From: a virus
Strand: one strand, 5' to 3'
Virus record (IMG/VR): IMGVR_UViG_3300046791_000074
Location: 1 to 53,327 of that record
Length of the DNA stretch: 53,327 bases
The position numbers were made by a program, and so were the translations under genes. A model generated the notes under the pieces. That model had not been told where the DNA came from. It saw only the letters and a program-made list of their open reading frames with translations, and ran no database searches. Shown in pieces: positions 1 to 53,327 of this stretch. Within the stretch, counting starts at the first letter, position 1; each line of letters begins with the position of its first letter.

Positions 1-91
1 CGAACGAGTTGTTCGGGAAACCGAGTGAGATCTGCGTGAGGATCGCATCGATGTGCGTTCCACCGGATCCGGTAGGACTCCAAACAGTCAC
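1..91 (-). CDS. major capsid protein, N-terminal fragment (duplicate of the end of the window)
   Basis: This is the first 30 codons of the major capsid protein, cut by the window edge. The complete gene is at 52287..53291. The start is a GTG at 89..91, preceded on the minus strand by a strong GGGAGGT ribosome binding site. It is a product of the circular overlap and not a second gene. Confidence 0.95.
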   Translation of the reverse strand, partial: MTVWSPTGSGGTHIDAILTQISLGFPNNSF

Positions 92-127
92 AGCGTTTTA
101 CCTCCCTTCCTGTTAGTAAGTGCCGCC
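1..127. repeat. 127-bp terminal direct repeat, left copy
   Basis: Bases 1..127 are identical to 53201..53327. The length matches a common assembler k-mer size, so this is most simply the overlap of a circular contig. The genome is therefore circularly permuted or was assembled through its ends, and the unique length is 53,200 bases. The repeat lies across the start of the major capsid gene and the stop of the decoration gene, which is not where a physical terminal repeat would be expected. Confidence 0.97.
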
Positions 128-529
128 GGGGGTCAGCAGCATGTCGAAGAATTCGTTGGCGTTGCTGGTGAGCGTCAGGGCGATGCCGAAGCACGGCTGA
201 GGCTGCGCACCTGCAGCAGCTCGTGTGATGGGTACACCGCGAGCGGAGGTGTCGTTGGTGATGCGAGCGCCCTTGGAGACCGCAGCACCGCACTTGACCC
301 GGACGATGCCGTAGAGCGCGATGCCCACGAACGCCTTGCCGGTGTTGATCCGGGCGGCGTCCACGTCTTCGACGCAGGCACCGAGCGGGAGGAGAGTCGC
401 AGCCGAAGTCGCTCGCGCGACTGACTGATCGACCGAACCCTGAATGACGAGCTCGCCGGCGACGTACGCCACCGAACCACCCTGGGCGAGGAAGCCCTTG
501 TTGAGTCCGTAGTTGGGACCGACACCCAT
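113..529 (-). CDS. head decoration protein, DUF2190-like
   Basis: This 138-residue protein is rich in Gly, Ala and Val and looks all-beta. It has the pattern of DUF2190-type head decoration or head fibre proteins: an N-terminal Gly-rich segment, a central stretch on metabolic-like beta strands with a conserved GIALYGIV core (about residues 70..77), and a hydrophobic end. It lies between the protease/scaffold gene and the major capsid gene, which is the usual place for such proteins. It would sit on the outer capsid surface and stabilise the shell. Family assignment is by recognition of pattern and position, not by a search. Confidence 0.72.
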   Translation of the reverse strand: MGVGPNYGLNKGFLAQGGSVAYVAGELVIQGSVDQSVARATSAATLLPLGACVEDVDAARINTGKAFVGIALYGIVRVKCGAAVSKGARITNDTSARGVPITRAAAGAQPQPCFGIALTLTSNANEFFDMLLTPGGTY

Positions 530-530
530 G

Positions 531-1142
531 TTAGTTCACCCCCGCCTGGTTGCCGTAGGAGTTGGTCGCGTAGTTCCGGTACGCGTCCGGGTTCTCCATC
601 GCCACCTTGCTGACGGCTTCGACGTAGGACAGCTTGGTGTCCTCCGTACGAGCCTTCGCGACGAGGTCGGAGAACGCCTTGATGGGATCGGCATCGCCCG
701 AACCGGTACGAGCCTGACCCTTCTCGCCCAGCTCCACGAAGCCGGTCTCGCCGAGGGCCTTGACCATGTCGAGCACGGCCTTGCCCTGGGCGTCGGGGCT
801 CTCGTGGAGGACGCGAGTCAGCACCTCGATGGTAGCCGCCGGAAGCGCGATGTGCTTCGTCCGGAGCTCCTCACCAAGCTGCGTGACGTTGTTGCGGACC
901 TCGGCCAGCCGGAGCGTGGCGGTGGTCTTCGCGTTGTCCTCCCGCAGCTGCTTCTGCTGCTCCATGAGGAGCTTGATCGCCGGGTTGGTCTCGGAGAGCT
1001 TCTGCAGCTCAGCGTCCGCGTCACTCAGAGTGATCGGAGGCTTGGTTGCCTTCTCCTGGAACTCCTTGATCTTGGCGAGCATGTCCTCTTCCGAGGCACC
1101 TTCCGCCAGACCCAGAAGTTCAGTGAACTTCTTCGGATCCAT
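531..1142 (-). CDS. predicted nested scaffold protein from an internal start
   Basis: This is an in-frame internal start inside the protease gene. Met171 (cat at 1140..1142 on the plus strand) is preceded on the minus strand by AGAAAGGA five bases before the ATG. The product would be 203 residues and would match exactly the charged helical part of the protein. Nested scaffolds of this type are established for lambda C/Nu3 and Mu I/Z. Here it is inferred from the RBS and the domain boundary only. Confidence 0.5.
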   Translation of the reverse strand: MDPKKFTELLGLAEGASEEDMLAKIKEFQEKATKPPITLSDADAELQKLSETNPAIKLLMEQQKQLREDNAKTTATLRLAEVRNNVTQLGEELRTKHIALPAATIEVLTRVLHESPDAQGKAVLDMVKALGETGFVELGEKGQARTGSGDADPIKAFSDLVAKARTEDTKLSYVEAVSKVAMENPDAYRNYATNSYGNQAGVN

Positions 1143-1652
1143 CTCGTTCCTTTCTTCTTCTGGGTCTTCGCCGGGATTCAGCATCTCGGAAAGATTGAGT
1201 GGTGAAAGGTCTTTCAGGAAGGGACGATTGGTGATAGCTCCACCCGAGAGTACATCCTGGAACACCGTCTTGCTCTTCGGGTGTTCCCACTCATCGAGGA
1301 ACTCGGGACTGAAGTACTTGTAGGCCTTCGACTTGATCTTCTGAACGGCATCTCCCGTCCACTCGACGAAGAGGTAAAGCCCATCCGCCCGGACTTCAGC
1401 GTTCTTGACCCATCCCGCAGCGTCACCGATTCGTGCCTTGTGATCGTAGTCGATGTCGGGATCGATGTCCCGCACCTTCTTGACGACACTTTCAGCGAAC
1501 CGGTTGAGGCGCTCCGTAGAGAAGTCAATCTCGCCGTACACGGGGTGCTGGTACTTGCCCTTGGTCATCGCATGGATCCAGGAGGAGGGAGTATCTCCCT
1601 CGCTCAGGACGACCTTGCTCAGGTCAACCAGGTAGCTCATCCGCTTGCTCAT
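531..1652 (-). CDS. capsid maturation protease with C-terminal scaffold (Mu I-like)
   Basis: This 373-residue protein has two parts. Residues 1..165 resemble the phage Mu I-like prohead protease, including a segment on cell-wall-like beta strands with YKYFSPEF near residue 110 and a conserved GGAITNRPFLK near 138. Residues 171..373 are charged, helical and coiled-coil-like, as expected for a scaffold. The protein would template prohead assembly and then cut itself and the scaffold away. Met171 has its own ribosome binding site, so a separate scaffold product is likely (see 531..1142). The gene has a strong RBS (aaggaggg) and its own promoter just upstream. Decoration and capsid genes follow. 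Confidence 0.82.
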   Translation of the reverse strand: MSKRMSYLVDLSKVVLSEGDTPSSWIHAMTKGKYQHPVYGEIDFSTERLNRFAESVVKKVRDIDPDIDYDHKARIGDAAGWVKNAEVRADGLYLFVEWTGDAVQKIKSKAYKYFSPEFLDEWEHPKSKTVFQDVLSGGAITNRPFLKDLSPLNLSEMLNPGEDPEEERNEMDPKKFTELLGLAEGASEEDMLAKIKEFQEKATKPPITLSDADAELQKLSETNPAIKLLMEQQKQLREDNAKTTATLRLAEVRNNVTQLGEELRTKHIALPAATIEVLTRVLHESPDAQGKAVLDMVKALGETGFVELGEKGQARTGSGDADPIKAFSDLVAKARTEDTKLSYVEAVSKVAMENPDAYRNYATNSYGNQAGVN

Positions 1653-1674
1653 CGCACCACCCTCCTTACCTCTT

Positions 1675-1705
1675 ATTGTAGCTTATCCCTACCTGGGAAT
1701 AGCAA
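1675..1705 (-). promoter_or_regulatory. putative promoter for the protease/decoration/capsid genes
   Basis: On the minus strand a TTGCTA box (1700..1705) is followed after 19 bases by TACAAT (1675..1680), then an RBS and the ATG at 1652. The same arrangement, TTGTTA, 19 bases, TATAAT, precedes the first late gene at 10651, and TTGCTA, 17 bases, TATAAT precedes the gene at 12661. Three matching copies make a sigma-70-type promoter likely. It would add transcription for the most abundant virion proteins. The rest of the gap to 1759 holds one copy of the dispersed motif GACCACAGGG (1748). Confidence 0.6.
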
Positions 1706-1759
1706 CCTCTGGGACCACTAGGTATCACAGGTCACAGCCAAAGCAATGACCACAGGGCG

Positions 1760-3847
1760 CTACGTGATGTGGCGGCCTTTGTTACCCGTAACAGTCCTGC
1801 CCGAGTTAGTTGTAACGTACTTCTTCTTATTGCCTACGGAGTAGAATGGTGGGACGAAGTGATAGACAATAGCCGTTATGGTGTCAGTGATGCCTACGAC
1901 CTCGCGGAAGTTCTTACCCTGTACCACTACCTGAGAGTCAGTAATGCCTACGACATCATCCGCTGACCTAGTCTTCAGAACTACCACGGTGACAGAGTCT
2001 GTAAGTCCAACAGCATCGTTGACAGGCTTGCTCACTAGAGCAGACATTGCGTCGCTAAGACTCAACAGGTCGCCGACAGGTGTACCGAAGGTAAGTCCTA
2101 CCTCGTCAGTGATACCTACAGCGTCGTACAAGATGTTGACTGATGCCCAGCTGGAGGTGATGGCATCCGAGATGCCGACGACATCATCTCTAGACGTACC
2201 GAATGCTAGCAGGACGCTATCTGTAAGGCCAACACCATCACTAACAGGCTTGCTGACTGTAACCGACATAGCATCGGTAATGCCAACCATATCATTGATC
2301 GTCGCACCGCTAGAGTCCGACTGGTCTACGACTAGCTGGTCTGTTAGTCCGACTGCATCGTTGATGGTGATGTTGTACGAAGCAACCTGAGTCACGATGT
2401 CAGTCAGGCCGACAGTATCACTCAACGCTAGGCCAGTGATCAGACTAGCGATGACAGAGTCAGTCAAGCCTACAGTATCGGCGACTACCTTACTCTGCGT
2501 AACCGATACCGTATCAGACAGACCAACAGTCTCCGCAATTACCTTGGACAGGATCAGTGCTGTCGTATCGGTAATGCCTACGGTGTCGTTCTGGGTTAGA
2601 CCCTTACCTGTCTCGACCGTGACGGAGTCAGTAATGCCTACGACGTCATCGACCTGCGACAAGAGTACGAACGAAGCTACTGCGGAATCGGTAATGCCTA
2701 CAGCATCACTGATAGCCTTCGACAAAGTTACTGCAACCGTATCCGACAAGCCTACAGTATCCTGAAGGCCTACAGTGATAGCGATGACAGTTACGTCTGT
2801 CAGGCCAACCGTATCACTGATCGGTACGGTCTTGGTTGCTGCGGCTGCATCAGACAGTCCTACAGTATCACTGATAGGTACGGACTTAGTTGCGGCTGCA
2901 GTATCTGTAATGCCGACGGCCTCGTTGGCTACGACCGAGATAGAGACAGCTATAGGGTCAGTAAGGCCAACGGTATCAGCTCGTCCTACACCAACCGTAA
3001 GAGCCATGGTCTCGGACAGGCCGACGGTGTCAGCTCGACCAGGACCAACAGTGATAGCCATGACATCAGACAGACCAACAGTATCCTGGACACCGTCGGT
3101 GATCTGGAGTGTGAAGTCTCCGGAGGTATCTGTAACGCCAATGGTATCGTTGACTGTTACAGTGAAGGCTGTCGAGAAGACCTTCGGACCAATAGCTGTA
3201 CTGGTACCGCTAGACGCTTTGACAGCATCTATCCAGTAGTCAGCAATGGTAGCAGTAGAGGACTTACCAATACCTAGATAGCGTCCTGTACCGCTAGTAG
3301 TGACCCCTGAGAACGAGATACTACTACCTGTCTCGGGTGTAGTACTTTGACCTAGGAAGGCTTGCAACGCCCCAGCAGTCGATGCAGTACCCAGACCTGA
3401 TGCCTGGTACTCTACTCTGTACAGGGTATTAGTTGACATCGTGAAGGTAGTAGTGGCTAGAGTTGTAGCACCGTCGGAGCTCTGCAGACGGAGACGGCCA
3501 TCTGTCAGCATCAATACCTGAATCATGTTCCCTGCGGCGGTACTGAAGATGCGCGTAGGGAAGTTTACAGTTGCACTAGGCAAGCCCGTAATGTAGATGT
3601 AGAACCTTACAGCAAAGGACGTAAAGCCATTCTCAATCTCGTACCGAATATAATTCGCTGCCGACGATGAGCTAGGAAACTTTATCGCCATCGTATCGCT
3701 AGCGGTATGATCGTCGTCGTAGGTGATCAGTCCTGCAGTACCAACTAGAGCGTCTACAATGGTGTCGCCAAAGTCGTCGCTGTTGGCAGTAGTCAGTGCT
3801 GAGGTATCAGTCTGACCTTCGTAGTTCGCTTCAATAGTAGCTGCCAT
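1760..3847 (-). CDS. tail fibre-like protein with about 23 short repeats
   Basis: This 695-residue protein has an N-terminal region (about 1..225) rich in Ser and Thr that resembles a LamG/concanavalin-type jelly-roll domain. Then come about 23 tandem repeats of 18 to 22 residues, each opening with a D-x-V-G-(L/I)-(T/S)-D core, then a basic tail of about 50 residues. The repeats differ strongly at DNA level, so the protein pattern is kept by selection. Such arrays form extended beta-structured stalks. It would be a virion appendage for adsorption. It sits with a beta-helix spike (4215..5366) between portal and protease genes, unlike the main fibre near the tape measure. Confidence 0.68.
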   Translation of the reverse strand: MAATIEANYEGQTDTSALTTANSDDFGDTIVDALVGTAGLITYDDDHTASDTMAIKFPSSSSAANYIRYEIENGFTSFAVRFYIYITGLPSATVNFPTRIFSTAAGNMIQVLMLTDGRLRLQSSDGATTLATTTFTMSTNTLYRVEYQASGLGTASTAGALQAFLGQSTTPETGSSISFSGVTTSGTGRYLGIGKSSTATIADYWIDAVKASSGTSTAIGPKVFSTAFTVTVNDTIGVTDTSGDFTLQITDGVQDTVGLSDVMAITVGPGRADTVGLSETMALTVGVGRADTVGLTDPIAVSISVVANEAVGITDTAAATKSVPISDTVGLSDAAAATKTVPISDTVGLTDVTVIAITVGLQDTVGLSDTVAVTLSKAISDAVGITDSAVASFVLLSQVDDVVGITDSVTVETGKGLTQNDTVGITDTTALILSKVIAETVGLSDTVSVTQSKVVADTVGLTDSVIASLITGLALSDTVGLTDIVTQVASYNITINDAVGLTDQLVVDQSDSSGATINDMVGITDAMSVTVSKPVSDGVGLTDSVLLAFGTSRDDVVGISDAITSSWASVNILYDAVGITDEVGLTFGTPVGDLLSLSDAMSALVSKPVNDAVGLTDSVTVVVLKTRSADDVVGITDSQVVVQGKNFREVVGITDTITAIVYHFVPPFYSVGNKKKYVTTNSGRTVTGNKGRHIT

Positions 3848-3858
3848 TACTAGTCCAC

Positions 3859-4215
3859 CTAGTCAGTCAGGATGGCAATGGTAAGATTACCCTCCGCCGC
3901 TCCACCGTTTGAGGGGAAGAGAAAGAACCTATACCGAATGTTGATGAAGCCCTCTTGTACGGGCAACTGCTCTGAGTCAGGCGACGGGGGCATCCAAATG
4001 CCCCACTCCTTGCGAGGGTCCTCTGTCTCAAGGTCCCAAGTACCGTACACGTTACTCTCGACGACAGAGAGAAACTTCGCACCGAGTGGAACAGGGATTC
4101 GAAAGTCTGCATAGAGCCCATCCTCGGGATAGATCTTCCCTCCAATGGTAATGTGATCCGCGACGAGATTGGCATCGACAGGCAACTCGTACCGCATAAA
4201 CTCGATCTTACTCAT
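3859..4215 (-). CDS. small virion-associated protein, unknown
   Basis: This 118-residue, mostly beta-structured protein has no motif I recognise. Its start overlaps the stop of the spike gene by one base (TAATG), so it is translationally coupled to it. The fibre gene follows 11 bases downstream. The position between two appendage genes suggests a fibre-associated or connector protein. Confidence 0.55.
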   Translation of the reverse strand: MSKIEFMRYELPVDANLVADHITIGGKIYPEDGLYADFRIPVPLGAKFLSVVESNVYGTWDLETEDPRKEWGIWMPPSPDSEQLPVQEGFINIRYRFFLFPSNGGAAEGNLTIAILTD

Positions 4216-5366
4216 TACACACCGCTTCCTGTGAAGTTCAGATATGTAGACGACACGTTTGTCCCGCCTATGTAGCTACCTACACCAGGAGACCCACCAG
4301 ACCAGGTGCCCCCGACATAGACTTTGATGTCACCCATCTGAGCTAGCTGCGGATTGCCCTGCTCAGTACTAGGGTAGTACACTTTGATCTTGTTCGAAGC
4401 GCTTCGACCAATGGGGTCATAGATGTTGAGGTATGTTCGGCCTTGGTCGTTACCGTAAAAGATGTCCTGACCTGCCGCAATGACGGAGCCCCAGGTGTAG
4501 TTGACGACGTTCACAGTGCACATCGCCGAACTACTACCTCGGAACACCTCTCGACCCATACGTTCTAGGTTCAGGTTAGTACGATTGCCCCCAGTTGAGC
4601 CGCAACCAATCAGCGTATGCACTCCAGCACCTTGCCAAAGGGCGAATGCGGCTGAGTAAGGCTGGTTGTTGCCCCAACAGTTCTTGTACGTGTAGCCCCT
4701 AATGCCGTCGGTCGCTGAAAGTCCGTTAGCTCCGAAGGCTGAAGCGCCTCGAGGAGTACCGTTTAGCGTCCCGTCGATCGTTACGTTCTCGTAGTAGTGG
4801 TTGTCACCACCGTACGAAGCGATGCCGAAGGTCTCACCAGGCTGAAAGTACCAGTCCCCAGGAGCCGCTCCGTTGAGTTTGACGTTTTTGATCTGTGCAT
4901 TCTCACATTGGTGCATGCGAATGCCATTGTACAAGTGTCCTTGCTCAGATCCGTTCAGTCCAAAGCAGCTCAACGTCAGGTTCGAAGCCTTGTTGAAGTG
5001 CATCAGGTATAGTTGGTTCGTTCCACCCTGCGCTTGGGTAGGTACCGAAGCTGCTTTGGTGGACGTACTCGCTACCATAGAGAATGTCGTGAGGTCTGGG
5101 CCTACTCCGACGATACCCTGGGAGCCATTGAAGTAACCATTGACAACACCGTCTGTGGTCTGTGCGAAGTCGGAGAAGGTATTGTTGCCTGCAGGGAATG
5201 AGATGACGTTACTAGACGTCGCACTTGCGGCCTTAGCCGTTAGGGTCGAACCAGACAAGTCCTGGTTGCGCTGATACCCTGCTCCAGAAGCTTGCACACT
5301 GGAACAGGCCGCACCGCCTCCCTGGGAAGCGATGCGGCCTACCGTGACGCTGATTAACCTACCCAC
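4215..5366 (-). CDS. beta-helix tail spike-like protein
   Basis: This 383-residue protein has the look of a right-handed parallel beta-helix of the pectate-lyase or spike type. It shows repeated short strands with Asn ladders, for example runs ending NVKLNG, ENVTIDG and YKNC between about residues 140 and 240, and a Gly-rich C terminus. It likely binds or cleaves a surface glycan. No catalytic triad can be assigned by eye. The start is a GTG at 5366 and overlaps the previous gene by eight bases. It is followed by a coupled small protein and the repeat fibre. Confidence 0.65.
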   Translation of the reverse strand: MGRLISVTVGRIASQGGGAACSSVQASGAGYQRNQDLSGSTLTAKAASATSSNVISFPAGNNTFSDFAQTTDGVVNGYFNGSQGIVGVGPDLTTFSMVASTSTKAASVPTQAQGGTNQLYLMHFNKASNLTLSCFGLNGSEQGHLYNGIRMHQCENAQIKNVKLNGAAPGDWYFQPGETFGIASYGGDNHYYENVTIDGTLNGTPRGASAFGANGLSATDGIRGYTYKNCWGNNQPYSAAFALWQGAGVHTLIGCGSTGGNRTNLNLERMGREVFRGSSSAMCTVNVVNYTWGSVIAAGQDIFYGNDQGRTYLNIYDPIGRSASNKIKVYYPSTEQGNPQLAQMGDIKVYVGGTWSGGSPGVGSYIGGTNVSSTYLNFTGSGV

Positions 5367-5595
5367 ACCACTTCACGAGGTCCTTGACGTCCCACTCTTT
5401 GGCTGCTGCAGGATCGAGTCCGAGGCTGACAGCGTAGTCAACCCAGGCGTCCTTGTCCTTGTCCGAAGAGTGAGCCGGCTTCTCCGGAATCTTGGGCAGC
5501 GTGTACTCGCCCTGGATGACTTCGCCGTTCTTCTCCACGACGACCTCGTCCGTGAGTCCTGTGTCGTCGGTCTTCTCACCTGCGCTCTTCACCAT
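5359..5595 (-). CDS. small acidic/charged structural-region protein
   Basis: This 78-residue charged protein has a Lys- and Asp-rich middle and a helical C terminus with a WVDYAVSLG segment that resembles the short C-terminal domain seen in small head-region proteins of actinophages. I chose the ATG at 5595 because it follows the upstream stop directly (TAACATG). Longer in-frame extensions run into the upstream gene. The role is unknown. Confidence 0.6.
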   Translation of the reverse strand: MVKSAGEKTDDTGLTDEVVVEKNGEVIQGEYTLPKIPEKPAHSSDKDKDAWVDYAVSLGLDPAAAKEWDVKDLVKWCG

Positions 5596-5596
5596 G

Positions 5597-6187
5597 TTAC
5601 GCTCCCAGGAACTTGTGGTTCCAGGTGACCGCCAGAGTGTCCAGCGCACCCTTGTTGACGGTCGAGAGGACAGCACGACTGTAGGTGTTCGCAGCCGTGC
5701 TGGTGGCGTTGGCGGCAGCGTCGTTGACGATGACCACCTCGTTGATGGTGGAAGAGGTTGCGACGCCGGCACCCCAGGTGGACTTGTAGGTCGCGTTCCA
5801 CCCGGTGTCACCACCAGCCGAAGCACTCGACGGGAAGGTCGAGTCGAATGCGATGTTGCTCGCGGTCAGGTACGCAACCAGCAGCGACCCTGTGGAGCTC
5901 TTCGCCGCCGCAGTACCCGTGGTCCCGAGCTTCATGCCCGAGGCGATGGTCGGAGCCGAGGGGGTCGAGGGCGAAACACCGACGATACCCTTCTGGCAGT
6001 AGTACTGGTCGCCAGCGGTCGTGACCAGGTTGGCGAACGGGACAAGCTGCTTGGTCTTCCCGTCCTCGTCGAAGACGTGAGCAATGCCGAAGCCCTTGAG
6101 CCCCATGCCCGACGGGAGCGAGCGGGTCATGAAGTCGGCCTCAGCGAGAGCCTCCTCCACCTCCGAACGCTTGGTGATGAGATGCAT
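5597..6187 (-). CDS. virion structural protein, unknown
   Basis: This 196-residue protein is rich in Ala, Ser and Thr. The start at 6187 is set by an AGGAG box seven bases upstream; the open frame extends further but without an RBS. The N terminus is helical and charged, and the remainder is beta-rich with many small residues, typical of a head or tail surface protein. It sits between the portal-linked membrane genes and the spike group. No family recognised. Confidence 0.6.
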   Translation of the reverse strand: MHLITKRSEVEEALAEADFMTRSLPSGMGLKGFGIAHVFDEDGKTKQLVPFANLVTTAGDQYYCQKGIVGVSPSTPSAPTIASGMKLGTTGTAAAKSSTGSLLVAYLTASNIAFDSTFPSSASAGGDTGWNATYKSTWGAGVATSSTINEVVIVNDAAANATSTAANTYSRAVLSTVNKGALDTLAVTWNHKFLGA

Positions 6188-6195
6188 TGGAACTC

Positions 6196-6522
6196 CTATC
6201 GCTGGACTTGGACTTCGCCCGAGAGGACGACAGTGCGGAGAGGCTTCATGAATACCAAGTTGAAGGGCTTGGTATCCCAACTGACAGTCGTGTCAGCAGC
6301 TGTGAGGGTGATAGTCACCCGATTGCCTACGATGGTCCCTGGCCACGAAGTGACAACGCCATTGACGTCCACCTCAAGCGATGAAGAGACCACAGAGGAG
6401 AGGTCGCTCGGTTGTGTGGCAGCTGAGTCTTCCCAGAACAGAATCTCCGGAGCGCTGACCGAGTTGTACGTAATGTAGATGATGGTAGAGATCAGCTTGT
6501 CGCCGATCTCGACCACCCTCAC
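6196..6522 (-). CDS. beta-rich protein of the appendage region, unknown
   Basis: This 108-residue protein has alternating hydrophobic strands and no Cys, with an Ig-like feel. It starts with GTG at 6522 overlapping the previous stop (GTGA), so it is coupled to the upstream membrane protein. It is probably a virion component. No family recognised. Confidence 0.55.
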   Translation of the reverse strand: MRVVEIGDKLISTIIYITYNSVSAPEILFWEDSAATQPSDLSSVVSSSLEVDVNGVVTSWPGTIVGNRVTITLTAADTTVSWDTKPFNLVFMKPLRTVVLSGEVQVQR

Positions 6523-6779
6523 AGGTCACCGCAATGGAAATCCTTCGCCTGCTTGCGCAAGGCGTTCCAGGTCTTGATCTGCTGACGCTGTTGTACGACA
6601 CCGCTCGCAGTAGTGGGCGCTGGACGATCTGCCGGATTCTGTTCCGTCAGGATCTCGAACGTCGTGCACCACTTCTTGTTCTGCTCGGTGACGTAGTACA
6701 CAGCGAAGCCGCAGGACAGGAAGACCGACAAGATAGCCGACACTACCGTGTAGACTAGTCGCTGACGTTGCGTCGTCAT
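6519..6779 (-). CDS. single-pass membrane protein
   Basis: This 86-residue protein has a short basic N terminus, one hydrophobic segment (about residues 9..29) and a hydrophilic, Gln-rich C terminus with two Cys. That topology fits a spanin-like or holin-accessory protein, but the location beside the portal and far from the endolysin argues against a firm lysis call. The ATG overlaps the stop of a frame that continues the upstream gene (ATGA at 6776..6779). Confidence 0.55.
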   Translation of the reverse strand: MTTQRQRLVYTVVSAILSVFLSCGFAVYYVTEQNKKWCTTFEILTEQNPADRPAPTTASGVVQQRQQIKTWNALRKQAKDFHCGDL

Positions 6780-6786
6780 CGATTGA

Positions 6787-7038
6787 TCACCTCGACCCAG
6801 AGGATGGCGTACGTGGCTCCTGCGACTGCTCCGAGGGAGAAGTAGGTGGAGGCCTTTCTCCAGCCTGCTTCAGAAGTAAGAAAATGTTGGTTGCCGCTGG
6901 GATTCCCAGGACCGAAGTGAACACTCCCAGGAGGAGTGCGTTCACCTCGCCCGTCAGGAGCTGGTACATGATCCCGAAGATCCCGAGGGCGTAGAGGCCG
7001 ATGTCTTTCGCGATGAGTAGCCATGGAGGTCCGTTCAC
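6787..7038 (-). CDS. holin-like two-helix membrane protein, possibly frameshifted
   Basis: This 83-residue protein starts with GTG at 7038. Residues 10..30 and 35..58 are hydrophobic and likely membrane helices. After about residue 61 the frame becomes Pro/Ser-rich and unconvincing, while the -1 frame over the same DNA encodes a third hydrophobic helix (YFSLGAVAGATYAILW) that ends at 6776 with a stop overlapping the next start. Either the protein is 83 residues as given, or a frameshift or sequence error joins the two. It follows the portal gene directly. Confidence 0.5.
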   Translation of the reverse strand: MNGPPWLLIAKDIGLYALGIFGIMYQLLTGEVNALLLGVFTSVLGIPAATNIFLLLKQAGERPPPTSPSEQSQEPRTPSSGSR

Positions 7039-7049
7039 CTGTCACCTGG

Positions 7050-8540
7050 TCACTTATTGCCAGAACGGTCGGTTCCAGCGTTGCCGGCGGGGAGTTGTGC
7101 CTTCGCTTTAGGCTGCTGCCGCGGAGGCCCTGCCTCTGGTGCTTTACCCGCTCCAGGCTTGCCAGCCTCAGATTCCCCAGGTGCTTGGGGTGTCTCCGTC
7201 TTACGGATGGTTGCTTCATCCAAAGGAGGCAGGTCCATTTCATCACGGATGCTCGTCTCGAGCGGACCATCCGGCTGGATGATCCCCGCACCGACGAAGT
7301 TCCGGATGGCGAACGACAATGTGCGCCAGTCGGCAGATTCACCAATACGACGTGCCCTGATGTGTGGGTACTTCTTCACACCAGGGAAGTTGTAGTCGAC
7401 GAGTTCCTTGATCAGGTAGTCGTTGAAGGTCTGGCAGACGATGTCAGCAATGAACCTTGTCGCCTTGAGGAACATGTCCGAAGCAACATCCTGACTACCA
7501 CCCTCGGTAAGGAAGGATGCCAGGATCGACTTCTCGATCTGCTTGTCATGGTGCTCGATGCTCTTCAGGCAGTCAACGGGCTGCCCTTCGAGCTTCAACA
7601 TGATCAGTTCCCAGTTCGGCGGGAGCACAACGTGTGCACGCTCGTTCGTCCTGAGGTTACGTCCCATGTTCTCCGCCAGCATCTTGTCGTCGCTGCTGAA
7701 GCCTGGCGGAAGAGTAATCATGGGGATGCCGATGCCGTGGCGCTCTTTCTGGATGGCATCGATCTTGTACAGCGTCTCCTTGTAGTACCAGTGCTTGTAG
7801 GGCGTCCGGAGAAGAGACATGCCCTCGATGTTACCTGCCTCCTTGTCAAAGGAGAACACCAGCATCTTCTTGATGTCAATGCGGATCGGGTTGCCCAGGG
7901 GATTCGCAGAAGGCCACATCTCTACGGCCTTCGGTCCACCATTGGCGTCGTAGAACCATTCCTTCACGTCCATGGGGTGGCGCGGTCCGAGCTTCTTCAG
8001 GACCGTCCGCATCTTCCCCTCGACCATCCGGTTCTCCCAGACCTTCTCGTACATGTAGTAGCCGAACTCACACATGAGCAAGGCTTCCTGCAGTACCTGA
8101 GACCAGGAGATGGACATGTGCTCCGTGAAGCACTGCCAGACGAAGTCCGCAATCTTCTTGTCCTTGAGGCGAATCGTCTTCTCAGGACCGAATGTCGCAG
8201 GCTCCATAAACCAGCGCGCAGCAAGTACCGGAGTCTTAACGAGGCGAAGAGTTCCCCGTACAGTTCCATCCGACCGACGCATCTGGTCGTACTTCTGCAG
8301 ACCCTTGATGCCCTGAAGGTCTCGGTTGTACTCTGCACGAATGAAGGAGGTGAATGGTGAGGGCGAGCTGGTACCGAGTTCGCGAAGATCGACATCAGTG
8401 TCAACCGTCTCCCTGAATACCTTCGGCGTCACGACCATGAACGGCTCGGCGCCTTCGTCGTTGACGATGGAGACCAAGTCGAATCGGTCCATGACTTCGG
8501 CCAGCGTTGCGATCTCAGAGACCACAGAGGGCTCGCTCAT
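7050..8540 (-). CDS. portal protein, Mu gp29/DUF935-like
   Basis: This 496-residue protein lies directly after the large terminase, sharing its boundary (8540). It has features of the DUF935-type portal family: an N-terminal region leading to a conserved RWFMEPAT segment (about residue 109), a long helical middle with FVWQCFTEHM, a DKEAGNIEGMSLLRTPYKHW segment, and a late FNDYLIKELVDYNFP. It would form the dodecameric DNA channel at the unique vertex. The C-terminal 50 residues are a Pro/Ala/Gln-rich tail. The RBS is ACCACAGGAGG, which fuses the dispersed genome motif to the Shine-Dalgarno. Confidence 0.85.
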   Translation of the reverse strand: MSEPSVVSEIATLAEVMDRFDLVSIVNDEGAEPFMVVTPKVFRETVDTDVDLRELGTSSPSPFTSFIRAEYNRDLQGIKGLQKYDQMRRSDGTVRGTLRLVKTPVLAARWFMEPATFGPEKTIRLKDKKIADFVWQCFTEHMSISWSQVLQEALLMCEFGYYMYEKVWENRMVEGKMRTVLKKLGPRHPMDVKEWFYDANGGPKAVEMWPSANPLGNPIRIDIKKMLVFSFDKEAGNIEGMSLLRTPYKHWYYKETLYKIDAIQKERHGIGIPMITLPPGFSSDDKMLAENMGRNLRTNERAHVVLPPNWELIMLKLEGQPVDCLKSIEHHDKQIEKSILASFLTEGGSQDVASDMFLKATRFIADIVCQTFNDYLIKELVDYNFPGVKKYPHIRARRIGESADWRTLSFAIRNFVGAGIIQPDGPLETSIRDEMDLPPLDEATIRKTETPQAPGESEAGKPGAGKAPEAGPPRQQPKAKAQLPAGNAGTDRSGNK

Positions 8541-9970
8541 CAGAAGACACCTCCTGTGGTGAACATTCCGCCATCTCCTGAACTGGATAGGTCTGTAGTG
8601 CCCATGGTGAACGACCCGCTGTCTGAGCCACCACTCTCTCCCTGATACACTTCACTCAGGTGGTGGTGCGCGCCCAGCTTAAACACGTGCATAAGGCCGT
8701 ACCGTAGAGCATCGAGTGCGTGATCCTCAACCTTGTTACCGAACTCGGGAACGTTGCGTCCCTTGACTGGAGCATTCGACTTGTAGTTGTTAAACTCGTG
8801 AATGAGCCATTTGCAACTGTGGTCGACAAGCATTCCTGTCGTAGTAAGCGGTGTTCCGTACTCGTCAGCAACCAGCCCCGTGTCTCGGTCCTTGAGGAAG
8901 CTGGCAACCAGATCGACTCCGTCACGCCAGTTCTCCTTGGCTTCAGGTAGTGTCCAGCAACCTACGAAGTCGATGGAGATGGCGATCCCGGCTTCGGGGT
9001 CTGCGGCATCTCCGAACGCCATGTCGAGGTGGTATCCTTCAGGCTGCTCTCGGCCCTTGAGGATCCGAATATGCTCGCCCAAGGTAGTGAAGGCCAAGTA
9101 ATGTTCACGCCACACCCTAATCTCATCCCACGGCGTGACCTGGAACTCGATCGCTGCCAGCGGGTTGGTGTATCCGAAGTCGAAGGCTATGTAGTTAGGC
9201 CACGCAGGGTTGAACTCAACCTTCCCCACATGCTTCGTAACATCCCACTCAGGATAGATCTTGCCGACGAAGCTAGAGAAGTCCGCCGCGATCTCCTGCA
9301 GGAACTGTTCAGGCCGCATCGTCCGGAGCAGTAGCTGAATCTCTGGATCATCGTATCCCCCCGGGTATACGGCTGAGTTGTCCCAGCTAGGAAAACGCCA
9401 GCTCTCGTAGTCCGGGAAGTCCGGATTCTGTCCTAGCATCCATTGGGTATACAGCCAGTTGAATCCCTCTGGCGTCGTTGGGAAATCTGCCGACCCACGT
9501 TTGTCCGCCAGTGCTGGACGGATGAACCTCTCCCATGTCTCTTCCTTGTGCTTGGCAGCTTCCGACATGATCACGTGGTCGAGTGCTTCACCGACCAGGT
9601 TCTCCGGGTGATCCGCGGACCGTACCTCAAGTCGCGTCTGCCACGGGAACTCGATGAACATGTGGCCTTGCTTTTTGTTATACGCCTTCTTCACACGGCT
9701 GTCACGGCCGAGCTGCTGCTTGACGATCAGGTCGTCCCAGAGAACCCGGAACTCCTTCTCGCCCAGGTCGTACGTTGGCCCGACGATCCAGAACATCTTG
9801 CCGGGCTCGAACATCTTCGGCTGCAGGTCCTTTGCAGCCATCGTGCTCTTACCGAATCGCCGTCCGCAGTTGGGCAGACGAAAGCGCGCCTTCGAGTCAT
9901 GGTACAGCGCCTGCCGTCCGTGCGGCCGGTACTTGATGAATTCGAAGTACTGCGCTCTCGTCCACGCCAT
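8540..9970 (-). CDS. terL: terminase large subunit
   Basis: This 476-residue protein is the packaging motor. A Walker A-type CGRRFGKST lies at about residues 35..43 and a Walker B-like LDHVIMSEAA at about 131. The C-terminal RNase H-like nuclease shows an IAFDFGYTNP Asp motif (about 250) and a late HALDALRYG Asp motif (about 420). It would cut concatemeric DNA and drive it through the portal. Its stop touches the portal start. The last 50 residues are Gly/Ser-rich and variable. The nuclease and ATPase cores appear complete. Confidence 0.92.
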   Translation of the reverse strand: MAWTRAQYFEFIKYRPHGRQALYHDSKARFRLPNCGRRFGKSTMAAKDLQPKMFEPGKMFWIVGPTYDLGEKEFRVLWDDLIVKQQLGRDSRVKKAYNKKQGHMFIEFPWQTRLEVRSADHPENLVGEALDHVIMSEAAKHKEETWERFIRPALADKRGSADFPTTPEGFNWLYTQWMLGQNPDFPDYESWRFPSWDNSAVYPGGYDDPEIQLLLRTMRPEQFLQEIAADFSSFVGKIYPEWDVTKHVGKVEFNPAWPNYIAFDFGYTNPLAAIEFQVTPWDEIRVWREHYLAFTTLGEHIRILKGREQPEGYHLDMAFGDAADPEAGIAISIDFVGCWTLPEAKENWRDGVDLVASFLKDRDTGLVADEYGTPLTTTGMLVDHSCKWLIHEFNNYKSNAPVKGRNVPEFGNKVEDHALDALRYGLMHVFKLGAHHHLSEVYQGESGGSDSGSFTMGTTDLSSSGDGGMFTTGGVF

Positions 9971-10233
9971 TACTGAACGCCGCGCGCCGTGTAGGACGAA
10001 AGCGACTTGACGGTGGTAGCAACCGGAACGTTGTCAAGAACCGTCGACCCGGGCGTGGTAGCCGAGGCCGGGTTTCGGATAACGAGCTTCAAACCCGAAG
10101 CGGTCCCTCCACCCACCACCAGCGCGTCGAACGTCTTCCCGGCTGCGTTCCGGTACGAAACCGTCATACGCCCCGCAGTCTTCATCTTGCCGTTCTGCGC
10201 CAGGGCCTTGGTCCTAAGGTTCTGAATCGGCAT
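9970..10233 (-). CDS. small protein between the terminase genes, unknown
   Basis: This 87-residue basic protein has an N-terminal Lys/Arg-rich part and a beta-rich, Gly/Thr-rich remainder. It has an AAGGAGG ribosome binding site. The stop overlaps the large-terminase start. Position suggests a packaging or head-completion role, but no family is recognised. It may be distantly like the small beta protein at 52072..52287 in size and composition only. Confidence 0.6.
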   Translation of the reverse strand: MPIQNLRTKALAQNGKMKTAGRMTVSYRNAAGKTFDALVVGGGTASGLKLVIRNPASATTPGSTVLDNVPVATTVKSLSSYTARGVQ

Positions 10234-10285
10234 CTCGCCTCCTTATATAAACACGGTCTCCCGAGAAGCAAAGACCACAGGGTGG

Positions 10286-10651
10286 CTATTGGTTGTAAGC
10301 CTGGTTCGCAGCTTCCTCGGCATCGGCCTGCATCTGCCGAACCATCTGGTCGAGGGGGCTGTCTGCTCGGTGCGTCTCTTTTCCCATCGGGCCAAGCACC
10401 CGATCGATCACGTACTTGCCGGCATCGAGCCGAAGTCGTTCAGAGCTGCCACGAAGGGCGATGTTCACCATCTGCATCGCGACCTGTGCCGCGTTCTCCT
10501 TGAACAGCCTGAACGTCAGCATCTCGTGCGTCTCGTCGGGATGTGTCTGCCGCTCCATCGCCAACGCACCCGCGATAGCCTCTTCATTGACAAATCCATC
10601 CGGGAGCATCTCACCCGTGCCGCGGAAGTCGTCGTCCTCTGAGTCCCTCAT
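10286..10651 (-). CDS. putative terminase small subunit
   Basis: This 121-residue protein is the first gene of the late block. It contains a helical segment with the pattern ALRGSSERLRLDAGKYVID (about residues 65..83), resembling the central helices of small terminases in actinophages. It would recognise packaging sites and load the large subunit. The RBS is AGGAGG and a promoter lies directly upstream. Position supports the call, but no DNA-binding fold can be proven by eye. Confidence 0.5.
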   Translation of the reverse strand: MRDSEDDDFRGTGEMLPDGFVNEEAIAGALAMERQTHPDETHEMLTFRLFKENAAQVAMQMVNIALRGSSERLRLDAGKYVIDRVLGPMGKETHRADSPLDQMVRQMQADAEEAANQAYNQ

Positions 10652-10671
10652 GGTACACCTCCTATCCTCTT

Positions 10672-10702
10672 ATTATACCGTATCCACGCTCTTGCCTAAC
10701 AA
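10672..10702 (-). promoter_or_regulatory. putative late promoter
   Basis: On the minus strand TTGTTA (10697..10702) is separated by 19 bases from TATAAT (10672..10677). The AAGAGG-type sequence and AGGAGG RBS that follow are nearly the same as downstream of the promoter at 1675..1705. It would drive the whole late block from the small terminase onward. Confidence 0.65.
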
Positions 10703-11040
10703 CCTATGGTAAAAGAAGGTATCACAACCGCCTTGAGTCTCTCACCGACGGCGACGAATTATTATACGAGACCGAGCGACGTCGGTTGGACTAGGTAACA
10801 CATTAGGTGAAACCCATGGCGCGGTTACCGTACGGGTTCTAGGTAGGTGCGGGTCCCCTACACGAATATAGTTACGTAGTATGCACTACATGTAGGCGTG
10901 CCTACCGTACCGGAGCCTACCGTACCGTAGGGGAGGGTGGGGTATGGGGGTGGGTAGGCCGGTAGGGGGGCCTACTTAAGTAAGTCTTACGTAAGAGCTT
11001 AGGCTGGATTTACGCATATAACTTAGGCTAGGTTTAGGGT

Positions 11041-11077
11041 GAGCTTAGGCTGGATTTACAAGATCCTGTGTTATAAT
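11041..11077 (+). promoter_or_regulatory. early promoter with operator-like repeats
   Basis: A perfect TATAAT (11072..11077) precedes the gene at 11120. The 19-base sequence starting GAGCTTAGGC occurs at 10995..11013 and again at 11041..11059, and a diverged copy lies at about 11021. The nearer copy covers where a -35 box should be, and no good TTGACA is present. The repeats could bind an activator or repressor. Confidence 0.6.
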
Positions 11078-11119
11078 TAAGGTATAAGAAAAACACCAAC
11101 ACTACACGAGGAGCGCATC

Positions 11120-11437
11120 ATGGACGAGCAGGCCACCACCACCGAAATCAACATCCGGGACTTCTTTGGCGACACGGTCACGGGGTACGGGTTGATCAAG
11201 GGGACCAACAAGGCCCTCGCCAGCCTGGGCGTCGAGAAGGTCTTGCCGGGCCCCATGGGCTACACGTACCTGAAGAAGGGTTACGTGGTCGAGGGAGTCA
11301 AGGACATCAAGTCCTGCACGGGCGACCAGGCGGCCGAGTGGGCCAGCAAGTACATCGCAAAGCTGGTCCTGAAGGCACAGAGCGTCCCGGTGAACGAGAT
11401 GCAGGAAGCACTGGACGCCCTGAACGACGAGGCCTGA
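11120..11437 (+). CDS. first early protein, unknown, probably highly expressed
   Basis: This 105-residue soluble protein has a mixed alpha/beta character. A GYGLIKGTNKALASLGVEKV segment occupies about residues 22..41 and the C terminus is a charged helix. Codon use is strongly biased to GC-ending codons, unlike the small genes that follow, and it has a strong promoter, a good RBS (gaggag) and its own terminator. This is the pattern of an abundant, immediate-early product, perhaps a host-takeover protein. No family recognised. Confidence 0.75.
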   Translation: MDEQATTTEINIRDFFGDTVTGYGLIKGTNKALASLGVEKVLPGPMGYTYLKKGYVVEGVKDIKSCTGDQAAEWASKYIAKLVLKAQSVPVNEMQEALDALNDEA

Positions 11438-11441
11438 GCGG

Positions 11442-11485
11442 CTAAGGTGAGTGAGTCACTCAAGTGAGTGACTCACTTGCCTTAG
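11442..11485 (+). terminator. strong hairpin terminator
   Basis: The arms AGTGAGTCACTCA (11450..11462) and TGAGTGACTCACT (11465..11477) are perfectly complementary with a two-base gap. CTAAGG (11442..11447) and CCTTAG (11480..11485) extend the stem outward past a TG/TG mismatch. There is no U-tract, as is common in actinobacteria. It follows the first early gene by four bases. Confidence 0.8.
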
Positions 11486-11514
11486 ACACTCAGTCTAGAC
11501 GAGAGGTAGGGATC

Positions 11515-11646
11515 ATGCGACACGAACGGATTGATCAGGCCATAGAGAAGTACGGGAAGGGGTTACTCACACTTCCCGAGTTCGTCGAGGAGGTTACCCT
11601 CGCCTTCGCAGTGTTCGACTGTGACTGCCTAGGGTGTTCGGTATAG
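11515..11646 (+). CDS. 43-residue small protein
   Basis: This short ORF starts at ATG 11515 after a GAGGTAGGG box. It is charged and helical at the N terminus and ends in a Cys-rich tail (DCDCLGCSV). The spacing and RBS support translation, but there is no recognisable family. It could be a metal-binding peptide. Confidence 0.45.
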   Translation: MRHERIDQAIEKYGKGLLTLPEFVEEVTLAFAVFDCDCLGCSV

Positions 11647-11737
11647 TCGGGACCTAGGTGGACCTGGAGGTTGGTACCTCAGAAGGGGTGCCTTCCTCTA
11701 GGGCCACCAGGGTCCTAGAATACCACAGGGAGTCCTC

Positions 11738-12217
11738 ATGAGACTGGTTCTCACGTCCGCCTTCGTCGCTTCGGCCATCGCGATCGGGACGTTCGGGGTG
11801 GCGCAGGGTGCGAGTTCGACCCTTCCCGCCACTCCTACGGAGAAGCTTTCTACCGGGGCGAGCCTGCTCAGGCACTCGCTTCCGACCACCTACAAGAGCT
11901 GGGCGACCCAAGCCCAGTCGGTCACGATCTGCCGCGAGATGCGGTCGATGCCGACCAAGACCTGGGCCGACTGCCTCGTGGGCCACTACGAGGCGAAGAC
12001 GGGATACCGACTGAACGAGTACGAGTTCACGGCCAACAAGGTCAAGAACACCTTCAAGGTGACCTACTCGAAGATCACACTTCCCAAGGGAGGTCGGGCC
12101 CTCAAGAAGGTCGAGAAGGAGAGCCGCAAGCTCCCGACGAGCGTGTACTTCAAGACGTACGGTCTCGACAACGGTAGCCTGATCCTCGGGTCGAACGGTT
12201 CGTCGTACCAGGAGTGA
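11738..12217 (+). CDS. exported protein with signal peptide
   Basis: This 159-residue protein has a typical Sec signal peptide: a basic start, a hydrophobic core at residues 4..20 and a likely cleavage after AQGA (about residue 25). The mature part is basic and has two Cys (about residues 65 and 79) that could form a disulfide. It would act outside the membrane; superinfection exclusion or envelope modification are possible guesses. The RBS region carries CCACAGGGAG, a form of the dispersed genome motif. It ends in a shared terminator with the convergent gene at 12290. Confidence 0.7.
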   Translation: MRLVLTSAFVASAIAIGTFGVAQGASSTLPATPTEKLSTGASLLRHSLPTTYKSWATQAQSVTICREMRSMPTKTWADCLVGHYEAKTGYRLNEYEFTANKVKNTFKVTYSKITLPKGGRALKKVEKESRKLPTSVYFKTYGLDNGSLILGSNGSSYQE

Positions 12218-12223
12218 TGTAGC

Positions 12224-12257
12224 AGGTAGGTGGGTAGTCGGAGCTACCCACCATCCT
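12224..12257. terminator. bidirectional terminator
   Basis: The perfect 9-bp stem GGTGGGTAG/CTACCCACC (12229..12237 and 12244..12252) has a six-base loop. CAGG/CCTG extends it beyond a 2x2 mismatch. It lies between the convergent genes ending at 12217 (plus) and 12290 (minus). Confidence 0.8.
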
Positions 12258-12289
12258 GTACCATCAGTCCCTTGACAACTTCACAGTGA

Positions 12290-12661
12290 CTAGGACTCCA
12301 TAGCCTTCCGAACGAGACGCATTAGTTCCGTCTCGACGGGATAGCGAACGGCCTCCTCATCGAGAGCCTGTAGCCAAGCCTCGTTCACATCGTAAACGTA
12401 AGCGGCCTGTTGGAACCTCACCAGGTCCTTGAGTCGAGCGACGGCATGCGGTCCCTTCTGCGAGACCAGGTTACACTTCTTGCAGTAACTATTGGGGCGT
12501 CCGTACTGCTTTCCGGTCTCAGGATCGCCCCACCAGATGTCCTTGAATGAGCTGATGCCGAACTCTACTTTAGCGGTGTAAAACTCTCCGATGAACTTCT
12601 CTCCCTTGCAGAGTCCGCATCGAACCTTACCGTCCTCGGTCATATCGTTTCTTCTGCTCAT
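12290..12661 (-). CDS. zinc-finger-like protein, unknown, lone minus gene in the early region
   Basis: This 123-residue protein has a CGLC pair (about residues 15..18) and a YCKKC pair (about 59..63), consistent with a split Zn-binding site. The rest is helical. It is the only minus-strand gene in the early block and has its own promoter. The -10 box ends seven bases before ATG 12661, so the message could be leaderless; an alternative start at Met7 (12643) lies after an AGAAG. It may be a small DNA-binding regulator or an HNH relative, but the HNH His residues are not evident. Confidence 0.65.
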   Translation of the reverse strand: MSRRNDMTEDGKVRCGLCKGEKFIGEFYTAKVEFGISSFKDIWWGDPETGKQYGRPNSYCKKCNLVSQKGPHAVARLKDLVRFQQAAYVYDVNEAWLQALDEEAVRYPVETELMRLVRKAMES

Positions 12662-13075
12662 ACATCTATTATAGCGTAGTCAACTCTAAATAGCAACTCG
12701 CGAGGTGAGTGAGACTCGGTTAGACGCCGAGAACGCCGATAACTCTCAATTGAGGAGCAGCCCTAGAAGACCGAGAGATCTATGGACATAGAGATAGTGA
12801 CAGTGGTAGTGACATAGACTAATATACTAATATATATACTACCTATAATATATAAGACCTATAACTAGACTTAACTCGCAAAATTCAGTGTCATTGACAG
12901 GGACCTAAGACCAACGCAGACGCTGGTAGCTAGTAATCCCCAGACGATCAAACGGTCGTAGACGCATCCCTAAATAAGCTTACGCGAATCTTAAGGTTAG
13001 CTTAAGAGAGCCTGAGATATACTTAAAAGAAACACCAAACATCTAATATCCTTACCACACCAACGAGGAGTGCAA
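12662..13075. promoter_or_regulatory. divergent region with AT-rich tract, 414 bases without a gene
   Basis: This gap lies between a minus gene and a plus gene. It holds the minus promoter at its left, then an AT-rich run from about 12816 to 12872 made of repeated TA steps, with TAGTGACA-type repeats just before it. On the right are AGCTTA/CTTAAG-type repeats (12977..13006) and a TATACT box (13018..13023), followed by a leader very like that of gene 11120. AT-rich DNA in a GC-rich genome makes this a candidate origin or strongly melted regulatory region. Confidence 0.5.
12668..12696 (-). promoter_or_regulatory. promoter of the lone minus gene
   Basis: On the minus strand TTGCTA (12691..12696), 17 bases, TATAAT (12668..12673). 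It resembles the two late promoters. The predicted transcription start falls at or very near the ATG at 12661, which suggests a leaderless transcript. Confidence 0.65.
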
Positions 13076-13249
13076 ATGCACCTCACCGAGCGAGAGATGT
13101 ACATCATCGCGATGTGCCTCGAGAACGCCATCGAGGAGTTGAAGGCGGATCCTTCTCCACACGAGGAGGATCAGATGACCTCGAACAAGTACTACCTCGA
13201 GGTCAAGGCACTGAAGGAGAAGTTCCCGTCCTTCCAGGAGGAGTCGTGA
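13076..13249 (+). CDS. 57-residue helical protein
   Basis: The ATG at 13076 follows a GAGGAG box in a leader shared with gene 11120. The product is charged and almost wholly helical, with many Glu. An overlapping longer frame (13114..13614) has no RBS at its start and is only real from GTG 13246 on. No family recognised. Confidence 0.65.
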   Translation: MHLTEREMYIIAMCLENAIEELKADPSPHEEDQMTSNKYYLEVKALKEKFPSFQEES

Positions 13250-13614
13250 GACTACAACTCAGCGACGGAACATTCATCGACGCGAGTATGCTGAACGGCA
13301 CTTCTCGCAGTTCGAGTCGTAGCAGGGAGAACGCGCCTAGCAAGAGGCAGGTGAAGCAGGGTGGTGGGTCGCTCAAGCGTCACAACAGTCGCTCGTCCTC
13401 CTTCCAAACATCTCAAGGTCGGCTTCCGGCTTGGGGTCACTCGGTCAAAGCATCTTATGCTGACGTCGAGACTGATCCTGAGACTGGTGAGGTCATCAAC
13501 GTTGTACCCAAGGAGACAGCCATCGTTCGTCCCTTGTCTAGAGGGACGAAGTCCTACACATGGGAGCTAGGTGGTAGCACACCTAGCCCATACCGAGGAG
13601 GTAAGGGGCTATGA
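13246..13614 (+). CDS. unknown basic protein
   Basis: This 122-residue protein starts at GTG 13246, overlapping the previous stop (GTGA). It has a Ser/Arg-rich, probably disordered N-terminal half and a more ordered C-terminal half containing VETDPETGEVINVV. The basic, disordered part suggests nucleic-acid contact. No family recognised. Confidence 0.6.
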   Translation: MRLQLSDGTFIDASMLNGTSRSSSRSRENAPSKRQVKQGGGSLKRHNSRSSSFQTSQGRLPAWGHSVKASYADVETDPETGEVINVVPKETAIVRPLSRGTKSYTWELGGSTPSPYRGGKGL

Positions 13615-13781
13615 GTGAACTCGCTGCACTGCTGGAGGAGTCCAAGGTACCTAGGAGATGTGAACTCGACCACCGAGATGGTCTTGTCTGCCGGACCAAA
13701 CTCATGTACGTCAGAGAGCTAGGCTGGGTCTGTCCTCAAGCACACGCACATGCCGAGCACGAGACCTTCAGGAGAGGGTGA
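13611..13781 (+). CDS. 56-residue Cys/His protein
   Basis: The start ATG overlaps the previous stop (ATGA) and an AGGAGG lies upstream. The protein has Cys at about residues 17, 27 and 41 and several His near the C terminus, so it could bind zinc. It is a tight member of the early operon. Function unknown. Confidence 0.55.
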   Translation: MSELAALLEESKVPRRCELDHRDGLVCRTKLMYVRELGWVCPQAHAHAEHETFRRG

Positions 13782-13790
13782 GCTATCACC

Positions 13791-14057
13791 GTGGCTGACA
13801 ATCCACTGTTCATTACTACCTTCGATGAACGAGTCGAAGAGGTTCGGTTGATCATCTCGGCGCTCTCCTCACATGAGGGCATGTACCTCGAGGCTTGTAC
13901 CGACATGACACTCGAGCCCAAGGTTCGTGCACACTACCTCGAGCTGCACACCAAGGTGTGTCACCTCGTCGAGAAGTACCGGCTCAGCTACCAGATCCTC
14001 ACGGGTGAGCCGCACACCGACATGCAGGACATCGAGACGGAAGGGTTGGAGGGGTAA
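13791..14057 (+). CDS. 88-residue helical protein
   Basis: The start is GTG at 13791. The sequence is helical and acidic, with regular hydrophobic spacing typical of a small helical bundle. The stop overlaps the next start (TAATG). No family recognised. Confidence 0.55.
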   Translation: MADNPLFITTFDERVEEVRLIISALSSHEGMYLEACTDMTLEPKVRAHYLELHTKVCHLVEKYRLSYQILTGEPHTDMQDIETEGLEG

Positions 14058-14209
14058 TGGAGGCCTTTGTTGCTACGTGGAGGCACGGCAAGCCTGCACA
14101 GCTCAAGGCTGCGACTTGGGTTGCGGCTGTGCAAGAGGCACTGCAGGTGGGTCACGAGGACCCGAACCGTGACGAGCTGATCACCATCGAGTGGAAGGAA
14201 GGTCAGTAA
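14057..14209 (+). CDS. 50-residue small protein
   Basis: The ATG overlaps the previous stop by one base. The product is a small mixed protein with three Trp and a C-terminal beta segment (ITIEWKEG). Its coupling to both neighbours supports expression. Function unknown. Confidence 0.5.
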   Translation: MEAFVATWRHGKPAQLKAATWVAAVQEALQVGHEDPNRDELITIEWKEGQ

Positions 14210-14210
14210 C

Positions 14211-14675
14211 ATGAAGCGTACCAAGGTACAGGTCATCGAGAGGCGTATGCAAGCAGCCTACGACACCTACAAAGGTCTCGAGGCCAGCATCAGTAGCCTT
14301 AAGCAGATGAAGCCGCCAGTAACCGAGTGCTTCACCTGTGGTTCACCATTCACATCGGCGTTCGACTTCGACGCACACTACCTGGTCGACGACGAGCGCT
14401 ACCTCAACCTCGGTAACTGCCCGACGAGGTACAACAACAACCGACTGATGCCGGCACTGCACGACAGGTGGGGCTTCAAGGATCTCTGGGACACCGCACA
14501 CGAGGAGAACGAGAGGATCACTGTAGAGCGTAGTCCGGACTTGGGAGACGACATCAGCCTCACGAGGTACATTTGTACTGGGTGTGGGGCGGCTTACCAT
14601 TCCGACGAGGAAAAGGCTACGATCTGTAACAAGTGTACGCTCGAAGCGAGTCGTCGAGACGACATGCGGTACTGA
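14211..14675 (+). CDS. zinc-ribbon protein
   Basis: This 154-residue protein has a helical N terminus, then CFTCGSPF (about residue 43) and a C-terminal CTGCGAAYH followed by CNKC (about 121..144). The second pairs resemble a zinc ribbon. It may bind nucleic acid or a protein partner. It has an AAGG-type RBS and is one base from the previous gene. Confidence 0.6.
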   Translation: MKRTKVQVIERRMQAAYDTYKGLEASISSLKQMKPPVTECFTCGSPFTSAFDFDAHYLVDDERYLNLGNCPTRYNNNRLMPALHDRWGFKDLWDTAHEENERITVERSPDLGDDISLTRYICTGCGAAYHSDEEKATICNKCTLEASRRDDMRY

Positions 14676-14745
14676 GGCTCTGCGCTACTTGTTTCTGCAA
14701 CGGAAACCGGTAGTGCTGTACTTCAGAGACCACAGGGAGGTTAAG

Positions 14746-14844
14746 GTGCGCGAGCTTGTTAGGGCCACGTGGCCTTATCTCGTGTATGCACTACCGACAG
14801 TATGCCTGTTCTGTTCCATAGGCGTACAGAGAGGAGCAGTCTAG
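14746..14844 (+). CDS. 32-residue membrane peptide, candidate
   Basis: A GTG at 14746 lies after GGGAGG with good spacing. The product has one hydrophobic helix (about residues 8..27) and short charged ends. The RBS is fused to the dispersed genome motif GACCACAGGG (14728). It is short, so evidence is the RBS, the helix and its place in the operon. Confidence 0.42.
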   Translation: MRELVRATWPYLVYALPTVCLFCSIGVQRGAV

Positions 14845-14913
14845 TCTACCATGAACTGGCCTAGCTCGAATCCGATCAGAGGGAACCCGCTATCGACCTA
14901 CGGAGGTCCAAGC

Positions 14914-15381
14914 ATGAACGACGAAGAGCTCCTGAAGAAGTACCCGGCTCTGAAGCAAGAGCTGCTCAAGAACTTCGAGGAGGACGACAGCGAGCACCAG
15001 GAAGTCGTCGCCAACATGACCAAGCAGGGCCTGTTGCCGAAGGGCATCACCGCTAAGGCGGAGGCCATCCTTTACGGAGGTGAAGGTCAGCCGACGTTGA
15101 CAGGGACACACCAGGAGATCGTGGACTCGGTGTTCGAGTCGCACTCGTACGGTGGTGAGTCGAAGTTCAAGCACAAGGCACTCGACCATCACTTGATCCT
15201 GATGCAGGTGGGACCTCACTCGGACAGCCCGTGGGTGGTCGTCAACCAGTCGTTCGACCTGGAGGAGATGGAGGAAGCAGTCCATACCCTCGACGAGGAG
15301 ATCGACGGTTACTTCGATCTTCGGCTGGTCACCGTGACCACTCAGGTGCTGGAGGAGGTACCAGTCGATGAGGGTCAGTAA
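14914..15381 (+). CDS. acidic protein, unknown
   Basis: This 155-residue acidic protein starts at ATG 14914 after GGAGGT; the open frame extends upstream but without an RBS. It has a helical N terminus and a mixed C-terminal half with VVVNQSFDLEEMEEAVHTLD, which looks like a compact alpha/beta domain. No family recognised. The last bases overlap the next gene. Confidence 0.65.
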   Translation: MNDEELLKKYPALKQELLKNFEEDDSEHQEVVANMTKQGLLPKGITAKAEAILYGGEGQPTLTGTHQEIVDSVFESHSYGGESKFKHKALDHHLILMQVGPHSDSPWVVVNQSFDLEEMEEAVHTLDEEIDGYFDLRLVTVTTQVLEEVPVDEGQ

Positions 15382-15634
15382 GATCGAGGGCAAGGAGCTG
15401 GCCGATGGTCAGGATCGCTACGAGCTGGAGAACCTGACCAAGCTCGATGCGATGACGATCATGGACGCCTTGAGAGGCAATCGACAGAACCTGTTGACCG
15501 AGATCAACAAGTCGGCCGCGATGGCTACGGAGACCGACGAGAGTCGGATGCTCGAGGACCTGGCCTTCCTGGGTGAGGTGCTCGGTCGAGTGTGCCGGAT
15601 GGAACTGCTACTGGGAGAGACGGTGGACCTGTGA
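15368..15634 (+). CDS. 88-residue helical protein
   Basis: The ATG at 15368 lies inside the end of the previous gene after a GGAGGAGG box. The product is helical with a central LDAMTIMDAL and a C-terminal amphipathic helix. Coupled at both ends (GTGA at 15631). No family recognised. Confidence 0.6.
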   Translation: MRVSKIEGKELADGQDRYELENLTKLDAMTIMDALRGNRQNLLTEINKSAAMATETDESRMLEDLAFLGEVLGRVCRMELLLGETVDL

Positions 15635-15840
15635 GCCAGAAGGACGTGTTCATCACCATACAGGTGAAGCTGTCTGTTCCTTCAGACGGTGAGTACGACC
15701 AGGAGTCGTACTTCATTCCCATCAAGGAGGTGCTCGAGAATGCGGACATCTGGATGGACGTTGAGTCGGGTCACGTCTTCGACGAGGTTGACTCGATGGA
15801 GGTGACTCATGTCACTCCTCGAAGCCGCAGCGGCAGTTAG
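15631..15840 (+). CDS. 69-residue beta-rich protein
   Basis: The start GTG at 15631 overlaps the previous stop. The N-terminal half is beta-rich (DVFITIQVKLSV) and the end is basic. It overlaps the next gene by about 30 bases. Function unknown. Confidence 0.52.
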   Translation: MSQKDVFITIQVKLSVPSDGEYDQESYFIPIKEVLENADIWMDVESGHVFDEVDSMEVTHVTPRSRSGS

Positions 15841-15997
15841 CTTCACCATCCTCGCCCTGTGGTCTCTGCTGACCTTGATACGCCGGTCGCCAGGGAGCAC
15901 GATCATGCGAGGCACGTTGGGGAATGTTCGACCTGAACAGACGATCCACGAACGGGATCACGTACGTCGATACCCGTACGACGACGGGCCCATCTGA
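15809..15997 (+). CDS. single-pass membrane protein
   Basis: This 62-residue protein has one hydrophobic N-terminal segment (about residues 4..24) and a basic cytoplasmic tail, typical of small phage membrane proteins. The ATG lies inside the end of the previous gene after GGAGGTG. Role unknown; membrane-located host modulation is a guess. Confidence 0.55.
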   Translation: MSLLEAAAAVSFTILALWSLLTLIRRSPGSTIMRGTLGNVRPEQTIHERDHVRRYPYDDGPI

Positions 15998-16010
15998 TCT
16001 AAGAGTCGAA

Positions 16011-16045
16011 ACGCCGAGAGGCGTCGACCGGAATGGCTACCGGTC
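16011..16045 (+). promoter_or_regulatory. tandem hairpins in the leader of gene 16073
   Basis: ACGCC/GGCGT (16011..16024) closes a GAGA tetraloop of the stable GNRA type. It is followed at once by GACCGG/CCGGTC (16026..16045) with an eight-base loop. An AAGGAG RBS follows. These could protect the message or gate translation. Confidence 0.55.
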
Positions 16046-16072
16046 CTGAGGAGACAGCCACAAGGAGAGACG

Positions 16073-16273
16073 ATGTCCAGGAAGTACATGGAAGAGAAGA
16101 AGGCAAAGAAGGCTGCGTTCTCACGAACGAACAAGCGTCGAGGGACGAAGGGTAAGCTGGCTCGCCAGGAAGCCTTGGTGGGCTACTACAAGCGCTACCG
16201 AAACGGTCGCAACATGAACAACCCTGCATACCTCGACCACCTAGCACAGCTGCGAGCCGACGACATGTTCTGA
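16073..16273 (+). CDS. 66-residue basic protein
   Basis: This very basic protein has a Lys/Arg-rich N-terminal half (about residues 3..30) and a Tyr/Asn-rich helical end. The RBS is AAGGAGAG. Strong positive charge suggests nucleic-acid or ribosome binding. It has its own leader with two hairpins. No family recognised. Confidence 0.6.
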   Translation: MSRKYMEEKKAKKAAFSRTNKRRGTKGKLARQEALVGYYKRYRNGRNMNNPAYLDHLAQLRADDMF

Positions 16274-16289
16274 TCTCACTGGCCGAGTT

Positions 16290-16331
16290 AGCGGTGTGCC
16301 ACTATAGCCTGAAGCTGTAGGGCGCACTGCT
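16290..16331 (+). promoter_or_regulatory. long hairpin in the leader of gene 16354
   Basis: AGCGGTGTGCC pairs with GGCGCACTGCT (two G-U pairs), and CTATAG/CTGTAG extends the stem inward past one bulged A, giving about 17 pairs. It is followed by TTCTACC and AAGGAGG. The same TTCTACC(T)AAGGAGG ending follows the hairpin at 17601..17623. It could be a terminator, a stability element or a regulated leader. Confidence 0.6.
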
Positions 16332-16353
16332 AGTTCTACCAAGGAGGAATGGA

Positions 16354-16914
16354 ATGAGAGCACTACTGTATCGTCCGCACTGGCAGTCGCTTCGGGTCTC
16401 CTTGCTGAAGGAGAACCGGAACGATGGTGGCTGGACGACGATGGAGGGCACTGAGGCCAACCTCAAGACCCTTCTGGACTACAACGTCTGCCCTGACCTC
16501 GCATCGTTCTCTCAGCGTCTCACTGAGGCAGAGGTGATGGGCTACCAGGAGAAGCACGAGATCGATGCGCGCCTCTACCGAACGATCAACTGCCTGAACG
16601 CTGTGCGGATGGGCAACTCAGGAATGGGTACCAAAGGCAGTCGGCAAGATGCCTTGGTGTTGGCTGCACGGAACTTCTACCAGGGTCGGCAGACAGCTAT
16701 GTACCATCAGTACTTGACGTACGCAGCTGTGCGTTGGGACTGGCGAGTGGTCGAGCGTGAGCTCCTGGAGATCTGGGACATGGGTGACTACCAGGGGAAC
16801 TTCGAACACATCGAGACGAACCTGAAGGCAAGGATGAAGGACAAGAAGAGTACGGCTCGACCGGAGCTCTTCACGTTCATGGCGCTGATGGAGAAGGTTC
16901 GTCTCGGTGGCTAA
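16354..16914 (+). CDS. unknown soluble protein
   Basis: This 186-residue protein is helical, with a segment LYRTINCLNAVRMGNSG near residue 70 and a Trp-containing C-terminal half. It has a strong AAGGAGG RBS. No family recognised. The end overlaps the start of the membrane protein at 16907. Confidence 0.62.
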   Translation: MRALLYRPHWQSLRVSLLKENRNDGGWTTMEGTEANLKTLLDYNVCPDLASFSQRLTEAEVMGYQEKHEIDARLYRTINCLNAVRMGNSGMGTKGSRQDALVLAARNFYQGRQTAMYHQYLTYAAVRWDWRVVERELLEIWDMGDYQGNFEHIETNLKARMKDKKSTARPELFTFMALMEKVRLGG

Positions 16915-17230
16915 GCCGAAGATGCCTTGGGTTCGGATGGCTTGCTTCTTGCCGTTCGCACTGATCGAGGTCGCAGCTAGCTTAGCCGTCCTGGCTACAG
17001 GTATACCGTTCCTGTTCCCGATCAGCATCGCACTACTGCTACTGGCAGGAGTACCGTACGCCAAGTGGTTGTCGAAGCACATCAACGACTCCGTGGCGTA
17101 CGAGTTCAGAGACCACTCACTCAACGAGGGCGAAGAGAAGCCCTGGGAGAGTGAGGACGGAAGTGTCACCGAGGACGAGATGCTGGACATCATCCTCAAC
17201 TCCGACGGACGAGGGAGTATCAACCCATGA
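16907..17230 (+). CDS. two-helix membrane protein
   Basis: This 107-residue protein starts with GTG at 16907 inside the previous gene. Hydrophobic segments lie at about residues 10..28 and 32..50, joined by a short turn, and are followed by a long acidic cytoplasmic tail. It would sit in the inner membrane. Function unknown; phage early membrane proteins often act in exclusion or host control. Confidence 0.6.
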   Translation: MAKPKMPWVRMACFLPFALIEVAASLAVLATGIPFLFPISIALLLLAGVPYAKWLSKHINDSVAYEFRDHSLNEGEEKPWESEDGSVTEDEMLDIILNSDGRGSINP

Positions 17231-17592
17231 ATGATCAAGTCATCGACCAGGACGGAAATGATCTGAGGATCATGACCGACCACGAGAGTCCGATGTTCAG
17301 TCAGCTGATCGTCGACTGGTTCTCGGGTATGCCCGTCGAGCAGCAGATCGACTGGCTCAAGCTGATCGGTGTGCCGCACGATCGACGTGAGGCTTACATC
17401 CAGGCCATCGCTGGTCGACCGGTCGCCATCAGTACGACGACACCAGCAGCGTTGACGTCAAGCCTTCCGATCATCACTGAGGTCGACATCACACCGACGA
17501 TGGCGATCGAGGGTGCACCGGGACAGGATCGGCCGATGCCTCAGGTGGGCAGTCGTCAGCCGAAGGTCGTTCAGAGCAAGCGCCTGAGCTAG
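17227..17592 (+). CDS. unknown protein
   Basis: This 121-residue protein has a helical N-terminal half with MFSQLIVDWFSGMPVEQQID and a Thr/Pro-rich, probably disordered C terminus. The start overlaps the previous stop (ATGA). No family recognised. Confidence 0.55.
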   Translation: MNDQVIDQDGNDLRIMTDHESPMFSQLIVDWFSGMPVEQQIDWLKLIGVPHDRREAYIQAIAGRPVAISTTTPAALTSSLPIITEVDITPTMAIEGAPGQDRPMPQVGSRQPKVVQSKRLS

Positions 17593-17600
17593 TGCTCGTG

Positions 17601-17623
17601 GCATCTTCACGATGTGAAGATGC
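17601..17623 (+). terminator. perfect 10-bp hairpin
   Basis: GCATCTTCAC and GTGAAGATGC form a perfect stem with a three-base loop (GAT). It lies nine bases after the stop of gene 17227 and is followed by TTCTACCTAAGGAGG and the next start. It may terminate or attenuate, or protect the downstream message, as at 16290..16331. Confidence 0.6.
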
Positions 17624-17648
17624 TACTGGTTCTACCTAAGGAGGAGTC

Positions 17649-17768
17649 ATGGCAAAGTTCCCCAACTGGGATCACAGCGAAGGCATCTACAGGCCTGAGC
17701 CGAACATCTCGGAGCAACTGGATGCAGTTGCCGACCTACTGGAAGAGGAGGAAGAGGACAATGGGTAG
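17649..17768 (+). CDS. 39-residue acidic peptide
   Basis: The ATG at 17649 follows AAGGAGG. The product is acidic with a Glu-rich end. It overlaps the start of the next gene (17761) by eight bases. The strong RBS makes translation likely. Function unknown. Confidence 0.55.
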   Translation: MAKFPNWDHSEGIYRPEPNISEQLDAVADLLEEEEEDNG

Positions 17769-17994
17769 CTACAGTCGACTGGTTGAGGCACTGAAGCCTC
17801 ACGTGCAGGAGAAGGACATGCACGACGTCGTTACAGCCATCGAGCTCCTACAGGGTGCGGGTGACGACCTAGGTGACATCGTGTTCATGTGGTATGACGA
17901 ACAGGGTGAGGCCAAGGACGACATGATCGACAAGGCTCGGGCTCACATCCTGAAGCTGCAGAAGGCCATCGACCGGATTGCCATCTCTCAGTAG
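17761..17994 (+). CDS. 77-residue helical protein
   Basis: The ATG at 17761 lies after GAGGAGGAAGAGG. The product is helical, with a regular heptad-like C-terminal helix (about residues 54..75), so it may oligomerise. Coupled to the previous peptide. No family recognised. Confidence 0.58.
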   Translation: MGSYSRLVEALKPHVQEKDMHDVVTAIELLQGAGDDLGDIVFMWYDEQGEAKDDMIDKARAHILKLQKAIDRIAISQ

Positions 17995-18027
17995 AGACCG
18001 ATCCAAAAAGAAATTCGATGTCTCGCG

Positions 18028-18056
18028 TGATTGCCTATAGGGGCCCGCGCTATAAT
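18028..18056 (+). promoter_or_regulatory. putative promoter of gene 18116
   Basis: A perfect TATAAT (18051..18056) is preceded 17 bases upstream by the weak box TGATTG (18028..18033). The gene downstream has biased codon use and its own flanking structure, so it seems to be an independent, strongly expressed unit. Confidence 0.6.
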
Positions 18057-18115
18057 TAGAATAGAGCGGAATGATAAAGGGTCTTCCGCTTCCGGATCAC
18101 ACAGGAGAAACCATC

Positions 18116-18718
18116 ATGGCACGAAGGAGAGCAACCGTGGACGAGAGCACCGCTGTCGAAGAGGTCGTCGAGGCCGACGAGTCCGGACTCGAGGTCGAGC
18201 ACACCGAGTTCGAGGACGTCGACGTGCCGGCGGAGGACGACGAGGTCGAGGAGATCGCGACCGGCGAGGCCACCGAGGCCGAGGCGAAGCCGAAGAAGGA
18301 GGTCGCGCCGAAGCGTGGCGACCTGCAGGAGGGTGACGTCACCCCGGTGCAGCTGGCCAAGGAGCTCAGCAAGCCGATCGACGGCAACCCCGAGAACGAG
18401 GACCCGAGCAACTGGCGGTACACCAAGAAGACGGACGGCAGCCACGTCGTCGTCCCGCAGATGGTGTACAGCTACCTGAAGAACCCGGGCGACCTGAAGA
18501 TCCGCAACGGCGTGGTCGACAGCAACGGCGTCGCGCGGAACAACATCGTCAACCTCACCGAGGCGCTCGCCTGGTGGGACGCGAAGGCGGAGAAGGCCGT
18601 CGAGCGGGCCGCCAACGCCAAGACCAAGGCGGAGAAGGCGGCCGCGAAGGCTGCTGCTGCTCCGGCCGAGGGTGAAGCTGCCTCCGAGACCAACGGGACG
18701 GTCGAGGAGGCCGAGTAA
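18116..18718 (+). CDS. abundant acidic/Ala-Lys-rich protein, unknown
   Basis: This 200-residue protein has an acidic N-terminal third (about residues 6..60, mostly Glu and Asp), a central folded part with WRYTKKTDGSHVVVPQM, and a C-terminal Ala/Lys/Glu helix (about 155..195) of coiled-coil type. The ATG at 18116 is chosen by AGGAG. Codon use is strongly GC-ending, as in gene 11120. The design resembles nucleoid-like or scaffold-type proteins. It may coat DNA or act as a mimic of DNA by its acidic part. Function not known. Confidence 0.68.
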   Translation: MARRRATVDESTAVEEVVEADESGLEVEHTEFEDVDVPAEDDEVEEIATGEATEAEAKPKKEVAPKRGDLQEGDVTPVQLAKELSKPIDGNPENEDPSNWRYTKKTDGSHVVVPQMVYSYLKNPGDLKIRNGVVDSNGVARNNIVNLTEALAWWDAKAEKAVERAANAKTKAEKAAAKAAAAPAEGEAASETNGTVEEAE

Positions 18719-18781
18719 CCTAGGGGCACCCCTCGAGTGTTGGATCCGGCAAGGGACAGCTTGAGGGACTAGGTTACTCAG

Positions 18782-18852
18782 AGTGTAAGCCGGGTGTGTG
18801 TACCAGAGGATAGATGGTCTCCGTCCTCCGAGGAAAGCACCCGGCTTACACT
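18782..18852 (+). terminator. 15-bp perfect inverted repeat downstream of gene 18116
   Basis: AGTGTAAGCCGGGTG (18782..18796) and CACCCGGCTTACACT (18838..18852) pair without mismatch around a 41-base interior that itself holds GAGGA/TCCTC. Most simple terminators have short loops, so this may be a structured RNA. It is the only notable feature in the gap 18719..18888. Confidence 0.6.
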
Positions 18853-18888
18853 TTACCAGGAAGTTATACCAACTAGAACAGGACCAGC

Positions 18889-19098
18889 GTGCAGATCCAG
18901 GTCAGTGACGAAGATGCAGAGGTGCTAGGCCGCTGCGTCGAGATGATGATCGAACAGCACGAGCACGCCAAGGTACATACGGAATCGTGTGTCAGCGTGA
19001 CGGACGTTAATATGCTTACGGAAATCGTAGCTGACTATGACGCAACGCTAGTTGTGTTACGTAAGTTCCAACTAGAACTGGGGAGTGCAAGTGTCTGA
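18889..19098 (+). CDS. 69-residue helical protein
   Basis: The start is GTG at 18889, with a weak AGGACC box. The protein is helical with two Cys and ends in a helix overlapping the next start. Function unknown. Confidence 0.52.
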   Translation: MQIQVSDEDAEVLGRCVEMMIEQHEHAKVHTESCVSVTDVNMLTEIVADYDATLVVLRKFQLELGSASV

Positions 19099-19504
19099 GC
19101 TTGAGATGGAGGCTCCTGTTGCCGTCTTCCGTCACAGCCTGACGGTGTACGCGGAGATGGAGAACCAGTCTCGACTGGTGACGGTCGAGGGTATCAAGAT
19201 GCTCGTGTACGAGGGCAAGCTCACGGAGCTGGTCGTCAACACGTGCGAGCTCTCCGTACCGTACTACAGCAAGGTGACTCAGGCCCTCAAGGGTATGGGT
19301 TGCTGCAGGCAGCTTCGTCGTGGTGGAGGCCCTAGCCTTAGCCAGTGGGAGCTGATCAAGGAACCTACCGTCGAACTGTACGAGGAGTACATCTCGACGG
19401 GTGAGCAGGCTGAAGAGCCTACGCAGTTCGCAACGAAGCAAGAGGTTCGAGACGTCAACAACCGATTGATGACCGTCGAGAAGGCATTGGGGATTCGCAC
19501 ATGA
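19091..19504 (+). CDS. winged-helix-like protein, possible regulator
   Basis: This 137-residue protein starts at GTG 19091 after GGGAG. Residues 34..82 read like a winged helix: a helix, a turn, a second helix with LSVPYYSKVTQALKGM, then a basic beta wing (CCRQLRRGGG). The C-terminal part is charged and helical. It could control early or late transcription. The fold is inferred by pattern only. Confidence 0.5.
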   Translation: MSELEMEAPVAVFRHSLTVYAEMENQSRLVTVEGIKMLVYEGKLTELVVNTCELSVPYYSKVTQALKGMGCCRQLRRGGGPSLSQWELIKEPTVELYEEYISTGEQAEEPTQFATKQEVRDVNNRLMTVEKALGIRT

Positions 19505-19833
19505 GTGCAACAACGTTCGAGGAAGCGAAGTGCTGCCCGAAGTGTAAGGAGCCGGGCGAGGACCGAAAGACCGAATCGGTCCCGAACAAGCCAGGCGTGA
19601 CGCTGCACTGGATCTACTGTGCAACGGCTCGCTGCAAGTGGTTCGACACGCCGTGGGCTGTGCAGGTCAACAAGGACGGAAGCATTCCGCCCGAGACCAA
19701 TCACACCGGCAAGCCCAAGATCTACCAGGGCTTCGAAGGTCACGACCAGATGGCCAACCAGATCCTCATAGCTGCCGAGAACGACCGACTCGCCAGCCTG
19801 GAGAAGCACTCCGAGATCAAGCGCCGGCGATGA
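19501..19833 (+). CDS. zinc-ribbon protein
   Basis: This 110-residue protein has CCPKCKEPGEDRK (about residues 11..23) and a second CATARC (about 40..45), typical of a zinc ribbon, followed by an acidic-basic C-terminal helix. Starts and stops overlap both neighbours. Possible nucleic-acid binding. Confidence 0.58.
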   Translation: MSATTFEEAKCCPKCKEPGEDRKTESVPNKPGVTLHWIYCATARCKWFDTPWAVQVNKDGSIPPETNHTGKPKIYQGFEGHDQMANQILIAAENDRLASLEKHSEIKRRR

Positions 19834-19967
19834 AGATCAGGATCTGGAAGTGGGAGTATGACGTTCGTAAGGGCGACGTCATGCTTCTGCTATCTTCCCT
19901 TACCTGGATCGGCATAGTGCTCTTCGTACTTTTCCTCATGCTCGTTCTAAATGAGCTACTCAGCTGA
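19830..19967 (+). CDS. 45-residue single-pass membrane protein
   Basis: The ATG overlaps the previous stop (ATGA). A basic N terminus (about 1..15) is followed by a strong hydrophobic helix (about 18..42). Function unknown. It ends the operon before an intergenic element at 19968..20109. Confidence 0.58.
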   Translation: MKIRIWKWEYDVRKGDVMLLLSSLTWIGIVLFVLFLMLVLNELLS

Positions 19968-20109
19968 GACTAGTAGTTAGACCGCTGAGACCTAAGGTTA
20001 GACTCGTTGGAATAGCTGGTCTAGTACTAGTTATCGAGCTGAGGATCTTGCTAGTTAGACTCTCAGCTAGACTGAGCACAGAGGTTGTGTAGAGACCACA
20101 GGAGGATCG
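19968..20109 (+). repeat. intergenic element, copy 1 of 3
   Basis: This gap shares with 39994..40122 the run TTAGACCGCTGAGAC, then TTAGAC and TTGGAAT at near-identical spacing. It also shares a 21-base run starting GAGGATCTTG with 49103..49123. It ends with GAGACCACAGGAGG, which is the RBS of the next gene. Several short hairpins are possible, such as CTCAG/CTGAG (20062..20076). No promoter of good quality is seen. Confidence 0.65.
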
Positions 20110-20292
20110 GTGAGCCAGCTCCGGTTGATGGCAGTTAAGGACTATGCCACGTCGAGAGGCTTAAGTCCTCAGCTGGTGCACTACTACATTCGTACGGGTA
20201 AGCTTGAAGAGGACCAGTGCGAGTGCGGTCGAAGGTGTGTACGTGTCGAGGAGGCAGACGCCTTCTTCAAAGAGAAGGGAAAGATCGAATGA
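20110..20292 (+). CDS. helix-turn-helix protein, MerR/excisionase-like
   Basis: This 60-residue protein starts at GTG 20110 after ACAGGAGG. It has a classic small MerR-like HTH at residues 5..32 (VKDYATSRGLSPQLVHYYIR) and a short wing with two Cys pairs (CECGRRC). It would bind DNA. In a phage without integrase it is more likely a regulator than an excisionase. Confidence 0.62.
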   Translation: MSQLRLMAVKDYATSRGLSPQLVHYYIRTGKLEEDQCECGRRCVRVEEADAFFKEKGKIE

Positions 20293-20322
20293 ACGAGACC
20301 GGTCCGGTGATCGGAGAGGTTC

Positions 20323-20487
20323 GTGGATCATAACCACCCGCTATGGGATGTCTGGGCCGATGGCGGTCGGACTCCTATGGCTACGGAGCTGACACTGGAA
20401 GAAGCCATCGAGGTCATGGGTGAGAGCCCGTCGACCCGGTACATCAACTGTTCTGCCTGTGGTGCTCCACATATCCCGGAGGCATAA
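20323..20487 (+). CDS. 54-residue Cys-containing protein
   Basis: The start is GTG at 20323 after GGAGAGG. The product has a central acidic helix and a C-terminal CSACG. It overlaps the helicase start (TAATG), so it is coupled to it. A 14-residue ORF (20289..20333) precedes it and is too short to call. Function unknown. Confidence 0.5.
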   Translation: MDHNHPLWDVWADGGRTPMATELTLEEAIEVMGESPSTRYINCSACGAPHIPEA

Positions 20488-22049
20488 TGAGAGAGAAGTT
20501 CCAGCTGTCGAAGTTCCAGATCGAAGACACGATCAGGATTGTCAAGGCTGGAAGCGGTGCGAACGGCTCCGAGATGGGTAGTGGTAAGACCCACGTAGGG
20601 ATTGCCTGTGACACGATCTGGTACAAGACGGCCAAGGTCAAGTCACCGACACTAGTCGTTGCACCTATCAACGTCTTCCAGTCCTGGGTTGACAAGTACA
20701 AGTGGCAGTCACCTGAGACAGAAGTGTTCGTGATCGACCGTAAGAACCGCCCGGCTTTCATCGAGGCCATCAAGAAGGGTAAGGCGGATGTCTACATCTG
20801 TCACTGGGACGCGCTCCGACTTCTTCCGGAGCTCAGCAAGATCCGCTTCAATACCGTCATCGCGGATGAAGCCCACCGCGCCTCGAATCGGAAGGCGCAA
20901 GCGACCCAGGCACTCAAGCGTATCCCAACCGTACATAAGCTGGCTCTGTCTGGCACTCTTAGTGGCGATCAGCCTCAAAATCTCTGGTCGGTACTGAACT
21001 GGCTTTGGCCTAAGGTGTACTCCAGCTTCTGGAAGTTCGACAAGCACTACGTTATCAGAGGCATGGACGCTACAGGTAGCTACATGGTCGTCAAGGGTGT
21101 ACAGAACGCTCAGGCTCTGAAGAAGGAGATGAGTCCGTGGTTCGTTCGACACCTGAAGAAGGAACAGTGCTGCCCGGACCACCCCGATGGCGTCATGTCG
21201 TACTTGCCGGACAAGACGTACGACACAGTGTGGGTGGATCTGTCACCAGAACAGCGCCGAGTGTACAAGCAGATGTCGGAACAGATGGTAGCCTGGGTGA
21301 ACGAGAACCAGTCTACTCCGCTGGTTGCAGCAGTTGCCGTTGCCAAACTAACTCGGCTGAGTCAAATTGCACTCGCTACACCAGAGATCCGAGTAGAGAC
21401 GAAACGCCGTAAGGTGAAGCGGTGGGCTATTGCTTCGACGGGTGAGCTGATCAAGACACGTGACCAGTACAACGACCTCCTGTCGAACAAGGTACCGGTG
21501 AAGAGGATCGATGTGCTCGAGCCGTACGAAGCTCAGGTCGTCTACCTCAAGCTGCCGAGTACCAAGGTCGAAGCAGTGCTGGACATCCTCAAGGAACACC
21601 CAGAGAAGAAGTTCGTCCTGTGGTCAGCTTCCAAGAAGATGTGCTACCTGTTGCAGAAGGCTCTACTGGATCACAAGATCAAGGCACACGTCCTCAGCGG
21701 AGACACTCCACAGGGGCAGCGTGACTCGATGCTGGCGAACTGGCAGACGGACGACTACCAGGCATTCATTGGTGTCATCTCTGCTGCTGGTGAAGGCATC
21801 GACGGACTCCAGCTGACGAGCGACACAGCTATCTTCCTGGACCGAGACTGGTCGACCAAGGCGAACAAGCAGGCCGAGGATCGTCTGCATCGACCAGGAC
21901 AGAAGAACAACGTCAACATCATCGACATCATGGCCAAGGATACCGTGGACCTCGGACGCCATACCCGCCTCGCTGAGAAGTGGGAATGGATCAGAGCGAT
22001 CCTCGGAGACAAGGTCAACCAGAAGACTGGGGAGATCAAAGCCGCATGA
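20487..22049 (+). CDS. SNF2-type DEAD/DEAH helicase
   Basis: This 520-residue protein is a superfamily 2 ATPase of the SNF2-like type. Walker A EMGSGKT lies at about residues 29..35, the DEAH box (IADEAHRAS) at about 125, SGT motif III at about 152, and the C-terminal RecA domain has SAAGEGIDGLQ and the motif VI EDRLHRPGQ (about 465). It would translocate on duplex DNA in replication, recombination or remodelling. The length is typical of phage enzymes. It sits in an operon of small unknown genes. Confidence 0.88.
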   Translation: MREKFQLSKFQIEDTIRIVKAGSGANGSEMGSGKTHVGIACDTIWYKTAKVKSPTLVVAPINVFQSWVDKYKWQSPETEVFVIDRKNRPAFIEAIKKGKADVYICHWDALRLLPELSKIRFNTVIADEAHRASNRKAQATQALKRIPTVHKLALSGTLSGDQPQNLWSVLNWLWPKVYSSFWKFDKHYVIRGMDATGSYMVVKGVQNAQALKKEMSPWFVRHLKKEQCCPDHPDGVMSYLPDKTYDTVWVDLSPEQRRVYKQMSEQMVAWVNENQSTPLVAAVAVAKLTRLSQIALATPEIRVETKRRKVKRWAIASTGELIKTRDQYNDLLSNKVPVKRIDVLEPYEAQVVYLKLPSTKVEAVLDILKEHPEKKFVLWSASKKMCYLLQKALLDHKIKAHVLSGDTPQGQRDSMLANWQTDDYQAFIGVISAAGEGIDGLQLTSDTAIFLDRDWSTKANKQAEDRLHRPGQKNNVNIIDIMAKDTVDLGRHTRLAEKWEWIRAILGDKVNQKTGEIKAA

Positions 22050-22243
22050 AGGTCAACCACAACTACTACGTCATTCAGGGCGTTACGGACGTCGACAAGA
22101 TGCGTGACGAAGCGTACCGGAAGTCTCAGGGCGACTACTACGCGGAGCCCGAGACTTCAGTCCTGCACCATCACAAGCAGACCGAGGAGTGCAAGAACGA
22201 GCCCGAGAAGCACGAGATCTGGTTGAAGAAGGAGAAGGAGTAG
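22046..22243 (+). CDS. 65-residue charged protein
   Basis: The ATG at 22046 overlaps the helicase stop. The protein has a His/Cys-containing middle (LHHHKQTEEC) and a Lys/Glu tail. It may bind metal. Coupled to the next gene through TAGTG. Function unknown. Confidence 0.52.
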   Translation: MKVNHNYYVIQGVTDVDKMRDEAYRKSQGDYYAEPETSVLHHHKQTEECKNEPEKHEIWLKKEKE

Positions 22244-22779
22244 TGCCGCACAGAGTTGATTGGAACACCTACGGTCCAGACAACACAGCGAGTCCGGAGC
22301 CGACGCAGCACCAGTTGGAGAAGTCGGATCAGTTCAGGACGTATCGGGACTTCTCAAGAAGCTTCCTCGATATGGGAAGCAACAACGTGCAGGGTCGCAC
22401 ACTGCCAAACAATCCGCCACTACAGCAAGGAGAGTCGACCATGATCGACAAGGAGACCGCTGACAGTCTGGAGCGTCAGGCAGCACGACTGATGGAACGG
22501 GCCGCAGAGGTCCGCGCACGCTACGAACGCTTCGGTGTGGACGACTTCGAACCGGGAGCGGTCATCGTCTTCAACAAACGGTTCAACGAGTACGGCGGAC
22601 GTTCGATCCCGTGGAGCAAGCCATACTTCTACGCAGCCACCAAAGACCCGAACGGCCTGTGGTCTACTACGGGACCTCGTTCGCCGAAGGGTTACACCTG
22701 GGACGAGCTCATCCGGTGGATGGGTGAAGGCGTTACGAACATCAGCTACGTCTCGGAGCTCACGGAGTTCGTCGGATGA
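22243..22779 (+). CDS. unknown protein
   Basis: This 178-residue protein starts at GTG 22243 after AAGGAGAAGGAG. An internal ATG (22441) also has a good RBS (AAGGAGAG), so a 112-residue form with a helical start is possible. The C-terminal half has aromatic-rich beta segments (IPWSKPYFYAATKDPNGLWS). No family recognised. Confidence 0.58.
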   Translation: MPHRVDWNTYGPDNTASPEPTQHQLEKSDQFRTYRDFSRSFLDMGSNNVQGRTLPNNPPLQQGESTMIDKETADSLERQAARLMERAAEVRARYERFGVDDFEPGAVIVFNKRFNEYGGRSIPWSKPYFYAATKDPNGLWSTTGPRSPKGYTWDELIRWMGEGVTNISYVSELTEFVG

Positions 22780-23102
22780 TCGAGTACAAGGATAGCGGCG
22801 AGCCGATCCCCGATGGCCGTCTGGTCGTCACGGTGTCTCGAGAGCTTGCCAATGCTTGGGACCCGCGCAGCGAGGGTTTCGAACACTTGGCAGAGGACAC
22901 CTACACCTACTGGTTCAAGGAGATCAGGTCGCACATGCGACTCGATGGCTGTTTCCTGATCAACTTCGCGGACGACCACCCCGAGCGGGCGAACACACGC
23001 CTCGAGATCCCCTTGGTTCACATCCTCGCCATCGAGGTGCACATGAACTCCCGAATGGTCATCGACGCACGAAGGACATGGAAGGCACTCAATGGCAGTT
23101 AG
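22776..23102 (+). CDS. unknown protein
   Basis: This 108-residue protein overlaps the previous stop (ATGA). It has a mixed alpha/beta look and several His. No family recognised. It overlaps the next gene by 11 bases. Confidence 0.55.
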   Translation: MIEYKDSGEPIPDGRLVVTVSRELANAWDPRSEGFEHLAEDTYTYWFKEIRSHMRLDGCFLINFADDHPERANTRLEIPLVHILAIEVHMNSRMVIDARRTWKALNGS

Positions 23103-23538
23103 AGTCGTAGTCGAGTTCGAGTCGGACGACGACGCCAAGCGCTTCGTCAAGGGCATGATGAACGATGACATCGTCATCACCGAGAACGTCCTGGCTAGTG
23201 ATGGTCAGTACTCATTGGCCTACAACGTCGTCAAGGCTATCGTCACGGCGGCGTACAAGAAGCCGACGAAGTTCTGCGAACCAGACGACGGCCACCGCGG
23301 GCGGAAGAGAACCACAGGGTGGACTCGTGGTAGGAAGTACGGCTGGTGGGTTTGCGGAGTGTGCGGCAAGCCGACCAAGAAGTGGGCCACTGGAGACATA
23401 TGGCAGTACTCCATGGGCTACAACCTACTGCCACCAGAGGTATCGGACCTCGACCGAGGCGTCCGTAGCACAGTCGAATGGACTGCCGAAGAGCTCGGCG
23501 TCGAAGCAACTACTCCGAAGGATGATGACAATGGGTAA
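23092..23538 (+). CDS. paralogous small-domain protein with zinc motif
   Basis: This 148-residue protein opens with a beta-alpha unit, RVVVEFESDDDAKRFVKGM, that closely resembles the opening of the next gene (VVTIEFDSEESAEAY). The middle has a CGVCGKPTKK zinc-like motif (about residue 86). Neighbouring paralogs suggest tandem duplication. Function unknown. Confidence 0.55.
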   Translation: MAVRVVVEFESDDDAKRFVKGMMNDDIVITENVLASDGQYSLAYNVVKAIVTAAYKKPTKFCEPDDGHRGRKRTTGWTRGRKYGWWVCGVCGKPTKKWATGDIWQYSMGYNLLPPEVSDLDRGVRSTVEWTAEELGVEATTPKDDDNG

Positions 23539-24007
23539 GGTCGTCACGATCGAGTTCGACTCTGAAGAGTCGGCCGAGGCCTACAAGACAACCATTGAAG
23601 AGACGCTCTTTATGGTAGGCAGAGCAGGTGTAGGTTTCCTAGGTGTGAGGAAGGTAGAGCTGGACTATCATACTCCTCACGAGCTGTACGAACACCGCTA
23701 CGAGCTATGGCGTGCACTCTGCTTCACCGGTACCTACCGTCTCAAGGCTTGGCGCTCGCGTCTCCATCAAGACGGTACGATGTTCAAGGACTCGTTTATC
23801 GTCGGCATCAACCTCGTTCGGAGTCACAGTGCCTTCAGTACTCGGCGCAACGACATCACGTACCACCTCCCGCTGAGCTGGTGGGACAAGTTCGAAGGCA
23901 TCACCACCTACGATAAGGCTCCCGAGTACGACGGAGCTACTCCGGAGGAGGGCCTCAAGCGTCTGGCTGAGTACACCGACTGGAGCATGGGACCCACTAC
24001 TCGTTGA
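23531..24007 (+). CDS. paralogous small-domain protein
   Basis: This 158-residue protein starts at ATG 23531 inside the end of its paralog. The first 25 residues match the pattern of 23092..23538; the rest is alpha/beta with many aromatic residues. The open frame extends upstream but without RBS. It closes the first half of the early block; a promoter follows. Function unknown. Confidence 0.56.
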   Translation: MGKVVTIEFDSEESAEAYKTTIEETLFMVGRAGVGFLGVRKVELDYHTPHELYEHRYELWRALCFTGTYRLKAWRSRLHQDGTMFKDSFIVGINLVRSHSAFSTRRNDITYHLPLSWWDKFEGITTYDKAPEYDGATPEEGLKRLAEYTDWSMGPTTR

Positions 24008-24029
24008 CACTTGGTCGTCAAGGAAAAAC

Positions 24030-24059
24030 TTGACTACACAAGGGTGACTCCTATATAAT
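24030..24059 (+). promoter_or_regulatory. strong promoter for the replication genes
   Basis: TTGACT (24030..24035), 18 bases, TATAAT (24054..24059). This is the best sigma-70-type promoter in the window. It would start the middle block of replication, modification and nucleotide genes. Confidence 0.8.
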
Positions 24060-24089
24060 TAGAGTATCGAGACCGCAGAAAGGATGCCA

Positions 24090-25358
24090 GTGGACTTCAA
24101 CTGGTACGTGGACCGTCGCCTTGTGCATGAGTTCCATACGTCCGAGCGGAAGTCATTCCGAGGCTGCCGTCGTCGATGGGACTGGGTCTTCCGTGAGGGC
24201 TTCTACCCGAAGATCACCCCCAAGCAGTTGGACTTCGGTACGGCCTATCACAAGGGTGAGGAGGTGTACTATGCACCAGAGACCTGGAGTCTCCCTCGTG
24301 GTCCCGTCCTCGAGCTAGCGATCAAGGCCTTCAAGGACAAGAACAACGAGCAGCGCGCCGCAGCCCACGACGCTCTGATGTACAAGACACCTGAAGAGAT
24401 CGATCAGGACTTCAACGATAGACGTGAGCTCGGTATCGGTATGCTTCGGTACCAGCACGACGTCATTAGCCCGAAGGAAGACCAGGACTGGAAGCCCGTC
24501 CGTGTCGAGATCCCCTTCATGGTTCCGATTCCCCATCCGGATACCAAGGAGCACATGTGGTGTGAGTGCGACGCCTGCAAGCACAAGTACATTGCATGGC
24601 TGCACAAGATGGCAGAAGAGGAAGGCATTACCAGTACACCTCCCACCTTCGAAGACTACGACTGGAAAGGGTCTAAGGTCTGGAAAGGTCTGCCGGTTGT
24701 CTACGCAGGTCGTATTGACTGTCTGGGGGAAGACGACAACGGTGACCTATGGATCATCGATTGGAAGACCGCAGCTCGTATCCCGGATGACCATTCGTTC
24801 CTCGACCTTGACGACCAGGTTGCCTCGTACTGCTGGGCTCTGTGGTCTATTGGAATGAACGTTCGCGGGTTCATCTACCACGAACAGAAGAAGGGGTACC
24901 CGCTACCCCCTCCCAAGAACAAGAACGTTCGGTTGGGTCGATCCTACTCGGTCAAGGCCGACATGGACACCGACTACGAGATGTACCTGAAGACCGTTAG
25001 CGAGGGCGACCAGACAGCCTACAAGGTCGGACTGTATGATACGTACCTCAACTACCTCAAGGTAGAGGGTGCAACCTTCTACTACAGGGAGCAGATCTAC
25101 AAGACCGAGGACGAGCTCTTGAATGTCCAGGAGAACCTTGGCCTGGAAGTGTTGGACATGCTAGCAGCTGACCTCCGCATCTATCCTAACCCGCACAGGT
25201 CTGGTTGGGGAGGTTGTAGCGGCTGTGCATTCATTCAGCCCTGCACCGAGAAGAACCGTGGCGGAGACTATCAGTACGGCCTCGAGACCATGTACGATCG
25301 ACGTGAGGCGTACTACCTTCGTGAAGAGCCTTCTACGGATAAGAAGAGTGCAGAATGA
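24090..25358 (+). CDS. Cas4/RecB-like PD-(D/E)XK nuclease
   Basis: This 422-residue protein belongs to the PD-(D/E)XK exonuclease group. The core has AGRIDCLGED (about residue 207) and WIIDWKTAA (about 223). An early Cys (FRGCRRRW, about 26) and a late GGCSGCAFIQPC (about 372..383) fit the four-Cys Fe-S cluster of AddB/Cas4-type nucleases. An additional CECDAC lies near 157. It would degrade DNA ends in recombination. I prefer GTG 24090 because AGAAAGG is directly before the ATG at 24084, giving no spacer there. Confidence 0.82.
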   Translation: MDFNWYVDRRLVHEFHTSERKSFRGCRRRWDWVFREGFYPKITPKQLDFGTAYHKGEEVYYAPETWSLPRGPVLELAIKAFKDKNNEQRAAAHDALMYKTPEEIDQDFNDRRELGIGMLRYQHDVISPKEDQDWKPVRVEIPFMVPIPHPDTKEHMWCECDACKHKYIAWLHKMAEEEGITSTPPTFEDYDWKGSKVWKGLPVVYAGRIDCLGEDDNGDLWIIDWKTAARIPDDHSFLDLDDQVASYCWALWSIGMNVRGFIYHEQKKGYPLPPPKNKNVRLGRSYSVKADMDTDYEMYLKTVSEGDQTAYKVGLYDTYLNYLKVEGATFYYREQIYKTEDELLNVQENLGLEVLDMLAADLRIYPNPHRSGWGGCSGCAFIQPCTEKNRGGDYQYGLETMYDRREAYYLREEPSTDKKSAE

Positions 25359-25543
25359 ACCCGTTCCTACTCAGCCCCACACCTGACTTCGCTGTGCCTC
25401 GTAAGGCCAAGAGCCAGACCATGGTGACCAAAGAACCACCCAAGCATGCGAAGCGCTGCGTGAACGACCACCCATCCTGGAACCTGTATTGGGTTCGCAT
25501 TAGCCCTACTGAATCGGAACAGCGTTGCCGTTTGTGTGACTAG
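25355..25543 (+). CDS. 62-residue protein with C-terminal Cys pair
   Basis: The start overlaps the nuclease stop (ATGA). The product is basic and ends in CRLCD, with another Cys-His pair near residue 35 (CVNDH), a pattern that can hold one zinc. Function unknown. Confidence 0.52.
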   Translation: MNPFLLSPTPDFAVPRKAKSQTMVTKEPPKHAKRCVNDHPSWNLYWVRISPTESEQRCRLCD

Positions 25544-25546
25544 TAA

Positions 25547-25593
25547 GGCTGGCGGGTGTCAAGGCAATGGGATGTCGGGTGCATCCGCCAGTC
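25547..25593 (+). terminator. 12-bp hairpin between operon and exported protein gene
   Basis: GGCTGGCGGGTG (25547..25558) pairs with CATCCGCCAGTC (25582..25593) with two G-U pairs. It begins three bases after the stop of the preceding gene and lies 28 bases before the next start. It could end the upstream message or be a 5' leader element. Confidence 0.58.
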
Positions 25594-25621
25594 TAATCCC
25601 ATCCCAACAGAAAGAGACACG

Positions 25622-27172
25622 ATGAAGATACGAAGGAGAGTTGCTGCCCTGGTGGTTGCAGCCCTGAGTGTTACGGGGTTGGCTCTCGTCGCCGAGACGG
25701 TGAAGGCTCCACCCGCACAGGCGGCTACGGCAACTGGCATTCACACCCTGTACTACGAGTGTCACAACGGGTCGCACAACTCGACGACCAGCTTCACGTA
25801 CGACATGACCTTCACCGGAACCAGCAACGACGGTCACACCAACAACTACACGTTCCAGATGCTGTCGTCTCACTACACCGGGACGACGCCGAGCGCTGGG
25901 CGTGGACCGACGCTCGCAATCACCTTCTCTGGCAAGAAGGCCAACGGCGGCGACTTGTGGTTGTCGTCCGGATTCGGAGGCTCGCAAGGCATCACCAACT
26001 ACGTGTGGCCGCGAAACACGGCGTTGAACGGAGCGACGCTGACTGACGGGATCAATGTCGACTGGGGTGCTCTGGAGCTCACGGTGACGCCGGAGTACGA
26101 GGGAAACCTTTGGGCGAACTACTACCAGTACAGCCAGGGGCCCTGCTCGGTCTTCACCGACCTTGGATTCCCGGACGAGCCCCAGACGGGTGCACTCTCG
26201 CGGACGATGAACTGTGATGCCTCGAACGGTACACTGAGTGATCCCGATTGGGAAGACCACCTCACCTTCGATTACAACCTGACTCGGATTGGGGGCAATC
26301 ACTTCAGTCTCCAGGTGACAGAGGCTGAGTGGATCAACGGCGACGGAAGTGGCGTGTTCGGCCCGGACTTGCCGAGCGAGATCGCTCTCGTGCTGAAAGG
26401 TGCTCGAAACCAGACGGGGCTGATCTTGGACTCCGGAACACCTAACTGGACCCGAATGGGTTCTGTCACCAACGACAGCTTCCACGAGGTCGACGGACTG
26501 TTCGGTGTGAGCTTCCCGACGATCGAGTTTGACTACATGCCTGGTGACAACCCGATCATCGCAGGACAGTTCACACGGACGTACTTGGGCTTCCCGGAGG
26601 CGACTCACGACGTGACGTGTGAGGCGGAACTGCCGCTGGCGAAGCTGTTCTCCGGGAACATCGATTCCGATCCGCAGTACGAGGACATCACGTTCGACGA
26701 CTGCTCCTCCAATCCCACACAGGTCAGCATCAAGCCGATCTGGGAGCGGACGAGCGACAACTTCACCTACCGCCTCAAGGCGCTGTCAGTCTACCAGCTG
26801 AACAGCTCGGGGTCGAAGATCGTTCTCGACGCTGGGACGTCATCGACTCCGGGCGGCATCACGCTGTCGAACCAAACCGGGATCTTGCCGAACAACCTGG
26901 TGACGCTGAGCAGCAACGTCAGCCTTGCCAATCGGACGATCCTCAACAACACCACCAAGGTCTTCGCAGTCAACGACCCTGGGTCGTGGACGCGAATGAA
27001 CCTACCGTACCCCGAGTCCACGGCGATGTCGAGCATCTACATCGAGGACGACGAACACCCGAAGCTCACCATCCGGGCGAAGGTGTACAGCTCCACGGGT
27101 GTGGAGTGTGTCCCCAGCGTGCCAGGCGGCTCCGGTGACATCAGCGAGTTGGACTACGCACCCAACCCGTAG
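25622..27172 (+). CDS. large exported protein, unknown
   Basis: This 516-residue protein starts at ATG 25622. It has a signal peptide with a basic start (KIRRR), a hydrophobic core (about 7..24) and a PPAQA-A cleavage site (about residue 33). The mature part is beta-rich, with many Thr, Asn and aromatic residues and a few Cys, like secreted adhesins or glycan-binding proteins. It is unusual for a phage early region. It is flanked by hairpins on both sides (25547..25593, 27181..27213), so it appears to be an independent unit. Possible roles: surface masking or glycan modification. No family recognised. Confidence 0.68.
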   Translation: MKIRRRVAALVVAALSVTGLALVAETVKAPPAQAATATGIHTLYYECHNGSHNSTTSFTYDMTFTGTSNDGHTNNYTFQMLSSHYTGTTPSAGRGPTLAITFSGKKANGGDLWLSSGFGGSQGITNYVWPRNTALNGATLTDGINVDWGALELTVTPEYEGNLWANYYQYSQGPCSVFTDLGFPDEPQTGALSRTMNCDASNGTLSDPDWEDHLTFDYNLTRIGGNHFSLQVTEAEWINGDGSGVFGPDLPSEIALVLKGARNQTGLILDSGTPNWTRMGSVTNDSFHEVDGLFGVSFPTIEFDYMPGDNPIIAGQFTRTYLGFPEATHDVTCEAELPLAKLFSGNIDSDPQYEDITFDDCSSNPTQVSIKPIWERTSDNFTYRLKALSVYQLNSSGSKIVLDAGTSSTPGGITLSNQTGILPNNLVTLSSNVSLANRTILNNTTKVFAVNDPGSWTRMNLPYPESTAMSSIYIEDDEHPKLTIRAKVYSSTGVECVPSVPGGSGDISELDYAPNP

Positions 27173-27180
27173 CACGGCTG

Positions 27181-27213
27181 GCCCCGGCAGGGTCTATATG
27201 GGTCTGTCGGGGC
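27181..27213 (+). terminator. terminator after the exported protein
   Basis: GCCCCGGCAG (27181..27190) and CTGTCGGGGC (27204..27213) form a 10-bp GC-rich stem with one G-U pair and a 13-base loop. It begins eight bases after the stop. Confidence 0.75.
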
Positions 27214-27235
27214 ACTCAGACAACTAGGAGGAACT

Positions 27236-28537
27236 ATGGTAGACGTCAGTAGGGAAGAGTTCGACGCTCTCGTCAAACGCGTCACAGCTCTGGAGGGTAC
27301 TCCTCCCAAGCCCATCGGACTCCAGGTCAAGGCACTCGCGACCGGAACCAGTGAGGTTCGGATTGACTGGACTCCGACCATCGGCAAGCCCGTACTCAAG
27401 TACGAAGTCGGTCGAGACGGTACCGACAACACTGGCTACGGACCCTGGACGGGGACGTTCGTCGCTTCGACCAAGTCGACAGTCTTCAACAAGCTGGGTC
27501 AGAGCATCTACGGCTTCACCGTCAAGACGTACTACACCGACGGGACGAGTGAGTCGGTACTCGTACACGCTGCGCCACTGGTGCCAGCACCAACCGTCCC
27601 GGTAGAGACCACAGGGAGGGGCGCGCTGAGTGGGTTGCCGTTCAACATGACCATCTTCAACGGTGGGGACAGCAACGCTCAGCGAATGCGTGACCTCGGT
27701 GTCGTGCTGGGCATGCCGAGCTTCGATGGCATCCTGACCTTCATGACTCGGGACAACGGGTGGGACGCGGCCAAGGACAACGACCTGGCGAAGAAGGCCA
27801 AGGCAGTCCTCGACGCGGGTGGCATGGTGATCTGGTCGCTGCCGCACTCGATGGACGGCGACGCCAACATGAACAGCATCGGGGCGAAGAACGGTTACTC
27901 CCTGAAGCAGCAAGACCTCGCCAGGTGGATGGTCGAGAAGGGTCTCAACCACCCCAAGTTCTACCTCCGCCCCGACTGGGAGGGTAACGGTTCCTGGTAC
28001 CACTGGACCATCCACGGACCGGCTGGCGTTGAGGGTCTCCGTGACTCTCTGGCCTACATGCGCGACAACTTCGAGCTCGGTGGCATGACGGAGCCGAGGT
28101 GGATCTTGTGCTTAAATATCTCTGACGGCGGAACGGAGTGCACCTGGAAGGACCTCGACAAGAACCGGGACGTCTTCGACGTCTACACCATCGACCAGTA
28201 CGACGCGTGGCCTGGCGTGACGTCGTCGGCGGTCTGGGAGCAGAAGATGAAGAGCCCCCAGAGCCTCCGGAACGCTATCGCTCAGGCTAAGGAGGTCGGT
28301 TGTCTGGCAGGCATCGACGAGGGTGGCCCGTGGCACACCGGCGACGGAGCAGGAGACAACCCCTTCTACATGGGTGCAGTGCTCAGCGAGCTCATGGGTA
28401 GCGTCGACTTCATCTCGCACTGGAACATCTACAACGACGCAGGTGCTCCGGCGAACCTCTTCCACGACTTCGGCCACAACCCGAAGGCGTATGAAGCTCT
28501 CAAGATCCGACTGAAGCCCCTCATCAGGAAGGTGTGA
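27236..28537 (+). CDS. GH26-like glycosidase with fibronectin-type domain
   Basis: This 433-residue protein has a short N-terminal helix of coiled-coil type (VDVSREEFDALVKRVTALEG), a fibronectin III-like domain (about residues 25..115), and a TIM-barrel-like domain (about 135..433). The barrel has RPDWEGNGSWYHW near residue 245, close to the GH26 acid/base region, and GIDEGGPW near 358 where the nucleophile Glu is expected. It would cleave a beta-mannan or related host glycan. No signal peptide. A virion role is possible, but it lies in the middle-gene block, away from the structural genes. It has an AGGAGG RBS and follows an exported protein. Confidence 0.7.
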   Translation: MVDVSREEFDALVKRVTALEGTPPKPIGLQVKALATGTSEVRIDWTPTIGKPVLKYEVGRDGTDNTGYGPWTGTFVASTKSTVFNKLGQSIYGFTVKTYYTDGTSESVLVHAAPLVPAPTVPVETTGRGALSGLPFNMTIFNGGDSNAQRMRDLGVVLGMPSFDGILTFMTRDNGWDAAKDNDLAKKAKAVLDAGGMVIWSLPHSMDGDANMNSIGAKNGYSLKQQDLARWMVEKGLNHPKFYLRPDWEGNGSWYHWTIHGPAGVEGLRDSLAYMRDNFELGGMTEPRWILCLNISDGGTECTWKDLDKNRDVFDVYTIDQYDAWPGVTSSAVWEQKMKSPQSLRNAIAQAKEVGCLAGIDEGGPWHTGDGAGDNPFYMGAVLSELMGSVDFISHWNIYNDAGAPANLFHDFGHNPKAYEALKIRLKPLIRKV

Positions 28538-28538
28538 C

Positions 28539-28667
28539 ATGGAGAATCCGATCGAAGAGGTCAGGCCTCCGGAAGACTCCTGGTTCCAGCGAGCCCTCGA
28601 ACGTCGTCAGGCGGAGATCGACGGCGAGCTCGTGATCCAGGGAGCAAGGTTCAACAGCTACATCTGA
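28539..28667 (+). CDS. 42-residue acidic protein
   Basis: The ATG at 28539 lies two bases after the stop of the glycosidase (TGACATG). The product is charged and helical. An RBS-like GGAAGG lies in the end of the previous gene. Function unknown. Confidence 0.48.
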   Translation: MENPIEEVRPPEDSWFQRALERRQAEIDGELVIQGARFNSYI

Positions 28668-28673
28668 GTGGAT

Positions 28674-28768
28674 GGCCCCTGACCAGACCTAAGAAGTTTG
28701 GACAGGCGATACTTCCGTTAGTCCGTCCAGGGCAGGGAGAAGAGGCGGTTCGATTCCGTCCGGGGCCG
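28674..28768 (+). tRNA. tRNA-like element, degenerate or unusual
   Basis: The 3' part is a good tRNA end: T-arm GGCGG/CCGTC with loop TTCGATT (28744..28760), then CGGGGCC (28761..28767), of which six bases pair with GGCCCC at 28674..28679. Length of 95 would suit a tRNA with a long variable arm. The D-arm and anticodon arm are unclear: a 7-base loop CTAAGAA on a CAGAC/GTTTG stem (28684..28700) follows the acceptor too closely. It may be a pseudo-tRNA or part of an old attachment site. CCA is not encoded. Confidence 0.35.
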
Positions 28769-28790
28769 CGTCAATCGAGAGGAGGTTACA

Positions 28791-29591
28791 TTGACAGTTG
28801 TAACGAAGCTGTCTCCGGGTAGGACTATCGGAGGCATCAAGACGGAGAAGGTCGGCAACAAGAACCCGGCCTTGAACATCTTGATCTACGGACAGTCAGG
28901 AACTGGAAAGACCACGCTCTGTGGTTCTTCCGACGACGTGCCGGAGATGCGTAACGTCCTCGTGGTCGACCTGGAAGGCGGTACGGAGTCGTTGCGTAAC
29001 AACTACGGCGACGTCGATACCGTCCGAGTCAAGAGCTGGAAGGAGATGCAGGCGGTATACGACGAGCTCCATCGAGGTCAGCATGGCTACAACACCGTAG
29101 TCATCGACTCCTTGACGGAGTGCCAGAAGTTCAACATGTACACCATCATGCAGAACCTGGTGAACAAGAAGACGGACGAGGGCAAGGAAGTCGATCCTGA
29201 CATCCCCTCGGTACGTGAGTGGGGCAAGAACATCGAGCAGATGCGGAAATTTGTTCGAGCGTTCCGTGACCTACCCATGCACACCATCTTCACCTGCCTC
29301 GAGCAGACCAAGGTGGACGAGAAGACCGGAGCGGTGCAGATCAAGCCTATGCTGTCCGGGAAGCTCGCTGACGAGGTGGCAGCCTTCCTCGACGTGGTGC
29401 TCTACTACTACGTCAAGGAGATGCCAGCTCAGGATGGTGAAGAGCCGGAGCTCAAGCGCATCCTGCTCTCACGCAAGACTGCACGACACACGGCCAAGGA
29501 TCGTACGGGCAAGTTGCCCATGCTGATGGTTGACCCCAACATGCAGTCGATCTACGACCTGATGTACAAACCTCAACCAGTGGCTGACTGA
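28791..29591 (+). CDS. Sak4-like RecA-type ATPase
   Basis: This 266-residue protein starts at TTG 28791 after GAGGAGG. Walker A GQSGTGKTT lies at about residues 34..42 and a Walker B-like TVVIDSL at about 103. This composition and length fit Sak4-type single-strand annealing or RecA-like phage recombinases. It would act with the SSB-like protein downstream and the Cas4-like nuclease upstream. A Thr/Ala-rich helix-rich C terminus ends the protein. The next gene starts 14 bases later. Confidence 0.78.
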   Translation: MTVVTKLSPGRTIGGIKTEKVGNKNPALNILIYGQSGTGKTTLCGSSDDVPEMRNVLVVDLEGGTESLRNNYGDVDTVRVKSWKEMQAVYDELHRGQHGYNTVVIDSLTECQKFNMYTIMQNLVNKKTDEGKEVDPDIPSVREWGKNIEQMRKFVRAFRDLPMHTIFTCLEQTKVDEKTGAVQIKPMLSGKLADEVAAFLDVVLYYYVKEMPAQDGEEPELKRILLSRKTARHTAKDRTGKLPMLMVDPNMQSIYDLMYKPQPVAD

Positions 29592-29605
29592 AAAGGATAC
29601 AGGAC

Positions 29606-30199
29606 ATGGCTCGGAACGACGACAGCTTCTCCATCACCGACGAGGACCTGCTCCCCGACGGTGGCTCGCTCGACCCGGACGTGGACGGTGAGGAAGGCTT
29701 CAACATTGCCAACCTCCACGTCAACTTCTCCCAGCAGGAGGCCGACTCTGAGGCGAAGGACTTCTCGCCGGTGCCGACGGCGAAGTACCACGTGGCCATC
29801 ACGGAGGTCAAGCCCCAGCAGTGCGGACCGAACTCCAAGAACACCGGCAAGTGGTTCTACAACGTCCAAGTCACCATCCAGGACGGCCCGCACGAGAACC
29901 GGAAGTGCTTCGGCAACGTGATGCTCTTCGACGGGGCACTGTACAGCCTGGCCCAGATCAACAAGGCCCAGGGCTGGCCGATGAAGGTTCCGGCACCCGA
30001 GGATCTGCTGGGCACGCACTACATGTGCCAGATCAACAAGCAGCTCGACACGTACAAGATCAACAAGTCCAAGGAGGATGGTTCGTTCGACCCCGCCGAG
30101 CCGAAGCCCTACAAGAACGAGATCAAGAACTGGGGCAAGTACGACGGTAGCGTGTCCGTCCACGGGGCATCGTCCGGTGGCGACACCCTGATGCCGTAG
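29606..30199 (+). CDS. single-strand DNA-binding-like protein (DUF669-like)
   Basis: This 197-residue protein has an acidic N-terminal tail (about 1..50), then an OB-fold-like body with beta-rich segments (YHVAITEV, WFYNVQVTIQDG) and a C-terminal Gly-rich end. It is like DUF669-type phage proteins that follow Sak4 or helicase genes. It would bind single-stranded DNA in replication and recombination. RBS is AAAAGGA. Assignment is by pattern and neighbours. Confidence 0.6.
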   Translation: MARNDDSFSITDEDLLPDGGSLDPDVDGEEGFNIANLHVNFSQQEADSEAKDFSPVPTAKYHVAITEVKPQQCGPNSKNTGKWFYNVQVTIQDGPHENRKCFGNVMLFDGALYSLAQINKAQGWPMKVPAPEDLLGTHYMCQINKQLDTYKINKSKEDGSFDPAEPKPYKNEIKNWGKYDGSVSVHGASSGGDTLMP

Positions 30200-30247
30200 T
30201 AGCACAGCACCACAGGGAGGCTGGGTGACTTGAGGCACCACCTAGAT

Positions 30248-30290
30248 GGGCCGGAGCTTACATCGTGACGCCACGTAAGCTCGTGGGCCC
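30248..30290 (+). promoter_or_regulatory. hairpin in the leader of the primase-helicase gene
   Basis: GAGCTTA/TAAGCTC (30254..30260 and 30276..30282) with inner CGTG/CACG and outer GGGCC/GGCCC makes a long hairpin. A copy of CACCACAGGG lies just upstream (30208). It may end the upstream transcript or control the downstream gene. Confidence 0.6.
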
Positions 30291-30311
30291 CTAACCGTAA
30301 GGGCGGGATGA

Positions 30312-32549
30312 ATGGACTTGCTGTCGAGAGCTTCTGACGAAGCTCGTGAGGCATTCCTTCACGCTGCGTTCGGTACGAGTAGAGGTTACGTTGCGCTAGC
30401 GTTCCTCACACCAGACAAGTCGAACTTCTTCGAAGAGTACTTTATGTACCCAGGAGAGGTACCCGAACTCCTCATGGCTGTGAAGCAACGGTTCGCTTCG
30501 CACAACGTATACATCTGTCCGCAACTGTTCGCCAGTAAGCGAAGGAAAAAGGAAGAGGTCGTATCCACTCCTACAGCCTGGGCGGACTTGGACACTTGTC
30601 ATCCAGACAAGATGCTCCGCAAGCCCTCCCTGATCATCGAATCGTCCGCCAATAGATGGCAGGCCCTGTGGACTCTGGATAGCGTAGAAGCCGACGATGC
30701 AGAACGTATCTCCAAGCGCATCGCCTACTACCACGCCCCAGATGGTGCTGACCGCTCCGGTTGGGACCTAACGCAGTTGCTCCGCATGCCGCTGACGTAC
30801 AACTTCAAGTACAATGCGGTGCAGGGCGAACAGCAGATCGTCTACCTCCGAGAGTTCCACCGCAGCTCGTACCGCCTGAAAGACTTCGAGTGCTACCCAG
30901 CTCAGGCTGAGTCAGACGTAGACATCATCCCGATGCCTGAAGCAGCTGACCTTCCCGAGACAGCTGAAGAGCTCTTGCAGGCGAAGAGTCGAATGATGAA
31001 CCCCCGGATCTGGCAGCTATACAATACAGAGCCAGATGATGACTGGAGCAAGCCGCTCTGGGAACTTCACATGATGCTCTTCGAGGCAGGCTTCAACCGC
31101 GAAGAGTCGTACGTCATCGCACGTGAAGCGAAGTGTAACAAGTACGTACGGGATCAACGTTCACTCAGATTGCTGTGGAAGGAAGTACTCAGAGCTCATG
31201 CACGGGGTGAAGCTACTGCCGGACTCTTGGAAGTACCTCAAGGGCCTGAGCGCACTACCCTCCTCACTGAAGAGGAGCAAGACCAGGTACGACGTCAGCC
31301 AGAGTCTTTCGTCGAACGCTACATCACTTGGGCCCGGGGCCTGGGAGATGCTGCACACCAGTACCATCAAGCAGGTGCATTTATCATCCTGTCAACGTTG
31401 CTCTCAGGCAACGTTCGACTTCCTACCAGCTTCGGAACGTTCATCCCTAACCTCTGGTTCATGATCCTTGCAGACACAACGCTGACACGTAAGACGACGG
31501 CGATGGACATCGCCATGGATCTGATCGCCGACTTGGACAGCGATGCCATCCTAGCTACGGATGGTAGCATCGAGGGGCTCATGACCTCGTTGTCACTTCG
31601 GCCAGGACGTCCGAGCATCTTCCTTCGTGACGAGTTCTCCGGCCTGCTGGACTCCATGACCAAGAAGGACTACTACGCAGGCATGGCGGAGGTGTTCACA
31701 AAATTATACGACGGGAAGATGCAGAAGAGAGTCCTCCGCAAAGAGATCTTGGAGGTGCGCGATCCGCGGTTGATCTTGTTCGCTGGTGGCATCAAGAACA
31801 AGGTCACGGGTCTATTGACCTTCGAACAGGTCTCTTCGGGCTTTATGCCTCGCTTCATCTTCATCACAGCCGAGTCGGATGTGACGAAGCTCAAGCCGCT
31901 AGGGCCGCCAACAGATGGAACGCTCAACAACAGGCAGCTGATCCTGGACGAGATGGAGGACTTGCAAGCGCACTACCAGGTGATGACTACGACGACTCTG
32001 AAGAACGTCCCGGGGAGCAAGATCGAGATTCCTCAGATGTGGGACGCTCAGATGACCGACGCAGCATGGCTGAGGTACAACGAGTTGGAAGTCCGCATGT
32101 TGGAAGCTGGGACTGCGAGTGAGTTCCGAGCCGACGTCCTCACACCTACCTACGACCGACTCAGCAAGTCGATCCTTAAGGCAGCTGTTCTCTTGGCTGC
32201 CTCCCGTAGCAGAGCAGAGCAGATTGTTGTCGAACTCGATGATGTGCTTCGGGCTATCCATTACGGAGAGCAGTGGAAGATCCACGCCGATGATGTCATG
32301 GCTAACATCGGCAAGACTACCTACGAGCGACAGATCGTCAACATCCACAGAATGATCTGGCGTAAGCCGGGATGTAGTCGTTCGACAGTCATGCAGCATT
32401 ACCACCTCAATGCCAAAGTCACCACAGAGGTGTTTCAGACTATGGAGCAGCGCGGCCTCATGGTCATTAGACGGACAGGTAAGACAGAGCAGCTCTACCC
32501 CACACAGGTAGCCCCACCAGAGGAGTACAATGGAAACCAGCCAGCCTAG
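30312..32549 (+). CDS. primase-helicase, prim-pol plus DUF3987-like ATPase
   Basis: This 745-residue protein combines an N-terminal archaeo-eukaryotic-type primase domain (TAWADLD, about residue 93, and LIIESSANRWQALWTLD, about 111..127) with a helicase-like ATPase. The P-loop position reads ILADTTLTRKTTAMD (about 388..402), which is a degenerate Walker A with Arg before Lys-Thr. A Walker B-like SIFLRDEFSGLLD lies near 437. A C-terminal winged-helix-like domain (about 675..745) has CSRSTVMQHYHL. It would prime and unwind at the fork. It overlaps queC by 20 bases. Confidence 0.75.
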   Translation: MDLLSRASDEAREAFLHAAFGTSRGYVALAFLTPDKSNFFEEYFMYPGEVPELLMAVKQRFASHNVYICPQLFASKRRKKEEVVSTPTAWADLDTCHPDKMLRKPSLIIESSANRWQALWTLDSVEADDAERISKRIAYYHAPDGADRSGWDLTQLLRMPLTYNFKYNAVQGEQQIVYLREFHRSSYRLKDFECYPAQAESDVDIIPMPEAADLPETAEELLQAKSRMMNPRIWQLYNTEPDDDWSKPLWELHMMLFEAGFNREESYVIAREAKCNKYVRDQRSLRLLWKEVLRAHARGEATAGLLEVPQGPERTTLLTEEEQDQVRRQPESFVERYITWARGLGDAAHQYHQAGAFIILSTLLSGNVRLPTSFGTFIPNLWFMILADTTLTRKTTAMDIAMDLIADLDSDAILATDGSIEGLMTSLSLRPGRPSIFLRDEFSGLLDSMTKKDYYAGMAEVFTKLYDGKMQKRVLRKEILEVRDPRLILFAGGIKNKVTGLLTFEQVSSGFMPRFIFITAESDVTKLKPLGPPTDGTLNNRQLILDEMEDLQAHYQVMTTTTLKNVPGSKIEIPQMWDAQMTDAAWLRYNELEVRMLEAGTASEFRADVLTPTYDRLSKSILKAAVLLAASRSRAEQIVVELDDVLRAIHYGEQWKIHADDVMANIGKTTYERQIVNIHRMIWRKPGCSRSTVMQHYHLNAKVTTEVFQTMEQRGLMVIRRTGKTEQLYPTQVAPPEEYNGNQPA

Positions 32550-33336
32550 TGCAGTCGTCGTCTTCAGTGGCGGACTGGACAGTACGACCTGTGTGTACGA
32601 CGCGATCGACCAGGGCTACAAGGTCGACCTCGTCAGCTTCAACTACGGGCAGCGACACAAGAAGGAACTGGACTTTGCCAAAGCTACTGCAGTTCATCTC
32701 AATCTACGTCACGACGTGGTTGATCTGTCTGGCCTTACTCCTCTGCTGGCTGAGAGCGGTTCGTCGCTCGTCTCAGTCGAGGAGGTCCCGGAGGGGCATT
32801 ACGCTGAGGAGACGATGAAGGCTACGATCGTCCCGAACCGCAACATGATGATGCTGTCCATCGCGACGGCCATCGCCGTGAGTCGGAAGATCGAGTACGT
32901 CATCACCGGAGTACACTCGGGCGACCATGCCATCTACCCCGACTGCCGGCCGCAATTCATTGGTGCTGTCGACCAAGCAGCTCTCCTAGCCACCAATGGA
33001 TCGAACTTCTACGGCATCTTCGCTCCGTACGCTTCTCGGAGCAAGGCCGACATCGCACGACGTGCCATCATCCTCCGCGTCCCGTTGGAGAAGACCTGGA
33101 GCTGCTACAAGGGTGACGAGACCCACTGTGGTCGTTGCGGCACCTGCGTCGAGCGCCTCGAGGCCATCCACGAGGCTGTCCAGCAGCTCCGCAACGAGGG
33201 TAGTGGCTTCGTCATCGACGGTACGTACCAGGGCGAGACCCGCTACAAGCTGTACGAAGACCTCGACCCGACCGAGTACCAGGACTCCGAGTTCTGGATG
33301 AAGGCCATCGACGACGCTGCGAAGGAGGACAAGTGA
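32530..33336 (+). CDS. queC: 7-cyano-7-deazaguanine synthase QueC
   Basis: This 268-residue enzyme converts carboxy-deazaguanine to preQ0 using ATP and ammonia. The PP-loop SGGLDSTT is at about residues 14..21, and the Zn site is CYKGDETHCGRCGTC near 197..211. Length fits the family. It has no fused amidotransferase or other domain, so the expected product is plain preQ0. It overlaps the end of the helicase gene and shares GTGA with queD. Confidence 0.93.
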   Translation: METSQPSAVVVFSGGLDSTTCVYDAIDQGYKVDLVSFNYGQRHKKELDFAKATAVHLNLRHDVVDLSGLTPLLAESGSSLVSVEEVPEGHYAEETMKATIVPNRNMMMLSIATAIAVSRKIEYVITGVHSGDHAIYPDCRPQFIGAVDQAALLATNGSNFYGIFAPYASRSKADIARRAIILRVPLEKTWSCYKGDETHCGRCGTCVERLEAIHEAVQQLRNEGSGFVIDGTYQGETRYKLYEDLDPTEYQDSEFWMKAIDDAAKEDK

Positions 33337-33839
33337 CCGTCGACATCTATACCGTTTCCAAGGAGGTCGAGTTCGATGCCGGGCACCGAGTTCCGAATCA
33401 CAAGTCGAAGTGTCGTAATCCTCACGGCCATCGCTACCGCTTGCGAGTTACTATTACTGGCGAGCTGGTTACGGAGCCTGGTCGATCCGACGAGGGGATG
33501 CTTGCCGACTTCGGAGACCTGAAGACGATCATGACGACGCACGTCCACGACGTGCTGGACCACGGCTTCATCTACTACAAGGACGACCCTTGGGCAGTCA
33601 AAACCTTCCAGACCAAGATTGGTGCCTTCTGGGAAGGTGCTACGGAAGAGGAAGCTAAGGCTTCCTTGGAAGACTTCACCTTCAAGGCCATCAACGTCCC
33701 GTTCATCCCGACGGCAGAGAACCTAGCGCGTTGGTGCTGGGACCAGATGGTCGAGCCCGTGGAGCAGATGGGCTTCGGCCTCGTCCTCGTCGAACTCTGG
33801 GAGACTCCCACTTCACTGGCAACGTTCGCGAGGTACTGA
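33333..33839 (+). CDS. queD: 6-carboxy-tetrahydropterin synthase QueD
   Basis: This 168-residue enzyme converts dihydroneopterin triphosphate to carboxy-tetrahydropterin. It has the Zn-binding His residues in FDAGHRV (about 18) and HGHRYR (about 32..37), the catalytic Cys in KCRNPHGH (about 28), and the C-terminal LVELWETP Glu motif (about 152). The start GTG overlaps the queC stop. The next gene is coupled through TGATG. Confidence 0.92.
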   Translation: MTVDIYTVSKEVEFDAGHRVPNHKSKCRNPHGHRYRLRVTITGELVTEPGRSDEGMLADFGDLKTIMTTHVHDVLDHGFIYYKDDPWAVKTFQTKIGAFWEGATEEEAKASLEDFTFKAINVPFIPTAENLARWCWDQMVEPVEQMGFGLVLVELWETPTSLATFARY

Positions 33840-33988
33840 TGCAGACCATTTCCGGTAAGAAGGCAGAAGCTACCTCAGGGTGGCATCCCGTCGATCGAGC
33901 GAACTGCACCGAGAAGTTCCTCGGTAAGTTGGACAAGCGTCGCACCAAGAACAAGGCCGCGAAGAAGTCCAGGAAGAAGAATCGATGA
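33839..33988 (+). CDS. 49-residue very basic peptide in the que cassette
   Basis: The ATG at 33839 overlaps the queD stop (TGATG) and the end overlaps queE (ATGA). The C-terminal half is a Lys/Arg run. It may bind nucleic acid or be a small partner of the modification machinery. I know of no such component, so function is open. Confidence 0.55.
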   Translation: MQTISGKKAEATSGWHPVDRANCTEKFLGKLDKRRTKNKAAKKSRKKNR

Positions 33989-34704
33989 CAAAGATCCGTT
34001 CGTCTGAGGTCTACCTCAGCATTCAAGGTGAAGGTCCGAGGGTTGGCACTCCTACTGTTTTTGTCCGTAGTGCCGGGTGTAATCTGCGTTGCCCTGGTTG
34101 GGCTTGCGATACTCCTCATGCTATTGATCCGGCTCTGTATCGTCTGGATAGCAAGCTTCTTACCCCCACCGAGATCGCCCAACAGGTGGAGGTGGTTGCG
34201 CCGCATGGTGCGAACATCTGTTTCACAGGGGGTGAACCCTTCCTACAGAATCATGAAGCATTCCACGAGTTGGCTGATGGACTCGCCAAGCGAGGATACA
34301 TCATCCAGGAAGTCTTCACCAACGGAACCATAAGGTTCCCTGACTGGGTGTACGACTACATGTACGTCATCATGGACTGGAAGCTCTCCGGTGCTGGTGA
34401 GGAAGTTAACATCTTCGGCACCGAAGGTGTTCAGTCGATTCGCCTCCGCAATGTCGAACGGATGTCCGAGGGTGACGTGGTCAAGTTCACCATCGCATCC
34501 AAGTCAGACTACGAAGAAGCCAAGCAATGGTACACCGAGCTTGCCAAGCTCAACGCCGGTATCGACTTCATCTACGGAGTCGTCTGGGGGAAGCTCGAGG
34601 CGAAGGACCTGATCGGATGGGTCCTTCGTGATAGTCTGGTCGAGTGGACGTACAGTCATCAATTGCACAACGTCATTTGGGATAGGGAGAAGCGTGCCAT
34701 CTGA
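33985..34704 (+). CDS. queE: 7-carboxy-7-deazaguanine synthase QueE, unusual Cys motif
   Basis: This 239-residue radical-SAM enzyme makes 7-carboxy-7-deazaguanine. The N-terminal SIQGEGPRVGTP and FTGGEP motifs are typical. The Fe-S Cys motif reads GCNLRCPGWACDT (residues 31..43), that is C-x3-C-x4-C, where most family members have C-x3-C-x2-C. It is therefore a variant loop. Length fits a compact QueE. It overlaps the folE start by 11 bases. Confidence 0.92.
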   Translation: MTKIRSSEVYLSIQGEGPRVGTPTVFVRSAGCNLRCPGWACDTPHAIDPALYRLDSKLLTPTEIAQQVEVVAPHGANICFTGGEPFLQNHEAFHELADGLAKRGYIIQEVFTNGTIRFPDWVYDYMYVIMDWKLSGAGEEVNIFGTEGVQSIRLRNVERMSEGDVVKFTIASKSDYEEAKQWYTELAKLNAGIDFIYGVVWGKLEAKDLIGWVLRDSLVEWTYSHQLHNVIWDREKRAI

Positions 34705-35338
34705 ATCGGAATTCCTGGGTAATGCTAAGCCCTTCATCGAGAATGGTCTGCTCTTTACCAGGAAGCGCAAGACGGACTTCGAGCCCGTCGCCTTCCGTAC
34801 ACACGAGGACGTCGCACGAGAGTTCCTGTCCTTGTTGGACGGCTGGGCAGAGGTCGACGAAGACCACAGGAAGGAGACGCCCGGCCGTATGCTGAAGATG
34901 TTCCAGCAGATGACAACCAGGGAGGAGTTCAACTTCACGACCTTCCCGGCGAAGAATCAGGACATGATCACCCTGGGACCGATTCCGTTCTACACCATGT
35001 GCGCACATCACACAGCTCCGTTCTTCGGCAATGCCTACATCGGTTACGTTCCTGGTGCCTCGATCGCAGGCCTGTCCAAGTTCGTTCGTGCAGTCCAGTA
35101 CTGTGCGAAGGGGTTCCACGTGCAGGAGGATCTGACGCATGACATCTCCAAGTACCTCGAAGATCGGTTGGCTCCGAAAGGTGTGGCTGTGGTGCTCCGG
35201 GCCGAACACCTCTGCATGGCAATGCGAGGAGTGCAACAGCCGGGAGTCGTCACAACCACGTCAGCCATGACTGGCGTGTTCGGAGATCACAGTCGAACTG
35301 CCAAGGCGGAGTTCATGAACATCATCGGAGGTAACTGA
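34694..35338 (+). CDS. folE: GTP cyclohydrolase I
   Basis: This 214-residue enzyme makes dihydroneopterin triphosphate from GTP, the first step towards preQ0. The Zn/active-site MCAHHTAPFFGNAYIGY is at about residues 96..112, followed by GLSKFVRAVQYCAK and AEHLCMAMRG. The start GTG 34694 has a GGGAGA box and lies within the end of queE. It closes the precursor set; pyrophosphohydrolase-like genes follow. Confidence 0.93.
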   Translation: MPSESEFLGNAKPFIENGLLFTRKRKTDFEPVAFRTHEDVAREFLSLLDGWAEVDEDHRKETPGRMLKMFQQMTTREEFNFTTFPAKNQDMITLGPIPFYTMCAHHTAPFFGNAYIGYVPGASIAGLSKFVRAVQYCAKGFHVQEDLTHDISKYLEDRLAPKGVAVVLRAEHLCMAMRGVQQPGVVTTTSAMTGVFGDHSRTAKAEFMNIIGGN

Positions 35339-35652
35339 TGTCGCGTATGGCAATCATGGCCGCAGAGGCCGACGGGGACAGTAGGCGCTGGTTCCCTGAG
35401 ACGGCGACCGATCTCTTCTTCATCACCGCTTGCATGTCGGGTGAAGCTGGTGAAGCGGTCAACAAGTTGAAGAAGGCTAAGCGCGCCGGACGCAACATGA
35501 CTCCGGTCGAGAAGCACGAGTTCGTCATGGAGCTGGTCGACACTCTGACGTACCTGCTCGATGCGTTCGCTCTTGTCGGAGCGGACCCGGAGAAGGCCTA
35601 TTACCAGAAGCGCCTGGAGAACGAGCAGCGCTTCGGAAAGAAGGGTGCATGA
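35338..35652 (+). CDS. MazG-like nucleotide pyrophosphohydrolase
   Basis: This 104-residue all-alpha protein has the MazG-type pattern CMSGEAGEAVNKLKKA (about residues 32..47) and a second helix ELVDTLTYLLDAF (about 65..77), which supply the metal-binding Glu/Asp residues. It would cleave an NTP or dNTP. Its place within the deazaguanine cassette suggests it shapes the dG or GTP pool. Coupled to folE by TGATG. Confidence 0.78.
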   Translation: MSRMAIMAAEADGDSRRWFPETATDLFFITACMSGEAGEAVNKLKKAKRAGRNMTPVEKHEFVMELVDTLTYLLDAFALVGADPEKAYYQKRLENEQRFGKKGA

Positions 35653-35954
35653 ACGAGACTGTAGATCCGGCAGAGCTTATCAATGAGCTGTCAGTCGAGT
35701 TCGACGTGCAGACGTTGGAACGGCACCAGGTCGGTCAGGAAAAGTACGGAGCGTTCAGCTTCCTGGGCAAGGACATGTTCCAGGAAGCTATGAACGAGAT
35801 CCTCGACATGGCTAACTACGCCCGCTACCAGTACATCAAGCTGCGCATGCTACAGATGTTCATCGCAGCCGATCCTCGCGTTGCCGGCCTTGCCGACGAC
35901 GAGGGCAACATCACCATCGGTGCGGAGAGCTTCAAGGCTGGAGGCCTCGGATGA
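35649..35954 (+). CDS. second MazG-like/dNTP pyrophosphohydrolase
   Basis: This 101-residue helical protein has RHQVGQEKYGAFSF (about residues 25..38) and EAMNEILDMANYARYQ (about 46..61), a pattern like small phage dATP/dGTP diphosphohydrolases of the MazG group. It overlaps both neighbours by four bases. It may act with the first pyrophosphohydrolase on nucleotide pools. Less certain than the first. Confidence 0.6.
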   Translation: MNETVDPAELINELSVEFDVQTLERHQVGQEKYGAFSFLGKDMFQEAMNEILDMANYARYQYIKLRMLQMFIAADPRVAGLADDEGNITIGAESFKAGGLG

Positions 35955-36739
35955 CGAAGATGATCTTCATTCCGCCATTCGCAATGTTGGACTCGACGCT
36001 GAACTCGTATCGGCATCTGATGCTCCCGCATCTGCTGACACACCAGGTGTACTCCAACCACTTCAAGAGGGTGAAGGGGCTGGGTCAGTACATCATCCTG
36101 GACAACGGTGCAGCCGAGGGTGTCAAGGTTACGGGTCGGCAGCTCGTCGACACCTGCTACGACTACAAGGTCGACGAGCTTGTCCTACCCGACGTAATGG
36201 GTAGCAGCGATGCTACCTACGACGTAGCTACCGACTTCCTGACGGACTACCGCAACAGACTCCCGGTATCGACGCGACTGGGCTACGTGCTCCAGGGCCG
36301 TACCGTGACGGAAGCGGTAGACACATACCACAGGGTGCGCGGCAATACTCGGTTGCTGGCGAAGATCAACGTCTGGTATCTGCCGAGGTTGTTGGTGACT
36401 CCGGAGAATCCAGACGCACGGATCGATGTCGCGGAGTACATCCTGGACCTAGAAGGTAAGCTACCCAAGCCGATCCACTTCCTTGGTGCAGCTCCGACCT
36501 TCATCAGTGAGATCGCCACCGTGCGAGATCGTCATCTGCGAATCCGGAGCATGGACACATCTGCTCCGTTCGTGTACGCATTCGCTGGAAGGTTCATCGC
36601 GGAGGAAGGTGTGCAGCGTCGAGACCAGGAGAAGTACTTCACTTCCCTGGTCGACAACACGACGCGAGCTTTGGCCATGCGCAACTGCTCGGTGATGGAA
36701 GGCTGGGCTGGTGCGCAAACACCCACTAGCGAAGTGTGA
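35951..36739 (+). CDS. dpdA: DpdA-like DNA guanine transglycosylase
   Basis: This 262-residue protein resembles phage DpdA, a TGT-like enzyme that swaps guanine for preQ0 in DNA. It has a TIM-barrel pattern with IILDNGAAEG (about 49..58, a likely catalytic Asp), LVLPDVMG (about 76..83, second Asp) and the HFLGA segment (about 176). It is shorter than tRNA TGTs and lacks their C-terminal Zn domain, as expected for phage DpdA. It is the last gene of the cassette and overlaps the polymerase gene by 29 bases. Confidence 0.85.
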   Translation: MTKMIFIPPFAMLDSTLNSYRHLMLPHLLTHQVYSNHFKRVKGLGQYIILDNGAAEGVKVTGRQLVDTCYDYKVDELVLPDVMGSSDATYDVATDFLTDYRNRLPVSTRLGYVLQGRTVTEAVDTYHRVRGNTRLLAKINVWYLPRLLVTPENPDARIDVAEYILDLEGKLPKPIHFLGAAPTFISEIATVRDRHLRIRSMDTSAPFVYAFAGRFIAEEGVQRRDQEKYFTSLVDNTTRALAMRNCSVMEGWAGAQTPTSEV

Positions 36740-39089
36740 GGAGTGCCCTCTTGCGGCCGTCGGTAAGTTCGTTCCGTCGGAGATTCCTGCAGCAGGAGCT
36801 AAGCTCGCATTCGTCGGGGAAGCACCGGGGCTCCAGGAAGCTCGGACGGGGAAGCCATTCATGGGTCCCTCTGGCGAGCTTCTTAATCGTGTTATGCGTC
36901 ATCATCGTATCAAACGTAGGGAGGTGCTTCTAACCAATGCGTGCCTTTGTCGCCCGCCTGATAACGCGACACCTGCAGCGAGTGCTGTCAAGGCGTGTTC
37001 AGAACGTCTCGTGGGCGAGCTGGAGCTCGCGGGGGTCAGCACAGTGGTGGCACTCGGTAACACTGCGGCTCAAGCACTTACCGGTCGAACTGGTGTTACG
37101 AAGCTCCGTGTCGGGTCCGGAATCCCATCGAATTTCGATCCGAATCTACGTGTCGTCTCAACGCTCCATCCCGCGTACTGTTTGCGAAACGCTGATGGAT
37201 TCCCATCCCTTGTCGTCGATGTCGGAAAGGCAGTAAACCCAGGTGTTGTCTTCACCCCTCCGGTGTACCGAGTTGTCGAGTCTAGCGTTGACGCTATCAG
37301 GGTCATCCGAGGACTTCTACTCGGATCAGGCCCAGTCGTTGTCGACATTGAAAGCGACGTTGAGAAGGATGTCGGCTTCGGACACCCTAACCAGCATACT
37401 CTGCTCTGTGTGGGGATCACTGCAAGAGGACGAGTCCGCTACGTACTCGCTGACAGTGCACTCACACCAAGAGTCTGGGCAGCACTCCGTATCCTATTCC
37501 TTCGAAGGGGTGCATCAGCTCAGAACGGAAAGTTCGACCTCGCAGGACTCTACCGCTTCATCGGGGCCGTACGTCTAAAGTTCGATACGCTGCTAGCGTC
37601 CTACGCGTGTGACGAGCGTCCAGGCATTCACGGCCTAAAAGTTCAGGCCCAGGAGTATCTGGGCGCTCCGCCCTACGATGATGAGGTAAAGAAGTATGTC
37701 GGTCCGGGTGAAGGTTACGGCAAAATCCCGAGACATATTCTATACCAGTACAACGCGTACGACATTCATTGCACGGATCTCTTGCAGGAGATGTACGAGC
37801 GGAGGTTTAGTAACGACCCGGACGCTAAGAGACTACACGATTTTCTCTTGGCAGCATCCGAGCAACTCATGTTCGTCGAGCTCAATGGTATGGCAGTGGA
37901 CCTGGAATACCTGAAGGTACTCGAGAAGCGGTTCTTTGCCAGCCTCGCAGTCCTGGAGCTAGAGCTTGACGACCAACTGAAGAGCAACCCCAAAGTCCCT
38001 GTGGACTTTGTCAACCCAAGGTCGCCGCAGCAGGTCAAGCGAGTACTACATTCGTTGGGTGCTAAGGTTACTACTACGAACAAGGAGATGCTCTGGAAGC
38101 TACAGGATCATTGTAAGGACCTAGCTGTCGCCAAAGGCTTCGAGGGTCCGGAGGTCTTCCCGATATACAACTTCGTGACGACTCTTCTGGATCACCGGAA
38201 GGAAGCGAAGCTCTATGGAACGTACGTCAAAGGTATTCGGAAGCGACTGTACCGTGGACGGGTGTACCCGACATTCCTTATCCATGGAACTACTTCCGGA
38301 CGGCTCTCTAGTCGGAACCCTAACATGCAGAACATCGTTCGAGGTAGCGACATTCGAAATATGTTCGTCCCAGCTAAAGCCGGAAACGTCTTCGTACAAT
38401 CAGACTACAGTCAAGCTGAACTGCGTGTGCTCACCTGGCTCGCTTCCTGTATCTATTTCCGCGACATCTTCAACGCTGGTGATATTGATCTATTCGACGA
38501 GCTCACACCGGTGCTCTACCCGAAACTTCCACCTAAGCACCTTGTACATCCGGGAGAGTGGAAGGAGATCCGTATTCGTGTCAAGGCTTTCGTTTACGGG
38601 TTGGGTTACGGTCGCGGAGAAGGATCCATCGCGGAAGAGTTCAAGATCCCGTACAGCGAGGCACTTACTCTCAAGCGTAACTTCTTCTCGGTCATCCCGG
38701 AGATCGTCAGCTGGCAGCGTGAGATTCAGGAAGCAGTCTTCTCGGGAGAAGACCTCAAGACACCGTTTGGACGGACCCGCCGCTTCGGACTGATCACGGA
38801 TCAGAACCGACACGAGATCGAGAAGGAGTGCCTTGCCTTCAAACCACAATCCATCTCCTCAGACATCTGTCTGGGAGCAATGGTCACACTACGCCGCGAG
38901 CTCAAGGGTATGGCCTGGATACGGAACATCGTACACGACTCCATCCTGGCTGAGTGCGCTCGAGAAGACGCTGAACGAGTCGGATCGCTTATGGATCGAC
39001 GCATGGTGGAATCCGCCCGCAACACTGTCGGAGACTACGTTATCTTTGCTACAGACAGCAAGGTCGGAAACAACTGGGGAGAGGTCTGA
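36711..39089 (+). CDS. uracil-DNA glycosylase/DNA polymerase I fusion
   Basis: This 792-residue fusion has an N-terminal family 4-type uracil-DNA glycosylase domain (about 1..170). Visible features are the Fe-S Cys set C9, C12, C80 and C96, GEAPG at 36..40 and LHPA at 152..155. The 3'-5' exonuclease follows with VVDIES (about 205) and YNAYDIHCTD (about 347). The polymerase has motif A QSDYSQAELRV (about 562), motif B RVKAFVYGLGYG (about 624) with Tyr at the Phe762-equivalent place, and motif C HDSI (about 743). It would replicate the phage and check templates. It starts with GTG inside dpdA. Confidence 0.88.
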   Translation: MRKHPLAKCEECPLAAVGKFVPSEIPAAGAKLAFVGEAPGLQEARTGKPFMGPSGELLNRVMRHHRIKRREVLLTNACLCRPPDNATPAASAVKACSERLVGELELAGVSTVVALGNTAAQALTGRTGVTKLRVGSGIPSNFDPNLRVVSTLHPAYCLRNADGFPSLVVDVGKAVNPGVVFTPPVYRVVESSVDAIRVIRGLLLGSGPVVVDIESDVEKDVGFGHPNQHTLLCVGITARGRVRYVLADSALTPRVWAALRILFLRRGASAQNGKFDLAGLYRFIGAVRLKFDTLLASYACDERPGIHGLKVQAQEYLGAPPYDDEVKKYVGPGEGYGKIPRHILYQYNAYDIHCTDLLQEMYERRFSNDPDAKRLHDFLLAASEQLMFVELNGMAVDLEYLKVLEKRFFASLAVLELELDDQLKSNPKVPVDFVNPRSPQQVKRVLHSLGAKVTTTNKEMLWKLQDHCKDLAVAKGFEGPEVFPIYNFVTTLLDHRKEAKLYGTYVKGIRKRLYRGRVYPTFLIHGTTSGRLSSRNPNMQNIVRGSDIRNMFVPAKAGNVFVQSDYSQAELRVLTWLASCIYFRDIFNAGDIDLFDELTPVLYPKLPPKHLVHPGEWKEIRIRVKAFVYGLGYGRGEGSIAEEFKIPYSEALTLKRNFFSVIPEIVSWQREIQEAVFSGEDLKTPFGRTRRFGLITDQNRHEIEKECLAFKPQSISSDICLGAMVTLRRELKGMAWIRNIVHDSILAECAREDAERVGSLMDRRMVESARNTVGDYVIFATDSKVGNNWGEV

Positions 39090-39196
39090 TGAAAGACTAC
39101 ATCCGAATTATCGGTTACACGTGGAAGGGAATCTACCTGGTCGTGACATGCTGGTACATCCACGACATCGCAGCTGTGTCAACGAACCTATGGTAG
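39089..39196 (+). CDS. 35-residue membrane-like peptide
   Basis: The ATG overlaps the polymerase stop (TGATG). The product is aromatic and hydrophobic (about residues 6..26), with a Cys and His. Coupling supports translation. Function unknown. Confidence 0.42.
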   Translation: MKDYIRIIGYTWKGIYLVVTCWYIHDIAAVSTNLW

Positions 39197-39204
39197 GGGG
39201 GCTA

Positions 39205-39456
39205 ATGCCTGAACGCGTACGCATCTTCGTTCATCCGGGACACGTCAGGTCTCGAAGCGACGGAGACGAGCACTTCATCAGCTTCCCTGCACTGTGCCAG
39301 CTCTATGGACTCCATCCCGACAATCGGAAGTTCCGAGAGAAGTTCGAAGTCATCAACGCCCAGTACGGTCTGGAGCGAGGTGTGCATCGAGCACAGAAGG
39401 GTGACATTCACCTCGCACCCCGCACTGACGGTAACTACTTCAAGTACGATGGCTGA
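39205..39456 (+). CDS. 83-residue protein, unknown
   Basis: The ATG at 39205 follows a GGGGGG tract acting as RBS. The product is basic, with many His and a helical middle, and may contact nucleic acid. The long frame upstream of this start overlaps the polymerase and is not used. It overlaps the next gene by eight bases. Confidence 0.52.
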   Translation: MPERVRIFVHPGHVRSRSDGDEHFISFPALCQLYGLHPDNRKFREKFEVINAQYGLERGVHRAQKGDIHLAPRTDGNYFKYDG

Positions 39457-39697
39457 ACATGGTACCCGTGCCAGATACATCAAACACATCCGGGACGGCG
39501 AAGAAGCCTGTACAGAATGTAAAGCAGGTAATGCGGCAAACAGTAAGGCGTACGCAGCTAGCTCTCCGGAGATTACGGAGAAGGCGAACGCCAAGAAGCG
39601 TGCCATCTCTCGTGCTCAGGTCAGACTTCGGAACCTCTATCCCGTCGAGTTCGAAGTCCTCTACCAGGAAGAACTAAGAAAGGAGGAACTGGAATGA
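39449..39697 (+). CDS. 82-residue Cys-pair protein of an actinophage type
   Basis: The protein opens with HGTRARYIKHIRDGEEACTEC (here split: HGTRARYIKH then IRDGEEACTEC), a pattern known from many small actinobacterial and actinophage proteins of unknown role. The C-terminal half is a charged helix. Overlaps both neighbours. It may bind a metal or nucleic acid. Confidence 0.55.
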   Translation: MAEHGTRARYIKHIRDGEEACTECKAGNAANSKAYAASSPEITEKANAKKRAISRAQVRLRNLYPVEFEVLYQEELRKEELE

Positions 39698-39993
39698 GAG
39701 GTCAGGCAAGTAAGACCGGCGACACGAAGACTGCCCGCAACGGATACCACTACACTCGGACAGAGGACAGGTGGCGACTCACTCATCACATCGTTGCGGA
39801 GACCAAGCTCGGAAGGTCACTCAAAGAGAGCGAGCGAGTGACCTTCAAGGATCGGAACCGGAAGAACTTGGATCCGGACAACCTGATCGTCGTAGTGAAA
39901 GGTGCCACGACTGTTGCTCGGGAGCGTGCCAGATTGGAAGCTCGCATTGCGGAGTTACAAGCACAGCTGAGAGAGCTGCTCGAGAGTCCTTAG
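39694..39993 (+). CDS. HNH-like protein with coiled-coil tail
   Basis: This 99-residue protein has HHIVAETKLGRSLKESERV (about residues 30..48) followed by FKDRNRKNLDPDNLIVV (about 50..66), which is close to the HNH fold of AP2-type or small homing endonucleases, though the middle His is replaced. The last 30 residues are a coiled coil. It may be a DNA-binding relative of HNH enzymes with lost or weak nuclease activity. Confidence 0.6.
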   Translation: MRGQASKTGDTKTARNGYHYTRTEDRWRLTHHIVAETKLGRSLKESERVTFKDRNRKNLDPDNLIVVVKGATTVARERARLEARIAELQAQLRELLESP

Positions 39994-40122
39994 ACTTAGT
40001 ATTAGACCGCTGAGACTATAGCTTAGACCGATTGGAATCGGTGTTCGTTATAGCTAACACAGCTAAAGGATCATGCTTGTCTAACAAGAGTCTAGCCGCT
40101 TGACGATGAATGGAGACCACAG
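39994..40122 (+). repeat. intergenic element, copy 2 of 3
   Basis: This gap shares TTAGACCGCTGAGAC, TTAGAC and TTGGAAT in order with 19968..20109 and ends, like it, with GAGACCACAG just before the next start (40115). It also holds the hairpins CCGATT/AATCGG (with a two-base loop) and CTTGT/ACAAG. No good promoter is seen. Confidence 0.65.
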
Positions 40123-40623
40123 ATGGTGTTAGACCCGAACGTTAGAGTCATCGCCCTTGATCCGGGTGGCACTACGGGGTGGGCTACCTGGCAAGCTCTT
40201 ATCATCCCCGGCATCACACTGGGGTCGCTGAAGAGTTCGCAGAGCTATCACTGTGGACATATTGGCGGACCCGAGCACGGACAGGAGCTCGTCAACTTCC
40301 TCGGCCATCAGAGGGTGATGCAGACCGTGGTCGTGTGTGAACGCTTCGACGATCGTCATGCCGGACATCACGTCGATCCCGTGGCCCTGAAGTACATCGG
40401 AGCAGTCGAAGTCTGGTGCAAGGAGAACGACGTTCCTCTACACATGCAGATGCCTGGGACAGCCAAGGCGTTCGTGAAGGATGCGAACCTCCGACGCCTA
40501 GGTGTCTACCAGGGCAAGCAGTGGAAGCACGCCATGGATGCCTACCGGCACCTCTTCTGGTACCTCATCAACGGGGAGCCGAAGCGTAAGGACCTGCTAG
40601 CGAAGGGCTGGCCTAATGCATAA
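40123..40623 (+). CDS. RuvC-like Holliday junction resolvase
   Basis: This 166-residue protein has the RuvC core: ALDPGGTTGWA (about residues 10..20) with the first Asp, VVVCERF (about 67..73) with a Glu, and a late HAMDAYRHLFWYL (about 130..142) with an Asp. It would resolve branched DNA before packaging. The start ATG overlaps the last base of the dispersed motif GACCACAGAT. The end overlaps the next gene. Confidence 0.82.
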   Translation: MVLDPNVRVIALDPGGTTGWATWQALIIPGITLGSLKSSQSYHCGHIGGPEHGQELVNFLGHQRVMQTVVVCERFDDRHAGHHVDPVALKYIGAVEVWCKENDVPLHMQMPGTAKAFVKDANLRRLGVYQGKQWKHAMDAYRHLFWYLINGEPKRKDLLAKGWPNA

Positions 40624-40801
40624 CAAGGAGTTGCAGATCATCACAGTGTTGATGGCGCAGCTCGAACTGACTAGCATCGTTCTGGACTACGAAGTTCTCG
40701 ATGCTGCCTACAGCACAGCTAGTCCTGTCATCACTGACAGTGCGCAGCGCGCGCAGGTTATCATTCACTTGATGCCGAGATTCAAACCTGTTGAAGGATA
40801 A
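40616..40801 (+). CDS. 61-residue protein, unknown
   Basis: The ATG overlaps the end of the resolvase gene. The product is helical and hydrophobic in places but without a clear membrane segment. It is the last plus-strand gene before the bidirectional terminator. Function unknown. Confidence 0.52.
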   Translation: MHNKELQIITVLMAQLELTSIVLDYEVLDAAYSTASPVITDSAQRAQVIIHLMPRFKPVEG

Positions 40802-40806
40802 CAGAA

Positions 40807-40864
40807 GCCTGGCCTCCTACGAAGGGTTCGATCTACCGGGAAGGGATCGCGTAGGAGGCCAGGC
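40807..40864. terminator. bidirectional terminator between early and late blocks
   Basis: GCCTGGCCTCCTACG (40807..40821) and CGTAGGAGGCCAGGC (40850..40864) form a perfect 15-bp stem. The 28-base interior holds CGATC/GATCG as an inner stem. It lies between the convergent ends of the plus block (40801) and the minus block (40872). Confidence 0.88.
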
Positions 40865-40871
40865 AGTTCTG

Positions 40872-41060
40872 TTAGACCTTGTTCTTGGCTCCGTAGACGC
40901 CGAGAGCCGTCAGCAGCCCGAGAGCTGCGACCGCGTACGTCTTGTAGGGCTCAGGCACAAGACCTGTGGCGAGCGTCGTAGCGATGAAGCCGGCCAGCGC
41001 GACACCGAACTTCTTCGCCTTGGTGGTCAGCTGGATGAAGTCGGGCTTGAACTCGTCCAT
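40872..41060 (-). CDS. holin-like membrane protein
   Basis: This 62-residue protein has a charged N terminus and two hydrophobic segments (about residues 17..34 and 40..56) with a basic end, typical of small class II holins. It directly follows the amidase gene (TAACATG). It would form membrane lesions that let the endolysin reach the cell wall. It is the last gene of the late block. Confidence 0.75.
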
Positions 41061-41061
41061 G

Positions 41062-41859
41062 TTACTTCTCCTTCAGCAGTGAGAGGATCTCGTCGAGCTT
41101 CATGGAGTTCTTGCGAGCGAGGGTCGGGTAGCGAAGCATCTCGTTCACCGACACCTCCGAGCCTTCCTTGTACTCGTCGGTGTTGCTGTAGGCGTTCCAG
41201 ACCTCAGCGTCCTTCTTGGTCAGCTTCCACTTGTCAGTCAACTGCATGTCGATCAGCTCCTGTGGATCCGTGATGCGTAGCTTCCGCTGCACCTCGGGGA
41301 TGATGACGTTCTTGAATTGACGGATGCGAGCCGGACCTGGGCAGACCTTACCTGCCGACAGGCTCCAGTGCTCTCCGCCATTGACTACGTTCGGAGTACA
41401 CCCCTGAGCATGGTACGCCAAGCCTCTTCTACTTGGTTTCGTGTCAGGAATGAGCTCGGCGGGAATGTCGTACTTCTCGCACAGCTCCGCAATCAGATTG
41501 ACGATGGACTCCACCTGCTTGGGGGTCCATGCCAGAATGTCTTCCGGGAGCTTCGGAGCGTTGTCCGCCGTCTCGATGGAGATGACGTGCCAATGTCCCT
41601 CGAGATTGGCATCCGCTTCGAAGTCCGTATCTTGCCATTGGTACACGACGCCGTCAAGGTCCCTATCCTTGTCGCCGCCCCACTTACCACCGACACCGAA
41701 GTGGGACTCAGTGCCTGTGTAGCCGTCCTTCTTGAACATGACATCTGTCGAAGACAGATAGCCCACCATCGTGTGAATGCAGATGATGTCCTTACTCTTG
41801 AGCCGTGCTTCTGTCTGCTTGCCCAGCGGCTTTCGTACCGCGCTCTCGAGCCAGCTCAT
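41062..41859 (-). CDS. N-acetylmuramoyl-L-alanine amidase (endolysin)
   Basis: This 265-residue protein has an Amidase_2/PGRP-like domain with Zn-binding His in ICIHTMVG (about residue 28), an acidic [19 protein letters not shown] region, AYHAQG (about 147) and [10 protein letters not shown] (about 172..181). The C terminus is a helical, charged tail that may bind wall. It would cleave the peptide from the glycan at lysis. The holin follows. Confidence 0.86.
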
Positions 41860-41986
41860 TGTTTGCCTCCGTCAGTTCTTTCTCCAGTTGCTCCAGATAG
41901 ACCTGCTGGATCACCTCCCGGCCCATGGCCTCGCCCAGCTTCTGAGTAAGACGCTGGATGACGAGGTCTGCATCGATGGATGCCAC
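41792..41986 (-). CDS. 64-residue coiled-coil protein
   Basis: This protein is almost wholly a charged helix with heptad pattern (about residues 10..50). It overlaps the start of the amidase by 68 bases and its ATG touches the stop of the previous gene. Possibly a small lysis or tail protein. Function unknown. Confidence 0.55.
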   Translation of the reverse strand: MASIDADLVIQRLTQKLGEAMGREVIQQVYLEQLEKELTEANNELARERGTKAAGQADRSTAQE

Positions 41987-42504
41987 TATACTCCTTCCTT
42001 CTCCCGGATAGCGTCAATCATCTTTGCCTTGACAGAGAACGTTTGACGGGCCTGAATAAGCTGCGTCTGTTCGAACTGCTCCTTCATCCTGTCCCTGACA
42101 AGTAGAGCTAGCTGGTGATCGACCACGAGGGTCTCTGCCAAGGCATCTAGTACTTCAACATGCGTCTCGTCCTCTTCGCGGGACGTGTTTCTCTTACGTG
42201 CATGGAACTTGTCTCGCTTCTCCCTACAACGACCCAACTGGGTCTCTCGTGCCTCTTCCAAGGTCGCGGCCGTCATCAAGGGAATGTCTTCCCCTTCGAC
42301 CATCATCTCATGGAGGATGATATCGATGACAGCTTCTTTATCCTCTTCAGGGTCGAGACCGTACTCCCCCGCCCTGATGGATAACGTCTCAGCAGGCATG
42401 GCGATCAAGCCAATGACGCCATTACCTTCTTTGTCTGTCACGCTTCGGTAGAGGACAAGCCTACCATCTCTACGCTCCAGACCAATGTACCTGATGGACA
42501 TCAT
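41986..42504 (-). CDS. unknown protein of the tail/lysis boundary
   Basis: This 172-residue protein has a beta-rich start (RYIGLERRDGRLVLYR) and a long helical, charged C-terminal part. AGGAGG abuts the ATG at 42504, so the ATG at 42501 may be the true start. It follows the fibre gene. It may be a tail-fibre assembly or lysis-linked protein. Confidence 0.58.
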   Translation of the reverse strand: MMSIRYIGLERRDGRLVLYRSVTDKEGNGVIGLIAMPAETLSIRAGEYGLDPEEDKEAVIDIILHEMMVEGEDIPLMTAATLEEARETQLGRCREKRDKFHARKRNTSREEDETHVEVLDALAETLVVDHQLALLVRDRMKEQFEQTQLIQARQTFSVKAKMIDAIREKEGV

Positions 42505-42509
42505 ACCTC

Positions 42510-44285
42510 CTACGTTGTCCGGAAGGCCCAATAGAGCAGGTTCGCATTCTGGCTAATGGTAGCCCAGACGGTAAAGTTTGTCGTGGTAGCGTTCGTTAGC
42601 TTGTGTGCAGGTGTAGTAGCGTTAGAGGCAGTACCCTGCTGATAGGCATACACGACACCTGGACGAGTAGTCGACGTTGCACCATAAGTAATGGTCCAAG
42701 TCTGTGCAGCACCCAGACCTGCTAGGCTGTTACCAGCAATGATGCAGTCAGCAGGAGCGTTAGAGTTGGAAGCATTGTCAGAGAACTGCCCAACGATATA
42801 CACACGCGAAGTATCATCAACGTAGAGGACTGCGGCTTCTGTACCTGTATTGGTAACGCGCAGTCGTGCAGTGGTTTGTCCACAATCAACCTGTCCACCA
42901 TCTTGCACGTTACCAGTACCGTTGTAGCAAGACAGAGTACCACCATTAGCATTTAGCAAGAGTCGACCACCAACGAGACCACCCCCACCTGTGGTCTTGT
43001 TCGTCTCTAGCAGGATGCCTGAAGCGTTAGCCATGAACAACCTGTGGATGCCTGTAACACTGGGTGTCGTGGCGTATGTGAACGTACCCGTGTTCAGGCC
43101 GAGCATAGAGACGCTGCTACCGTCCTGCGGCGAGTTGATGAACGCGTTGTTCGTACCTGCAGCATTGTACATGGTGATGGTAGTCCGGTCACCACCGTCG
43201 ACCATATCTAGGTAAGGACTGCCACCACCTGGGAAGCCTGTCTGGAACTTACCTGTGAAGGTAGCTGCACCTGTAGCTGAGGCGATGTCAACAGTCTGGC
43301 CGCCGCCAGAGTTGAATGCCTGGATGCCATTGATGTTCATCTCAACGCGCGCACCACTTGCGGCTGTCATGATCCGAGCACCCACGGTCATGTTAGCCGT
43401 TAACGTACCGACCGTAAGCTTACCGACAGACAGATCTGAGATCTTAGCATTGTTAACTGCAAGGTTCTGAATGTTCGCCGTAGCGATAGCGTTCGCACCG
43501 ACGTCTGCGTTGACTAGGAGTTCTGGGATCCCTGACCCAGCCGTCGAGGCTGGAGACCTGTTTCCAACAGTATCAACAGCAACCAGGCGAGCGAAATAAG
43601 TGGAACCGTAAGTAAGATCGGTGGCAACCCAAGTACCACCGCCACGAAGGATAGTCCCGACAAGAGTAGCAACAGTGGGAGTAAAGGTTGCTCCGGTCGT
43701 GCTAAGATGTACTTCACAAAACCTAAAGTCAGTCGGAGGCTGCCCAGCAGATACATCTTGACCATTCCAATCGATTGCCAGCTGACCCAAGTACGGCGTG
43801 ACTGTAGGTGTGCTAGGCTGGAAGGGTGCAGTAGAGTCTGTAGTGGTAGTGTTGTTGATGGTGCTATACGCACCAATGGTACCCTTCCTCGTCCTGGCAC
43901 GCACTCGGAAGGTAACACTCTGACCTTGTGTGAAGGGTCCAACGTCTACGAAGGTATCTGTCGTGAAGAGGTCTGCAGTCCAGTGAGTACCGTCAATGGT
44001 CCATGAGGTGAGGTAACCATCGAGCGGGTCCTTGTTGTACTCAGACGGGTCATCCGGAATAGCAGACCAGCTATAGCGAAGCATGACACGATAGAAATCG
44101 TCCGCACCAATGCTCGTCTGGGTCGTCAACGCCAGGCCGGTCACCGCAAGCGACGCAATGACCACAGGGTCATCGCCGCCCGTTGAGCCCTGCACTCCGC
44201 GTTCCAGTCGAGCCAGCCTGCGCTCGAGCATCCGCATGTAGTCGATGAGGTCAGTCTCACCTGAGGAGTTCGTATAGCCAGGCAT
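42510..44285 (-). CDS. minor tail protein/tail fibre with fibronectin-type domain
   Basis: This 591-residue protein has an N-terminal coiled coil (about 14..32), FnIII-like domains (about 85..255), and a Gly/Thr/Asn-rich beta C-terminal region with repeated strands. A short NADVGANAIATANIQNLAVN segment (about 262..281) is typical of phage tip proteins before the fibre part. It would be at the tail tip and bind the host. It follows the baseplate proteins. Confidence 0.75.
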   Translation of the reverse strand: MPGYTNSSGETDLIDYMRMLERRLARLERGVQGSTGGDDPVVIASLAVTGLALTTQTSIGADDFYRVMLRYSWSAIPDDPSEYNKDPLDGYLTSWTIDGTHWTADLFTTDTFVDVGPFTQGQSVTFRVRARTRKGTIGAYSTINNTTTTDSTAPFQPSTPTVTPYLGQLAIDWNGQDVSAGQPPTDFRFCEVHLSTTGATFTPTVATLVGTILRGGGTWVATDLTYGSTYFARLVAVDTVGNRSPASTAGSGIPELLVNADVGANAIATANIQNLAVNNAKISDLSVGKLTVGTLTANMTVGARIMTAASGARVEMNINGIQAFNSGGGQTVDIASATGAATFTGKFQTGFPGGGSPYLDMVDGGDRTTITMYNAAGTNNAFINSPQDGSSVSMLGLNTGTFTYATTPSVTGIHRLFMANASGILLETNKTTGGGGLVGGRLLLNANGGTLSCYNGTGNVQDGGQVDCGQTTARLRVTNTGTEAAVLYVDDTSRVYIVGQFSDNASNSNAPADCIIAGNSLAGLGAAQTWTITYGATSTTRPGVVYAYQQGTASNATTPAHKLTNATTTNFTVWATISQNANLLYWAFRTT

Positions 44286-45313
44286 TACAACTCCCTCAGG
44301 TCTTGGGTGTACATCACGATGGTCTCGTCGCCACTCTTGTTCACAGTGACCTGTGCACCCTTGTAACGGAACTGTTCGTCGATCTGAGTGTAGCCGTCCT
44401 GGATGGTGATCTTGACTTTGTCGCCGTAGGTAATAGTAAAGGGATCAAAGATATTCAGGTACTGTCCGCGAAGGACAATGGTCGGGTAGCCCTTGACATC
44501 CTTACGCATGTCGCGGAGGTGACCCGTGTACTCCGTCAGGTCGTTAGCTGTCGCTGCATCCTTTAAGGCGTCAGCATACTCGCGTAGCCCGTAGGTGGAA
44601 AGTGAAGTAGTGTCAACGGCCACGACGTACGCGGGATCAGGTCCTTGAACAACGACTCTGTTCCGCAAGTACTTACCATAGTAAGATACTGCGTAACTAC
44701 TGATGTGTTGCGGGTAGACCAAATGAAGAGATCGATCGATGGCTGGACGAGGGTAGATGGCGTTGAAGGTTCTAGTTGCGGGGCTAATCCAGAAGTCAAA
44801 GCCGTCCTCCAACTCCGTCATATCCTGAATAGCTTCCAGGATGTACTTACCGTCGTATGTCTTGTACTCAATGGACCTGGTGATGCCTCCGAGGAGCACT
44901 CCGGAGGTAAGGCCGAGACCACCATCAGTGTAGGCCTGAGAGTCATTGACCAGGTCCCAGGCGATGTTGACCTGATCTATTACACTGTACGATACATCCC
45001 TAACCAGCCTCACGTCCAGGTAGTCTTCCAAAGACTGGGCTGAACATGTCATAGCCTTGGAGTCCGTACTGACTGTGATGTCCCAGATTGGGCCAGCCGC
45101 AATACAAGTACCGTTACGCATCACTGCTACCTCGTGGAGGCCTGCCGAGATGTTCGCTTCAGTAATCTGTTCATGGTAGAGCGGACTCGTCCATCGAATG
45201 CCTGACGGACCGTTGAATCCTACTTCGAACTGTAGGTTGTAGAACGGGATCTTGGCAACGAAGGCTCCAGTCCTCGTACGAGTCTCGAGCCAATAGGTTG
45301 CCACTACAGCCAC
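44285..45313 (-). CDS. tail protein, ReqiPepy6 Gp37-like
   Basis: This 342-residue protein resembles the Gp37-like tail/baseplate proteins of actinophages: a beta-rich start with IPFYNLQFEV, a middle with DVSYSVIDQVNIAWDLV, and a TYGDKVKITIQDGYTQIDEQF end. Order after TMP and the Dit-like protein fits a baseplate hub role. The start is GTG at 45313, overlapping the previous stop. Confidence 0.72.
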   Translation of the reverse strand: MAVVATYWLETRTRTGAFVAKIPFYNLQFEVGFNGPSGIRWTSPLYHEQITEANISAGLHEVAVMRNGTCIAAGPIWDITVSTDSKAMTCSAQSLEDYLDVRLVRDVSYSVIDQVNIAWDLVNDSQAYTDGGLGLTSGVLLGGITRSIEYKTYDGKYILEAIQDMTELEDGFDFWISPATRTFNAIYPRPAIDRSLHLVYPQHISSYAVSYYGKYLRNRVVVQGPDPAYVVAVDTTSLSTYGLREYADALKDAATANDLTEYTGHLRDMRKDVKGYPTIVLRGQYLNIFDPFTITYGDKVKITIQDGYTQIDEQFRYKGAQVTVNKSGDETIVMYTQDLREL

Positions 45314-46107
45314 GCACTCCTCGGGATGGAAGTACCGTTACCAACGTTCGACGTGACTCTCCATGTGTTGAGGCCCGTGTTCACTGTGGGCCACGCCCCA
45401 CCCGTCAGCACCATCGATACGTTACGTAGAGTACCGTTCACTCTGACGATAAGTTTTTCCGTGTCGATCGTAATGACCTGGCCAGACGTGATTGCTGTCG
45501 AGAAGACATACGAGCGTGCCTGGGTCTGGTTAGAAACCGTGATGGTGGCCGTTGTCGTTGACGTCGCAGTGATGGAGATAACCTGGTTAGAAGCTGTATT
45601 GCCAGCGTTAGTGAATGTATAGTTAACAGCTGTCGTCCAACCGACAGAACTGATGTCAATGTAAGACCTTGGGTCTGTGCAACCAATCTGTAGTTGAAAT
45701 GGCATTCTACCAGTGCGTCGACCTGTTTCAACGTCAGATGCATAAGCAACCGGCTTGCCCATGAAGTATCGTTGTGTCTTGTTTGGATGCTTCCAGTAGA
45801 ACGGGTAGTCGATCCCATCGGGAAGTATGGTCGCCTTCAGTAGTTCGTTGTTCGTTTCAACATCTACAGGAGCAGAAAACAGAGTACCCTTAGGCACAAG
45901 CAATCGATGCCTAAAGTAGTTACCGGTAACAAACCCGCCGTGCTGCCCATCAAGATCCAGTACGTCCCAGGCAAGCTCGGGGAAGTCTGCAAGGCCTGCT
46001 ACGCTTTCGATATCCCAAAACGGGAGAGCCGACGTACCGTTGAGCAGCACTCCGACTCCAGCATCCTTGTACTGGTACTCGTAGTCGTTCAACGTCGGAG
46101 CAGCCAT
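45304..46107 (-). CDS. distal tail protein-like (Dit-like)
   Basis: This 267-residue protein follows the tape measure directly, as Dit proteins do. It is beta-rich with an N-terminal LNDYEYQYKDAGVGVLLNG and a C-terminal galectin-like half rich in Thr and Asn. It would form a ring linking the tail tube to the tip. Assignment is by order and pattern. Confidence 0.68.
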   Translation of the reverse strand: MAAPTLNDYEYQYKDAGVGVLLNGTSALPFWDIESVAGLADFPELAWDVLDLDGQHGGFVTGNYFRHRLLVPKGTLFSAPVDVETNNELLKATILPDGIDYPFYWKHPNKTQRYFMGKPVAYASDVETGRRTGRMPFQLQIGCTDPRSYIDISSVGWTTAVNYTFTNAGNTASNQVISITATSTTTATITVSNQTQARSYVFSTAITSGQVITIDTEKLIVRVNGTLRNVSMVLTGGAWPTVNTGLNTWRVTSNVGNGTSIPRSAWL

Positions 46108-48365
46108 TACCCCACCTTCGATGCCAGCAGGAAGCCGAGGTCGGCTGCGTGCTTCTTGGGATCAATCTCTTGCGTAGTGATGTAGAAGTTCTGGGTGACT
46201 TCGCCTCCACCACCATTGCCTTCACCCTGACCGGGAACCCAACTCGGGATCCTCTTGGTCATGCCGCCTAGCTTGGTCTTGATGGCTCCGGCACCATCTT
46301 CGATGCCCTCACCATAGCCCTGCATAGTCAACTGACCCGCTCCGTACAGGAGCTTCTTGTCGACGTTCGCGGGGCCCTTCCAGGACGGGATGAGGTTCGT
46401 GATCTGGGAGAACTTGTTCTTCAGGGAGCCAATCATGCTCGACACACCATTGATTAGGCCCTGGACAATCGATCGTCCAATGCCATTCAGCATAGACCCG
46501 GGAGAGGGAATCGCACCCCTGATCTTGCCAGGCAACGTTTTGAACCAGTTGACCACAGAGGTGAACTTGCTCACGACTGTGTTCTTCACTGCAGTGCCGA
46601 CGGACGAGAAGAAGCTAGTCAGACGGTTCTTGATAGATACGACTGCGTTGTAAGTCCTGCCCGGCAGTAGCTGGAAGAAGTTGATGATCGCATTCCACAC
46701 CGTCATGGTTGCGCTCTTGACAGCCAGCCAAAGGGTCTTGAAGAAGTTGCTGATCGGGGTCCAGATGGCCTTCAGCTTGTTGACGGCATTCGTTCCGACG
46801 TTGGACAGCCACTCGAGAATCGCTGTCCAGACTTGCTTCGAAACGATCTTGACGCCCTCCCAGACATCCTTCCAGAACTGGATGAAGCCCTTCCAGGCAT
46901 TGACGATTCCATCTTTCCACCGCTGGATGTCCTTCAGGAACAGATCCCACTGCTCGCGGAACCAGCTCATGATCGCATCCCAGTTATCGTACAGCAACCA
47001 CGCTACTGCGATGATTGCGACAATGACTGCGATGACAACACCAATGACAACTGCTACGGTCGAGAGTGCTACCCCAGCTAGAGCTGCGGCACCCATGATC
47101 ATGAGGATGCCGCCTGCGACTATGACCAAGATGCCGACGAGGACCGTAAGGACAGATGCTACCGCGGCAGCGATGACGATAAACTTCTGCGTACCTGGGC
47201 TAAGCCTATCCCAAGCGTCGAGTACCTTCATGATGATCTCGACAAGCTTCATCTTGATCGGCAGCAACCGATCGCCGACTTCGACCCGCATCGCCTGGTA
47301 CTTGTTAGTCATCAACTGCATCTGTGCCTGTGGCGTATCGAACATCGTCTTGTAGGCACCCTCCATCGTACCAGCGGAGTCGTGCATCTCCTTGGTACGA
47401 AGGTTGAGTTCCTTGAAGCCAGGGATCGCGAGGTCGAAGAACCGTCGAGCCTGGATGGTACCACCAGAACCGAGGAACAACTTCTTCAACGCATCTGCAC
47501 GTTCAGGTGCAGTCATGTTCTTGAGCTTGCCATTCAGCTCTTCGACGACCTGCGCCATGGGCTTGAACTCGCCCTTGGCGTTACGGACGGAGAGGCCAAT
47601 GTCCTTCATGTGCTCTTCGGTAGCCGGGTTCGACATCGCGTCGAAGGCTCGTCCAGCAGACGTTGCGGCCTGTGCTGTCGAGAGTCCGTTACGGGTCATG
47701 AACGCCATCATACCGGCAAGGTCTTCGATGCTGTTACCAGCACGTACGGTCGACGGAATGGCTCGACCGATGGCAGACGAGAACTGCGTATAGGTACCGA
47801 CGCCCTTCTGAACCAACCGGAACATAACGTCGTTGACCCTGTTGACCTCAGTTGCAGGCAGCTTCCACGCGTTCAGGATCGCGATGGTACCCTTGCCTGC
47901 GGTCTGAAGATCTGTCTGTCCCGCAACAGCTGCCTTGGAGAACTCGGTCAGAAGGTTCTGCGCCTGAGGAACTGTTACGTCCATCGATGAGAAGATGTCG
48001 TACAGACCACCTTGGATCTCTTCGAATGGAACTGGAATGGTCTTCGCCAGGTCCAGTCCGATCTTGCTCAGTTCCTTCAGTGACACCTGTACCTTGTCGG
48101 TCTGCGTTTTGGTATACGCAACCTGGGTGTTGTAGTCACCTGCAGCATTCGTACTGTCTACCAACCACTTGACGCCTAGCGCACCGGCGTAAGCGATACC
48201 TGCACCCACCGTGACTAAGCTCTTACCCTGGTCGATGTGTGCCTGTGCCGCCTTCTTGGAAGCTGAAGACATGTCATTGATGTTGCCAGCAGCTCCACGG
48301 AGGACGCGCGTTGCCTCATCGCGAGCACGCAGGATCAGCATTAGCTCACGTGTTCCGAGACCCAT
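46107..48365 (-). CDS. tape measure protein
   Basis: This 752-residue protein has the tape-measure design: an N-terminal region with AGAGIAYAGALGVKWLVDST, long helices with PhageMin_Tail-like patterns (about 100..320), a hydrophobic block (about 395..465) for membrane insertion, Trp-rich helices (about 465..590), and a C-terminal Gly-rich end. The usual 0.15 nm per residue gives a tail of about 110 nm. It is preceded by frameshifted chaperone genes. It starts at ATG 48365. Confidence 0.88.
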   Translation of the reverse strand: MGLGTRELMLILRARDEATRVLRGAAGNINDMSSASKKAAQAHIDQGKSLVTVGAGIAYAGALGVKWLVDSTNAAGDYNTQVAYTKTQTDKVQVSLKELSKIGLDLAKTIPVPFEEIQGGLYDIFSSMDVTVPQAQNLLTEFSKAAVAGQTDLQTAGKGTIAILNAWKLPATEVNRVNDVMFRLVQKGVGTYTQFSSAIGRAIPSTVRAGNSIEDLAGMMAFMTRNGLSTAQAATSAGRAFDAMSNPATEEHMKDIGLSVRNAKGEFKPMAQVVEELNGKLKNMTAPERADALKKLFLGSGGTIQARRFFDLAIPGFKELNLRTKEMHDSAGTMEGAYKTMFDTPQAQMQLMTNKYQAMRVEVGDRLLPIKMKLVEIIMKVLDAWDRLSPGTQKFIVIAAAVASVLTVLVGILVIVAGGILMIMGAAALAGVALSTVAVVIGVVIAVIVAIIAVAWLLYDNWDAIMSWFREQWDLFLKDIQRWKDGIVNAWKGFIQFWKDVWEGVKIVSKQVWTAILEWLSNVGTNAVNKLKAIWTPISNFFKTLWLAVKSATMTVWNAIINFFQLLPGRTYNAVVSIKNRLTSFFSSVGTAVKNTVVSKFTSVVNWFKTLPGKIRGAIPSPGSMLNGIGRSIVQGLINGVSSMIGSLKNKFSQITNLIPSWKGPANVDKKLLYGAGQLTMQGYGEGIEDGAGAIKTKLGGMTKRIPSWVPGQGEGNGGGGEVTQNFYITTQEIDPKKHAADLGFLLASKVG

Positions 48366-48377
48366 CGCGCGCCCTCC

Positions 48378-48970
48378 TTACTTCCTCTTCGACTCGCGTT
48401 CGGCCTTCTCGCCTAGGGCCATTGAGTAGGCCTTCAGCATTAGTACGTGGTACGGATCCTGATCAAGCAATCCACCTTCGTGCGGCAGTACTCGGTACTC
48501 CTTGCATATTGCTGCGATCTCGATCGCGAGTGCCGTCTCGGCGTCCGGTGCCCGGGAGAGCACCACAGAGGCGGCTACTCGCTGGATGAGTTTCCCGGAT
48601 CCTCATCGCCCGAGTCCTCGTCCTCGAAGTTGTTGAGCTCGTTCATGTACTTCTCGATCTCCTGGCCCACCTTCGGATCCAGCATCTCGACGTCGTTCGG
48701 GTCGGAGAGATTGAGGAGCTTGCCCTCAACCTTCTCCAGGTTGTGCTCTACGACGCACTGCTGGAATTCGTAGAGGTTCACCTTCTTGTTCGCCATGGCG
48801 ATTTCGCCCTCGACGTTCTTCGACTTTCCCTGAGTCTGGAACGTGAGTTTCATCATGGCGCGACGAGTCAGAATTTGTCCGTACGACATAGCACGGAGAG
48901 TAATGAAGCCCCCTGCCAGGGTCTTCAACTGATACGTCGTCGTTCCGGTATCTCGCACTGCGACAGGCAT
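48378..48970 (-). CDS. tail assembly chaperone GT, made by -1 frameshift
   Basis: Reading 127 codons from 48970, then slipping back one base on GGGAAAC (48590..48596), then 70 codons to 48378, gives a 197-residue fusion. Both frames are open over the join, and the second frame ORF has no RBS of its own. This is the established G/GT arrangement of lambda-like tails, placed directly before the tape measure. The fusion would coat the tape measure during assembly. Confidence 0.85.
48575..48970 (-). CDS. tail assembly chaperone G
   Basis: This 131-residue protein is the main product before the frameshift. It has a beta-rich N-terminal half, a helical middle (KVNLYEFQQCVVEHNLEKVEG) and an acidic C terminus. 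The start has a GGGAG box and a copy of GACCACAGGG lies 22 bases upstream (48992). It pairs with the tape measure and is not in the virion. Confidence 0.82.
   Translation of the reverse strand: MPVAVRDTGTTTYQLKTLAGGFITLRAMSYGQILTRRAMMKLTFQTQGKSKNVEGEIAMANKKVNLYEFQQCVVEHNLEKVEGKLLNLSDPNDVEMLDPKVGQEIEKYMNELNNFEDEDSGDEDPGNSSSE
48590..48596 (-). other. programmed -1 frameshift site GGGAAAC
   Basis: On the minus strand the zero frame reads CCG GGA AAC, so the heptamer G GGA AAC fits the canonical X XXY YYZ slippery pattern exactly. It lies five codons before the stop of the upstream frame. After slipping, the frame reads on into the downstream ORF ending at 48378. Confidence 0.88.
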
Positions 48971-49133
48971 TTCGTCTCCCTTAAGACTAGGCCCTGTGGT
49001 CTTTGATTCTCAGAGTACTCGTTTGAGTCTCTCTGTATTTCTAACCGAGTCTCTTGAAGTCTAATAGGAAATTCCCCTAGCTCAGGCCTCCTAAGTAACT
49101 AAGAGGATCTTGCTAGTTAGACTTCAAGAGATA
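48971..49133 (-). repeat. intergenic element, copy 3 of 3, with 15-bp inverted repeat
   Basis: TCTCTTGAAGTCTAA (49050..49064) and TTAGACTTCAAGAGA (49117..49131) are perfectly complementary around 52 bases. On the minus strand the order TATTAGAC, GAGAC, TTAGA and then GACCACAG matches copies 1 and 2. A 21-base run at 49103..49123 (starting GAGGATCTTG) is also shared with copy 1. It lies between tail tube and chaperone genes and may reduce readthrough after the abundant tube message. Confidence 0.68.
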
Positions 49134-50057
49134 CTAGGTGATGTTCTCCGTAGTCGTGATCGCAGCACCGTAAGCGTTGCCGGCTCCCAGTGTCCCGACG
49201 TACTCGATCGAGGCCCGCACCAAGTCACCCTGACCATCCAGGTTGACCTCGTACGTGTCCTTGACGGCTGTTGCTGCGACCAGCGAGATGATGTTGGCAC
49301 CCTGCGTAGCTGCGAGGGTGATCGACTGAGCGGTCAGCGCCTTGAAGGCGTCGTACTCAGTACGTGCTTCGAAGTCGCGCTCCGACTTGATGTTCACGTC
49401 CCGCTCGCCGTACGAGATGAACTGTGCACCCGTTCCGGTGTTCTTCAGACGGAAGGCCGGCTCTGCCTTGTCGTCGATCTTGAACTCGAACGTGTCGGCA
49501 TCGAAGACCTGAGAAGCCGTCGGGATCTGAAGCGAGTAGCTTCCCGCTCCGAACGGAACCGAGGTAGGCCAGGTAGGAGTGGGAGCTGACTGAACCAGCT
49601 CGTCTCTCCCGACGATGTCCGGCTTGAACATCAGCATGCCCTTGTCGATGCTGAACTCGAAGCCGCCGACGACGCAGCCGGAGTAGCCGAACACGATGCC
49701 GTTGCGGACGATCGTGATAGACAATGTCTTGAGAGGGATCGCCGAAGCGGAAGGCGTGAAGGTGTACACGTACGGACCCGCACCAGTCTTGATGAAGGTA
49801 GCTCTCGCTGCCATCAGGAAGTACGGGACACAGTCGTGCAACGCTTCCATCTCGATGTCACCGTTGACGAACGAGTCACCTGCGACGGCACCGACGACGT
49901 CGGGAGTCTGACGAATCGGCCGACGCCAGTTGGTGTCCTGTTCGTACTTCAGGGACTCCTTGTAGAACGGGACGTACTTGGTCGGTGCGAGGTAGGTTCC
50001 CGCGACCGTCTCGAGGGCAATGCCCATGATGCCTGATGCACCAATACCCGGAGCCAT
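49134..50057 (-). CDS. major tail (tube) protein
   Basis: This 307-residue protein has the size and beta-rich makeup of a siphovirus tail tube subunit. It starts GIGASGIMGIALETVAGTY, common in phage tube proteins, and ends with an Ig-like beta part. It lies just upstream of the chaperone genes, as expected. It would polymerise around the tape measure. Confidence 0.8.
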   Translation of the reverse strand: MAPGIGASGIMGIALETVAGTYLAPTKYVPFYKESLKYEQDTNWRRPIRQTPDVVGAVAGDSFVNGDIEMEALHDCVPYFLMAARATFIKTGAGPYVYTFTPSASAIPLKTLSITIVRNGIVFGYSGCVVGGFEFSIDKGMLMFKPDIVGRDELVQSAPTPTWPTSVPFGAGSYSLQIPTASQVFDADTFEFKIDDKAEPAFRLKNTGTGAQFISYGERDVNIKSERDFEARTEYDAFKALTAQSITLAATQGANIISLVAATAVKDTYEVNLDGQGDLVRASIEYVGTLGAGNAYGAAITTTENIT

Positions 50058-50329
50058 TAGTTGCTACCCCCTTCCTGCTTCGCAACCTGCACGGTTACAC
50101 CTTCGACGTCCTTGTAGGCCTCGAGGAGGGTGCGACCGAGCTCCCACTCCGTGACTCCCGTATCTGCAGAGACCACAGGGTGCTGATGAGCCACTCGGTA
50201 CGCTTCCGCTTCCGCTGCCGAGATCTTGTAGGTGTGACCGTTCTTGAAAATCCCGGTCAGACCCGTGATGTCGATCTCCCCGTCCTTGGGGAGGTTCGGG
50301 AAGTCGAACTTGACTGTGTACACGTACAC
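50057..50329 (-). CDS. small tail-region protein, unknown
   Basis: This 90-residue protein has a beta start (VYTVKFDFPNLP) and a helical C terminus. Its stop overlaps the tube start. It may be a minor tail or neck protein. The DNA carries a copy of GACCACAGGG (50171). Confidence 0.58.
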   Translation of the reverse strand: MYVYTVKFDFPNLPKDGEIDITGLTGIFKNGHTYKISAAEAEAYRVAHQHPVVSADTGVTEWELGRTLLEAYKDVEGVTVQVAKQEGGSN

Positions 50330-50332
50330 CTC

Positions 50333-50782
50333 CTAAGGATTGTTGGGGAGTCGTTCTTGGGATTGGATGTCGAACGTAACTCTGGTGGAACGCAATGTGG
50401 TGTTCTGCTTCTGGGAGTAACCCGACTGGACTTCAGACACGAAGCAGTGGATAGCATTCCCATAGAAGTTCGCCTGCGAGTTCAAGAGGTCGGTAATGGT
50501 CTCAGCTAGCAGGTCTGCATCCTTACGGTTGCTACCTACGTCCCTGAGCTCGCTGTGGTACACCATGACGTAGACCTGAAGAGCTACCTCAGTCATCCGT
50601 CCTGCACCATACAGTGCGGACTTCTTGACGTTGGGCTCTACGCATACAGCAGGTGAAACTGGAATGCGTTCCTGGTCTCCGTAGAAGACTCCACCCTCAG
50701 CGATGCCGAGGCTCTCTGCTTGGTCCTCGAACAGCTGCACGAGTACGTCGCAGGCTTCGGAGAGCTTGGTCACGAGTGCCAT
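50333..50782 (-). CDS. tail terminator-like protein
   Basis: This 149-residue protein starts at ATG 50782 touching the previous stop (TGATG). It has the alpha/beta pattern of tail terminators (Gp17/U-like), with a beta segment YVMVYHSELRDVG and a conserved start LVTKLSEACDVLVQLF. Its place between the morphogenesis protein and the tube gene supports a tail-capping role. Confidence 0.62.
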   Translation of the reverse strand: MALVTKLSEACDVLVQLFEDQAESLGIAEGGVFYGDQERIPVSPAVCVEPNVKKSALYGAGRMTEVALQVYVMVYHSELRDVGSNRKDADLLAETITDLLNSQANFYGNAIHCFVSEVQSGYSQKQNTTLRSTRVTFDIQSQERLPNNP

Positions 50783-51294
50783 CAGCGACCACTCCAACGC
50801 TTAACGATTCGCTCGTCCAACCACTTGGCGAAGACCTCAGCGATCTTGTCACCGTCCTCGTCCTGAAACATGATGAAAGGTCGAGCAGGAATAACTCCAC
50901 CTGCACCCTTACCACCCTTGCCCCCAGTCTGATGAATGTTGCCATACCAGACACCCTGTGGAAGACTTGTGAAGGTCGCAGACTCTTTGGTAATGGTCCA
51001 GAGGTTCAGCTGTTGGGCTGCACGCTTCAATGCACCAGTCTTGACCAGGAGACTCTTCGACATGTCGATGCCGAGCATCTGGTGGAACTCGATTGTAGTG
51101 TCGGCGTAGGGTGCCCACGCAGGACGACCCTGAGCATCGAAGTTCGCACGAAAGCTAGGAATGAGAACCTGCTGGATGGAGCGCTTCAGCGGTTCATTGA
51201 ATGATCTGATGTCGACGCCGAGCGCGTCAAGGTCCCGCTTCACGGATGCCAGTGAAGGCTTAAACTCCAGAACGAGAATGGGCTGCGCTGCCAT
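50782..51294 (-). CDS. phage virion morphogenesis protein (Mu G-like)
   Basis: This 170-residue protein matches the virion morphogenesis/tail completion family: VLIPSFRANFDAQGRPAWAP near residue 44, LLVKTGALKRAAQQ near 82, and IPARPFIMFQDEDGDKIAEV near 134. It would help join head and tail. The family is established as Mu gpG/HK97 gp10-like. Confidence 0.8.
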   Translation of the reverse strand: MAAQPILVLEFKPSLASVKRDLDALGVDIRSFNEPLKRSIQQVLIPSFRANFDAQGRPAWAPYADTTIEFHQMLGIDMSKSLLVKTGALKRAAQQLNLWTITKESATFTSLPQGVWYGNIHQTGGKGGKGAGGVIPARPFIMFQDEDGDKIAEVFAKWLDERIVKRWSGR

Positions 51295-51302
51295 GTCTCC
51301 TC

Positions 51303-51758
51303 CTAGAATTTAGTCTGCATTGAAAACGCGGCTGGACCGAGGCTCTGGTCGTCCCAAGTGGGGCACTCTGCTGACGAGGCGTCAGTGGGGTAGAACGCCG
51401 GAGCCCCGGAATCAACTGTTGGGTCGACTCCGGGGATCTCCGTCGTTCCATCTAGCAGGTTGACGAGCATGGCTTCCGCCATCTCCATCAACTTGTCCGC
51501 GTACGCGTTCGTGTCGTCGTTGTCGTCCGAGTACCGTTTGTTGTACATCCACGCGGCGTAGAACATCGCAATGATGGTCTTCACTACCGGAGGGGTGGTA
51601 AGCGTGGTTGTCCAGGTACTCGTATTGTACGTCGACCCGAGACGTGCGAGGACGGTCGAGGCGACCTGACCTTCGAGCCCACCATCGAGAGAAGATCCCA
51701 AGTCGAGCTTGGTGCGCTCGCACCAAACCTGAGCTTCCTCGACGATGATGTTCGACAT
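51303..51758 (-). CDS. head-tail connector-like protein
   Basis: This 151-residue protein is helical in the middle (VVKTIIAMFYAAWMYNKRYS) and acidic, as in gp6/Mu gp36-type connectors. It follows the small head genes and precedes the morphogenesis gene. The C-terminal third is Pro/Asp-rich. It would form the ring under the portal. Confidence 0.62.
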   Translation of the reverse strand: MSNIIVEEAQVWCERTKLDLGSSLDGGLEGQVASTVLARLGSTYNTSTWTTTLTTPPVVKTIIAMFYAAWMYNKRYSDDNDDTNAYADKLMEMAEAMLVNLLDGTTEIPGVDPTVDSGAPAFYPTDASSAECPTWDDQSLGPAAFSMQTKF

Positions 51759-51760
51759 GG

Positions 51761-52072
51761 TTAGGCCTTACCTGCCGGAGGTGCGACGGCCTTCTTGGCG
51801 GCCGGCGGGTTCGGGGAGGTCTGCTGCTCGGACTGGGCCTGCGCGTCGCCGAGTGCCTTCTGCAGCTGATCGATCCTCCGGAGGAGCTCTTCGCGCTCCT
51901 CGTCCTTGTCAGCCTGCGTCACGGCCGGCTCGCCGATGGCACCGTTCTCACGGAAGCCGTCCAGCACGTCGGCGGGAACCTTGTCGACCTTCGAACCCTC
52001 GGGGACGGAGACGCGCTGCCCGTCCTCGTCGATGTATTCGAGACCCGTGAGGGCCACTTCGTTGCGTGCCAT
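51761..52072 (-). CDS. small head-region protein
   Basis: This 103-residue protein starts at ATG 52072 (TAATG overlap). It has a beta start (EVALTGLEYIDEDGQRVSVP), a charged middle helix and a Pro/Ala-rich end. Its place after the capsid gene suggests a head completion or connector role. No family recognised. Confidence 0.6.
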   Translation of the reverse strand: MARNEVALTGLEYIDEDGQRVSVPEGSKVDKVPADVLDGFRENGAIGEPAVTQADKDEEREELLRRIDQLQKALGDAQAQSEQQTSPNPPAAKKAVAPPAGKA

Positions 52073-52287
52073 TAGTATGGCCTCCAAACGTTTGTCTGCG
52101 TCCCTGTGGTGCGGCGGGCGACAGCAACGCCCCCGTTGATCGCTGAGCGCGTCCGGTCGCTATTCACAATGGCCAACACGAGATTGCTCTGGTCGGTGAT
52201 CGAAGTCACCTTCGCAGAGACCCACTTGGCTCCGGGTGTGAGATAGGAAACGTTCGAGCCCAGACGAACAACGGAGGCATTGGCCAT
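52072..52287 (-). CDS. small beta-rich protein after the capsid gene
   Basis: This 71-residue protein is beta-rich with short hydrophobic strands. It touches both the capsid stop and the next start. Probably a minor head protein. No family recognised. Confidence 0.58.
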   Translation of the reverse strand: MANASVVRLGSNVSYLTPGAKWVSAKVTSITDQSNLVLAIVNSDRTRSAINGGVAVARRTTGTQTNVWRPY

Positions 52288-53291
52288 TACGCGATGGCCG
52301 CCTTGATGAGGTAGCCGGTGACGGACTTGCCGAAGTCACCCGAGGCGGGGTTGATCTCGTTGCCGACCAACTTGAGGTCGTAACGCCGCTGGGTGCGGAT
52401 GAGGTCGGACTTGCGGTGCTCTTCACGCCACCGGTCGGTCGTCATCACCTGGCCGCCGTAGCTCCAGACGAACTCGTAGCCGAAGGCCGGCAGCTTCAGA
52501 CCCGCACGCGGCGGGACCCAGGCGAGGAGGACATCCTTGCCCCACAGGTAGCCGACGGTGAGTGCGTTGCCTAGGGTACCCATCGGACCGGTACCGTAGC
52601 CGACACCGGGCACGATGACCCGCTGGATGCCGAAGACCGCGGCGATGATCTCCGGGGTCAGAATGGCGCGCTCGGAGTACTTGATGCGCTCGATGATGTC
52701 CGGGTGGTCCTCCAGGGTGCTCATCACCAGGTACGGGATGATCGCCGTGTTGGGCTCCATGAAGATCTTCGCGTGCACCGCGCGCATGCCCTTGCGGATG
52801 TCACCGATCGGGTCGGACGTGGCGTACGCGTCCCACTGGGTCGTACCGGCCGACAGCGTGACCGTGAGACCGGTCGCGTAGTTGGCTGCGGTGGTGACGA
52901 GGTTCTTCATGGCGATCTCGCGACCGAGCAGGATCTTGGCCGTCACCAACTCGGTGGCGTCACGATCCGGGGAGAAGGCCGAGTCGACGTTCTCCCGCTC
53001 CTCATCCGGGATCGCCATCTGGAGCGCGTGCTCCTGGGCGTAGTACGTGTCCTGGCTGACGGTGTAGCCGGGGATCTCGTTCGCTTCCGTACCCGGGGCA
53101 CGGTAGTCGGTCGTCTCCGCCAGCCACATCTCGCGGCCGAAGATGTAGTACTTGTCCGACTGCTTCTGGACCCCGACAGTGGGGAAGAGAGCTTCGCCGA
53201 CGAACGAGTTGTTCGGGAAACCGAGTGAGATCTGCGTGAGGATCGCATCGATGTGCGTTCCACCGGATCCGGTAGGACTCCAAACAGTCAC
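52287..53291 (-). CDS. major capsid protein
   Basis: This 334-residue protein has an HK97-fold pattern and resembles the phage major capsid protein E-like group: a conserved N-terminal loop with SFVGEALFPTVGVQKQSDKY (about 29..48), a long central helix region with NLVTTAANYATGL, PEIIAAVFGIQRVIV (about 214..228) and a C-terminal RWREEHRKSDLIRTQRRYDL segment (about 287..306). It forms the icosahedral shell. The start is GTG at 53291 after GGGAGGT. The decoration gene lies across the circle junction. Confidence 0.85.
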   Translation of the reverse strand: MTVWSPTGSGGTHIDAILTQISLGFPNNSFVGEALFPTVGVQKQSDKYYIFGREMWLAETTDYRAPGTEANEIPGYTVSQDTYYAQEHALQMAIPDEERENVDSAFSPDRDATELVTAKILLGREIAMKNLVTTAANYATGLTVTLSAGTTQWDAYATSDPIGDIRKGMRAVHAKIFMEPNTAIIPYLVMSTLEDHPDIIERIKYSERAILTPEIIAAVFGIQRVIVPGVGYGTGPMGTLGNALTVGYLWGKDVLLAWVPPRAGLKLPAFGYEFVWSYGGQVMTTDRWREEHRKSDLIRTQRRYDLKLVGNEINPASGDFGKSVTGYLIKAAIA

Positions 53292-53327
53292 AGCGTTTTA
53301 CCTCCCTTCCTGTTAGTAAGTGCCGCC
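53201..53327. repeat. 127-bp terminal direct repeat, right copy
   Basis: Identical to 1..127. It shows that the contig closes on itself. The major capsid start lies inside it. Confidence 0.97.

Follow-up and report, generated by a model that had tools for sequence, protein, structure and literature searches.

The most thoroughly studied phages with a complete preQ0 pathway modify their DNA in part, with about 32% of Gs in CAjan and about 28% in Rosebush present as dPreQ0 (PMC6884629). In CP220's group, by comparison, all dG is reported to be replaced (PMC10273834). Canonical QueC enzymes are recognized by the motifs SGGxDS, YxQxHxxE, VPxRN and YPDC together with a four-Cys zinc motif (PMC13329287). 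Among the transglycosylases, the His that 9g has at position 196 is missing from the DpdA2 of Vibrio phage nt-1 (PMC6884629). Here we analyzed an uncultured phage, IMG/VR record IMGVR_UViG_3300046791_000074, over its positions 1 to 53,327 (the window, 53,327 nucleotides in all), which carries a complete set of preQ0 genes ending in that of a putative DNA-guanine transglycosylase related to those of CP220 and phiST. The latter two enzymes are of the type reportedly named DpdA3 by Cui et al. 2023.

The cassette occupies positions 32530-36739 on the + strand, where a series of tightly packed, overlapping genes begins with queC, queD, queE and folE, continues with a MazG-type and then another small gene, and ends with a dpdA-like gene. 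A first-pass annotation had proposed a cassette at this place, and its four pathway genes and dpdA-like gene are borne out by motifs, family scores and fold. On the same strand, queC is overlapped from upstream by a primase gene (30312..32549, phrog_10514), the constant upstream neighbour in this lineage, and dpdA is overlapped from downstream by a gene for a uracil-DNA glycosylase domain fused to a family A DNA polymerase (36711..39089).

Both QueC (7-cyano-7-deazaguanine synthase, 32530..33336; 207 bits for PF06508 and 197.5 bits for TIGR00364, cut-off 150.3) and QueD (6-carboxytetrahydropterin synthase, 33333..33839; 116 bits for PTPS and 92.6 for TIGR03367, cut-off 89.25; motif CRNPHGH) exceed the curated equivalog cut-offs. 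QueE (7-carboxy-7-deazaguanine synthase, 33985..34704) matches phrog_2076 with E 2e-31 and scores below the NCBIfam cut-offs; its radical-SAM cluster motif is CX3CX4C (CNLRCPGWAC) instead of CX3CX2C, a clade variant. FolE (GTP cyclohydrolase I, 34694..35338; 164 bits for PF01227, motifs CAHH and HLCMAMRG) lies in an open frame that starts at 34628, with the homologous part beginning at about 34814 and the gene ending at 35338. The motifs SGGLDS, YGQRHKKE, VPNRN and YPDC and the Cys cluster are all present in the window QueC, which by this test is canonical, its zinc motif being one residue shorter, C(x)7CxxCxxC. With catalytic motifs in all four enzymes, the FolE-QueD-QueE-QueC set is complete, and the route from GTP to preQ0 and on to a DNA-guanine transglycosylase, which the first-pass annotation had read from this region, agrees with the family scores, motifs and fold. 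Its further claim that no extra enzyme would alter preQ0 is in line with the whole record, in which neither QueF nor glutamine amidotransferases of two classes were detected. Among the Pfam matches of the record's other genes, there was no DNA methyltransferase.

Between folE and dpdA, two MazG-like genes had been described. This description fits the first of them (35338..35652), whose product matches a MazG-type family profile with E 4.5e-11 and has ExxE and ExxD motifs that are invariant across 29 relatives, supporting its assignment as a MazG-type all-alpha NTP pyrophosphohydrolase. For the second (35649..35954, phrog_11184), a small conserved helical protein that adjoins dpdA in its lineage, family profile, fold and the ExxE/ExxD motif did not establish a MazG relationship, and the protein carries just an ExxD helix from the motif pair.

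The dpdA-like gene (35951..36739) has a product with no match in GenBank phages by single-sequence search or in Pfam or NCBIfam. Because its only library match is PHROG 20335, labelled 'unknown', its recognition as a transglycosylase required profile and fold comparisons. A three-sequence profile of the family found no match in the PDB; a 65-sequence profile retrieved the bacterial DpdA 7ui4 with E 3.3e-5, the sole significant sequence match among solved structures, with no tRNA TGT matched. In a profile comparison, the family also aligns to DpdA1 at E 1.9e-6, every motif being in register. For the AlphaFold model (pLDDT 95.5), plain Foldseek against the PDB returned generic TIM barrels only, with E near 1e-4. 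After realignment of this list, the 50 best solved folds were all TGTs, one of them a preQ0 complex (Z 16.0-16.5 over 230-235 residues), and the modelled product has the TGT barrel fold. Its motif residues are D51, D81, Q115, H176 and D202. The catalytic Asp residues, on which the first-pass assignment hinged, are present: D51, D81 and D202 are at least 90% conserved among the 65 sequences and in register with the DpdA1 motifs, and by motif order they presumably equal Asp102, Asp156 and Asp280 of the Z. mobilis TGT. Homology to 7ui4 supports a putative DNA-guanine transglycosylase, with base exchange predicted to occur in DNA. By sequence it belongs to one family with the CP220 and phiST enzymes. 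Membership in DpdA1 was rejected, as there was no match to phrog_887 or phrog_7068 (the 9g/CAjan family), and so was membership in DpdA2, given that H176 is invariant among the 65 sequences and that there is no cross-match with the nt-1 DpdA2.

Relatives of the dpdA-like gene occur in Campylobacter phage CP220, Cellulophaga phage phiST, Bacillus phage BSP7, Weizmannia phage Youna2 and about 66 uncultured phages; a scan of bacterial genomes gave no confirmed relative. Since 18 of the 66 non-redundant uncultured loci have an identical nine-gene order, flanking primase and polymerase included, the arrangement is far beyond chance. The order that the first-pass annotation took as noteworthy for this phage is instead conserved across a whole phage lineage. 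In 42 loci with enough context, retrieved by the dpdA-like gene alone, a preQ0-pathway gene was present in 40, all four in 26 and the polymerase in 37. Of 20 long records that encode a related terminase, 15 also have the dpdA-like gene. The window terminase is nearest to those of Microbacterium phages (36%).

Palindrome statistics were used in an exploratory test, in which the loci are mutually related and their hosts differ. On the CP220-branch side, the observed/expected ratio for hexamer palindromes was 0.951 in the window, 0.990 in its nearest relative, 0.934 in CP220 and 1.013 in BSP7, compared with 0.740 in CAjan, 0.736 in 9g and 0.555 in Sonali, all phages of the DpdA1 kind. The uncultured loci gave medians of 0.923 for carriers of the window branch (n=49) versus 0.745 for DpdA1 (n=66; p 2e-15). 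Palindromes lacking G showed no such gap (p 0.18), those with G a strong one (p 3e-9, 5e-16 and 2e-5), and tetranucleotide palindromes showed little contrast. By this measure, all G-containing sites of the carriers seem to be protected from restriction enzymes, compared with about a third of the Gs in the best-studied relatives.

We propose that FolE would convert GTP to dihydroneopterin triphosphate, from which QueD would form carboxytetrahydropterin and QueE 7-carboxy-7-deazaguanine (CDG), and that QueC would amidate and dehydrate CDG via 7-amido-7-deazaguanine (ADG) to preQ0. DpdA would then act on phage DNA that is already polymerised, excising guanine while an Asp, which the alignment gives as D202, holds the sugar, and inserting preQ0. 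A probable role of the MazG-type enzyme is to police the (deoxy)nucleotide pools; the polymerase, co-translated with dpdA, would copy the modified template. Two observations, the placement of the enzyme on one branch with those of CP220 and phiST and the lost selection against G-containing palindromes, lead us to expect that this self-sufficient operon replaces dG by preQ0 nearly completely and independently of sequence, a reading that we hold to be somewhat probable. Complete replacement is tied to this branch through CP220's group (PMC10273834) and, reportedly, through the DpdA3 study of Cui et al. 2023.

The first-pass annotation had expected a share of dG to be exchanged. Partial exchange of the kind known from CAjan and Rosebush would affect roughly one third of the Gs, those at preferred motifs. 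The pathway gene content and the queC-queD-queE-folE order do match those of DpdA1 actinophages, and the dPreQ0 contents measured for CAjan and Rosebush are of this size. However, that expectation is drawn from DpdA1 phages, whereas the window enzyme falls outside both of their PHROG families and on the CP220 branch, and its carriers lack the palindrome avoidance typical of DpdA1 phages, their genome statistics fitting protection at all G-containing sites; partial replacement thus appears unlikely. The statistics would lose their bearing on the extent of modification if the carriers simply infect hosts with few restriction enzymes, or with none of type II, or possess another anti-restriction device. 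Two long terminase relatives that have no dpdA-like gene disagree on this point, one showing avoidance (0.76) and the other, like the carriers, none (0.99). Yet near-absent avoidance is common to the Campylobacter, Bacillus, Weizmannia, Cellulophaga and Chryseobacterium phages that carry the gene, and the two groups of uncultured loci differ specifically at palindromes that contain G, which makes us doubt this account.

Turning from the extent of replacement to the base itself, the cultured relative CP220, which also has a QueC, belongs to a group that reportedly carries dADG and not dPreQ0 (as ascribed to Crippen et al. 2019), so that the base in the window phage may differ from preQ0. The final product could be the amide dADG or a mix, either because QueC releases ADG, which is its intermediate (PMC13329287), or because another enzyme hydrates preQ0. 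Against this, the window QueC keeps all canonical motifs, whereas in that of CP220 YxQxHxxE is missing and YPDC is replaced by FPDC, and dPreQ0 is the base both in CAjan, with a QueC that shows four of five tested motifs in canonical form, and in Rosebush. We consider a dADG product rather improbable, with preQ0 the most likely base and ADG a possible one. The TGT fold and conserved TGT motifs would also suit an enzyme that acts on tRNA, raising queuosine-like modification in the host and leaving phage DNA unmodified. This is very improbable, since the sole significant match among solved structures is a DNA enzyme, in many loci the gene either overlaps that of the DNA polymerase or lies very close to it, and homologues are found in phages with modified DNA.

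Near-complete exchange by preQ0 may, as a tentative and still doubtful extension, characterize a widespread, mostly uncultured lineage in which practically all guanine is replaced to give nitrile-base DNA, MazG, the helical partner, DpdA and the uracil-glycosylase-polymerase are made together as a replication module of their own, and lost selection on G-containing palindromes is the mark left in the genome. Because annotation libraries label the transglycosylase 'unknown', a large phage group with probably guanine-free DNA goes unnoticed. Whether G modification is complete or partial does not follow from gene content; the palindrome statistic offers a possible way to tell this from the sequence. 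If replacement by preQ0 is truly complete, it is relevant to how polymerases and packaging machines handle DNA that is modified throughout, and to which methods based on sequencing or restriction miss such phages.

Like the window, CAjan and Mycobacterium phage Rosebush (Group 2, DpdA1) combine FolE, QueD, QueE and QueC with a TGT-like DNA enzyme and have no amidotransferase (PMC6884629); they differ in transglycosylase branch and in their partial modification, and CAjan in its strong palindrome avoidance. As the first-pass annotation noted, related sets exist in actinophages: Funsized, Sonali and Finch share the queC-queD-queE-folE order, but a dpdA of the DpdA1 kind precedes queC and the set has no MazG gene. 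The DpdA2 of nt-1 is likewise TGT-like and adjoins preQ0 genes, whereas the window family retains the His (H176) that it lacks. CP220 (CPT_0056) and phiST (CGPG_00065) share a homologous transglycosylase and QueE/FolE-type genes with the window, and in phiST a MazG gene likewise separates folE from dpdA. The identity of the transglycosylases is low, however (20% in the structure match to phiST). In contrast to the window, phiST is without queC, CP220 has its genes in scattered places and an altered QueC, and the primase-to-polymerase operon is absent from both. The system is found in the cultured phages BSP7, whose host is B. subtilis, and Youna2, where dpdA (the homologue in BSP7 is BSP7_057) is annotated only as 'hypothetical' and neither small gene was detected between folE and dpdA, but where primase, queC, queD, queE, folE, dpdA and polymerase follow in the order of the window and dpdA overlaps polA.

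In this 53,327-base record of an uncultured virus, the cassette lies on the plus strand, flanked upstream by a primase gene (30312-32549, +) and downstream by a gene fusing uracil-DNA glycosylase to DNA polymerase A (36711-39089, +). Its genes overlap or nearly touch: queC, queD, queE and folE come first, then one of MazG type and a further small one, and last a dpdA-like gene, the end of which shares 29 bases with the polymerase fusion. Two consecutive polymerase genes follow dpdA in some distant loci (L065, L066, L069, L070). Assignment of the four preQ0 genes by Pfam, PHROGs and NCBIfam gave 207 bits for QueC, exceeding the TIGR00364 cut-off, a QueD score exceeding that of TIGR03367, 164 bits for FolE, and a phrog_2076 match for QueE (33985-34704, +; E 2e-31). 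QueC has all five motifs that define the canonical enzyme (PMC13329287), its zinc motif being shorter by one residue, and the metal and catalytic motifs of FolE and QueD are kept. The radical-SAM cluster motif of QueE reads CX3CX4C (CNLRCPGWAC), a form common to at least 17 loci including the window; CX3CX2C occurs in other phage QueE, and further variants in other loci with window-type dpdA. Family scores and motifs agree that the preQ0 pathway is encoded, as the first-pass annotation had proposed.

Neither Pfam nor NCBIfam matched the 262-residue protein encoded at 35951-36739 (+), and PHROGs gave just a weak match to phrog_20335 ('unknown'); the protein was assigned by profile and fold. A profile built on three sequences from viral contigs yielded 72 loci. 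Among 65 sequences, G53, H176 and G179 are invariant, and D51, N52, A54, E56, P80, D81, T89, G116 and D202 are at least 90% conserved. The 65-sequence profile has one significant match among solved structures, bacterial DpdA 7ui4 (E 3.3e-5), and the window enzyme matches a DpdA1 profile built from 9g, CAjan, Funsized, Sonali and Finch (E 1.9e-6), so the suggested profile search against DpdA was positive. The best 50 structural alignments of its model (pLDDT 95.5) are all to TGTs (Z 16.0-16.5, 230-235 residues), and its motifs are in register with DpdA1 (LDNGA/LDSGAF, PDVMG/LDGIG, IHFLG/VHGFG, RSMDTS/YSCDSSS). The 7ui4 match, fold and motif register point to a DpdA-like enzyme, one that is neither DpdA1, for lack of a phrog_887 or phrog_7068 match, nor DpdA2 (the Vibrio phage nt-1 kind), which gave no cross-match and lacks the His of 9g position 196 (PMC6884629), kept here as H176. 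It is very probable that the window combines a preQ0 pathway with a DNA-guanine transglycosylase.

Queries with other family members traced the family to Campylobacter Firehammervirus CP220 (E 6e-20), Bacillus BSP7, Weizmannia Youna2, Chryseobacterium MA9V-3 and Cellulophaga phiST, where the proteins are annotated as hypothetical, and to immuto phages of Flavobacterium, where the annotation already reads DNA guanine transglycosylase. The phiST protein is the top viral structure match (TM 0.81); in the tree the window falls within a clade of uncultured contigs, with BSP7 and Youna2 in a neighbouring clade. Two dpdA-like genes stand in tandem in L044 (7959-9433), and those of the records behind L238 and L277 (G011, G021) each carry one in-frame TGA, reflecting decay, sequencing error or recoding. 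Arthrobacter phage Sonali has, besides DpdA1, a second gene annotated as DpdA-like (L005:2086-2703, MK411746 gp81; phrog_15826).

The claim of two MazG-like pyrophosphohydrolases holds for the first small gene (35338-35652), which encodes a predicted enzyme of the MazG type. With the profile of its family, MazG-like and dCTPP1 structures score E 4.5e-11 and 1.5e-10; 19 of 29 members match Pfam MazG, and E33, E36, E62 and D65 (101-residue-form numbering) are invariant. It is unsupported for the second (35649-35954), which has no Pfam or significant PDB match and a model of two long helices with no fold match; the profile comparison with the first gene (5%) was unconvincing. Because this second gene directly precedes dpdA, as weakly similar small genes do in distant loci L050, L065 and L077, its product may plausibly act as a partner of DpdA.

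Since window QueC is canonical, preQ0 is its expected product. The amide form, dADG, is a possible end base, as is a product of an unrecognised modifying enzyme; searches of the record, which may be incomplete, found neither QueF nor any glutamine amidotransferase, with matches in control genomes, and its remaining genes have structural and replication functions only. The earlier view that no enzyme altering preQ0 further is seen stands to that extent. In the CP220 group the amide is reportedly the end base (Crippen et al. 2019). CP220 QueC (L093:3967-4626; FN667788 100966-101625) lacks YxQxHxxE and has FPDC instead of YPDC, whereas window QueC keeps both canonical motifs; the altered QueC may be why that group carries the amide (ADG) rather than the nitrile.

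The first-pass annotation expected preQ0 in place of a share of dG, and in DpdA1 phages with the same pathway 28-32% of Gs are dPreQ0 (PMC6884629). Palindromic hexamers, compared with an order-4 Markov expectation in a side test whose controls were added after the first result, are hardly avoided in the window (observed/expected 0.951), its nearest relative (0.990), BSP7 (1.013), CP220 (0.934), phiST (0.918), Youna2 (0.909) and MA9V-3 (0.900), and are avoided in CAjan (0.740), 9g (0.736), nt-1 (0.801), Sonali (0.555), Dp-1 (0.798), Funsized (0.287), Finch (0.508) and 7-11 (0.761). Avoidance also marks three actinophages without pathway genes (0.51-0.70); Cellulophaga phi10:1, with no known pathway, gave 0.824, and two long terminase relatives without a dpdA-like gene gave 0.76 (avoidance) and 0.99 (none). 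Median values for uncultured loci, which are non-independent and differ in host, were 0.923 with the window-type enzyme (n=49) and 0.745 with DpdA1 (n=66; p 2e-15). This gap is present in every GC band; it is absent for G-free palindromes (0.911 vs 0.879, p 0.18) and appears with one (0.918 vs 0.777), two (0.920 vs 0.652) and three Gs (0.937 vs 0.703). The pattern fits protection at every G, and the enzyme is not DpdA1; partial replacement is therefore disfavoured, and near-complete replacement is somewhat the likelier outcome. A subfamily permitting complete guanine replacement, DpdA3, is said to have been described (Cui et al., NAR 2023). For the group of CP220, replacement of all dG is reported (PMC10273834).

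Among 66 non-redundant loci retrieved by the dpdA-like gene alone, 18 have the exact order primase-queC-queD-queE-folE-MazG-small gene-dpdA-polymerase. Where flanking DNA sufficed (n=42), at least one preQ0 gene was present in 40 loci, all four in 26, a polymerase in 37, the MazG gene in 20 and the small gene in 17. The enzyme family also occurs in 15 of 20 long records with window-type terminase, and the gene order is therefore a trait of the lineage. Nine loci (L042, L055, L059, L063, L064, L068, L073, L075, L078) have window-type dpdA with folE and mostly queE; queC was not found in their available stretches, nor in phiST, and the base inserted at such loci may be CDG or a decarboxylated version of it. 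Between its queC and queD, L003 (3887-5328) has extra genes, with relatives in L035 and L029; one is without a Pfam match and one matches only phrog_5935 (unknown), and they are candidates for further base tailoring. A protein resembling the DJ-1/PfpI class by eye lies upstream of or inside the preQ0 genes in L015 (4498-5142, between queC and queD), L039, L040 and L057. Between folE and dpdA, phiST too has a MazG gene, and the immuto phages have a gene annotated as pyrophosphohydrolase. What is noteworthy is the branch to which the enzyme belongs, together with the conserved replication module and the signature left in the sequence, rather than the gene order as such.
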